Below are positions 1 through 35,895 of a stretch of DNA of 35,895 bases, piece after piece (position 1 is the stretch's first letter; each line of letters starts with the position of its first letter). The position numbers and the translations under genes were made by a program. The notes beneath the pieces were generated by a model. The model did no database searches. It was not told the DNA's origin and saw only the letters and a list, made by a program, of their open reading frames with translations. The stretch comes from a virus. The stretch is taken from positions 1 through 35,895 of IMG/VR virus record IMGVR_UViG_3300012954_000027; one strand, 5' to 3'.

Positions 1-525
1 AGTTTAACAAGTCCAGCCGTTTGTATAAACGATGGCAAATTAAAATTTTATTACTTAACTACAAAAAAGAAATGGTTAGGTAAACAAAGTGATAATATAA
101 TTGGTTATGAACATAAAGAATGGACAGACCCTATTGAAAGGTTTAAAAACATAAGTGACTTTGTATTTAATATTCTCTACACAAATCCACTCTTTGAGCA
201 ACCTGTTTATGACATCTATATTGAGGGCTACTCGTTTGGTTCTAAAGGTCAAGGTCTTTTTCAAATTGCTGAGAATTGTGGGATACTCAAATTTAGGTTT
301 CTTCAAAAAAATATTAATTACAATATCGTTGTACCGAGCGTTGTTAAGAAAGGCGCAACGGGAAAGGGTAACGCAGACAAAGACATGATGTACGAGGCCT
401 TTCTAAAAGAAACGAAGATTGATTTAAAAAAAATATTAGATACAGATAAGGTTGGTAATCCATTATCTGATATAGTTGATAGTTATTTTATACAAAAGGT
501 TGGATATGAAAATCAAAGTCGTTAG
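1..525 (+). CDS. RuvC-like Holliday junction endonuclease (5' truncated)
   Basis: This is the C-terminal 174 codons of an RNase H-fold resolvase of the RuvC type; the start lies outside the window. The visible part has the strand with an acidic residue in IEGYSFG (Glu about residue 75 of the fragment) and the C-terminal block PSVVKKGATGKGNADKDMM, in which Asp126 and Asp128 fit the last metal-binding acids of RuvC. Such enzymes cut branched recombination or replication DNA, and marine T4-like phages often carry one. The last 20 bases overlap the next gene, which starts at 506. The fold assignment is from motif recognition; the substrate is inferred. Confidence 0.72.
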   Translation, partial: SLTSPAVCINDGKLKFYYLTTKKKWLGKQSDNIIGYEHKEWTDPIERFKNISDFVFNILYTNPLFEQPVYDIYIEGYSFGSKGQGLFQIAENCGILKFRFLQKNINYNIVVPSVVKKGATGKGNADKDMMYEAFLKETKIDLKKILDTDKVGNPLSDIVDSYFIQKVGYENQSR

Positions 526-1180
526 TACATGGAACAATAATCTATTTAAAAAATACGCACATAGATTTCAAAAGACATATAATTGGCCATTTGAATTAGA
601 GATATACAATGAAGACGATGATATGTTTGATAGAATACCTGAACTCAAAAAGTTTATTACTAGAAATCATGTAGACATACCAAGAGGCTTTTTATATGAC
701 GCCTGCCGATTTGCATACAAAGTTTATGCATACACACAATCAATATTAGAAACAAAAGATTACGATGGTCTTATGTTCATAGACGCCGATACCGTATTCT
801 ATAAAAAGATAGATGAGAAATGGATCAAAAAATATTTACATAGAGAAGACAAGATGATAACTCATTTACATAGACCAACATATACAGAGTGTGGTTTTAT
901 ATACTTCAACATGAGACATAGTTTTATAAAACAATTCGCAGCTGAAATGAGAAAAATGTATGATGAAGATTTATTATTCAAAGAAGATCAACAACATGAT
1001 TCATTTATATTTGATATAGTAAGAAATAGAATGGAAAGAGAATATGATATTAAAAACTATGACATTGGTGATGGTAGATTAGGTCATGTACAAGCTAGAT
1101 CAATATTAGGTAAAGTAATGGATCATACAAAAGGGGATAGAAAAATAAAAGGTAGAAGTAAAGAGAACATACAAATATGA
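506..1180 (+). CDS. GT-A fold glycosyltransferase
   Basis: A 224-residue protein with a central hydrophobic strand ending in FIDADTVF (DAD at residues 93-95), the metal and nucleotide-sugar binding DxD of GT-A glycosyltransferases. The start at 506 is preferred over an in-frame ATG at 476 because it follows an AAAGGTTGG ribosome site, and the upstream ten codons only overlap the resolvase gene. It ends in an ATGA overlap with the next gene, so the two should be translationally coupled. It is the first of five glycan-type genes and probably adds sugar to a glycan of the host surface or the virion. Donor and acceptor cannot be read from the sequence. Confidence 0.7.
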   Translation: MKIKVVSTWNNNLFKKYAHRFQKTYNWPFELEIYNEDDDMFDRIPELKKFITRNHVDIPRGFLYDACRFAYKVYAYTQSILETKDYDGLMFIDADTVFYKKIDEKWIKKYLHREDKMITHLHRPTYTECGFIYFNMRHSFIKQFAAEMRKMYDEDLLFKEDQQHDSFIFDIVRNRMEREYDIKNYDIGDGRLGHVQARSILGKVMDHTKGDRKIKGRSKENIQI

Positions 1181-1845
1181 TAAATGTTTTTATAGGTTAC
1201 GATTATGGCGAACCAGCAGCTTATCATGTACTTGCTGAAAGTATTAGATCACACGCAAGTGGTCCTGTTGCAATAACACCGTTAGCATTAAACAATTTAC
1301 CAGAATTTAAAAGATCAAGAGCACCTAATCAATCAACAGACTTTGCATTTTCCAGATTTTTAGTACCTTATCTATCAAACTATAAGGGTTGGTCTATCTT
1401 CATGGATTGCGACATGTTGGTCAGAGACGACATATACAAATTATATAATTATGCCACATACAAATATTCTGTTATGTGTTGTAAACATGATTATGTACCA
1501 AAACAAGATGTAAAATTTAGAGGTGCAAAAAACCAGGCCTTTCCTAAAAAGAACTGGTCTAGTGTAATGTTATTTCACAATTCACAATGCACAGCACTAA
1601 CACCTGAATATGTTAACAAGGCTAGTGGTTTAGAACTACATCAATTCAAATGGCTAGAAAGAGAACATATGATAGGCGATTTACCACTAGAGTGGAATTG
1701 GCTAGTGGGTGAATATGAATACTATCAGTTTGCCAAGAACGTACACTTTACATTAGGTGGACCTTGGTATAAAGATTACGAAAATCAAGACTATGCAGAT
1801 GAATGGCTTGAAATGCATAAACAAACAACACAGGTAGGTTTATGA
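1177..1845 (+). CDS. Glycosyltransferase, GT8-like
   Basis: A 222-residue protein starting INVFIGYDYGEPAAYHVLAE, a pattern typical of GT8-like enzymes that open with a short strand and a substrate loop. IFMDCDM carries DCD at residues 77-79 as the DxD motif. A later GGPWYKDY segment resembles the C-terminal donor-binding region of such enzymes. It overlaps both neighbours by four bases (ATGA). It probably acts in the same glycan pathway as the genes on either side. The enzyme class is well supported; the specific sugar is unknown. Confidence 0.72.
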   Translation: MINVFIGYDYGEPAAYHVLAESIRSHASGPVAITPLALNNLPEFKRSRAPNQSTDFAFSRFLVPYLSNYKGWSIFMDCDMLVRDDIYKLYNYATYKYSVMCCKHDYVPKQDVKFRGAKNQAFPKKNWSSVMLFHNSQCTALTPEYVNKASGLELHQFKWLEREHMIGDLPLEWNWLVGEYEYYQFAKNVHFTLGGPWYKDYENQDYADEWLEMHKQTTQVGL

Positions 1846-2756
1846 TTATTGGTATATCAGGTGCGTTTAACACAAAGGCTGGTTTTGTTTTCCCTACACA
1901 CGAAGACTTTAAACTAATATCATGGAAAGATAGAAATCAATATATCAAAACTGCTAGAGCCTATATTCAATCAAACATATTAGGTAGAATGAAGATAATA
2001 TATGCTGATATGTATAGACATATATTAGAACAAAAGAAACCTACACTAGTTGTAGAACAAGCTACATTTAGACAGAATTTAGATATAGATAAGGAAGATT
2101 ATTACTATAGAGTAGGTAGAGGTTGTTATACTTACGACAATGGTTTCTTTAATAATAAAAACTGTAAATCTGATAGGTGGGAACAGATACAGAGAGAACA
2201 AAATATAGAAATAAAACCATGGAAGAAAAATGGTGATTACATTTTATTACTATTACAAAATCCTATGGACACCAGTTTAAATAATCTAGTAAGTAAAACT
2301 AGTGACTATACTGATTGGGTAAAGAATACTATATTAAAAATTTCAGAGTATACTGCTGAAGATATTATGGTCAGATTACACCCTAGATTTCCTTTGAGAT
2401 TTAATTTAAGAGAATTATTAAAATTAAAAGTAAGAAACAATATTATCTTTAGTAAAAATGTTGGCACAGGATTTAATAAGTCATCTAGTACAGATTTATA
2501 TAAAGATTTAGATCATGCTAGAGTTGCAATATCATATTCTAGTAATGCATTGGTAGAAACAGTTTGTGAGGGTATACCTACTATTGCATTATCTAAAACT
2601 TCACATGCTTGGCCAGTTGCCTTTCATAATTTAGATGTATTAAAAGAAAGTGTAATGCCAGAAAAAAGTAGAACACAATGGTTGTACGATACAGCCTATA
2701 CACAATGGAAAATGTCAGAGATAAACTCTGGAAAGGTACACAAAAGGTTATTATGA
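1842..2756 (+). CDS. Polysaccharide biosynthesis protein, GT-B/KpsS-like
   Basis: A 304-residue protein. The second half has the features of GT-B-like capsule enzymes: LHPRFPLRF (about residues 184-192) and then SYSSNALVETVCEGIPTIAL (about 232-251), a Ser-rich loop followed by a Glu and Gly-Ile-Pro. This resembles the KpsC/KpsS and WecG-type nucleotide-sugar site. It ends TQW...WKMSEINSGK, a tail shared with the following gene, so the two are probably tandem paralogs that have diverged strongly. It overlaps neighbours at both ends by ATGA. The function is inferred from fold-like motifs only. Confidence 0.5.
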   Translation: MIIGISGAFNTKAGFVFPTHEDFKLISWKDRNQYIKTARAYIQSNILGRMKIIYADMYRHILEQKKPTLVVEQATFRQNLDIDKEDYYYRVGRGCYTYDNGFFNNKNCKSDRWEQIQREQNIEIKPWKKNGDYILLLLQNPMDTSLNNLVSKTSDYTDWVKNTILKISEYTAEDIMVRLHPRFPLRFNLRELLKLKVRNNIIFSKNVGTGFNKSSSTDLYKDLDHARVAISYSSNALVETVCEGIPTIALSKTSHAWPVAFHNLDVLKESVMPEKSRTQWLYDTAYTQWKMSEINSGKVHKRLL

Positions 2757-3583
2757 TTTATTGCCACGCTATGCAAAAAGTGGATTGTTTATCTCACCAG
2801 ATTTGGCCTGCTGTTGAAAAAGGTTTTCCTAAAGAAGACAAAGACATACACTTTTTTTGGGGATTAGCCGAACAAAACATAAACAAGATCACACAACTAG
2901 AGGCAGACAAAACAGATTGGTACTATGTAGATGTAGGTTATCTTACTGAACAAATTACCAGATATCCTGAACCTAAAATACATGACTTTGATAAAACATA
3001 TTTTAGAATTGTAAAAGGTAATATACACACAATAAGAGGTAGTATACAAGGTGGAGAAGAAAGATTAAAACAACTAGATAAAAAAGGTATAAAATGTACC
3101 TTTGATGGTTGGAACATGGGAGAAGGAGATCACATACTAATTTGTCCTTCAAGTGAGACAGTGACACGTAGACATAATAATATATCACAAGGTAGGTGGG
3201 TTGCTAGTATTATGAATAAACTTACAAAGTTAACAAATAGAGACATACGAGTTAGAAATAAACCTAGACCAGGAAATGAGTGGTGGGGAAAAGATATAAC
3301 CGAAGATTTAGATGGTGCTCATTGTTTAATTACTAATATGAGTTTATCAGCCGTTGATTCTGTGCTATCAGGTATACCAATTATAACAGATACAAGAAAC
3401 GTTGCATGGCCAGTATCATCAAGATATATAGAATTTGTAAATGACCCTTTAAAACCTACACGTCATAAGGTAACACAATGGTTGAGACTATTAGCAAACA
3501 ATCAGTTTAATCTTACAGAGATAGAAAATGGTACAGCATGGGAAGTATTAAGTAAACAATCGGATAAATTATTTACAGTATGA
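2753..3583 (+). CDS. Paralogous glycan-modification protein
   Basis: A 276-residue protein. The start is placed at the ATG at 2753, which overlaps the TGA of the preceding gene; a longer frame from 2678 would lie inside that gene. The C-terminal third matches the plan of its upstream neighbour: TNMSLSAVDSVLSGIPIITD, then WPVSSRYIEF, then TQWLRLLANNQF...EIENG. The conserved Ser, Gly-Ile-Pro and TQW positions suggest duplication of a GT-B-like gene. The N-terminal half (YCHAMQKVDCLSHQ) is distinct. It ends in an ATGA overlap with the SGNH gene. The role is inferred to be in the same surface-glycan pathway. Confidence 0.48.
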   Translation: MIYCHAMQKVDCLSHQIWPAVEKGFPKEDKDIHFFWGLAEQNINKITQLEADKTDWYYVDVGYLTEQITRYPEPKIHDFDKTYFRIVKGNIHTIRGSIQGGEERLKQLDKKGIKCTFDGWNMGEGDHILICPSSETVTRRHNNISQGRWVASIMNKLTKLTNRDIRVRNKPRPGNEWWGKDITEDLDGAHCLITNMSLSAVDSVLSGIPIITDTRNVAWPVSSRYIEFVNDPLKPTRHKVTQWLRLLANNQFNLTEIENGTAWEVLSKQSDKLFTV

Positions 3584-4383
3584 AAAAAATATTATTAGTT
3601 AGTGGTTGTAGTTTTACCGATCCACATTGGCATAGTGATATACATCCTGATATGATTTGTGATTGGCCTAAATGGCCTCAAATAGTCGCTGATGAATTAA
3701 ATATGGAGTGTGTTAATCTAGGAGTAAGTGGATCAGGCAATGAAAGAATTTATAGTAGTATATCTGATTTTGTCACAACACCTGAAGATCAAACACCTAC
3801 ATTTGTATCAAAAATGCATTTGATGGATAAACATTATGAATTTCCAAAAGGTGAGATTGGTCTAGTTGTGGCTGCCTGGTCACAAGGTCATAGACGTGAT
3901 TGGTCTGAATATAGATTTGTTAAAAGAGATCAAAAGAAAGATTTATGGACTAATGAAAACTTTGATACAAAAGGAGATTTACATTATCATGTATTAAAGT
4001 CAATAAGATTACAATATGCATATCAAAATTTATGTAAACAACTTAATTTAACTTACTGTCACTTTCAAATGATATCATTATGGAGAGCATGGGTACATTT
4101 TAAAGTAAAAGATAAAAATCCAGTTGAATTTGAAAAAGAGTTTTTTGATTTAATCAAGAGTACAGGTTATAATGAACTAATAAACAAACATTTTTTAGGT
4201 TGGCCATGTGATGTAGTAAACGATAAATATTGGGGAGAAAAGTCCTTTGTACTATCTGATTGTTTAAAAGCACAACACAAAGTATCAAACAAAGATGTAC
4301 ACCCTAATAAGATAGGACAAGAACTACTAGCAGAGGAGTTTTTAAAAAGATTGCATGAAAATAAGATACTACAAAAAGATTGA
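3580..4383 (+). CDS. SGNH/GDSL-family hydrolase
   Basis: A 267-residue protein with the SGNH blocks in order: SGCSFTD at residues 8-14 (nucleophile Ser, with the usual Gly before a variable residue), GVSGSGNERI with the oxyanion Gly/Asn at 51-54, and DVHPN at 239-243, where Asp239 and His241 fit the catalytic DxxH-type pair. No signal peptide is seen, so it should act in the cytoplasm. SGNH enzymes next to glycosyltransferases usually add or remove acetyl or other esters on glycans, which fits this operon. The exact substrate is unknown. Confidence 0.6.
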   Translation: MKKILLVSGCSFTDPHWHSDIHPDMICDWPKWPQIVADELNMECVNLGVSGSGNERIYSSISDFVTTPEDQTPTFVSKMHLMDKHYEFPKGEIGLVVAAWSQGHRRDWSEYRFVKRDQKKDLWTNENFDTKGDLHYHVLKSIRLQYAYQNLCKQLNLTYCHFQMISLWRAWVHFKVKDKNPVEFEKEFFDLIKSTGYNELINKHFLGWPCDVVNDKYWGEKSFVLSDCLKAQHKVSNKDVHPNKIGQELLAEEFLKRLHENKILQKD

Positions 4384-4600
4384 TGGCTGGCGATGGTTAG
4401 GTTTTATACTAGCCATGATTGGTGCATGGGTACTTAGCAATGCTAATCCTGATACACAATGGTTAGGGTGGTCAATTGCAATATCAAGTTGTAGTATCTG
4501 GATTTATATGGGTTGGAAAGATAAAGATATACCTAGAGCATTAATGGAGTTGATGTATTTGATTATAGCATTGAGAGCAATATGGAATTGGTTAACGTAG
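4355..4600 (+). CDS. Small membrane protein
   Basis: An 81-residue protein with about three hydrophobic helices (around residues 14-30, 36-52 and 62-79) and a short charged loop WKDKDIPRA between the last two. It overlaps the SGNH gene by 29 bases and the next glycosyltransferase by 19 bases, so it is embedded in the glycan operon. It could be a membrane anchor or transporter-like subunit for that pathway. No family is recognised with certainty. Confidence 0.5.
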   Translation: MKIRYYKKIDGWRWLGFILAMIGAWVLSNANPDTQWLGWSIAISSCSIWIYMGWKDKDIPRALMELMYLIIALRAIWNWLT

Positions 4601-5244
4601 TTTGTTTATATTGGGGAAATAAGTATAGTATTGATTATGTAAATAAACTATACAGTATGGTAAAAAGGAACCTTTCTGTACCACATCAATTTATTTGCTA
4701 CACGAACCACCCTTCACTAACTTTTTCCGAAGGAATTATCACAAAAGGTTTACCATTTGACCAATACGAAGGCTGGTTTAATAAACTTACATTGTTTAGT
4801 AATGAAGCCGACCTTAAAGGTAATAATCTTTACCTAGACCTAGACGTAGTAATACTAGAAAACTTGGACGAGTTGGCAACGTTTGGCAGTGCCAATACCT
4901 TTGGTATCATCAACGATTTTAAACCTAGTAATGTGTACAATTCAAGTGTAATGAAATTCAACAATATCACAGCTGGCCATATATGGACATCATTTAAGAA
5001 CGATGAAAATAATATGTTGAGAAATCATGGTGACCAAGAAATCATTAGCCATTTTATGAAAGACTCACCACATTTGAAGATTATACCAGACGAGTGGACT
5101 TTTTCGTATAAGTGGTCTGATAGAAAACAACCTAGGATATACAATCCTAATTACGAGAGAATGCCTGGTAAGATTGCAGTATTTCATGGTAACCCTAATC
5201 CACACGAATCAAGAGAAAAATATATCATTGATAACTGGAAATAG
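4582..5244 (+). CDS. GT-A fold glycosyltransferase
   Basis: A 220-residue protein with YLDLDVV (DLD at residues 86-88), preceded by GWFNKLTLF and followed by a conserved Asn/Ser region, as in GT-A enzymes found in many marine phages. The C-terminal AVFHGNPNPHE carries the His/Gly pattern typical of the donor-site end of these proteins. It is the last gene of the glycan module; about 200 bases without a convincing gene follow, containing the first promoter of the small-gene region. Confidence 0.7.
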   Translation: MELVNVVCLYWGNKYSIDYVNKLYSMVKRNLSVPHQFICYTNHPSLTFSEGIITKGLPFDQYEGWFNKLTLFSNEADLKGNNLYLDLDVVILENLDELATFGSANTFGIINDFKPSNVYNSSVMKFNNITAGHIWTSFKNDENNMLRNHGDQEIISHFMKDSPHLKIIPDEWTFSYKWSDRKQPRIYNPNYERMPGKIAVFHGNPNPHESREKYIIDNWK

Positions 5245-5382
5245 AACAAAACCAGAACAAATACGTCAAAAAATTAAGTAAAATCAACGAAAAATAACGC
5301 TTGCTTTCTAGGCCAGGTCTGATAGGATAATGATATGAAAACAAAAAAGATATTAAAAATAACAACTTATACAAATAACTTG

Positions 5383-5411
5383 TTGCCAAATACATCTTTT
5401 TGTGATAGGAT
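5383..5411 (+). promoter_or_regulatory. Host-type sigma70 promoter
   Basis: TTGCCA at 5383-5388, exactly 17 bases, then TAGGAT at 5406-5411. A TATAAT lies just downstream at 5413. The gene at 5442 follows after a short leader with AGGAGA. This is one of nine sites with the same geometry. The intergenic stretch 5245-5441 holds no gene that I trust. Confidence 0.6.
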
Positions 5412-5441
5412 TTATAATATAAACAAAAAAGGAGATACACT

Positions 5442-5645
5442 ATGTCAAAAGTAAAACAATGGGCTGAAAACACAGCAGAGGAAAAAGTAGATAAGATTAT
5501 CTTAAACTACAAAAACAACTTAATCAATAAAGATACTGCTGTCAAAGAAATTATGGAAGTTGATAATTTAGAATTGATCGGTATTGATGAACACAATGTT
5601 GAAGAATGCATTGAAGATACATTTTACGATAAGGTTGAAGCCTAA
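5442..5645 (+). CDS. Hypothetical small protein
   Basis: A 67-residue, Glu/Lys-rich, probably helical protein. It has a good ribosome site (AAAAGGAGA) and is the first gene after the promoter at 5383. Its stop overlaps the next start by one base (TAATG). No family is recognised. It heads a seven-gene coupled block ending at 7417. Confidence 0.55.
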   Translation: MSKVKQWAENTAEEKVDKIILNYKNNLINKDTAVKEIMEVDNLELIGIDEHNVEECIEDTFYDKVEA

Positions 5646-6052
5646 TGGATAAAAGTAAAACATTTAATATAGTTTACGGTAGAGAATACCAAGATTCAGA
5701 TGAGAGATATGATGAATTTTTTTACATCTATAATACAGTATTCAGAAACGTAGATATGAAACACCTTAAAACTGCCAATAGTTTTAAAGAAAAAATTAGA
5801 AAGTATTGTGATAAGAATTTTAATGAGACAGCTAGTAATTTTATAGGAAATACTACAGTTAAAATTATACATGGTGATGACTATTATACAACTTACGAAG
5901 ATGTATTTGGTACAGAGACCGTTGGAACTGATAACTCATTATTTAATGATTATGGTCAATTGTGGAATGGTAGACAATTCTTTAAAAAAGATTATAATCC
6001 AAAACTAACAGAAAAGTATACGTACAAAAATTTAAATAGAGAGGCAAGCTAA
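5645..6052 (+). CDS. Hypothetical protein
   Basis: A 135-residue protein rich in aromatic and charged residues, with no signal peptide or membrane helix and no cysteine except a single one in KYCDKNF. It is coupled to both neighbours by one-base TAATG overlaps. I recognise no motif. Its position in a promoter-led block of small soluble proteins suggests early expression. Confidence 0.55.
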   Translation: MDKSKTFNIVYGREYQDSDERYDEFFYIYNTVFRNVDMKHLKTANSFKEKIRKYCDKNFNETASNFIGNTTVKIIHGDDYYTTYEDVFGTETVGTDNSLFNDYGQLWNGRQFFKKDYNPKLTEKYTYKNLNREAS

Positions 6053-6345
6053 TGAAATACGGTGAAGATTTGATTTGTGATGAGATAAAAGAATATATTA
6101 AAAGTACATATGGTCAACACTACAGCACAACGGAAGACGGTTTCCAGGTGCAAGATATGTTGAGACAATTAGGAATTGATAAAGATTTTTGCCAAGCTAA
6201 TGCCATTAAGTATCTTTGCAGATATGGTAAAAAAGACGGTAAAAACAGAAAAGATTTATTGAAAGCTATTCATTATATAGTTTTATTGATGAGTAGTGAA
6301 GATAAAAATACAATAACTATAGACGAAAATTATAAAGGAGGATAA
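6052..6345 (+). CDS. DUF3310-family protein
   Basis: A 97-residue protein with the characteristic DUF3310 core FCQANAIKYLCRYGKKDG followed by DLLKAIHYIVLL. Phages of many kinds encode this small helical domain, sometimes annotated as nucleotide kinase-like (SaV family), but its biochemistry is not settled. It overlaps the preceding gene by one base, and a GGAGG ribosome site at its 3' end serves the next gene. The family call is firm; the role is unknown. Confidence 0.72.
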   Translation: MKYGEDLICDEIKEYIKSTYGQHYSTTEDGFQVQDMLRQLGIDKDFCQANAIKYLCRYGKKDGKNRKDLLKAIHYIVLLMSSEDKNTITIDENYKGG

Positions 6346-6349
6346 CACT

Positions 6350-6796
6350 ATGGCTGAAGTACAAACAGATGTAATGTTTTTTAAAGATGATGTAGGTAAG
6401 AACCTATACAGAAAGAAAACATACTATACACTTGTTGTAGAACAAGATGTATTAGCAAATACAAAAGATGAGGCAGATACCTTGTTTACGGACCACGGAG
6501 GTCTTAAACATAGTAATATTACAAAAGATATTACAGACACCAACGAGGGTATTGAAACATTTATGGTTGACGCCAACTATACAGATTCAGATACAGCAAA
6601 GTTTATTGGTAAAGTCAAATACGATACTGATACTTACAATCAAACTTTAGATGAAGCTATTGAGGCTCAAGATATTCATATTGATACATGGGCTGAAGAA
6701 GACGAACCACATCAACTAACAAAGATTAGTCTAAAAGAAGAATCAGATGTTGATGTACAGTTAAATTTAGAAGCTGAGGCTCAAAGAGGTAAATAA
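6350..6796 (+). CDS. Hypothetical acidic protein
   Basis: A 148-residue, strongly acidic protein (many Asp and Glu, long stretches of DT and TD) with a beta-rich N-terminal half (YYTLVVEQDVLANTKDEADT). The ribosome site AAAGGAGG is one of the best in the block. No cysteine, signal or membrane segment is present. The function is not recognised. High acidity is common in phage proteins that mimic DNA or bind basic partners, but that is only a possibility. Confidence 0.55.
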   Translation: MAEVQTDVMFFKDDVGKNLYRKKTYYTLVVEQDVLANTKDEADTLFTDHGGLKHSNITKDITDTNEGIETFMVDANYTDSDTAKFIGKVKYDTDTYNQTLDEAIEAQDIHIDTWAEEDEPHQLTKISLKEESDVDVQLNLEAEAQRGK

Positions 6797-7014
6797 TGAG
6801 TAAAGACGATATATTAGGATATTCTAGTCACGATTGGAGGAAACATACTGATAGCGCTGTTGTTTGTGACAGTGAAAATGGTATGATGAAAGTAAATGAT
6901 TCAAAGGTTTACTTTACCAATCCTAGAACTTTACAAGACGAAGAAGTGGACTTATCCAGATTGGTAAGAGTCTACGTTAACAATAAAACATCACAGAAAA
7001 GGAGTGTCAAATAA
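6796..7014 (+). CDS. Hypothetical small protein
   Basis: A 72-residue protein, probably mostly beta (GMMKVNDSKVYFTNPRTLQDEEVDLSR is seen in pieces), ending in a basic tail. It overlaps its neighbours by one base at both ends. There is no recognised family. It belongs to the coupled block from 5442 to 7417. Confidence 0.5.
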   Translation: MSKDDILGYSSHDWRKHTDSAVVCDSENGMMKVNDSKVYFTNPRTLQDEEVDLSRLVRVYVNNKTSQKRSVK

Positions 7015-7214
7015 TGTCAGTGAAGAAAAAAGTACAATTTGATAAAGCAAGTGCTACCAGTAAGGTAAGACTTGATAGAATAAAAAAGATATATGAGGAT
7101 TGTGGATGGAAACGATCTGATTTATCTACTAGAGAAAGATGGATAGTTAAGAAGATTGCTATTAAACACCTAGGTTATGGTTATGCAAATTATCCAAAAA
7201 AGAGGGTTAAGTAA
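7014..7214 (+). CDS. Hypothetical small basic protein
   Basis: A 66-residue, Lys/Arg-rich protein that looks helical (SKVRLDRIKKIYEDCGWKRS, then WIVKKIAIKHLGYG). The charge pattern would suit nucleic-acid binding, but no motif confirms that. It overlaps both neighbours by one base. Confidence 0.5.
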   Translation: MSVKKKVQFDKASATSKVRLDRIKKIYEDCGWKRSDLSTRERWIVKKIAIKHLGYGYANYPKKRVK

Positions 7215-7417
7215 TGTCAGTAATGCATGATTTGGAAAGACCACTTAATGATCTCAAAGAGATTAAGAGTTTATTAGGTGCAGGTGCCAATATCGGTGCG
7301 ATGAATTTGATTGAGAAAAAAATCAAAGAATATGAGACGGATATTGACGCTGTTGAGGCTTATTTCAATAGTGACGACTTTAAGAAACATGGTAAAAGGG
7401 CAACGGATACTGAATAA
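7214..7417 (+). CDS. Hypothetical small helical protein
   Basis: A 67-residue protein, predicted helical, with a heptad-like stretch in LNDLKEIKSLL and IEKKIKEYETDIDAVEAYF. It is the last gene of the block that starts at 5442; a new promoter follows ten bases after its stop. The function is unknown. Confidence 0.5.
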   Translation: MSVMHDLERPLNDLKEIKSLLGAGANIGAMNLIEKKIKEYETDIDAVEAYFNSDDFKKHGKRATDTE

Positions 7418-7426
7418 TTTAGCTGG

Positions 7427-7455
7427 TTGCCATTTACTACGAAATATGATAGTAT
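7427..7455 (+). promoter_or_regulatory. Host-type sigma70 promoter
   Basis: TTGCCA at 7427-7432, a 17-base spacer, and TAGTAT at 7450-7455. It sits in the 62-base gap before the gene at 7480, which has a GGAAGG ribosome site. It starts the transcript for the exported-protein cassette. Confidence 0.6.
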
Positions 7456-7479
7456 TATTAACTTAACGGAAGGAAAACT

Positions 7480-7818
7480 ATGTCATTTAGATACGATAAA
7501 GATAATTTGTTCAAAGAATTTGAGATTGCAAAACAAAAAGACTTTGCATTATCAAAATTAAAAGACCAAGACGCAAGAGAAAACGACTATTTTACTAATA
7601 GAATCAAATTTTGTGTAGACCATAAAAACTTAAAGATATCAAATCCATCTTATTATGAGAATGTTGATATTAATTTTGCCAATTTAGAGATAGCCTACAG
7701 ATCAACTAATCCTAGAGACCACTTCTATAAAGTAGTCTTTGGTATGACGTATGCAGAAAAGAAAGCAAAAGAAACCGCTGAACACGAAGCAAACTTAAAC
7801 AAAAATGAAGAAGCTTAA
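7480..7818 (+). CDS. Hypothetical protein
   Basis: A 112-residue charged soluble protein, mostly helical, with a Glu/Lys/Ala-rich C-terminal coiled-coil-like tail (KKAKETAEHEANLNKNEEA). It is the first gene after the promoter at 7427 and overlaps the next gene by 14 bases. No family is recognised. Confidence 0.55.
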   Translation: MSFRYDKDNLFKEFEIAKQKDFALSKLKDQDARENDYFTNRIKFCVDHKNLKISNPSYYENVDINFANLEIAYRSTNPRDHFYKVVFGMTYAEKKAKETAEHEANLNKNEEA

Positions 7819-8068
7819 AGAAAGATATAAACCAATTAATTTAAAGATGTATCATGGCGTCAAAGAAATGCCTGATTACACCTTGTCTATTAATGGTTTA
7901 CCAATGAACTCGTTACCTACGAGTGACAGAATTTCAGGCAGTTGTACTAAACGTAGTGCTCCTAAAGTTGAGTTGCCTGCTGGTAAAACAATAGGGATCG
8001 GTTACAATAAAGGGACATACCAGGTTGTAGATTCATCCGATTTCAAAACTATGGGACGTAAAGTATGA
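7805..8068 (+). CDS. Hypothetical protein
   Basis: An 87-residue protein with a probable beta-rich C-terminal part (TIGIGYNKGTYQVVDSSDF). It overlaps both neighbours (14 and 4 bases). It has no membrane segment, in contrast with the following genes. The function is unknown. Confidence 0.5.
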   Translation: MKKLKERYKPINLKMYHGVKEMPDYTLSINGLPMNSLPTSDRISGSCTKRSAPKVELPAGKTIGIGYNKGTYQVVDSSDFKTMGRKV

Positions 8069-8295
8069 GAACGTTAATGATGATGACAATTGTTGCATTG
8101 ATGACAGCGACAATAGCGAAAAGTGATGAGAAGACAATTACACCACAAGAATTTGGTAATGCAATTGCAGAAACACCAGGTAAACTTGTTAACTTTATAA
8201 GTGGTGAAGTTGAAAAAACAAAAGAGTACCAGAAAAAGTCTTGGGCTGAAATGAAAACAAAATGGCCTTGGACAATGTTCAACAAGAAAGACTAA
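8065..8295 (+). CDS. Small exported protein
   Basis: A 76-residue protein whose first 18 residues (MRTLMMMTIVALMTATIA) form a signal peptide or anchor, followed by a short charged, helical domain with PWTMF near the end. It is the first of a run of envelope-targeted products reaching to 10515. It overlaps its neighbours by 4 and 1 bases. The mature part matches no family I know. Confidence 0.55.
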   Translation: MRTLMMMTIVALMTATIAKSDEKTITPQEFGNAIAETPGKLVNFISGEVEKTKEYQKKSWAEMKTKWPWTMFNKKD

Positions 8296-8765
8296 TGAGA
8301 ACTATACTAATTATTGTACTTAGCTTATTACTTACAAACTGTGCCTCTAATAGATCACAAGTAGGCGCAGTTTTAGGTTCAACAACCACCACTGGTGCGT
8401 GTGTAGAAATGGGAGTTAATGACCCATATGCTATCGCTGGTTGTGCTGTTGTTGGTGCTTTTGCTGGTGCAGAAATTATGTATAATTCAGACTACGATGT
8501 ACACAATGCCGTATTCGTAGATCATTTAAACACAAGTCCAAATGGGTCTTCTTATACCAATTGGTACAATCAAGAGACAGGTAACTCTGGTATAATTAAG
8601 ATTACAAAGTCATATCTAGTTGAAGATATTAAGTGTAAAGATTATGACGCTACAGTGGACATAACTAACAAATGGCCTTTGATTGGTGTAGGAGGTGTAA
8701 ATAGAAACACTATATTTGGTACAGCATGTCAAATGCCTGATGGAAAGTGGATAGAAAAACCATGA
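8295..8765 (+). CDS. Lipoprotein, 17-kDa surface antigen-like
   Basis: A 156-residue protein with a lipobox, LLLTNC (Cys16), so it should be lipidated in the host envelope. A Gly/Ala-rich zipper region (AIAGCAVVGAFAGAEI) follows, then a C-terminal domain with SYTNWYNQETGNSG, CKDYDATV and GTACQMPDGKW. This order matches the alphaproteobacterial 17-kDa surface antigen family (glycine-zipper plus WxNxxTGNxG and ACxxPDGxW). The start at 8295 puts the signal peptide at the N-terminus; an in-frame ATG at 8262 would not. A phage copy could shield the receptor or alter the outer membrane; that is inference. Confidence 0.65.
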   Translation: MRTILIIVLSLLLTNCASNRSQVGAVLGSTTTTGACVEMGVNDPYAIAGCAVVGAFAGAEIMYNSDYDVHNAVFVDHLNTSPNGSSYTNWYNQETGNSGIIKITKSYLVEDIKCKDYDATVDITNKWPLIGVGGVNRNTIFGTACQMPDGKWIEKP

Positions 8766-8950
8766 TACATAAAGTAAGTGACCTTTGTAAGAAGATTGAC
8801 GGTATAAAAAAAGTGAGCGATAGATTATATAACTTGAAATACAATAATCCTAAAACTCCTGAAAGAGACGCCGAAGTTGATAATCTTGTTGCAGATGTAC
8901 AAATGCAGTGTAAACTAATCGCAAGTGACAAGGAGAAATATGCCGGATAA
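8762..8950 (+). CDS. Hypothetical small protein
   Basis: A 62-residue helical protein with two Cys (DLCKKIDG and QMQCKL). The start at 8762 overlaps the TGA of the lipoprotein gene and is preferred to the in-frame ATG at 8747. It overlaps the next small gene by 11 bases. It has no signal peptide, unlike its neighbours. No family is recognised. Confidence 0.5.
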   Translation: MIHKVSDLCKKIDGIKKVSDRLYNLKYNNPKTPERDAEVDNLVADVQMQCKLIASDKEKYAG

Positions 8951-9083
8951 TAATCACGTTGTAGATAACCTTAATAAAAGAAAAGAAGAAATAGAGGAAG
9001 AACTAGAATTTAAAACTAGCAAACCTTTAGAAGACGAGTTATACGAAATAAAAGATACATTAAAAAAACTAAACAATGAATAG
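8940..9083 (+). CDS. Hypothetical 47-residue acidic protein
   Basis: A 47-residue, Glu/Lys-rich, helical protein. It has an AAGGAGAAAT ribosome site and is packed between its neighbours with 11- and 8-base overlaps, which supports it being real. Function is unknown. Confidence 0.45.
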   Translation: MPDNNHVVDNLNKRKEEIEEELEFKTSKPLEDELYEIKDTLKKLNNE

Positions 9084-9201
9084 AATAATACAGATAACTA
9101 TATTGGCTATGTTGGTCTACTTGACAATATCAGTACATAAATTAAATGAAAAGGTATTTCCAGACCCTAATGTAATGATACCTTTATTGAGAACATACTA
9201 A
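9076..9201 (+). CDS. Tiny membrane protein
   Basis: A 41-residue protein with one N-terminal hydrophobic helix (about residues 4-20, IIQITILAMLVYLTISV) and a short polar tail. It overlaps the preceding and following genes by 8 and 1 bases. It fits the envelope theme of this stretch. No family assignment is possible. Confidence 0.45.
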   Translation: MNRIIQITILAMLVYLTISVHKLNEKVFPDPNVMIPLLRTY

Positions 9202-9752
9202 TGAAAAATTTTATTGATCCTAAAAATCCTAATACAGTTGGTAAAAGTGTTGCAAATTTAGGTAACCATATACTAGTTGTGTGTTTTATTCTAGCGATAC
9301 TATTTGTAGTCAAAGCTAGTTATGCAGATGTGCCTGGATTAACAGACGATCTATCTGGTAATACTGTACCAGTGAAAGAGGTCAAAGTATCTAGTACCGT
9401 TGATAAGACAATTGAGGTATTAGAGAAGATTGAAAGAGTTGAGAAAGAAAAAGGAAAAGTTTATTACGATAAGATCACGACTATTGAACCTACAAAAGCC
9501 GCTGATCAATATTGTTATGTCAAAATTACTATCAAGCAAGTAGGTGATAACATCTACAAAGAGGAAACTCTTGAATGTGCTGATGGTAGAAAAAAGGTAG
9601 ACGGTCCTAGTTATTGGGAACTGTTTGCTCAATTCTACTATAGAGATATATCTACACCAGAGTACTGTAGACGTTATAGTAGAAAAAACCATGTCTTTAA
9701 AACGTTCGGAAAGACATGTTTAAACAAGGACGGTGAATGGAAGGTAAAATAA
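9201..9752 (+). CDS. Membrane-anchored extracytoplasmic protein
   Basis: A 183-residue protein with one hydrophobic helix at about residues 22-43 ending in ASYADV, which could be an anchor or a cleaved signal peptide after a longer cytoplasmic leader. The exported part has a charged helical segment and a C-terminal region with four Cys ending in TCLNKDGEWKVK. That ending resembles the ACxxPDGxW end of the 17-kDa antigen-like protein two genes upstream, hinting at a shared domain. It is coupled to both neighbours by one-base overlaps. Confidence 0.5.
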   Translation: MKNFIDPKNPNTVGKSVANLGNHILVVCFILAILFVVKASYADVPGLTDDLSGNTVPVKEVKVSSTVDKTIEVLEKIERVEKEKGKVYYDKITTIEPTKAADQYCYVKITIKQVGDNIYKEETLECADGRKKVDGPSYWELFAQFYYRDISTPEYCRRYSRKNHVFKTFGKTCLNKDGEWKVK

Positions 9753-9898
9753 TGATTAAAAACTTGATCATTTTATCACTTTTATTTGTAATAATTACTG
9801 GTGTCTCGGCTGGTGAGTTTTTGGACTATGTACAAATGGGACTTGACAAATTAGGCGAGTTGGTATATACTATGAAAAGTGAGGTAAATAATATATGA
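9752..9898 (+). CDS. Small exported or anchored protein
   Basis: A 48-residue protein whose first 20 residues are a signal peptide-like segment (LIILSLLFVIITGVSAGE), with a short amphipathic tail. The 3' half contains the promoter for the next gene. It overlaps its neighbours at both ends. Function is unknown. Confidence 0.45.
   Translation: MIKNLIILSLLFVIITGVSAGEFLDYVQMGLDKLGELVYTMKSEVNNI
9843..9871 (+). promoter_or_regulatory. Host-type sigma70 promoter inside a gene
   Basis: TTGACA at 9843-9848, a 17-base spacer and TATACT at 9866-9871, inside the 3' part of the gene at 9752. It would drive the LPP20-like lipoprotein and glutaredoxin genes. A GTGAGG ribosome site follows before the start at 9895. 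It shares the GGTATA sequence seen at five of the nine sites. Confidence 0.6.
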
Positions 9899-10515
9899 TG
9901 AAAAAAACAATGAAACTCGTAGGAGTTGTAGTGGCAGGACTGTTGGTTGCCAATTGTTCAGCTACTTATCAAATGAAATCAGAGAAAGGTAAAGTATTAA
10001 ATCAAGTACCAAAGTGGTACATGGCCGATTTTTCTGAATCAAAAGCGTGTGATACACCGAAGTTTGGTAAAGACAAAGATAAAATGTGTATCTTTGGAGT
10101 TGGTACTGCCGTATCTCCAGACCTTAATCTAGCAATAGAAAAAGGAATGATGATTGCGAAAGCAGAGTTGGCCGACATTATCAAAGGCGAAATGAATAAA
10201 TCGTCTAAACAGTTTATTACTGAACTAGGTAAAACTCATAACAAAACTACAGTATCAGAGGTTGAGTCTACAATTGTAAACTTAATTAAAGATACACCTG
10301 TTAGAGGTTATGAAATCTTTGCTAAAGATGTCACAATAACAAAACAAGGTTACTACAGAGCATGGATTGGTTTAAGATTACCAATGGGTGAATACAATAA
10401 AATGTATAACTTTACCATTGCAGAAGCAGTTGACTCTTATAATGTTAAGAAAAAAGCTGACGTAGCCTATGAAAACTTAATGAAAGCAGACAATGGCGAT
10501 AGTAATATACAGTAA
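9895..10515 (+). CDS. LPP20-like lipoprotein
   Basis: A 206-residue protein with a lipoprotein signal peptide ending LLVANC (Cys21 from the first Met). The mature part begins with a PKWYMADF segment, then CIFGVGTAVSPDLNLAIEKG and MIAKAELADIIKGE. This order (W[FY] motif, GxG, then an AxxxAxxELA helix) is that of the LPP20/FlgP lipoprotein family of outer-membrane proteins. A second ATG three bases on (9898) is equally possible. It has its own promoter. Envelope modification or superinfection exclusion is an inference. Confidence 0.6.
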   Translation: MMKKTMKLVGVVVAGLLVANCSATYQMKSEKGKVLNQVPKWYMADFSESKACDTPKFGKDKDKMCIFGVGTAVSPDLNLAIEKGMMIAKAELADIIKGEMNKSSKQFITELGKTHNKTTVSEVESTIVNLIKDTPVRGYEIFAKDVTITKQGYYRAWIGLRLPMGEYNKMYNFTIAEAVDSYNVKKKADVAYENLMKADNGDSNIQ

Positions 10516-10762
10516 AAACAATTGTGTGTTTTGTACCAAGGCCAAAGAACTTGTAAAAAATCTTGGCCTTGAATACGAGGAGAAGAATCTAGAGAAAGAT
10601 TTTGATTCTAATCCAGTTAAACTGATAGAAGATATTGGTAAAAAAGTTATGTCTATGCCACAAATTAAAATAGATGGTAAATTAGTTGGTGGTTATAATC
10701 AATTACTGGAATATTTTGTTGAAGAAGGAAAGATAAACTTTAAAGGCGAAATAATTAAGTAA
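10493..10762 (+). CDS. Glutaredoxin
   Basis: An 89-residue protein with the full glutaredoxin pattern: CVFC at residues 11-14 as the redox pair, the cis-Pro in SMPQI (Pro56), and GGYNQLLEYF for glutathione binding. It is cytoplasmic. In T4-like phages such proteins recharge ribonucleotide reductase and so serve dNTP supply; a role in Fe-S handling is also possible given the SufE and ferredoxin genes 8 kb on. It overlaps the lipoprotein gene by 23 bases and the next gene by one base. Confidence 0.85.
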   Translation: MAIVIYSKNNCVFCTKAKELVKNLGLEYEEKNLEKDFDSNPVKLIEDIGKKVMSMPQIKIDGKLVGGYNQLLEYFVEEGKINFKGEIIK

Positions 10763-11250
10763 TGAATGACGACAAGGATAATATTATACAGTTTCCTACC
10801 AACAAGATTGTTAGGCACAATAATAGTCCTTTAACTGAACACCAAAAGGTACAGAATAAACTTAACGAACAATTAAAGAAAGTACAAACAAAACAATACA
10901 TTGAACATCAAGTAGATGATATTGTGATGAACTTAATCAATAGTTTTCTAGACATGGCAATTAAAACAGACAAGGTAACATTTACAAAAGACCTGGCCAT
11001 GGTAGTTGACGCAATGAGAGGTTTAATTTACAGAGACTTTGGTATTAGGCATACTTCTCACTCTTTAATTGATAAGATAGTTGATGTAAAACAAATGAAA
11101 AATGGTAATAGAACAGCTACTATAGATTACAGTAGAGTAGTTGAGGCAAGTCAGCCTACAAAACCATTTAATAAAGAATTAAAAACTGAACTAGATGATT
11201 TATCAAACGGTTCAGGAATGTTTGAGCCAGATGATGACTTGGACAAATAA
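10762..11250 (+). CDS. Conserved phage hypothetical protein
   Basis: A 162-residue protein with a short N-terminal IIQFPTNKIV element, a central helical region (VDDIVMNLINSFLDMA) and an acidic C-terminus. Proteins of this plan occur in marine T4-like phages, without a known job. It is coupled to glutaredoxin by a one-base overlap. The 68 bases after it hold a small ATTAC-TCCG-GTAAT hairpin at 11255-11268 and no gene. Confidence 0.55.
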   Translation: MNDDKDNIIQFPTNKIVRHNNSPLTEHQKVQNKLNEQLKKVQTKQYIEHQVDDIVMNLINSFLDMAIKTDKVTFTKDLAMVVDAMRGLIYRDFGIRHTSHSLIDKIVDVKQMKNGNRTATIDYSRVVEASQPTKPFNKELKTELDDLSNGSGMFEPDDDLDK

Positions 11251-11318
11251 CAGAATTACTCCGGTAATCGCCTTAACAGGTTGTAAAATAGAAAACAATA
11301 AAAAAGGAGACTTAAACT

Positions 11319-11612
11319 ATGTTTAAATCTATTAAAAAAGTGTTTGGCAGAGGTAGACCAGCACTATCAAAAACTCAAAAGGTATTAAATCTTTTGAATA
11401 AAGGTGAAGCAGTTTCTTGGAAAACTTTGAGAAATGTGTACGACCTTAAATCGCCAAGAGCGATGGTTGATAAATTAAGATCACAAGGTAATATGATCTA
11501 TATCAACAAAACAAACAAAGGTACTTCATACAGAGTTGGTACACCTACAAAAGCTATCATAGCTGCTGGTATCAACAAGTTATATGGAACACCTTTCGCA
11601 TATAAAAACTAA
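11319..11612 (+). CDS. Winged-helix-like DNA-binding protein
   Basis: A 97-residue basic protein. It has an AT-hook-like GRGRPA at residues 10-15, then a helical segment KTQKVLNLLNKGEAVSWKTL and a predicted recognition helix (RAMVDKLRSQG) followed by a beta hairpin MIYINKTNKGTSYRVG, the plan of a winged helix. It has a strong AAAAGGAG ribosome site and stands alone between two hairpins, so it may be separately regulated. It is a candidate transcription factor or nucleoid-binding protein; the targets are unknown. Confidence 0.5.
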   Translation: MFKSIKKVFGRGRPALSKTQKVLNLLNKGEAVSWKTLRNVYDLKSPRAMVDKLRSQGNMIYINKTNKGTSYRVGTPTKAIIAAGINKLYGTPFAYKN

Positions 11613-11625
11613 TATAGTTAATGTG

Positions 11626-11643
11626 GTGGCGAGAAATCGCCAC
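11626..11643 (+). terminator. GNRA-tetraloop hairpin
   Basis: GTGGCGA (11626-11632), loop GAAA, TCGCCAC (11637-11643), extendable by two weaker pairs. A seven-pair GC-rich stem with a GNRA loop would be very stable. No U run follows, so it may be an mRNA-stability or processing element rather than an intrinsic terminator. Confidence 0.5.
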
Positions 11644-11666
11644 TACAACCAAATTAACGGAGATTT

Positions 11667-11876
11667 ATGGCCACAAAAGCACAATTAAAAAAACAAATAG
11701 AAACATTAGAAGATACGAACAAGTGGTTTAGAAAACAAATTGAACCACATGATTGTGGTTGGATGTATACCACAATTGATGGTATCAAGTATAGAATAAA
11801 AGTATTAAAGAGAAGATTAAGAGCAAAAGAAAAAGGTAAAATTGTTAAAGAAAAACACTGGAGTGAATATGAATAA
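11667..11876 (+). CDS. Hypothetical small coiled-coil protein
   Basis: A 69-residue Lys-rich protein with helical N- and C-terminal parts (LKKQIETLEDTNKWFRKQIE and IKVLKRRLRAKEKGK) around a CGWMYTTIDG turn. A GGAG ribosome site precedes it. It overlaps the next tiny gene by eight bases. Function is unknown. Confidence 0.5.
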   Translation: MATKAQLKKQIETLEDTNKWFRKQIEPHDCGWMYTTIDGIKYRIKVLKRRLRAKEKGKIVKEKHWSEYE

Positions 11877-11970
11877 ACAATTGAAAAAGATAGTTAGTGG
11901 TGTGATTGCAGTTGGTGGTTTTATAGCCATACTTGCAGTAGTATTAAATTTATTACAAGGCACATTATGA
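11869..11970 (+). CDS. Tiny membrane protein
   Basis: A 33-residue protein that is a single hydrophobic helix after a basic start (MNKQLKKIVSG, then VIAVGGFIAILAVVLNLL). Its TGA overlaps the RNase H start, and it overlaps the gene before, so it fits the packing of real genes. Function is unknown. Confidence 0.42.
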   Translation: MNKQLKKIVSGVIAVGGFIAILAVVLNLLQGTL

Positions 11971-12818
11971 TATTAGTAGATTTAAACCAGGTATTGATCT
12001 CAAACTTGATGGTGCAGACCAGAAATAAGGCTGACGTTAAACCTAATTTAGAAATGGTGCGCCAAATGGTTTTAAATTCTTTACGTGGTTTTAATCTAAA
12101 GTTTAGAGACGAGTATGGTGACATGGTACTATGCTCAGACGCTGCCGATCCTTGGCGTAGAGAGATATTTCCACAATATAAACATGGTAGACGTAAAGGT
12201 AGAGTTGATTCAGATACCGATTGGGATAATATTTTTGATATCATGGCTACTATTAAGAAAGAATTAGTTGATAACTTTCCTTATAAAGTTATGTATGTAG
12301 AGAATGCTGAAGCAGATGATATTATTGCAACACTAATTAAACAACAACAAGACATGATATATCTTATCATATCAGGAGACAAGGACTTTATTCAATTACA
12401 TCACTATGGTAATGTTTACCAGTTTAGTCCTATTTTAAAAGGTTTCATTGGTGAACAGGATGACCCTAAACAATTTTTATATGAACAGATTATAAAAGGT
12501 GACCGGTCAGATGGTGTACCTAATATATTAAGTAAAGATGATATATTTTTAGAACAAGGTGTAAGACAAAGACCTATCAATAAGAAAAGAATGGCTGAAT
12601 TTGGTAATATAGAAACCAATATGACGTTAGATGAAGATATTAAGAAGAACTATTTAAGAAACAAGAAGTTAATAGACCTATCGCAGATACCAGAAAACAT
12701 AGAAAATAGAATTATAAATACTTTCAAGAATTATAAAGTTAAAGACAGGTCGCTCCTGTTGAATTACTTTATGAAAAATAAAATGAAGACATTGATTGAA
12801 CAAGTTAATGACTTTTAA
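11967..12818 (+). CDS. rnh: RNase H, FEN-1 family 5'-3' exonuclease (T4 Rnh-like)
   Basis: A 283-residue protein close in length to T4 RNase H (305). It has the acidic metal sites of the FEN-1/T4 Rnh family: ILVDLNQ (Asp5), CSDAADPWRREIFPQYK (Asp58 plus the basic DNA-binding residues), ENAEADDIIA (Glu115, Asp117, Asp118) and SGDKDFIQL (Asp138, Asp140), then KGDRSDGVPNI. In T4 it removes RNA primers and adjacent DNA during lagging-strand synthesis with gp32. In T4, rnh lies beside 33, 59 and 32; here about 9 kb of other genes separate them. Confidence 0.88.
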   Translation: MILVDLNQVLISNLMVQTRNKADVKPNLEMVRQMVLNSLRGFNLKFRDEYGDMVLCSDAADPWRREIFPQYKHGRRKGRVDSDTDWDNIFDIMATIKKELVDNFPYKVMYVENAEADDIIATLIKQQQDMIYLIISGDKDFIQLHHYGNVYQFSPILKGFIGEQDDPKQFLYEQIIKGDRSDGVPNILSKDDIFLEQGVRQRPINKKRMAEFGNIETNMTLDEDIKKNYLRNKKLIDLSQIPENIENRIINTFKNYKVKDRSLLLNYFMKNKMKTLIEQVNDF

Positions 12819-12840
12819 CATATATATGGAGAAATAAATT

Positions 12841-13371
12841 ATGGCTGAACAACCAAAAATGAATCCTTCGTTGATGTCAGCGTCAAGAACTATGGGCTCT
12901 ACGGAACCTACAGTACACGAAATCTTTACGCTTGTAAACAATGCCAAGGATAAACCAAAGAAGATAGAGGTATTAAAGAAACATGATACCAACGCATTGA
13001 GAATGTTGCTCAAAGCTGCTTTTGATCCAAAAATAGAGTTTGATTTACCAGAAGGAACACCACCTTTTATACGTAATGAAGCTCCTGCTGGAACAGAGCA
13101 TACAAGTCTTTTTTATGCAAGTAAGAAACTATGGCGTTTCGTTAAAGGTGCAGATCCAGAAACAAATCAACTCGCAAGAGAAAAGATGTTTTTAGGTTTG
13201 TTAGAATCTTTACATGAAAAAGACGCAGATGTTTTAATTGGCATAAAAGACAAAAAATTAAACAACATGTACAAAGGTTTAACTAGTCAAATGGTCAGAG
13301 AATCATTTAATTGGGACTCAAACTTTATGAAACAGACAGGTAAGTCGATTCTAAAAGAATTACTGTCTTAA
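12841..13371 (+). CDS. Conserved T4-like phage protein of unknown function
   Basis: A 176-residue soluble protein with PTVHEIFTLVNNAKDKPKKI, ALRMLLKAAFDP and LGLLESLHEKDADVLIGIKD. Proteins of this type (about 170 residues, DUF6433-like by memory) are common in marine T4-like phages near replication genes. The job is not established. It has a GGAG ribosome site and is followed by a palindrome, so it probably ends the RNase H transcript. Confidence 0.55.
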   Translation: MAEQPKMNPSLMSASRTMGSTEPTVHEIFTLVNNAKDKPKKIEVLKKHDTNALRMLLKAAFDPKIEFDLPEGTPPFIRNEAPAGTEHTSLFYASKKLWRFVKGADPETNQLAREKMFLGLLESLHEKDADVLIGIKDKKLNNMYKGLTSQMVRESFNWDSNFMKQTGKSILKELLS

Positions 13372-13380
13372 AACCTCACA

Positions 13381-13414
13381 TTTTTAAGGGTGCGACACAC
13401 TGTACCCTTAAAAA
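13381..13414 (+). terminator. Perfect 11-bp palindrome, possible bidirectional terminator
   Basis: TTTTTAAGGGT (13381-13391), a 12-base loop, and ACCCTTAAAAA (13404-13414). The arms are exact complements. The A/T ends give a run of U on the other strand and a weak one on this strand. A third copy of ACCCTT follows at once. It separates the RNase H transcript from the promoter at 13452. Confidence 0.5.
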
Positions 13415-13451
13415 ACCCTTATAAATCAACACTTTTAAATTTATTTTCTGC

Positions 13452-13480
13452 TTGACTTTAATGTACGAATGGTATATCCT
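13452..13480 (+). promoter_or_regulatory. Host-type sigma70 promoter
   Basis: TTGACT at 13452-13457, a 17-base spacer and TATCCT at 13475-13480, with GGTATA at the junction. A GAAAGG ribosome site precedes the ATG at 13512. Confidence 0.58.
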
Positions 13481-13511
13481 AAATATATTAAAGAGAAGAA
13501 AGGTATATATT

Positions 13512-13841
13512 ATGAAAAAGTTGATATTAATTTTAGCTGTACTATGGTTAGGTTTGAATGCCTTTGCCAATTCAGTTAAAGCAGACGATTATAACAAGGC
13601 AGTTATTGGCCATGTTATATCAGAGACGATAAAGAACAATGAGATAGATCACAAATCTATTATGGAAAGTGAACTATCTAAACTTGGACACCTTTACGCC
13701 TTGGAAATGGTTTCTATTTTAGAAAAACATTTACCATACATACTTGATTCTGTAATGACAGAGTTGAGATTGAAAGCAGACCACGAATATAAATGTAAGT
13801 TGCTTGAAGATACTAAAGCTGTTGACAAAGATTGTATATAA
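13512..13841 (+). CDS. Small periplasmic protein
   Basis: A 109-residue protein. From the ATG at 13512 it begins with a classic signal peptide (basic MKK, hydrophobic core, then NAFANSVKADD with likely cleavage near residues 17-23). An in-frame ATG at 13461 (and a TTG at 13452 inside the -35) would place the signal internally and overlap the promoter, so they are rejected. The mature part is helical with two Cys near the end. No family is recognised. Confidence 0.6.
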   Translation: MKKLILILAVLWLGLNAFANSVKADDYNKAVIGHVISETIKNNEIDHKSIMESELSKLGHLYALEMVSILEKHLPYILDSVMTELRLKADHEYKCKLLEDTKAVDKDCI

Positions 13842-13871
13842 TGATTAACTTAAAATTAGGAGAACAAAGAA

Positions 13872-14288
13872 TTGTTAAGAAGATCAACAAAATATACGAA
13901 GACCAAAAAGTTATTAAAGGCTGACCTTACCCAAAAATCATCTAAACGAAAATATAAAACTAGATATATTGATATAAAAAAATATTTTGCTATGATAAAT
14001 GAACTAGTATTTGATAACAAACTTTCGCCGTTTAACAAAGTATATATTAAAAAGATGAGAAACGCAACGTTAGGTCAAGTTATAACTTACGATTGGGAAA
14101 GACGAGGAACAAGAGAGTACGAGCTTCATATGTTGCCGTACTATGACGATAAACAAGAATTTGCTAACACGTTAGCACATGAAATGGTACATCTACACCA
14201 GATGGCCAACGAGGGCGATACTGGTAACCATAACGCCTTGTTTTATAGTTACCGAAACAAATTAAACAAAGTAGGATTGGACTTATAA
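13872..14288 (+). CDS. SprT-like zinc metalloprotease domain protein
   Basis: A 138-residue protein with the zinc-metalloprotease motif HEMVH at residues 103-107, followed by a further His in GNHNALF (His120), as in the SprT/DUF45 group. SprT-like proteins act on DNA-protein crosslinks in cells; phage copies are common and of unknown role. The start is uncertain. TTG at 13872 has AGGAG nine bases upstream and gives a basic N-terminus; the first in-frame ATG is at 13992, which would still keep the catalytic part. A short frame at 13841-13924 in another phase overlaps the region. Confidence 0.62.
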   Translation: MLRRSTKYTKTKKLLKADLTQKSSKRKYKTRYIDIKKYFAMINELVFDNKLSPFNKVYIKKMRNATLGQVITYDWERRGTREYELHMLPYYDDKQEFANTLAHEMVHLHQMANEGDTGNHNALFYSYRNKLNKVGLDL

Positions 14289-14290
14289 TT

Positions 14291-14602
14291 ATGAGCAATA
14301 TGATGAGAAGAAAAGTGAAAGAACTTGATCCTTACCTAAAAGGTAGAATAGGTGAGGCATTGATACAACTACAAGAATTACATAAACCATCAAATAGATC
14401 AGGTACATCAAGAGTATATTACACTGGTAATTGGGCTAAAGATGTATACGATAACTTTACAGATAAACAGGCGGCTACTATATTTGCAAAAGTGGCTAAG
14501 ATGAAAGATGGTTTATCTTTATCTCAACAAAAACTACCTACATTTAAAGATGAAGAAGGACAAGAGTGGAGTGGTTATGATTACATTGCGAGGAAATTAT
14601 GA
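14291..14602 (+). CDS. Hypothetical protein
   Basis: A 103-residue soluble, basic protein with a helical start (MRRKVKELDPYLKGRIGEAL) and WAKDVYDNFTDKQAATIFAK in the middle, ending WSGYDYIARKL. It is four-base coupled to the glucosaminidase gene. No family is recognised. Confidence 0.5.
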   Translation: MSNMMRRKVKELDPYLKGRIGEALIQLQELHKPSNRSGTSRVYYTGNWAKDVYDNFTDKQAATIFAKVAKMKDGLSLSQQKLPTFKDEEGQEWSGYDYIARKL

Positions 14603-15171
14603 AAACAATGAGAACTATAGCAAGAACTTTAATGTTCGTGGTTGTGGTATTATTTTGTGTAACCACGGTACACTATTACAAAATTCAGGCAAACGCAACA
14701 CTGCCTACAAAACCAGACTTTGAACATACAAACAATCAACAGTTTATAGACAACGTTAATCAGTGTGTTGAGTATATCTATTTTTATGAAAAGACAGTTA
14801 ATAAGGTAGATAAAGATTTACTATTGGCACAAGCGGCTCTAGAGTCAGGCTGGGGAAATAGTAGATTTGCCAGAGTTGGTAAAAACCTATTTGGTATTAG
14901 AACATATGATTTAAAAGAGCCACATATGTTGCCTTCAAACAATCCTAAAAAGTGGGGAGTTAAAGTATTTCAACATGAGTGTGATGGTGTTTTACATTAT
15001 ATAAATACTTTAAGTAACCACCATGCTTACGAGAAATACAGAGAACTATTAGCCACAGGTGCAGATAGTTTAGAATTAGTTGAAACACTTGACGCATATG
15101 CCAGTGATAAAGACTATTTCTGGAAAGTAAAAGCGATCATCAAAAAAATAAGAGAAAACTACAAACACTAA
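14599..15171 (+). CDS. Membrane-anchored glucosaminidase (endolysin candidate)
   Basis: A 190-residue protein with an N-terminal anchor or SAR-like helix (about residues 10-26) and a glucosaminidase domain of the Bax/FlgJ type: LLAQAALESGWGNSRFA with the catalytic Glu82, then GKNLFGIRTY, then WKVKAIIKKI at the end. The domain cuts the glycan strands of peptidoglycan. The anchor, and the membrane and lipoprotein genes that follow, suggest a lysis role for it. It overlaps the preceding gene by four bases. A separate M15 peptidase at 19657 would cut the peptide part. Confidence 0.78.
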   Translation: MKTMRTIARTLMFVVVVLFCVTTVHYYKIQANATLPTKPDFEHTNNQQFIDNVNQCVEYIYFYEKTVNKVDKDLLLAQAALESGWGNSRFARVGKNLFGIRTYDLKEPHMLPSNNPKKWGVKVFQHECDGVLHYINTLSNHHAYEKYRELLATGADSLELVETLDAYASDKDYFWKVKAIIKKIRENYKH

Positions 15172-15172
15172 T

Positions 15173-16093
15173 ATGTTTCTAATCATACTAACTTTTTTAA
15201 GTGCGATATCTATATCTGTAATAGCCGCTGGCTATTCTATATTAGGTCTTGCAACACTATTTGCTGGTGCAGTTGTACCTATTATTGCTATGGGTAGTGC
15301 ATTAGAAGTTGGTAAGTTAGTAGCTGCCTCGTGGTTGTATCATAACTGGCGCTCAGATATACCTAGATTATTAAAAGCATATCTATTCACAGCTATTATA
15401 GTTTTAATTTTTATAACGTCTATGGGTATTTTTGGTTTCTTATCAAAAGCACACCTAGATCAAGTCAAACCAACATCTGGTAATAATATAAAAATAGAAT
15501 TACTTGATAAACAAATTAATCAACAACAATTAATTATAAACAGAGCAGAAAAACAATTATCTTTACTAGACAAAGCATTAGAAGTTTATATTGACAAAGA
15601 ATATGTCACTAGAGGTCTAAAAGAAAGAGCTAAACAAGAAGAAGAAAGAAATGCCTTAAATAGTGCAATCAATAATGCTAGTGATAAGATTGCAGAATTA
15701 ACAAATAGTAAGGCTAGTCTATCATTAGAACAAGATAAGATAGAGGCAGAGGTAGGTCCTATTAAGTATGTAGCAGAGTTAATATATGGCGAGAATGCTG
15801 AACAAAATTTTGACAAGGCAGTTAGAATTGTAATACTCATATTAATATTTGTATTTGACCCATTAGCAGTATTGTTATTGATAGCGGCTAATATATCATT
15901 GAGACAGTGGAGAATGAAAAGACAATTGACGGCTACAAATAAGAAAGTAAACCTAGAGGCAAAATTAAAAAGATTAGAAAAAAGAAATAAGAAGTTGAGA
16001 AGATATAAGAACGTGGTAAAAGACTTTGGCGATAGTCCAGATGAGATTAAATTAAAGTTAAACCAGATAGTGAATTTAGATGACAAGAATTAG
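15173..16093 (+). CDS. Membrane protein with a long coiled coil
   Basis: A 306-residue protein with three hydrophobic helices in the first 95 residues, a long charged coiled-coil region (about residues 100-200, rich in Gln, Lys and Glu), a fourth hydrophobic helix near residues 218-242, and a basic C-terminal coiled coil. The helices and the large central helical domain suggest a domain on one face of the inner membrane, tethered at both ends. It lies between the glucosaminidase and a tiny lipoprotein, so a lysis or membrane-remodelling role is possible. No family is recognised. Confidence 0.55.
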   Translation: MFLIILTFLSAISISVIAAGYSILGLATLFAGAVVPIIAMGSALEVGKLVAASWLYHNWRSDIPRLLKAYLFTAIIVLIFITSMGIFGFLSKAHLDQVKPTSGNNIKIELLDKQINQQQLIINRAEKQLSLLDKALEVYIDKEYVTRGLKERAKQEEERNALNSAINNASDKIAELTNSKASLSLEQDKIEAEVGPIKYVAELIYGENAEQNFDKAVRIVILILIFVFDPLAVLLLIAANISLRQWRMKRQLTATNKKVNLEAKLKRLEKRNKKLRRYKNVVKDFGDSPDEIKLKLNQIVNLDDKN

Positions 16094-16244
16094 TATTTTA
16101 ATATTATTGCTCGTGACTTTGAGTGGTTGCATGAAAACAACCTGTGTAACCGACCTAGAATGTAAGAAAACATTAGATTGGAATAACCCTGGATTTACAG
16201 TAGTCCGAACAATAATAACACAAGGCGCTAATGCAGGTAATTAG
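16080..16244 (+). CDS. Tiny lipoprotein, o-spanin candidate
   Basis: A 54-residue protein with a lipoprotein signal peptide: MTRISILILLLVTLSGC, where LSGC is a canonical lipobox (Cys17). Only 37 residues follow the Cys, the size of Rz1-type outer-membrane spanins. It overlaps the coiled-coil membrane gene by 14 bases and lies just after the glucosaminidase, as expected for a lysis cassette. There is no Pro-rich stretch as in lambda Rz1, and the preceding gene is not a standard i-spanin, so the role is a hypothesis. Confidence 0.55.
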   Translation: MTRISILILLLVTLSGCMKTTCVTDLECKKTLDWNNPGFTVVRTIITQGANAGN

Positions 16245-16247
16245 AGC

Positions 16248-16276
16248 TTGACAAACCGTAAAAAATGAGGTATACT
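16248..16276 (+). promoter_or_regulatory. Host-type sigma70 promoter for a leaderless gene
   Basis: TTGACA at 16248-16253, a 17-base spacer, TATACT at 16271-16276. The next ATG is at 16284, only seven bases past the -10, so transcription should begin at or beside the A of the start codon. It is the best match of the nine to consensus. Confidence 0.72.
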
Positions 16277-16283
16277 ATACATT

Positions 16284-16466
16284 ATGATAACATTGAACGA
16301 TATACAACGAATCACTACAGATAAAGCAGAAAGACTTATTAACAATGCAGTTAAGGCCAATAAAACGGCTGAGACAGATTGGGCTAAGAACTTTTGGCAT
16401 GGTGTATTTGTTAAATTATGTAAGAAATATAATAGAACTGACTTATATAATAAACATTTACATTAG
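16284..16466 (+). CDS. Hypothetical small protein, leaderless mRNA
   Basis: A 60-residue helical protein (ITTDKAERLINNAVKANKTA, then WAKNFWHGVFVKLCKKYNR). There is no ribosome site, because the promoter's -10 ends eight bases before the ATG, so it is probably translated from a leaderless transcript. A second promoter starts two bases after its stop. Function is unknown. Confidence 0.55.
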   Translation: MITLNDIQRITTDKAERLINNAVKANKTAETDWAKNFWHGVFVKLCKKYNRTDLYNKHLH

Positions 16467-16467
16467 G

Positions 16468-16496
16468 TTGCCAAACTACAATATTTGTGGTATATT
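16468..16496 (+). promoter_or_regulatory. Host-type sigma70 promoter for a leaderless gene
   Basis: TTGCCA at 16468-16473, a 17-base spacer ending GTGG, TATATT at 16491-16496. The ATG at 16503 is seven bases after the -10, so the start site falls on the start codon. It is the second promoter in 220 bases. Confidence 0.7.
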
Positions 16497-16502
16497 ATAA
16501 AT

Positions 16503-16769
16503 ATGAAAACAATAAATGTCACGTTAAAAAAGAAAACGGTACAAGAAGTTTATAATCAAGTTAAACTTTGCAGTGACCTTGGTTTTCCTAACTTTCAAAA
16601 AGGCGAACCTATTAATAAATTAATGCGTGAGATTAAAAGGGAAGTAATGAAACAAAAGAAACAGGACAAAGTGGTATTGTGGAAAGAACTATTAGATTTC
16701 TGGCCATTATCAATTGTAGTACCAGCAATGTTGATTGCTATACTAGTTGGTCCGTATTTTATGAGGTAA
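16503..16769 (+). CDS. Small membrane protein, leaderless mRNA
   Basis: An 88-residue protein: a basic soluble N-terminal part (about residues 1-60) and a C-terminal membrane helix (WPLSIVVPAMLIAILVGPYF). The start at 16503 is preferred to the in-frame ATG at 16485, which lies within the promoter spacer. No ribosome site is present. The tail-anchored plan suggests the N-terminal part faces the cytoplasm. Function is unknown. Confidence 0.52.
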   Translation: MKTINVTLKKKTVQEVYNQVKLCSDLGFPNFQKGEPINKLMREIKREVMKQKKQDKVVLWKELLDFWPLSIVVPAMLIAILVGPYFMR

Positions 16770-16770
16770 T

Positions 16771-17361
16771 ATGAATATATTTTATCTAGACAAAGATCCA
16801 GTTGTGTCAGCTGAAATGAGTTGTGACAAACACGTATGTAAGATGATTATTGAGTCTGCTCAAATGTTATCTACAGCACATAGATTACTAGACGGTATAG
16901 AGTGGACAGATTACTCTAAAAATGGCCGTAAGATTAAAAGATGGCGACTAGAAGACCCTTACCTAGAAGATACTATTTACAAGGCATGTCATACAGGTCA
17001 CCCTAGTACAGTATGGGTAATGTCAAATGCGTTTCACTATGCTTGGTTATACAAACATATGATTGCTCTTAATGAACAATTTAAATTAAGATACAATCAT
17101 ACAGAGGATCACATGACTATTCGTAAACTGAAAGATGTATTACGAAACCCACCAAAAAATATCCCTATAAATAAGATTGCTACTGATCCAACACCTGCTA
17201 TGCCAGATGAATGCAAAATACCTGGCGATGTGATTGGCTCGTACAGAAAGTATTATGTTATGAAGAAAAGAGAATTTGCTACCTGGAAAACACCTGCTGT
17301 TATACCAGAGTGGTACACAAGAGGAATAAACAATGGCGAAGTTAGGCAAAACAACAAGTAA
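16771..17361 (+). CDS. Conserved marine-phage protein (CDKH...ESAQMLSTAHR family)
   Basis: A 196-residue protein with a strongly patterned sequence: NIFYLDKDPVVSAEMSCDKH, MIIESAQMLSTAHRLL, GHPSTVWVMSNAFHYAWLYKH, PPKNIP, PAMPDECKIPGDVIGSYRKY and a final PEWY. These blocks recur in many T4-like marine phages. Some databases link similar proteins to pyrimidine-dimer glycosylases, but I see no clear T4 DenV motif, so that link is weak. Conserved His, Cys and Asp residues suggest an enzyme. It overlaps the next gene by 29 bases. Confidence 0.55.
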   Translation: MNIFYLDKDPVVSAEMSCDKHVCKMIIESAQMLSTAHRLLDGIEWTDYSKNGRKIKRWRLEDPYLEDTIYKACHTGHPSTVWVMSNAFHYAWLYKHMIALNEQFKLRYNHTEDHMTIRKLKDVLRNPPKNIPINKIATDPTPAMPDECKIPGDVIGSYRKYYVMKKREFATWKTPAVIPEWYTRGINNGEVRQNNK

Positions 17362-17560
17362 AAGTACATTTAGATTTGATGGTAGAAGTAGACCGTCAGA
17401 TGAACATTATAAAAAAAGATGGAATGAAATTTTTGGTAAAAAGAAAAACCCTATTGCTAAAGATGTAAGAACACCAAAATATAAACCAAGAGTTGTAGAA
17501 TCTAAAAAGAAATACAATAGAAAAAAGAAAGAGAAGATAGATACATGGCAATGGACGTAA
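17333..17560 (+). CDS. Hypothetical small basic protein
   Basis: A 75-residue, very Lys/Arg-rich protein with low hydrophobic content (KKRWNEIFGKKKNPIAKDV, then KKKYNRKKKEK), ending DTWQWT. It is likely to bind nucleic acid or a membrane surface, but no motif confirms that. It overlaps both neighbours (29 and 16 bases). Confidence 0.5.
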   Translation: MAKLGKTTSKSTFRFDGRSRPSDEHYKKRWNEIFGKKKNPIAKDVRTPKYKPRVVESKKKYNRKKKEKIDTWQWT

Positions 17561-17787
17561 ATCAAATAAGACCTTTGACATTAGAGGAAGAAAAAATTTT
17601 AAGAGAAGGATTATCAGACGTAGAGGTTACATATGAAAATGTTGCTACACTTACAGTAGAAGACCCTTTTGCTAATTTAGAAATACAAGGTGACAATAGT
17701 TTACCACAAGATTTAACGGAAGATGAGATTGTAAAAGATATAGAAAATGATCCTTTTAAAGGAACTAGCATTGAGGGGAAAGATTAA
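17545..17787 (+). CDS. Hypothetical small acidic protein
   Basis: An 80-residue acidic protein following directly on a basic one. It has EDPFANLEI and NDPFKGTSI, two similar short DPF motifs that could be a repeated interaction site. It overlaps the preceding gene by 16 bases and the next by one. Function is unknown. Confidence 0.5.
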   Translation: MAMDVNQIRPLTLEEEKILREGLSDVEVTYENVATLTVEDPFANLEIQGDNSLPQDLTEDEIVKDIENDPFKGTSIEGKD

Positions 17788-17936
17788 TGGCTAAATCAAA
17801 AGAAAAAATATACGAAAGAAATCCTGATACAGGAGTTATTCGTTGGAGATACGTAGATGAATCACCAGACAAATTTGGTTGGCCTAATTATGGTAGAATA
17901 TTAAATGAAAAGAAAAGAAAAAATAAAAAAAAGTGA
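17787..17936 (+). CDS. Hypothetical 49-residue basic protein
   Basis: A 49-residue protein (begins MAKSKEKIYERNPDTGVIRW, ends in a Lys/Arg cluster). Its start overlaps the previous stop by one base, and its last 32 bases overlap the next small gene in another frame. That nested packing suggests a real gene. No function is recognised. Confidence 0.45.
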   Translation: MAKSKEKIYERNPDTGVIRWRYVDESPDKFGWPNYGRILNEKKRKNKKK

Positions 17937-18069
17937 ATATGAAAGTCTATACGATTGTATAGTCAGCGACCAAGTACCAGCTGACCACATCGCTAAATAT
18001 TTTAAAGACGAAGGATTTTATAGTTATTACACAAGGAGAAAAAATGGCAATCAAAGAAGCATTAATTAA
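17905..18069 (+). CDS. Hypothetical small protein overlapping both neighbours
   Basis: A 54-residue protein with a folded-looking core, LYDCIVSDQVPADHIAKYF followed by KDEGFYSYY, similar to small conserved T4-like phage proteins. It overlaps the preceding gene by 32 bases and the following gene by 26, in different frames. The composition looks coding rather than random. Without it, 17937-18043 would be empty, which is unusual here. Confidence 0.5.
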   Translation: MKRKEKIKKSEYESLYDCIVSDQVPADHIAKYFKDEGFYSYYTRRKNGNQRSIN

Positions 18070-18232
18070 AAAACTAGAGGGTGACGTAGCCTTATCTGAA
18101 GCAAACTTAAAAACATTTTTTGAAAAACCAGTTGGTGTTGCAGAGCATATAGATTACGTAGAAACAGCCGAGAAAGAATTAATTAAACTTACAGACGCTA
18201 GAGATAAACTTGCTACATTAAAAAGTTTATAA
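18044..18232 (+). CDS. Hypothetical small helical protein
   Basis: A 62-residue protein, almost wholly helical, with regular Leu spacing ([20 protein letters not shown], then [21 protein letters not shown]). It has an AAGGAG ribosome site and ends on a one-base overlap with ferredoxin. Function is unknown; dimerisation by coiled coil is plausible. Confidence 0.52.
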
Positions 18233-18555
18233 TGGCTTATTCAGTAAATGATAAGTGTATCATGTGTAAACACACTGATTGCGTGGAGGTGTGTCCTGTA
18301 GATTGTTTCTATGAAGGAGAGAACATGTTAGTTATCAATCCTGATGAGTGTATAGATTGTGGTGTATGTGAACCAGAGTGTCCTGAAGAAGCAATATTAT
18401 CAGACATGGAAGAAGAAGGACAAAAATGGATTGCATTTAACGATAAGTGGTCAAGACAATGGCCAGTGATTAATAAAAAGAAAGATCCTTTACCTGATTA
18501 TGAAAAACATTCAGGTGAAGAAGGAAGACTAGAAAAGTATTTTAAAGATAAATGA
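18232..18555 (+). CDS. fdxA: 7Fe ferredoxin (FdxA/FdI type)
   Basis: A 107-residue protein with nine Cys at residues 9, 12, 17, 21, 25, 40, 43, 46 and 50. The spacing is that of the Azotobacter ferredoxin I family, which binds one 3Fe-4S and one 4Fe-4S cluster, with a C-terminal extension ([17 protein letters not shown]) also typical of the family. It carries electrons in the cytoplasm. It is next to sufE, with a four-base overlap, so the two are made together. A phage 7Fe ferredoxin may feed a reductive enzyme such as a radical-SAM or nucleotide-modifying enzyme; the partner is not in the window with certainty. Confidence 0.85.
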
Positions 18556-18971
18556 TAATTGAAAAGATTAAAGAAACAGGCGACAGTTTAAAAATGCTAA
18601 CAGGCCACGATAGATTACAATATCTGGTAGACAAAGCAAAAGAGGTAGAACCTTTACCTCAATTAGTCAAAACAGAATCAAATAGAATACATGGTTGTGC
18701 CAGTAAATTATGGATTATAGGTGGTTTACAGACAGATAATACTATGATATATAGAGTTGACGGTGACGCCCATATCACAAAAGGTACAGCTAAATTGGTA
18801 ACAGATATAGTTAACAATGAAGATGTAAAAGATATTGCTAACCTTACAGTAGATAGTTTTATACCACTAGGCATAAAAGAACTACTAACAATGCAGAGAC
18901 AAAATGGTCTAGGCGAATTAATAACAAGAATTATAGGACTTGCAAGTGCCAATATACACGTTCAGAAATAA
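18552..18971 (+). CDS. sufE: SufE-like sulfur acceptor protein
   Basis: A 139-residue protein with the SufE fold signature: [12 protein letters not shown] with the acceptor Cys49 in the exposed loop, then [13 protein letters not shown], and [16 protein letters not shown] near the end. In bacteria SufE takes sulfane sulfur from the cysteine desulfurase SufS and passes it to the SufBCD scaffold. No SufS or SufU gene is seen nearby, so it would tap the host desulfurase. It is coupled to ferredoxin and overlaps the next gene by 26 bases. Length and motif fit the family well. Confidence 0.8.
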
Positions 18972-19266
18972 AAGAACTAAAAAAGAATATACAGAAATGA
19001 TGACCATTGCAGAAATGGAGAAATATTTGTCTAAAAATAAACATATTACACAAGTACCACAGGCTATAAATATATCTGGTGGCGTAATGGGTGTTAATAT
19101 GAAAAACGATGGTGGTTGGAAAGACAACTTATCACGAATTGCAGAAGCACACCCTACTAGTGCGTTAGCCGATAGATATGGTAAAAGATCAGCGAAAGAA
19201 ATCGCAACAAGAAACGTAGTCAAGAAACACTTGAAAAGACAAGCACAAGGGAGAAAAAAGAAATGA
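18946..19266 (+). CDS. FmdB-like phage protein
   Basis: A 106-residue protein beginning MPIYTFRN when started at the GTG at 18946, the usual start of FmdB-like phage proteins, and ending with a strongly basic tail. The TTG at 18940 lacks this match. AGGA lies eight bases upstream. Conserved pieces are YTFRNK, MMTIAEMEKYLSKN, and KDNLSRIAEAHPTSALADRY. It lacks the Cys pairs of the FmdB zinc ribbon. The role in phages is unknown; a putative regulator by family name only. Confidence 0.6.
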   Translation: MPIYTFRNKRTKKEYTEMMTIAEMEKYLSKNKHITQVPQAINISGGVMGVNMKNDGGWKDNLSRIAEAHPTSALADRYGKRSAKEIATRNVVKKHLKRQAQGRKKK

Positions 19267-19655
19267 CAAAAGACATACCAGATTACATGAGAGGTTTTGA
19301 TCTAACCGATGATTGGGGAATGACGCCGGTGTCAGCACCACCTAAACAAGAGGTGCCTGTAGTAGATACCAAGCCAATAGAAAATGCTAGTTTAGAAATA
19401 TCAAAAGTTAAAGCAGACGTTTCATCTATTAAATCAATGATGAACGAAGTTATGCAGATAGTGGCAGAGAAAGATACTATAACAAAAGAAGTATCAGATG
19501 AAGATCAAAAGGCTAAGATGAAAGAACTTGAAAAAATAATATTGCCTTTTTTATATAATTTAAGTAAAACTACTGAACCTTACATACATTGGCCTAACAG
19601 AGGTCCTATTATTAAGGCACAGATAGAAAAAGTGTTAAAAATAACGAGAGGATAA
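19263..19655 (+). CDS. Conserved T4-like marine phage protein
   Basis: A 130-residue protein with IPDYMRGFDLTDDWGMT at the start, a Pro/Val linker, a helical middle with Lys/Met/Glu, and YIHWPNRGPIIKAQIEKVLK at the end. Both end blocks recur in marine T4-like phages. The function is unknown. It is four-base coupled to the preceding gene. Confidence 0.55.
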   Translation: MTKDIPDYMRGFDLTDDWGMTPVSAPPKQEVPVVDTKPIENASLEISKVKADVSSIKSMMNEVMQIVAEKDTITKEVSDEDQKAKMKELEKIILPFLYNLSKTTEPYIHWPNRGPIIKAQIEKVLKITRG

Positions 19656-19656
19656 A

Positions 19657-20124
19657 ATGAAATTAAGTAATAATTTTAGTCTTAAAGAATTAACAGCTTC
19701 ACAAACAGCTGATCGTAAAGGCATTAATAATAATCCTAACGAAGATCAGATTAATAAGTTAAAACTGTTATGTGAAAAAGTATTACAACCAATAAGAGAC
19801 CATTATGGCAGAGTAGTTACCGTGTCTAGTGGGTATCGTAGTGAGGAGTTGTGTGTGGCCATAGGCTCAAGCAAAAATTCACAGCATGCTAAAGCGGAGG
19901 CGGCCGATTTTGAAATCTTTGGATTGTCCAATGCTGAACTATGCAAGTGGATTTCTGATAATTTAGAATTTGACCAAATGATTTTGGAATACCACAAGTT
20001 AGATGAACCTAACAGTGGGTGGATTCACTGCTCTTATAAGGCTGAAGACAATAGAAAACAAATTTTACGTGCTTACAGAAATGAAAGTGGTAAAACTTGT
20101 TATGAGTCATACGATCCGAATTGA
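19657..20124 (+). CDS. Peptidase M15-like endopeptidase
   Basis: A 155-residue protein with the M15 (VanY/Hedgehog-fold) zinc site: SSGYRS at 58-62, HAKAEAADFEIFG with His77 and Asp84, and WIHCSY with His124, the third zinc ligand. Such enzymes cut the peptide part of peptidoglycan and serve as endolysins or virion wall enzymes. No signal peptide is present, so it would need a holin or be a virion part. Together with the glucosaminidase at 14599 the phage has two different wall-cutting activities. Confidence 0.78.
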   Translation: MKLSNNFSLKELTASQTADRKGINNNPNEDQINKLKLLCEKVLQPIRDHYGRVVTVSSGYRSEELCVAIGSSKNSQHAKAEAADFEIFGLSNAELCKWISDNLEFDQMILEYHKLDEPNSGWIHCSYKAEDNRKQILRAYRNESGKTCYESYDPN

Positions 20125-20139
20125 AAGGCAAAGCGTGAC

Positions 20140-20153
20140 GAGTTAAGAAACTC
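20140..20153 (+). other. Small RNA hairpin in the gap before the PP-loop gene
   Basis: GAGTT (20140-20144), loop AAGA, AACTC (20149-20153). No U run follows. It lies in the 81-base gap between the peptidase and PP-loop genes and may influence mRNA stability or translation. The remainder of the gap shows no gene or promoter. Confidence 0.35.
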
Positions 20154-20205
20154 TAGCGAATTAATAAACGACCATTTACAATTGTATAGGTCAACATGAT
20201 ACATC

Positions 20206-20880
20206 ATGGAATACAAGAACAAGTTTGGTACAATAAACATCTTTGAAGATAAAGAAAAGTTTAGAGGTAAAACTGTTGCAGTTGCCATGTCAGGTGGTTG
20301 CGACAGTACCTTGTTGTGTTATCTAATAGCAAACACAATAGACAAAGAAGATTTAAATATTACAATTCAACCATATAATGGCCTAGACTTATGGGCACCA
20401 GGTGATGGTATGCAGATACCAAAAATAATCAATTACATTAAAAGTAAATTTCCTAACGTAAAGATAAATTGGCCATTGTCAGTTGTATTTGATACAGATG
20501 GTGGTAAAGCACCGTCAAAACATACTTACATAAAACCATTTTCAGTTATGTTAGAAGAAAAAATAGTAGACTATACTATTCATGGTATATCAATGGGTCC
20601 ACCTGAAGACATACAAAAAGGATTTAACAAGACACAAGGTCATCCAGACGAACTAGTACGTTTGCCTGGTGGTTTATATTGGGATGAACTCAATAATCAA
20701 GAAGATGATCTGGCACCATATAAAACAGTAGACAAAAGATTTATGGTACAGGCATATGCCGACCATGGTATTGATGATCTGTTAGATATGACAGCCTCAT
20801 GTATTGTACCCGATCCTGGCTGTAGTGGTACGTGTTGGTGGTGTCAGGAAAGACAATGGGCAATAGACGAAGTGTATTAG
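20206..20880 (+). CDS. PP-loop ATPase with C-terminal zinc-type Cys tetrad (QueC-like)
   Basis: A 224-residue protein with the ATP-pyrophosphatase PP-loop SGGCDS at residues 29-34 and a C-terminal Cys cluster at 199, 206, 210 and 213 (C-x6-C-x3-C-x2-C). QueC (7-cyano-7-deazaguanine synthase) has a PP-loop and a similar C-terminal Cys4 zinc site. Related PP-loop enzymes include tRNA and DNA thiolation enzymes such as TtcA and DndC. The middle, FDTDGGKAPSKHTY and HGISMGPPEDIQKGF, is distinct. It could make a modified guanine for phage DNA or tRNA. No other deazaguanine gene is in the window. The fold is likely; the product is uncertain. Confidence 0.65.
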   Translation: MEYKNKFGTINIFEDKEKFRGKTVAVAMSGGCDSTLLCYLIANTIDKEDLNITIQPYNGLDLWAPGDGMQIPKIINYIKSKFPNVKINWPLSVVFDTDGGKAPSKHTYIKPFSVMLEEKIVDYTIHGISMGPPEDIQKGFNKTQGHPDELVRLPGGLYWDELNNQEDDLAPYKTVDKRFMVQAYADHGIDDLLDMTASCIVPDPGCSGTCWWCQERQWAIDEVY

Positions 20881-20882
20881 GC

Positions 20883-20911
20883 TTGACAAAATAGTACTTT
20901 TAGTATATTAT
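20883..20911 (+). promoter_or_regulatory. Host-type sigma70 promoter for a near-leaderless gene
   Basis: TTGACA at 20883-20888, a 17-base spacer and TATTAT at 20906-20911 (an overlapping TATATT would give 15). The ATG at 20921 is only nine bases on, so at most two or three bases of leader are expected. No ribosome site is present. Confidence 0.65.
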
Positions 20912-20920
20912 TAAACTATT

Positions 20921-21604
20921 ATGAGCAAATTTAAATTTATAGAACTAGATAAAAATGTCTTACCTAAAACAAAGGGTAAGAAAATAGATGGTTTTAGATT
21001 TTACGATATAAATGGTAAAAACTATCCATCAATAACTACCGTACTTGGTATTCAAAAGACCAAAGAACTACAAAAATGGCGTGACTCAATTGGCGAAGAC
21101 GTTGCTAAATGGGAAATGAATAGAGCCGCTAGACGTGGTAAATCTACACATACATTAGTTGAACAATATTTAAAAGGCGAAACTCCAAGTGAGAGAAGTG
21201 TATTGCCTCTAGGTATGTTTAAACTATTGAAACCATACATAGATCAAATTAACAACATACATTGTTTAGAAACAATTATGTACAGTAAAAAATTAACAAT
21301 TGCTGGACAAGTGGATTGTATTGCAGAATATAATGGTAAGTTGTCAGTGATAGATTTCAAAACAGCCAACAAAGAAAGACAAGAGAGTTGGATTGAAAAC
21401 TATTTTGTACAAACTTGTGCTTACTCTATGATGTACGAAGAATTGTATGGTAAGAGAATAGATCAGCTGGTCATTTTGATCGCAGGCGAAGATGGTAGCG
21501 TGATGGCATTTAAAAAAGACAGAAAAGATTATGAAGAAAAGTTAGGTAAATCTATTCAGGCCTTTTATAAATATTATGAAGAAATCAATAAAGATAAAGT
21601 ATAA
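20921..21604 (+). CDS. PD-(D/E)XK exonuclease, Cas4/RecB-like
   Basis: A 227-residue protein with the RecB-nuclease motifs: RRGKSTHTLVEQYL (His77), GQVDCIA (Asp132), VIDFKTA (Asp145 and Lys147) and QTCAY (Gln164 and Tyr168). This order, His-x-Asp-x-DxK-QxxxY, is that of Cas4/RecB-family exonucleases. T4-like phages of marine bacteria often carry one; it may resect DNA for recombination. It starts its own transcript, probably leaderless. It overlaps the following gene by one base. Confidence 0.78.
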   Translation: MSKFKFIELDKNVLPKTKGKKIDGFRFYDINGKNYPSITTVLGIQKTKELQKWRDSIGEDVAKWEMNRAARRGKSTHTLVEQYLKGETPSERSVLPLGMFKLLKPYIDQINNIHCLETIMYSKKLTIAGQVDCIAEYNGKLSVIDFKTANKERQESWIENYFVQTCAYSMMYEELYGKRIDQLVILIAGEDGSVMAFKKDRKDYEEKLGKSIQAFYKYYEEINKDKV

Positions 21605-21936
21605 TGAACTTCATATATTCCTTAATACTCCTATTAGGAGTTAGTAGTATCTCTACGGCTGAGGAATATACCAACAACTTCAATCTAGCACCTAGTGAAA
21701 TGCCTGTGTTATGTGGACATCCAGAATATGTACACAAATTTATTATTGATATGGGTTTTAAAATGGACGAAGCTAGTTTAGGAAGAGCCGGTGCAAAACC
21801 AGATGGTGATCCAATTATGATGATAACGAGATATGTAAATGATGATCAGGTAATTGCAACGGTTGATATACCTACAGGTGAATCAGCGTGTATCATGTAT
21901 CACACCTTTGATAGGACACAATTACAAGGAGATTAA
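21604..21936 (+). CDS. Small exported protein
   Basis: A 110-residue protein with a signal peptide (about 19 residues: FIYSLILLLGVSSISTAEEY) and a mature part with two Cys (PVLCGHPEYV and ESACIMYHTF) that may form a disulfide in the periplasm. Similar small secreted proteins occur in marine phages; no biochemical role is known. It is one base coupled to both neighbours. Confidence 0.55.
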   Translation: MNFIYSLILLLGVSSISTAEEYTNNFNLAPSEMPVLCGHPEYVHKFIIDMGFKMDEASLGRAGAKPDGDPIMMITRYVNDDQVIATVDIPTGESACIMYHTFDRTQLQGD

Positions 21937-22160
21937 TGATTAAGATGAATAGTAAAACTTTCTCGCAAGAGATTGAGACCACCGTACGTAAAGAAAAAAT
22001 ATCTTACATGGACGCAATCATACATTTGTGTGAACAAAAAGATTTAGATCCAGGTAAAGTAAACTCATTTATTAATAAACAAATAAAAGAAAAATTGAAA
22101 GTTGAAGCGATGAACTTGAACATGTTAAACGTACCAAAACAAGGCTCGCTACCAGTATAG
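21936..22160 (+). CDS. 33: Late transcription coactivator gp33-like
   Basis: A 74-residue protein with TFSQEIETTVRKEKISYMDA and IIHLCEQKDLDPGKV, the core of the cyanophage and pelagiphage gp33 family, ending in a short hydrophobic tail (LNMLNVPKQGSLPV). T4 gp33 (112 residues) bridges RNA polymerase and the sliding clamp for late transcription. It lies directly before gp59, as in T4, which supports the call. It has an AAGGAG ribosome site. It explains the TATAAATA late promoters in the window; gp55 is not seen here. Confidence 0.72.
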   Translation: MIKMNSKTFSQEIETTVRKEKISYMDAIIHLCEQKDLDPGKVNSFINKQIKEKLKVEAMNLNMLNVPKQGSLPV

Positions 22161-22161
22161 A

Positions 22162-22767
22162 ATGCATGACGGATTTGACGTATTTAAAACATATCTAGCT
22201 ATAAAACTTCACTTTACCACCGACTATGATTATATAGATTATGGTGGTAAAGTGAATTGTAAACTAGAGACATTTACAAAAAGAAACGATAGGTATTTCT
22301 TTCACAAGTTAAGTAAGCAATACGATAAATATGAGATATTAGACTTTTTTGTTGCAAATTTTTTAGATAATGATAAACAATGGGTCGGCAATTTATTACA
22401 AAAAGATGGAAAACAAGTTTATCTCAATTATAAAAAATACAAAGATGGTATTACTTACCACTTTAGAAATGATATGTTATTGGTTAATGATGACTTTACT
22501 TCTAGGTCTATTCGTTTTGATGATGGCTTGGGCTGTTCTACTGGCCAGCATCCACGCTTGCTACAACTTTATATTCAGAAAAAGTTAAGCCACCAATCAA
22601 TGGTGATTCTAGATTACCATTTAAACTTCATAAAACAATGGGACAAACAGATTACCGAAAAATTTGTATGGCCAATACTATCAAAACGACTTAAAAAGTA
22701 CAAGAAATTCGTAAAATTCAACGAAACCGAGACTAAATTAACGTTAAAGGACGTGTTTGTTCGCTAA
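22162..22767 (+). CDS. 59: Loader of replicative helicase, gp59
   Basis: A 201-residue protein, near the 217 of T4 gp59. The N-terminal half begins DGFDVFKTYLAIKLHFTTDYDY and contains KCNK-like basic residues (TFTKRNDRYFFHKLSK); the C-terminal half is basic. In T4 gp59 binds fork DNA and gp32 and loads the gp41 helicase onto gp32-coated DNA. The order 33-59 and the nearby 32 are the T4 order. The call rests on that synteny and the recognisable N-terminal block. Confidence 0.8.
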   Translation: MHDGFDVFKTYLAIKLHFTTDYDYIDYGGKVNCKLETFTKRNDRYFFHKLSKQYDKYEILDFFVANFLDNDKQWVGNLLQKDGKQVYLNYKKYKDGITYHFRNDMLLVNDDFTSRSIRFDDGLGCSTGQHPRLLQLYIQKKLSHQSMVILDYHLNFIKQWDKQITEKFVWPILSKRLKKYKKFVKFNETETKLTLKDVFVR

Positions 22768-22786
22768 ATGTTCTGGTATAATTAAC

Positions 22787-22815
22787 TTGCCATTTTGACG
22801 TTTTTCTGATATATT
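22787..22815 (+). promoter_or_regulatory. Host-type sigma70 promoter
   Basis: TTGCCA at 22787-22792, a 17-base spacer and TATATT at 22810-22815. It lies after gp59 and drives the secreted hydrolase, which has an AAAGGAAA ribosome site before the ATG at 22843. Confidence 0.7.
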
Positions 22816-22842
22816 ATACGTATATTTGAAAGGAAAAACACT

Positions 22843-23994
22843 ATGAAAAAAATACTAATCACAGCAATACTAGTTAACACACTAATTCTGTTAACTCTAT
22901 CTAACATCGCTAAGGCAGATCACAATGGTACCGAACATAAATTTAACGGTATATCATTTTCAGCAAATGGTTCTGAAAACTACCAAGTTTTAGAAACAGA
23001 TTTAGTTGAAAACAAATTAACAAAATTCGTAGATAAACAATTAGAAAATCAAGACAAGACAGGTTTAGCTTCTTACATTGTTTATACAAATGGTAAGATT
23101 GTAATTAACAAAAACAATTGGAATGATGAGATTGTTAAAAACAATGGTATGTTGAGGTCTAATTCAATGGGTAAAAGTTTAATTGCATATGTGACAGGTC
23201 ATGCTGTTTGTAAGTATGGTTTAAACTTAAATAAAAAATTAGATGATTGGGTTGTTATTGATAATACTTTATACGAAGATAATACATTATTACAAGTTTT
23301 AAATATGACTTCAGGTGATCACAATATAGTTGGTGAGAAGAAGTTTAGAGGTGATGGTTTTATTAACGGTGAAAAACATAAACAAGTTAATAATAAAACA
23401 GTTGCTTACAATATGATACACTTTAAAAATACAAATAAAGAGAAAGAAAACTCTCCATATAATTATAGTGCTTTATCAACAATGGTTGCAATCAATTATG
23501 TAATACACAAAATTGGTGTTGATAATTACGAGAAGTTTTTAACAGAAATATTTACAGATCATGTTGGTGTAAAAAATAAAGTACACTTTCAAAAAGTATC
23601 TTGGTCAAAACAAGATGATGATAAAGGTAATAGCAGATATACATTTTTTGCTACTGCTGAGGATTACATTAGAATAGCTAACACACTAGTTAAAGATTAC
23701 AATTCTGATACATGTATTGGTGATTATTTAAGAACTATATACGAGAACAGAGTAAATAAAAATCATAAAGACTATGCTTCTAAAGGTGTAGCCGCTTATA
23801 CAAAACAATACGGTGGTCAGTTTCATATGGGTTTAATTGGTATGAATGACAAAGTTATATTTGGTTTAGACGGTGCAGGTGGTCAACAAATAGTTATTGA
23901 TATGAATAGTGGTACAATAGTATATGTTGGTTCACTTGACAGACATTATAATTGGAAGAAATTAGTTTACAACGTAATGAAGAAAGGACTTTAA
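22843..23994 (+). CDS. Secreted serine hydrolase, beta-lactamase fold (6-aminohexanoate-dimer hydrolase-like)
   Basis: A 383-residue protein with a signal peptide (about 25 residues ending NIAKAD). It has the class-C-like SxxK motif in SNSMGKSL (Ser108 and Lys111), a catalytic-type Tyr in YNYSAL (Tyr208-Ser209), and a late GAGGQQIVID block similar to the GGQ-type third motif of 6-aminohexanoate-dimer hydrolases and related esterases. It is a periplasmic or surface enzyme that likely cuts an amide or ester. It has its own sigma70 promoter and sits between 59 and 32 in an inserted block. The substrate is unknown. Confidence 0.72.
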   Translation: MKKILITAILVNTLILLTLSNIAKADHNGTEHKFNGISFSANGSENYQVLETDLVENKLTKFVDKQLENQDKTGLASYIVYTNGKIVINKNNWNDEIVKNNGMLRSNSMGKSLIAYVTGHAVCKYGLNLNKKLDDWVVIDNTLYEDNTLLQVLNMTSGDHNIVGEKKFRGDGFINGEKHKQVNNKTVAYNMIHFKNTNKEKENSPYNYSALSTMVAINYVIHKIGVDNYEKFLTEIFTDHVGVKNKVHFQKVSWSKQDDDKGNSRYTFFATAEDYIRIANTLVKDYNSDTCIGDYLRTIYENRVNKNHKDYASKGVAAYTKQYGGQFHMGLIGMNDKVIFGLDGAGGQQIVIDMNSGTIVYVGSLDRHYNWKKLVYNVMKKGL

Positions 23995-24107
23995 TGACAT
24001 TGGGATACGGACTTGGTATGTTGTTTATGGGTATAATAGCAATATTAGTAGGAGGCCTTTGTGTCTACTATGTTATTAATAAAGTACAAGAAAGCGATGA
24101 CGAATAA
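23994..24107 (+). CDS. Tiny membrane protein
   Basis: A 37-residue protein that is one glycine-rich hydrophobic helix (LGMLFMGIIAILVGGLCVYY) with an acidic tail. Its start overlaps the hydrolase stop by one base (TAATG), so it is coupled to it. Function is unknown. Confidence 0.42.
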   Translation: MTLGYGLGMLFMGIIAILVGGLCVYYVINKVQESDDE

Positions 24108-24459
24108 TGGAATGTGGGAAGATATGAAAACTATAGAAAAATTAAAAAAGAAAGTAAAAGTTTTAACAGAAAATAAAACAAAAACAGTGATAAGAGAACC
24201 AGAAAAAGTATTGAACAAGGTTACACCTTTACATGATTTCTCATGGTATTTAAAATGGTTAAGTTGTATTTTAATATTATCAGCAGTATGTTTCAGAGCC
24301 AGTGGTGGTGCGTTTCATATGTTTGATTTATATTTCAGTTTTGCAGGTACACTAGGTTGGTTATGGGTAGGTATACTATGGCATGACCGTGCATTAATGG
24401 TATTGAATACAAGTTTAGCAATGGTATTAATGATAGGTATTTTAAAAGCTTATGTCTAA
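24097..24459 (+). CDS. Membrane protein
   Basis: About 120 residues, with a charged N-terminal helix (TIEKLKKKVKVLTENKTK) and three hydrophobic helices in the last 70 residues (WYLKWLSCILILSAVCF, FDLYFSFAGTLGWLWVGIL and VLNTSLAMVLMIGIL). The start is uncertain: ATG at 24097, 24112 or 24124 are all in frame; none has a strong ribosome site. It overlaps the next gene by eight bases. No family is recognised. Confidence 0.5.
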   Translation: MTNNGMWEDMKTIEKLKKKVKVLTENKTKTVIREPEKVLNKVTPLHDFSWYLKWLSCILILSAVCFRASGGAFHMFDLYFSFAGTLGWLWVGILWHDRALMVLNTSLAMVLMIGILKAYV

Positions 24460-25324
24460 AGTATTTGTAGTAGCAAACGGCGAAAGTCGTAAAGGGTACG
24501 ATTTAAATAAACTAAAAGGTAAAGGTAGAATATATGGTTGTAATGCCATATATAGAGATTTTACACCAGATGTTTTAGTTTGTGTAGATCAAGCTATATC
24601 ACATGAAGTTTACAACAGTGGTTACTGTGATAACAACGAAACATATTTTAGAAACTGGACAAGATTACCTGGTATGTTATATGAGTCTATGATAAATGCA
24701 GGTGCAGGTATAACTGCCGATGAAATGAAAATAGTTAAAGAAGAAAAACTAGTTAATGAAAATGAACGTGGCGATTGTCAAGAGTTTGTAATGCATGGTT
24801 CTAATATATCTGGTGCAGTTAAAGTATTAAAAATGAATAAGAGTGTTGAATCTAAAAATGTAAATCACACAGCTATTGATGTAAGTTGGTGTAAACCATT
24901 TAGTAAAGAACAATCACTTGACGATGTAATGAAGCCTAGAGATTGGGGTTGGTCTTCTGGTACTACAGCGGCTGCCTTGGCAGTATTGAACGAGACACAA
25001 CCAAAGGCAGATAATCCTGAAGAAACAATTAGTTTAGAAATGTATCTAATTGGCCATGATTTAGGAAGTAATACAGACAAGATTAATAATTTATACAAAG
25101 ATACCAAATACTATGGTCTAAAAGAACAACAACAAGTACCACCAACAAACTGGATTGGTCAGTTGACTAAACTGATAAAAGAGAATCCAGCAGTGACTTT
25201 CTATAAAGTCAATCCAAAGGCAGATGAGGGTGGTGATCATATTAATAGTAAAGTAAAAGAGTGGGAAGGCTGTAAAAACGTCTTTTATATTGATTATCCT
25301 ACTATGGAAACATTAGTTTCGTAG
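24452..25324 (+). CDS. Conserved marine T4-like phage protein (MptE/DUF115-like)
   Basis: A 290-residue soluble protein beginning VFVVANGESRKGYDLNKLKG and GCNAIYRDFTPDVLVCVDQ, a Rossmann-like start resembling DUF115 or MptE-like glycosyl- or pterin-related proteins. It then has a mixed domain with SSGTTAAALAVL and YLIGHDLGSNTDKINNLY. Relatives are common in marine T4-like phages, of unknown role. A link to the glycan module is possible. It overlaps the preceding gene by eight bases. Confidence 0.5.
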   Translation: MSKVFVVANGESRKGYDLNKLKGKGRIYGCNAIYRDFTPDVLVCVDQAISHEVYNSGYCDNNETYFRNWTRLPGMLYESMINAGAGITADEMKIVKEEKLVNENERGDCQEFVMHGSNISGAVKVLKMNKSVESKNVNHTAIDVSWCKPFSKEQSLDDVMKPRDWGWSSGTTAAALAVLNETQPKADNPEETISLEMYLIGHDLGSNTDKINNLYKDTKYYGLKEQQQVPPTNWIGQLTKLIKENPAVTFYKVNPKADEGGDHINSKVKEWEGCKNVFYIDYPTMETLVS

Positions 25325-25329
25325 GAACA

Positions 25330-25358
25330 TTGCCATTTTAGCGTAGATATGGTATATT
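25330..25358 (+). promoter_or_regulatory. Host-type sigma70 promoter for a leaderless gene
   Basis: TTGCCA at 25330-25335, a 17-base spacer ending ATGG, TATATT at 25353-25358. The ATG at 25366 follows after seven bases, so the start site should fall on it. It lies 260 bases before gp32 and may also supply gp32 mRNA. Confidence 0.7.
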
Positions 25359-25365
25359 AGAGCTT

Positions 25366-25557
25366 ATGAGTAAACCAAACAAACAAGTGATTAAGATTAA
25401 CAATTATGTTCGCTATTGGGATAGAAGTGTTGATAATGGTCATAACTTTGAAGTTGTGATGACCGATGGTTCAATGTTAGAAATACAAATGCGTTGGCCA
25501 AAGGGTGAAGATAGATTAAATAAACCTGGTAGAGCTCATAAGAACTTGTATAAATAA
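25366..25557 (+). CDS. Hypothetical small protein, leaderless mRNA
   Basis: A 63-residue basic protein, probably a small beta-rich fold (VIKINNYVRYWDRS, then NFEVVMTDGSMLEIQMRWPK). There is no ribosome site; the promoter at 25330 abuts the start codon. It lies just before gp32 and its 3' end contains the late-type promoter at 25549. Function is unknown. Confidence 0.52.
   Translation: MSKPNKQVIKINNYVRYWDRSVDNGHNFEVVMTDGSMLEIQMRWPKGEDRLNKPGRAHKNLYK
25549..25556 (+). promoter_or_regulatory. T4-type late promoter sequence upstream of gp32
   Basis: An exact TATAAATA at 25549-25556, which overlaps the stop codon region of the previous gene and lies 64 bases before gp32. It matches the T4 late promoter consensus. 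The gp32 leader (25558-25620) also has AT-rich -10-like stretches and ends with an AGGAGA ribosome site. Confidence 0.5.
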
Positions 25558-25620
25558 CTATGATACCGATAATATAGGTAACACAAATACAATATACAAA
25601 TAATATAGGAGAAAAATAAT

Positions 25621-26508
25621 ATGGATTTTGAAGCATTAAAATCATCATCAAGTGGCTTTGACAAATTAACTAAAGCTCTTGAAACAAACCTCAATCCTGA
25701 GGATCAATCAAACAAAAACAAATATCAAGACGACAGATTTTGGAAACCAGAGTTAGATAAAACTGGTAACGGCTATGCTGTTATTAGATTTTTACCTGCT
25801 ATTGAGGGAGAAGACTTACCATGGCAACGTGTATGGTCTCATGCCTTCCAAGATAAAGGTGGTTGGTATATTGAAAACTCATTAACAACATTAAGTCAAA
25901 AAGATCCTGTGTCCGAAGAAAACACAAGATTGTGGAATACTGGTGTTGATAGTGATAAAGAAATTGCTAGAAAGAGAAAAAGAAAATTATCTTATTACTC
26001 AAATATTCTAGTAGTATCTGATCCTAAACATCCAGAGAATGAGGGTAAAACTTTCTTGTTTAAATTTGGTAAGAAAATCTTTGATAAGATTACTGAAGCA
26101 ATGCAACCAGCATTTGAAGACGAGAAACCAATCAACCCATTTGATTTTTGGAAAGGTGCAAACTTTAAACTAAAAATCAGAAAAGTAGATGGTTATTGGA
26201 ACTACGATAAATCTGAATTTGAGGCAGTGTCGGCTATTGCTGACGGTGATGACAAGATTAAAGAAATCTGGTCAAAACAATATCCTCTAAAACCATTCTT
26301 GGCACCTGATAATTTCAAGTCCTATGACGAACTCAAAGAGAAACTGAATAGGGTTATATCGGGTACGAGAAGCACTAAAACTGTTGAGAGTGATGAGCTC
26401 CCGCCAGCACAATCAGCACCTAGTGTAAAAAGTATGGAAAGTACAAGTCCAGCTAGTGATGATGACGATACGTTATCTTACTTTAGTAAATTAGCTGAAG
26501 ACGAATAA
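25621..26508 (+). CDS. 32: Single-stranded DNA-binding protein gp32
   Basis: A 295-residue protein (T4 gp32 has 301). The N-terminal part has the basic interaction domain, the core contains YAVIRFLPA, YYSNILVVSDPKHPENEGK and FLFKFGKKIFDKI, and the C-terminus is Ser-rich and then acidic (DDDDTLSYFSKLAEDE), the tail that contacts other replication proteins. It coats single-stranded DNA in replication, recombination and repair. The zinc site of T4 gp32 needs three Cys, and this protein has no Cys at all. The strong terminator at 26545 closes its transcript. Confidence 0.9.
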   Translation: MDFEALKSSSSGFDKLTKALETNLNPEDQSNKNKYQDDRFWKPELDKTGNGYAVIRFLPAIEGEDLPWQRVWSHAFQDKGGWYIENSLTTLSQKDPVSEENTRLWNTGVDSDKEIARKRKRKLSYYSNILVVSDPKHPENEGKTFLFKFGKKIFDKITEAMQPAFEDEKPINPFDFWKGANFKLKIRKVDGYWNYDKSEFEAVSAIADGDDKIKEIWSKQYPLKPFLAPDNFKSYDELKEKLNRVISGTRSTKTVESDELPPAQSAPSVKSMESTSPASDDDDTLSYFSKLAEDE

Positions 26509-26544
26509 TCCTAAACCGTTCCCTCCGTTTAGACAACATACTTT

Positions 26545-26574
26545 AAGGGCTACTAGAAATAGTAGCCCTTTTTT
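26545..26574 (+). terminator. Strong intrinsic terminator after gp32
   Basis: AAGGGCTACTA (26545-26555), loop GAAA, TAGTAGCCCTT (26560-26570), then six T (26569-26574). Eleven perfect pairs, a GNRA tetraloop and a U run make this the best terminator in the window. It separates the replication transcript from the late tail genes. Confidence 0.93.
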
Positions 26575-26577
26575 CGT

Positions 26578-26585
26578 TATAAATA
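26578..26585 (+). promoter_or_regulatory. T4-type late promoter
   Basis: An exact TATAAATA at 26578-26585, directly after the terminator. The ATG of the next gene is at 26592, six bases on. If the start site is at the usual late position, the transcript is leaderless. It opens the tail region. Confidence 0.75.
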
Positions 26586-26591
26586 TACCGT

Positions 26592-27122
26592 ATGGCAGTA
26601 AGTATACTAGATACATTAGTTGATAAGGCTGATGGCGCTACGAAATCAGCGTCATGGTACAGACGTGCTGTAGGGTCTATTGCAGACAGAATAACAGCCA
26701 GAAAACTAATTAGACAGAATAAATTGATTGGTAGACCAAGTGTTGGTAGATTAAATCTCTTTGTTTATGATCCTAAATATAAACAGACATTGCCATATTA
26801 CGATGTATTTCCTCTAGTTTTACCACTAGAGACAATAAAGGGTGGTTTTGCAGGTATTAATTTTCATTATCTGCCACCAAACCAAAGATTTACTTTATTG
26901 ACACAATTACAAACGTTTAACGTACAAGGTGGTGAGGTAAACAGTAGCAATAGATTTGATGTAAGTTATAACAGAATTAAAAAGTTACCGTTGGCAAAAG
27001 GTTGTATTAAGAAATATCTATATAGTCATATGAGAAGTAGATTTTTAAAGATAGACTATGACGAAGCTGCATTAGCAGTATATTTACCAATTGCTGACTT
27101 TAAGAAAGGGAGACCATATTAA
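26592..27122 (+). CDS. Conserved T4-like virion-assembly protein (gp2-like candidate)
   Basis: A 176-residue basic protein. The core is LPYYDVFPLVLPLETIKGGFAG-type, then INFHYLPPNQRFTLLTQL, then CIKKYLYSHMRSRFLKI and VYLPIADFKKG at the end. This set recurs in T4-like marine phages at the head of the tail block, sometimes annotated as the DNA end protector gp2, which I cannot confirm. It has no ribosome site and starts immediately after a late promoter. It overlaps the next gene by one base. Confidence 0.55.
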   Translation: MAVSILDTLVDKADGATKSASWYRRAVGSIADRITARKLIRQNKLIGRPSVGRLNLFVYDPKYKQTLPYYDVFPLVLPLETIKGGFAGINFHYLPPNQRFTLLTQLQTFNVQGGEVNSSNRFDVSYNRIKKLPLAKGCIKKYLYSHMRSRFLKIDYDEAALAVYLPIADFKKGRPY

Positions 27123-28102
27123 TGGCGATTTTAAGAGGCGGAAAAAGAATAGGCGGATACGATATTAGAATTGGTATACCAAGAGACAGGTCATTAGACA
27201 ATGTTACCGGTGATCCAAGATTAAAACGTACACAAGGTGGTAATCCTGAATCTACAATGGGTAGAGTACAATCAATGGTCAATGAGGCCGAAGGCTTTGC
27301 TCGTAAGGCAAGATTTTATGTTGAGTTTCAATTACCATCATCTTTAGGTGGTGGTCCTGATGGTTCAGCAGGTTCAGTATCTTCATCAATGACAGATGAA
27401 ACATATGGTTCATTTAGAACTAGTGCCGATATGAATGCTATTCATATAGCAAATGGTAGACGTGTTCAAGCATTTTGTTCAGCAATAGAAATGCCTGATA
27501 GAGAAATAATTACAAAAGAAGTTAGACATGGTAATACACCAGCAAGACACGTAGCATACGATTTTAAATCAGCAGAAATAACAGCAACATTTTATGCTGA
27601 TAAATTTTTAAGAGAGAGATCATACTTTGAAGCATGGCAGGCTGCCGCTTTTAGTACAAAATCTTTTAACATGAACTATTACAAGAATTATGTTGCTGAC
27701 ATGAGAATATACCAATTAGGACAATTTGCGTCAAGACAAGAACGAGACGATATAACATATGCAGTACAATTGTTTGATTGTTTACCAACAAATATTAGTA
27801 AAGTAGAATATTCTCACGATGAAAATACAGTACAGACTTTTTCTGTCACATTTAAATTTATGTATTGGATTAATTTCTTTCTTGATAAACAAGGCGAGAT
27901 AGAATTAGGTCAATCTACATTTAATCAACCGACAGTAAAACAAAATTCAGGTTTATTAGGTGGTTTATTAGGTAAACTACCACCAGAATTGAGACGAGCA
28001 GGTAGAGACGTGTTGAACAATTTGAGACGTAGAGTACCACTAGGTAAAATTACCGGTGGTAGAGCGTTCCCACCGTTCAAACTACCACCAATAAATATAT
28101 AA
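27122..28102 (+). CDS. Tail tube-like baseplate protein (gp54-like candidate)
   Basis: A 326-residue protein with the tube-type beta plan: ARFYVEFQLPS, VQAFCSAIEMPDREI, ARHVAYDFKSAEITATFYAD, SYFEAWQAAAFS, and then SVTFKFMYWINFFLDKQG. This pattern is shared by T4 gp19-fold proteins of the tube and its initiators gp48 and gp54. The C-terminus is a Pro/Arg-rich extension (PFKLPPINI). It probably starts the tail tube or forms part of the hub. Its position before the gp26-gp51-tape measure set fits that. The specific T4 number is uncertain. Confidence 0.55.
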   Translation: MAILRGGKRIGGYDIRIGIPRDRSLDNVTGDPRLKRTQGGNPESTMGRVQSMVNEAEGFARKARFYVEFQLPSSLGGGPDGSAGSVSSSMTDETYGSFRTSADMNAIHIANGRRVQAFCSAIEMPDREIITKEVRHGNTPARHVAYDFKSAEITATFYADKFLRERSYFEAWQAAAFSTKSFNMNYYKNYVADMRIYQLGQFASRQERDDITYAVQLFDCLPTNISKVEYSHDENTVQTFSVTFKFMYWINFFLDKQGEIELGQSTFNQPTVKQNSGLLGGLLGKLPPELRRAGRDVLNNLRRRVPLGKITGGRAFPPFKLPPINI

Positions 28103-28120
28103 TAATTAGGAGATAATATT

Positions 28121-28855
28121 ATGGCATTACCAGTAATAGAAACACCGACATATGAGTTGACTCTTCCATCACAAGACACAAAAGTTAGTTTTAGACCTTT
28201 TCTTGTTAAAGAAGAAAAGTTAATGTTAATAGCTCTAGAGTCAGGTGAAGAAAAACAAATACAAGAGGCAACTAAAAAAATATTGGCTGCCTGTACATTT
28301 AATAAAATAGATGTAGAAAACTTACCAACATTTGATATAGAGTATATGTTCTTACAAATAAGAGCAAAGTCAGTTGGTGAGATATCAAAATTTAAAGTAA
28401 TTTGTCCAGACGATAAGACAACTTATACAGATATAGAAATAGACTTAACAAAAGTTGAGGTTCAAGTTGATGATAATCATACAAACAAAGTAGTAATTGA
28501 TGACACTAGGCAATTGGGTGTTGTTCTCAAATATCCTACAATGTCAATGATGACCAAAACAAACTTGAAAGACGCCGACTATGACACAGCCTTTGATTTA
28601 ATGGTTGGTTGTGTACATGAAATATTTGAAGGCGAGAAGATATATCCTGGACAAGATAGTACAAAAGAAGAACTGAAAGATTTTTTAGAAAAGTTACCAC
28701 AAGGTGCTTTTGATAAAATTAGAGTATTTTTTGACACTATGCCTAGATTGAGACATGAACAAGAAGTCACAAATCCAAAGACAGGTGTTAAAAGTACAGT
28801 GACCTTTAGTGGTCTACAAGATTTTTTCGGATTGGCCTCACCCATAACAGCCTAG
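28121..28855 (+). CDS. 26: Baseplate hub/tail assembly chaperone gp26-like
   Basis: A 244-residue protein of the T4-type baseplate protein family: YELTLPSQDTKVSFRPFLVK, EEKLMLIALESG, QEATKKILAACTFN, and SVGEISKFKVICPDD. In T4, gp26 is a hub protein. The layout here (tube-like gene, this gene, an overlapping frame, a membrane gene, the tape measure) equals lambda G/GT. A T_TTT_TTC slippery site at 28822-28828 near its end would fuse it to the downstream frame. It has AGGAGA before the ATG and ends at a TAG inside the predicted stem. Confidence 0.78.
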   Translation: MALPVIETPTYELTLPSQDTKVSFRPFLVKEEKLMLIALESGEEKQIQEATKKILAACTFNKIDVENLPTFDIEYMFLQIRAKSVGEISKFKVICPDDKTTYTDIEIDLTKVEVQVDDNHTNKVVIDDTRQLGVVLKYPTMSMMTKTNLKDADYDTAFDLMVGCVHEIFEGEKIYPGQDSTKEELKDFLEKLPQGAFDKIRVFFDTMPRLRHEQEVTNPKTGVKSTVTFSGLQDFFGLASPITA

Positions 28856-28859
28856 AGGC
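28822..28859 (+). promoter_or_regulatory. Predicted programmed -1 frameshift site
   Basis: T_TTT_TTC (28822-28828) read in the gp26 frame as GAT TTT TTC, so X_XXY_YYZ holds. After six bases GCCTC (28835-28839) pairs with GAGGC (28855-28859), a stem of five GC-rich pairs whose loop holds the start of the gp26 TAG. The -1 frame is open from 28810, beyond the slip, and joins the gp51-like frame to the TAA at 29011-29013. Slip and stem are seen; frameshifting itself is inferred. Confidence 0.72.
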
Positions 28860-28884
28860 GTACTTTGAAGTAAATTTTTCGCTA

Positions 28885-29013
28885 ATGCAACATCATAAAT
28901 ATAGCATTAGTGATTTAGAGAACATGATACCATGGGAACGTGATGTATATGTTCAAATGTTAATTAATTATATAAAAGAAGAAAACGAGAAAAGACAAAG
29001 GGAGAAACAGTAA
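28885..29013 (+). CDS. 51: gp51-like baseplate hub assembly domain (probable frameshift extension of gp26)
   Basis: The frame 28810-29013 encodes AYFEVNFSLMQHHKYSISD, then LENMIPWERDVYVQMLINYI and a charged tail, a pattern seen in gp51-like proteins of marine T4-like phages. A free start would be the ATG at 28885 (42 residues), but it has no ribosome site and cuts off the conserved EAYFEVNF part before it. A -1 shift at 28822 would instead give gp26 fused to all of it (about 296 residues). It ends with a one-base overlap with the next start. Confidence 0.65.
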   Translation: MQHHKYSISDLENMIPWERDVYVQMLINYIKEENEKRQREKQ

Positions 29014-29309
29014 TGGAAACTGAAACAAAAAAAGTAAATTTAGAATTAGAGATTGACACTAATACTGTTGACTCTAGTAAAAACAGATATCAAGGTTTAA
29101 TTGATCTTGCAAAAGCAATAGACAGTTGGAGAATATTTCCTAGAGTATTCATCACTACATATATTTTCTTACTATACAAAGTAGTAATATGGTATATGGA
29201 ACTACAGGCACCTACTATGGAACAAAGTGGGTTAGTATCAATAGTTGTTGGTGCTGGCGCTGCCTGGTTTGGTTTATACACAGGAAGTAGAGCAAAATCA
29301 ACTAAATAG
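29013..29309 (+). CDS. Two-helix membrane protein, holin candidate
   Basis: A 98-residue protein with a charged N-terminal half and two membrane helices (IFPRVFITTYIFLLYKVVIW and LVSIVVGAGAAWFGLYTG), then a short basic tail. The size, helix number and basic end fit phage holins; similar proteins are conserved in marine T4-like phages between the tail chaperone and tape measure. A tail-tip membrane role is the alternative. It has an AAAGGGAG ribosome site and a one-base overlap with the gp51 frame. Confidence 0.55.
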   Translation: METETKKVNLELEIDTNTVDSSKNRYQGLIDLAKAIDSWRIFPRVFITTYIFLLYKVVIWYMELQAPTMEQSGLVSIVVGAGAAWFGLYTGSRAKSTK

Positions 29310-29315
29310 TATTAT

Positions 29316-30740
29316 ATGGCATTACCATCAGTAGACACACAAACAAACGACCAAACTCAATTAGCAATTGACAAGTTAGGTAAATCAATAATGGAAAAAG
29401 CATCCATGTCAATACAAGGTGCTACAAAGGCCATTATACCAAATATACCTAAAATGATCAATGAGTTAACAATGGATTTAGAGAAAGGTCCTATTACTAG
29501 TTTTGGCAGAGTTATAAAAAAACTAGAGTCTATGGTACAATCATTAGGTTTAGATTTAAGAGAATACAATCAAGACTTGGCTAAACTATTACAAGATAGA
29601 GAAGAAAAGGCCGTTAAATCAGAGGCAGCGGTACAAAGATTAAGAGAGCAAGGTGTTATTGCACGTGTTAATCAGACAACAAAAGAAGTCAAGATATTAT
29701 CTAAACATGAAATCAAACAAGAAGAAAAGGCCATAAAATTAAGAGAACAAAAAATAACAAAACTAGAATTACAATTAAAGAAAGACGCTCACAAACTACA
29801 AACACGTATGTTTGGTAAAGATGAAAATCAGGCGAATACAAAGAAAAAAATACAAGAAAATTCTGTTAAGTTAGAAGAACTAAAAGCACTTCAAGAACAA
29901 AAACAAACTGATATATCTACAGGCACTACTGCTGACACAGGTAGAAGTAAACCATTGCCAATGTTTGTAGAAGAATTAAAAGGTGCATTTATGGAACCAT
30001 TTGCAGCCATAGGTGAATCGTTTAATATGTTGAAAGATACAGGTAAAGGTTCTGCTGAACTAGTTAACTTCTTGACAGGTGGTATATTCTTAAAAGCATT
30101 TAAAGGACTAACAAGAGGTATCAAAGCAATTGGTGGTTTCTTTACATTGGCTAGATTAGCCCTAGTTGCTAAATTTGCATTGATTATAGGTGCTATTACA
30201 TTTGTTGCAGCTAAAATAAAATCTATTGTTGGTTTCTTTCAAAAGATACTTGATTGGTTTAGAAACTCACGTTTAGGTAAATTATTAGGTTTATCAAAAG
30301 AAACACCTGAAGAAAAAGCAGAGAGAGAATATCAATCAGAGAACTTTGGTCTTAATGATGGTTTTGATGAACTAGACAGCCATTTCAAAGGTACGCCAAA
30401 AGAAGAAATGCCAAAAGAAGATGTACCAAAGGCTGAAATGAAAAAAATGGACAGTACAGAGTCAACAACTATAGTACCTCAAAGTGATGGTGAAATTAAA
30501 GAAAAAGTTAAATCTTTCTTTAAAGGTTTATTTGAGAAAGCAACTAACATGAAAGACAAAGCTGTTGAGTTTGCTCAAGCACAAAAAGATAGCGCATTGA
30601 ACAATCAAACTGTAGTAATTAATAATGCACCAACCACTGTATCACAAAATCAATCAGGAACAGTTGTGTCAGGTTATGTAAATAATAAACCAGACGAAAC
30701 AATAATCAATACGTCAAGTAATAATTGGCGAGATATTTAA
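29316..30740 (+). CDS. 29: Tape measure protein, gp29-like
   Basis: A 474-residue protein with the tape-measure plan: an N-terminal helical region, a long charged coiled coil (about residues 95-195), hydrophobic helices near 250-310 (LARLALVAKFALIIGAITFV), then an acidic/Lys region and a beta-rich C-terminus. T4 gp29 (590 residues) measures the tail and joins the hub. The length here would set a shorter tail than T4 if it scales. It follows the G/GT-like genes, as in other long-tailed phages. Its TAA overlaps the gp4 stop on the opposite strand by four bases. Confidence 0.65.
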   Translation: MALPSVDTQTNDQTQLAIDKLGKSIMEKASMSIQGATKAIIPNIPKMINELTMDLEKGPITSFGRVIKKLESMVQSLGLDLREYNQDLAKLLQDREEKAVKSEAAVQRLREQGVIARVNQTTKEVKILSKHEIKQEEKAIKLREQKITKLELQLKKDAHKLQTRMFGKDENQANTKKKIQENSVKLEELKALQEQKQTDISTGTTADTGRSKPLPMFVEELKGAFMEPFAAIGESFNMLKDTGKGSAELVNFLTGGIFLKAFKGLTRGIKAIGGFFTLARLALVAKFALIIGAITFVAAKIKSIVGFFQKILDWFRNSRLGKLLGLSKETPEEKAEREYQSENFGLNDGFDELDSHFKGTPKEEMPKEDVPKAEMKKMDSTESTTIVPQSDGEIKEKVKSFFKGLFEKATNMKDKAVEFAQAQKDSALNNQTVVINNAPTTVSQNQSGTVVSGYVNNKPDETIINTSSNNWRDI

Positions 30741-31165
30741 GATAAATCTTTTTCAGTTATAATTTTAAATTCAGCACCATTGTCTTTACAATATTTGGTA
30801 GCGGCTTGCCATTTAGCTTTATTTCGTATATACTCAAAACTCTCACGCATATATGATCTAGTCTTGCGACCAGTTGGTTTCTTTGGTGGCACACATTGAC
30901 GTGATGGTTTAATCTCAATCAATAGTTTTTTACCTTGTTTTGTTCTTACAATGAAGTCTGGAAAATATCTATGCCATTTATTGTCAATAGGACTATAGTA
31001 CCGTATTGGTAACTCCTCACTTGCCCAATGGTCTATATCTGGATTTTTGTCTAGGTACACCATCATACGTCTTTCTAGTAAAGAACGATAAATAATATTA
31101 GTTGGATCGCCAACGTACTTACTAGGGTTGGCAGGTGTATATTTTCCCTTAAAAGATTTCTTCAT
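30737..31165 (-). CDS. 4: Head completion nuclease gp4
   Basis: A 142-residue protein on the minus strand, close to T4 gp4 (150). It has KYVGDPTNIIYRSLLERRMM, then YLDKNPDIDHWASEELPI and HRYFPDFIVRTKQGKKLLIEIK, where PDF and EIK are the TnsA-like nuclease acids and Lys. In T4, gp4 (also called 50/65) finishes the head before tail joining. The start at ATG 31165 gives the family N-terminus; the in-frame ATG at 31240 would reach across the late promoter. It is the only minus-strand gene in the window. Confidence 0.83.
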   Translation of the reverse strand: MKKSFKGKYTPANPSKYVGDPTNIIYRSLLERRMMVYLDKNPDIDHWASEELPIRYYSPIDNKWHRYFPDFIVRTKQGKKLLIEIKPSRQCVPPKKPTGRKTRSYMRESFEYIRNKAKWQAATKYCKDNGAEFKIITEKDLS

Positions 31166-31171
31166 AACTGT

Positions 31172-31179
31172 TATAAATA
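31172..31179 (+). promoter_or_regulatory. T4-type late promoter in a divergent intergenic palindrome
   Basis: An exact TATAAATA at 31172-31179, 26 bases before the ATG at 31206, in the 40-base gap between gp4 (minus) and the gp48-like gene (plus). The surrounding 24 bases (31171-31194) form a near-perfect palindrome around ATATAC-AA-GTATAT. On the minus strand a TATATATA gives a weaker late-type box that could serve gp4. Confidence 0.65.
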
Positions 31180-31205
31180 TACAAGTATATATAAAGGAAT
31201 TAAAT

Positions 31206-32363
31206 ATGGCTTGGACATCTAAAGTAGCAAACATAATCAAAGGTCAGATAGGAGCGGCTGTTGGTAGATCAATTGCCAGCAAGTTATCATTTGCTTCATC
31301 TGGTCAGACATCAAAAGTAGCGGCTAAACTATTAAACAAATCGCCGTTAGAGATAGGGTCAACAGGACCATTGACACATATGGAGTCAGTAAACAATCCA
31401 TATAATTATGGTACTGTATTTTATCCTGAAGAAACATCAAATCTAGGTGCTGGTCATTATGTTATATTTGATATAGTATCTCACAAGTCATCAAAATTTA
31501 AAACACAAACATTTAACAACGGTCAATTAACATCTGGTTCTAATAATCAGTTTGATAATTCCGATGTTAGTAATAGAATTTCAAATATAAAAAGAAAAGG
31601 TATCACATCATCATCAAGACTAAAATCTACATCAAGTGGTATTATGTCAAAAGTTGGTGATACACATAATTATATTTCAGACAGTATTATATTATATACA
31701 CCAGCAGAGGCAATGAAATTTAATTACAGTGCTAGTTATGAAGACGCACAAACAGGACTTGCAGGAGATTTAGGTGCTAGTATTGGTAGTATAATGAACG
31801 ATCCAGGTTTTTTAAACAAGATACAGGCTGCCGGCGAAGGCGCTGCTGGTCTTGGTAGAGAGTTAGGTAAGTCTGCTATATTTGCAGCTGCTAGTATTAT
31901 ACCAGGTTTTGAAAACAGTAGACAATTATTTGATAAGACATTAGGTCAGGCAAAGAACCCTAATTTAGAAACAATATTCCAATCAGTACCATTTAGACAG
32001 TTTAGTTTTCCTTTCTTATTTGCACCTAAAGACGAGAAAGAAAAAGATCAAGTACATAAAATTTTACAATTGTTTAGATTTCATATGTTGCCTGAGCAAC
32101 AAAATGCATTTGCTAAAGTTGGTTATTTTCATGTACCATCAGAGTTTCAAATAACATATATGTACAGAGAAAACGAGAACTCATATTTACCAAGAGTTAG
32201 CCGTTGTGTGTTAAAAGAATGTAATATTGATTACGCACCAGAGGGTGTTGTATCATCACTAATTGCAGACGAGAAAGGCGCACCACCAACTCTTATCAAA
32301 ATGGATTTAACATTTGGCGAGACAGAGATTATGACTAAACAAACTGTAGCGGAGGGTTTCTAA
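31206..32363 (+). CDS. 48: Baseplate tail tube cap, gp48-like
   Basis: A 385-residue protein. The start at 31206 (MAWTSKVANIIKGQIG) has an AAGGA ribosome site; a longer frame from 31128 would overlap gp4. The N-terminal part has GSTGPLTHMES, the middle has Gly/Ala-rich helices, and the C-terminal part has FRHF-type strands: FHVPSEFQITYMYRENENSY, RCVLKECNIDYAPEG and LIKMDLTFGETEIMTK. This C-terminal set is typical of T4 gp48/gp54 proteins. It is followed by gp53, as in T4-like phages. The number gp48 is preferred over gp54 on that synteny. Confidence 0.68.
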   Translation: MAWTSKVANIIKGQIGAAVGRSIASKLSFASSGQTSKVAAKLLNKSPLEIGSTGPLTHMESVNNPYNYGTVFYPEETSNLGAGHYVIFDIVSHKSSKFKTQTFNNGQLTSGSNNQFDNSDVSNRISNIKRKGITSSSRLKSTSSGIMSKVGDTHNYISDSIILYTPAEAMKFNYSASYEDAQTGLAGDLGASIGSIMNDPGFLNKIQAAGEGAAGLGRELGKSAIFAAASIIPGFENSRQLFDKTLGQAKNPNLETIFQSVPFRQFSFPFLFAPKDEKEKDQVHKILQLFRFHMLPEQQNAFAKVGYFHVPSEFQITYMYRENENSYLPRVSRCVLKECNIDYAPEGVVSSLIADEKGAPPTLIKMDLTFGETEIMTKQTVAEGF

Positions 32364-32364
32364 T

Positions 32365-32889
32365 ATGGCATACTTTGAAAACTTCCCTAAAGGCAGTTAT
32401 ACTAACGACAACTTAACATATAAACAAGTTACCGATTTATTCAGACGAGTCAAGATAAAAGAAAAGATAATTGACGAGGCAAGTCTATACCAAGAATACG
32501 ATGTACCTAATGGCGAGAGACCTGAAGATACATCAATGAAACATTTTGGTGATCCACAATATCATTGGGTAATATTAATGACAAACAAAAGTCAAGATGG
32601 TTTGTATGATTGGCCATTAGATTTCAGAGCATTTGAAACATTTATTGCAGACAAATATTCTAATCCAGATGATACACACCATTATGAGATTACACAAACA
32701 AGTGGACCAACATCATCAAACGACTATTCACATCTAATAGAATGTAATAGTACAGAGCCAGGTGCCGTATCTGTATCTAATAGACAACATGAAGAAAGAA
32801 TACAAGATAAAAAAAGAAAAATCAAATTAATAAATCCAGGTTTCTTACCTGTATTGCTAGAAGAATTTGATAAGTTGATGAATGAATAA
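32365..32889 (+). CDS. 53: Baseplate wedge protein gp53
   Basis: A 174-residue protein, near the 196 of T4 gp53. It has YFENFPKGSYT at the start, then FRRVKIKEKIID, PEDTSMKHFGDPQYHWVILM and LDFRAFETFI, the known gp53 blocks, and a C-terminal KLINPGFLPVLLEEF. In T4, gp53 sits in the inner wedge and helps join wedges around the hub. It is between gp48-like and gp27-like genes, a normal baseplate order in marine T4-like phages. Confidence 0.85.
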   Translation: MAYFENFPKGSYTNDNLTYKQVTDLFRRVKIKEKIIDEASLYQEYDVPNGERPEDTSMKHFGDPQYHWVILMTNKSQDGLYDWPLDFRAFETFIADKYSNPDDTHHYEITQTSGPTSSNDYSHLIECNSTEPGAVSVSNRQHEERIQDKKRKIKLINPGFLPVLLEEFDKLMNE

Positions 32890-32891
32890 TT

Positions 32892-34382
32892 ATGTACAAT
32901 CAAATCAATGCTGACACACTAACAAGCGCAGGCCAATTTGCCTTATCAGACATACAGTTAATATCTTATGTATCGGCAGAGGGTGGTAGTGAACCAAAGA
33001 AAGTTAGTGTAAGATCACAAGTAATAGAAGTAAACATTTATGAAGACCTATTTGGTAAAGGTCTTACAGGCAATGTAGTCATGGTAGACGGACAAAATAT
33101 TGCCAATCACTTACCATTAACAGGCTTTGAAAGAATAGAATTTAAACTAAACACGCCAGGTATATCAAAAGGTTTTGATTTCACATCGGTGACCGGCCAC
33201 CCTATGTACATCTATAAAATATCAGGTAGACAAGAACTATCTCCTCGTACACAAGGTTATGTTTTACATTTTGCCTCTAAAGAACTAATCACAAACGAGC
33301 AGAATAAACTTCATAGAGTATACACAGGTACAATTGACCAGATGGTGATGGATATTTTTAGAACTGATTTAAAATCTAATAAGACTTTGATACTAGAAGA
33401 AACCAAAGGCACAAGAAAATATGTTGCGACTGGTAAACGACCATTTGAATTTATATCCGAATTATCTAAATCTGCTGAGGCAGGTAGATATAATAATAGT
33501 GGTATGTTTTTCTATGAAGACAGCACAGGTTATAGATTAAGATCACTAGAGAATATGTTGGCGATTACAGACGGCGCTGCTAGACCAGCTGTTGCACGTT
33601 TTGAAAAGAAACCACGATCTGTAAAAGGTGGTAGTGGTATTACCAATATTATACAAGAAATGCAGACAGTGGATGGTTTCACAATAGAGAACCAGTTTGA
33701 TACAATAAAGAATTTAAGAAACGGTGTATATGCAAGTAGAACTATAGCCCATGATCTTATGAATAAAACGTTTATTAATTTTGATTACGATTACAATTTA
33801 GAGTTTAGTAAGAACTTTCACACTGAACACGATGGTAATGGTGGTAAATCAGATAATAAGTCAGTTGCACCATTAATGAATTACGAAGGCAAACAATTTA
33901 GTGATTTCGCAGAAACAGTATTATATCTACAGTCTACAACAACCAAGATACACAACGATATAGAAGACGAGCCAAAGGGTACAAATACAGCAAAAAGATT
34001 AAGTCAGAGATTGGCCTTTGCCGCTATGCAGGTATCATTGAACGCAAGAGGTTTTACTGGCCTCTCATGTGGTGATGTAGTTGCACTAGAGATTCCGTCA
34101 TATGAACCAGCAGGAGTAGATAACCCATTAGACCACGATCCATATATGTCTGGACGCTACCTGGTTAAGTCCATACGACACAAAATAGATACTTCTAAAG
34201 ATATGCACACAATGGCCATATCCTGTATGAAGGACGCCGTTAGGGTCGCATATCCTGAAGAAAACAACGATACCTTTACAGGAAGAGAAAACAGCGAGGC
34301 CACCAACATATTACAATACGAATTAGACGATACACTTATTACCGAGGCAAGTGGAGGAAATAACGATGGTATTCTCTCATAA
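32892..34382 (+). CDS. 27: Baseplate hub protein, gp27-like
   Basis: A 496-residue protein, longer than T4 gp27 (391). It starts with an opening similar to tail hub proteins (LISYVSAEGG, VNIYEDLFGKGLTGNVVMVD), has tube-like beta strands in the middle, and an end with GLSCGDVVALEIPSYE and GRYLVKSIRHKIDTSK, typical of the hub OB-fold-like end. In T4 the gp27 ring holds gp5; gp5 is indeed the next large gene. The last 25 codons are acidic. It ends inside a short hairpin. The call is by order and fold-like pattern. Confidence 0.72.
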   Translation: MYNQINADTLTSAGQFALSDIQLISYVSAEGGSEPKKVSVRSQVIEVNIYEDLFGKGLTGNVVMVDGQNIANHLPLTGFERIEFKLNTPGISKGFDFTSVTGHPMYIYKISGRQELSPRTQGYVLHFASKELITNEQNKLHRVYTGTIDQMVMDIFRTDLKSNKTLILEETKGTRKYVATGKRPFEFISELSKSAEAGRYNNSGMFFYEDSTGYRLRSLENMLAITDGAARPAVARFEKKPRSVKGGSGITNIIQEMQTVDGFTIENQFDTIKNLRNGVYASRTIAHDLMNKTFINFDYDYNLEFSKNFHTEHDGNGGKSDNKSVAPLMNYEGKQFSDFAETVLYLQSTTTKIHNDIEDEPKGTNTAKRLSQRLAFAAMQVSLNARGFTGLSCGDVVALEIPSYEPAGVDNPLDHDPYMSGRYLVKSIRHKIDTSKDMHTMAISCMKDAVRVAYPEENNDTFTGRENSEATNILQYELDDTLITEASGGNNDGILS

Positions 34383-34393
34383 TTTCAGAGAAT
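34371..34393 (+). terminator. Weak hairpin across the gp27-like stop codon
   Basis: ATTCTCT (34371-34377), a nine-base loop containing the TAA, and AGAGAAT (34387-34393). TTTT follows at 34401. It could be a weak terminator or modulate translation of the downstream gene. Between it and the putative gene at 34516 I see only a GC-rich patch (34403-34424) and AT-rich -10-like sequence. Confidence 0.4.
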
Positions 34394-34515
34394 CTCCGAG
34401 TTTTCCGACCGCTCCGCTCGCTTTGACGATAGATATAAACAATGGCCATAGCAATGGCCGACAGAGAGAAAACACTGTAAAAGGTATAATATAGATAAGA
34501 AACATACAGAATACA

Positions 34516-34785
34516 ATGTACAATAAAGAGAACAACCCTTATAGACACATAGATACAATGCTCAAGGCGGCCTTTGAGAATATATCACATTATATCAGAG
34601 AAGGCAACAACATAGTGGTAAGCAGAGTTAAAGTCATGCTAGCGCATGCCTGGTCTATAGGAAATGGCCTTATCAGTACAATAAATAGACATACGCAGAG
34701 ATTGGAAGACATATATTGTAAATGTAGTCTATGCCAGCGTTATAATGGCCTCTTGCGTACAAAGGAGAGAAATAGGCAAAAATAA
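34516..34785 (+). CDS. Putative small protein (uncertain gene)
   Basis: An 89-residue frame in the 450-base gap between gp27-like and gp5. It is basic, has helical parts (YRHIDTMLKAAFENISHYI, then HAWSIGNGLISTINRHTQR) and a Cys cluster in YCKCSLCQRY. No ribosome site precedes the ATG, but a TATAATATA sequence lies about 25 bases upstream. It shares the GGCC-rich composition of gp5. It may be real or a chance frame. Its stop overlaps a 15-codon frame before gp5. Confidence 0.35.
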   Translation: MYNKENNPYRHIDTMLKAAFENISHYIREGNNIVVSRVKVMLAHAWSIGNGLISTINRHTQRLEDIYCKCSLCQRYNGLLRTKERNRQK

Positions 34786-34836
34786 TGGATTGTGTTGTAA
34801 TTAAAAAAGAACATATATCGGAAAAAATTTAGAACA

Positions 34837-35895
34837 ATGGCAAACTTTATAGGAAAGAATACAGACTTTACATGGTTTTCAGGTGTAGTAGAAGACAGAA
34901 TGGATCCTCTCTTTGCAGGCCGTTTACGTGTTCGTTGTTTAGGTTTTCATACAGACAATAAGAGTGAATTACCTACGGCCGATTTACCATGGGCAATTTG
35001 TATTATGGGTAATGGGTCACCAGGAATTTCAGGCCTTGGCCATTCTCCTAGTTTTCTTGTTGAAGGCAGTTGGGTATGGGGATATTTTCGTGACAGCACT
35101 GGCCACCAGGAGCCAATCATAGTTGGCAGTTTACCAGGCAAGCCGATTGGTTACGGTAATCCTGACAGTGGCTTCTACGACCCACACAGACGAAGTGATG
35201 ACGAGGAAGAGGAAGACTATAAGAAATCGGTATACCCACGTGAGATCAATGAGGTAGATACCAATAGGTTGGCCGTCAATGATGAAAAGAAAGAGCACAC
35301 TTCGTTAACTACACGTAAGGCCGACAGAGAATTAAATCTAAACATACCAACGGCAGACTTTGACGAAGTGACAGCGGCCGATGGATCAACTATAATCGCC
35401 AGTGATTCGGATACCTGGTCACAGCCAAGTATACCTTACTCGGCCATTTACCCATATAACCACGTGTTTGAGAGTGAACAAGGCCACATTAAGGAATATG
35501 ACGACAGTTGGGAGTTTGATGAGTACACCGGCCAATACCATTACTATACACGAATACACGAAAGACACAAGAGTGGTACAGGTTATGAAATAGATAACAG
35601 TGGTAATATTGTAAAGAAAGTGGTGGCCTCCTCTTACGAATTAATAGACAATGACCATTACGTAAACATCAAACAAGATTCAGATATTACTATTAATGGC
35701 CGTCATAAGATATTCATTAACAAAGATGGCTTTGAAAACAACCACTATGACATACACGTAGGTGCCAATGCAAATATTAATATACAAGTAGACACAGGCG
35801 ATATCAATATGGTTACCAAAGGTGGCCGTATTAATGTAAATGCAGGTGGCGATTACAATGTTAAAGTAGGTGGTAATTATACAATAAGTGTAGAT
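34837..35895 (+). CDS. 5: Baseplate hub protein gp5 (3' truncated by the window)
   Basis: The frame is open from ATG 34837 to the window end (353 codons). It starts FIGKNTDFTWFSGVVEDRMD and LFAGRLRVRCLGFHTDN, the OB-fold of gp5/VgrG hub proteins, with PWAICIMGNGSPG and WVWGYFRDSTGHQEPIIVGS. A Glu/Asp-rich linker follows (DDEEEEDYKK), and then Gly/Asn/Val-rich short repeats (GANANINIQVDTGDINMV, then RINVNAGGDYNVKVGG) that begin the beta-helix needle. The T4 lysozyme domain is missing between OB-fold and needle. It follows the gp27-like gene, as in T4. Confidence 0.87.
   Translation, partial: MANFIGKNTDFTWFSGVVEDRMDPLFAGRLRVRCLGFHTDNKSELPTADLPWAICIMGNGSPGISGLGHSPSFLVEGSWVWGYFRDSTGHQEPIIVGSLPGKPIGYGNPDSGFYDPHRRSDDEEEEDYKKSVYPREINEVDTNRLAVNDEKKEHTSLTTRKADRELNLNIPTADFDEVTAADGSTIIASDSDTWSQPSIPYSAIYPYNHVFESEQGHIKEYDDSWEFDEYTGQYHYYTRIHERHKSGTGYEIDNSGNIVKKVVASSYELIDNDHYVNIKQDSDITINGRHKIFINKDGFENNHYDIHVGANANINIQVDTGDINMVTKGGRINVNAGGDYNVKVGGNYTISVD

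Follow-up and report, generated by a model that had tools for sequence, protein, structure and literature searches.

A probable −1 frameshift joining gp26 to the gp51 tail in the tail assembly chaperone locus of a marine T4-like phage

Long-tailed phages of several kinds make two tail assembly chaperones from one locus. In phage lambda, the short protein and its overlapping extension (G and GT) lie between the tail tube gene V and the tape measure gene H, and the slip heptamer is G GGA AAG. In phage P2, the FETUD operon contains an annotated −1 frameshift that extends E into E+E', with the slip at T TTT TTG (read GGT TTT TTG) near the 3' end of the short gene, and E together with its −1 extension stands directly ahead of the tape measure gene. 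For the T4-like phages, gp26 (TAC-N) and gp51 (TAC-NC) have been identified as the tail assembly chaperones (Vladimirov, Gautam and Davidson 2022, Virology 566:9-15, as credited in later papers). Among the papers citing that work, one describes polyT −1 signals in T4-like TAC-N genes (PMC12846349), and another says that certain T4-like phages encode the short and the long form in separate genes (PMC10274946). According to the former, the TAC locus of the Vandenendeviridae and Andersonviridae (phage Adele), a different phage group, keeps the −1 frame open past TAC-N in all genomes and has a polyT near the 3' end, the motif being GTTTTT and not T TTT TTN (PMC12846349). In T4 itself, genes 26 and 51 sit on opposite strands, as the T4 record shows. 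The abstract of the study that identified the two chaperones reportedly describes frameshifting as seemingly conserved across several groups of T4-like phages, with T4 itself using genes 26 and 51. Our search for literature joining gene 26, gene 51, the baseplate hub and a frameshift found none.

The locus described here lies in a window of 35,895 bases that spans an entire virus record (IMGVR_UViG_3300012954_000027), and its features are collected in Table 1. Its proteins belong to the same family as the T4-like chaperones of Vladimirov et al. (PF12322/phrog_150 plus the phrog_634 tail), but whereas T4 obtains the two forms from two genes, here a single, apparently frameshifted locus would supply both. 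The locus is of a known kind, since citing papers credit Vladimirov et al. (2022) with the T4-like TAC genes and since polyT −1 signals are already known; the idea of a gp26/gp51 frameshift is thus not new, being the subject of that work, and the window adds a member. The likeness to P2 extends to the contractile tail, the type of slip site and its place near the short gene's 3' end, but P2 E has 91 residues against 244 here and no sequence similarity between them is shown; the same lack of shown similarity holds for lambda G and gp26, and the lambda heptamer differs. The near-universal heptamer with its −1 frame, the lack of any other start for the tail, the T4 fusion and the TAC-like model of gp26 together make it highly probable that gp26 and its −1 frame form one gene with two products, the TAC-N and TAC-NC chaperones of a marine T4-like phage, made by a −1 slip at T TTT TTC much as P2 makes E/E+E' and lambda makes G/GT. 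We infer the slipping, its rate, the chaperone function, the tape-measure partner and the role of the downstream RNA structure.

Table 1. Features of the gp26/gp51 locus and its neighbours (positions in the window)
Feature	Position	Strand	Evidence
Tail tube protein gene, directly upstream of gp26	27122..28102	+	phrog_45 tail tube, E 2e-33
gp26 = TAC-N (short form), 244 aa	28121..28855	+	PF12322 E 1e-64; phrog_150 E 3e-70; AlphaFold2 pLDDT 91.7
−1 frame ORF = gp51 tail = TAC-C, 67 codons	28810..29013	+	phrog_634 E 1e-28
Slippery heptamer T TTT TTC, gp26 phase	28822..28828	+	Sequence reading; T TTT TTN in phase in 245/248 relatives
Spacer, 6 nt	28829..28834	+	Sequence reading
Candidate stimulatory stem, 5' arm GCCTC	28835..28839	+	GCCTC/GAGGC kept in 23/28 group A loci; window stem alone z ~0
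gp26 stop codon TAG	28853..28855	+	Sequence reading
Candidate stem, 3' arm GAGGC	28855..28859	+	Begins at last base of gp26 TAG
Predicted long form TAC-NC, 297 aa, junction QDFF-RIGLT	join(28121..28828, 28828..29013)	+	Inferred from sequence; natural fusion homologue T4 gp51
Candidate tape measure gene, 474 aa	29316..30740	+	Position only; no family match

On re-reading, the preliminary description of this DNA proved correct in all its coordinates: the heptamer is in the right phase (the codons are GAT TTT TTC, ten codons 5' of the gp26 stop), the spacer is six bases long, and the −1 frame stays open from before the slip to its stop, an opening of 67 codons that would be expected with P ~0.003 from base composition alone. 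The window gp26 scores 218 bits against PF12322, for which the cut-off is 24.5. In the PHROG search the −1 frame product matches phrog_634, a family named “baseplate hub assembly catalyst”, and also positions 230-276 of the 282 positions of phrog_150, such that phrog_150 runs on from gp26 into it. Reading across the slip thus gives a gp26-like domain followed by a gp51 tail, the architecture of the long form of the T4 gp26/gp51 family. In the proposed mechanism most ribosomes would stop at the gp26 TAG and release the short form, and a fraction would slip back by one base on U UUU UUC; the two tRNA-Phe would re-pair there with UUU UUU, base 28828 being read twice. The slipped ribosomes would then read on to the −1 stop and produce a long form composed of gp26 residues 1-236 and 61 residues of the gp51 tail. 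By analogy with lambda G/GT, both forms would coat the tape measure and recruit the tail tube protein.

The relatives comprised 242 loci from five IMG/VR scans and isolate genomes taken from annotated records. A profile located gp26 in all loci except the T4 stretch; the gene end was usable in 252, and at least 150 nt past the gp26 stop were available in 248. The gp51 tail was found best in the −1 frame in 247 of these 248, and a T TTT TTN in phase stood exactly at the overlap in all but three (TTC 208, TTA 25, TTT 12), so that aligning the gp26 3' end in related phages, a check proposed beforehand, showed the heptamer to be conserved. It was likewise kept after dereplication by gp26 identity at 90% (145/148), 70% (63/65) and 60% (35/37). 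Elsewhere in gp26 genes an in-frame T TTT TTN occurs only 0.0009-0.0012 times per codon, and an in-phase hexamer is expected ~0.01 times per 12-codon stretch. Codon choice ahead of the slip likewise favours T|TTT, which is expected in 0.49 of the sequences from the encoded amino acids and the codon usage of the same genes and is observed in all that have the site; the sequences are related, so their joint probability cannot serve as a true P value. Heptamers of this type occur too in phage isolates of Pelagibacter, Synechococcus, Prochlorococcus, Sinorhizobium, Stenotrophomonas, Citrobacter, Aeromonas, Vibrio and Delftia. The loci fall into a group A, which includes the window and in which gp26 stops 10 codons past the slip, and a group B, in which it stops 2-4 codons past; their −1-frame peptides are colinear (FFRI.LSH..LE.YY..NF).

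The canonical heptamer is missing from three of the 248 loci, all of them divergent: Vibrio phage K364 (L091, around position 3720) and two loci of Ackermannviridae type (L094 and L257). In these the gp51-like tail is still in the −1 frame at the gp26 stop, and the slip site reads ACG CTT TTT GCG or CAG GTT TTC ATC; a non-canonical slip or re-initiation is possible there. Scans of viral contigs with the gp26 of Vibrio phage K491 and of Delftia phage PhiW-14 gave no new loci except one copy of PhiW-14.

Most database records annotate gp51 as a separate short gene, which would be expressed from an ATG of its own or by re-initiation after the gp26 stop. Such a gp51 of about 44-57 residues stands in the records of Mosig, HTVC008M, S-PM2 and P-SSM2, about half of the group B loci have an ATG just past the gp26 stop (53 with the ATG and without a Shine-Dalgarno-like motif), and in Vibrio phage K364 the gp26 stop and an ATG overlap (TAATG). 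However, the conserved −1-frame peptide (FFRI.LSH..LE.YY) and the heptamer both begin upstream of any such start. In the window the first −1-frame ATG (28885-28887) lies 63 nt past the heptamer start and has no ribosome site, and none of the 28 group A loci has a start codon that could include the conserved Leu11 of the tail, which bears out the earlier remark that the gp51-like frame lacks a ribosome site and that its conserved residues precede its first ATG. Observations that had been named in advance as speaking against the shift (an in-frame stop between slip site and gp51, loss of the heptamer, or a ribosome site plus ATG covering the conserved EAYFEVNF segment) were not encountered in the group of the window; in the wider family, apart from the three loci without the heptamer, an ATG with a ribosome-site-like motif for the tail was seen in 1 of 145 loci over both groups. 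Since T4 gp51 moreover has a gp26-like domain ahead of its tail, we regard a separately started gp51 as improbable. In the non-overlapping part of the −1 frame, third positions are the most variable, a coding-like pattern.

Two further explanations would keep the joined product but dispense with a slipping ribosome. The six-T run at the junction could perceivably cause RNA polymerase to slip, such that the long form would arise from altered transcripts; the run is, however, only six long, its phase is held as T TTT TTN, as ribosome slippage requires, and RNA structure peaks just downstream of the slip, all of which makes polymerase slippage very improbable. T runs are also error-prone in sequencing, and one open frame might have been split by such an error or by a broken gene, but 247 of 248 loci, finished isolate genomes included, have the frame split identically and at this same position, which refutes this explanation and leaves it with practically no weight. 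We therefore retain ribosomal −1 frameshifting. What had been proposed before, a −1 shift joining gp26 to the gp51 frame by analogy with G/GT, is supported by the conservation of heptamer and frame, the lack of an alternative start, the T4 gp51 fusion, the TAC-like fold and the adjoining tail tube gene.

The signals that might assist the slip are less uniform. Across the family, local RNA folding is more stable than expected only around the heptamer and immediately 3' of it (mean z −1.8, and −2.2 at +12), z staying near 0 in other regions, and individual hairpins can be strong, as in S-PM2 (z −6.4) and P-SSM2 (z −4.3). The GCCTC/GAGGC stem over the gp26 TAG, to which the preliminary description had drawn attention, is present as described but no stabler than shuffles: as an individually significant structure it was rejected, with z +0.2 and −0.1 against dinucleotide shuffles. 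Its retention in group A, where the loop varies, is weak evidence, because both arms are also codon-constrained, and the covariation by which its conservation was to be judged is almost absent from the 5-bp stem. When hairpin covariation was followed by register, only a few double changes were left per cluster, because the registers differ between lineages. A search of Rfam gave no match (best E 0.44, far below the gathering score). In group B, GAGG, GGAG or AGGA often starts 12-15 nt upstream of the heptamer. The Glu of codon −5 is GAG in 64/89 cases versus a background of 28%, and the Gly of codon −4 is GGG in 33/147 versus 6%. The window has AGT GGT at these codons and is without the Shine-Dalgarno-like element that is often present upstream in other lineages. 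We tentatively suggest, as a reading somewhat short of even odds, that the T4 superfamily inherited the slip heptamer from its ancestor and has kept it almost fixed, while the signals that assist it are replaced from lineage to lineage: in group B most lineages carry an upstream Shine-Dalgarno-like element (GAGG, GGAG or AGGA) ~10 nt before the heptamer, often with strong hairpins in lineage-specific registers, the group of the window would have a weak, near-invariant stem, mostly without that element, and the Ackermannviridae- and K364-like phages would have gone over to re-initiation or to a slip of non-canonical type.

The T4 proteins themselves offer a natural counterpart of the predicted long form. 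The full-length match of T4 gp51 to PF12322 (E 4e-52) takes in residues 1-201, and residues 197-245 form the same tail, while T4 gp26 is without the tail, ends in GLKEFFELL and has lost the slip site (TTC TTT). Judged by sequence, T4 gp51 resembles the frameshift product, now fixed as a gene of its own. The earlier equation of gp26/gp51 with G/GT thus finds support in conservation, fold and the T4 fusion, but has to be amended in that the “−1 frame gp51” corresponds only to the C-terminal part of T4 gp51, which is the whole long form. In structural comparison, residues 1-85 of the gp26 model align with the HK97 tail assembly chaperone 2ob9 over 83 of 107 residues at Z 7.7, a Z under 8 being no proof by itself; 2ob9 ranks second of 688 chains, with unrelated chains starting at Z 4.8 and the next at 3.0. 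The model also aligns with 3fgx, an uncharacterised protein of Bacillus stearothermophilus, at Z 7.8. Foldseek alone gave E 1.8 for the gp26 model, and the gp26 profile retrieved no relative from the PDB sequences. The modelled N-domain of gp26 would thus have a TAC-like fold that resembles the HK97 chaperone, at a Z below the level that is safe alone. The gp51 tail is predicted to be helical (model pLDDT 82), and Foldseek found no significant match for its model. At window residues ~95 and 218-222 of the gp26 alignment, non-marine relatives and T4 gp26/gp51 have CxxC pairs (e.g. CPKCG) that resemble a zinc site; in the marine group NPKTG takes their place, and from the alignment the site seems to have been lost.

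None of the 14 isolate records that we viewed around gp26 joins the two parts, which are either annotated separately or lack the tail altogether. According to Sullivan et al. (2010; PMC3037559), cyanophage and marine vibriophage gp51 is without its first ~200 residues; we would explain this seeming stump by the missing part being supplied by gp26 through the shift. For this lineage the locus settles the most likely route by which the gp51 part is expressed, and the presence of the gp51 tail in 597 phage records suggests that many of them carry a mis-split, correctable gene. The collected loci also amount to a natural alignment of unusual size in which the helper signals of a −1 slip site can be studied. 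In two Aeromonas phages (L089 and L095) gp51 is not annotated, yet the tail is in the −1 frame behind gp26; such an unannotated tail may lie behind the report that gp51 is missing in Aeh1 (PMC3037559).

Downstream of the locus, the −1-frame stop TAA overlaps the next ATG at 29011-29015 (TAATG), which is preceded by GGGAG and opens the gene for a 98-residue protein of phrog_10198, a family of unknown function. The large gene that follows it had been called a tape measure; it is in the right position, the same place in HTVC008M being held by a gene that matches tape-measure PHROGs (E 8e-12), but it has no family match, and its product gave no convincing alignment with the tape-measure candidates of Mosig and HTVC008M. 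Further on, the gp48 ORF (31128-32363, plus strand) is listed with a TTG start that lies within the head-closure gene gp4 (phrog_218; 30737-31240, minus strand), and the true starts of both ORFs are probably further in.
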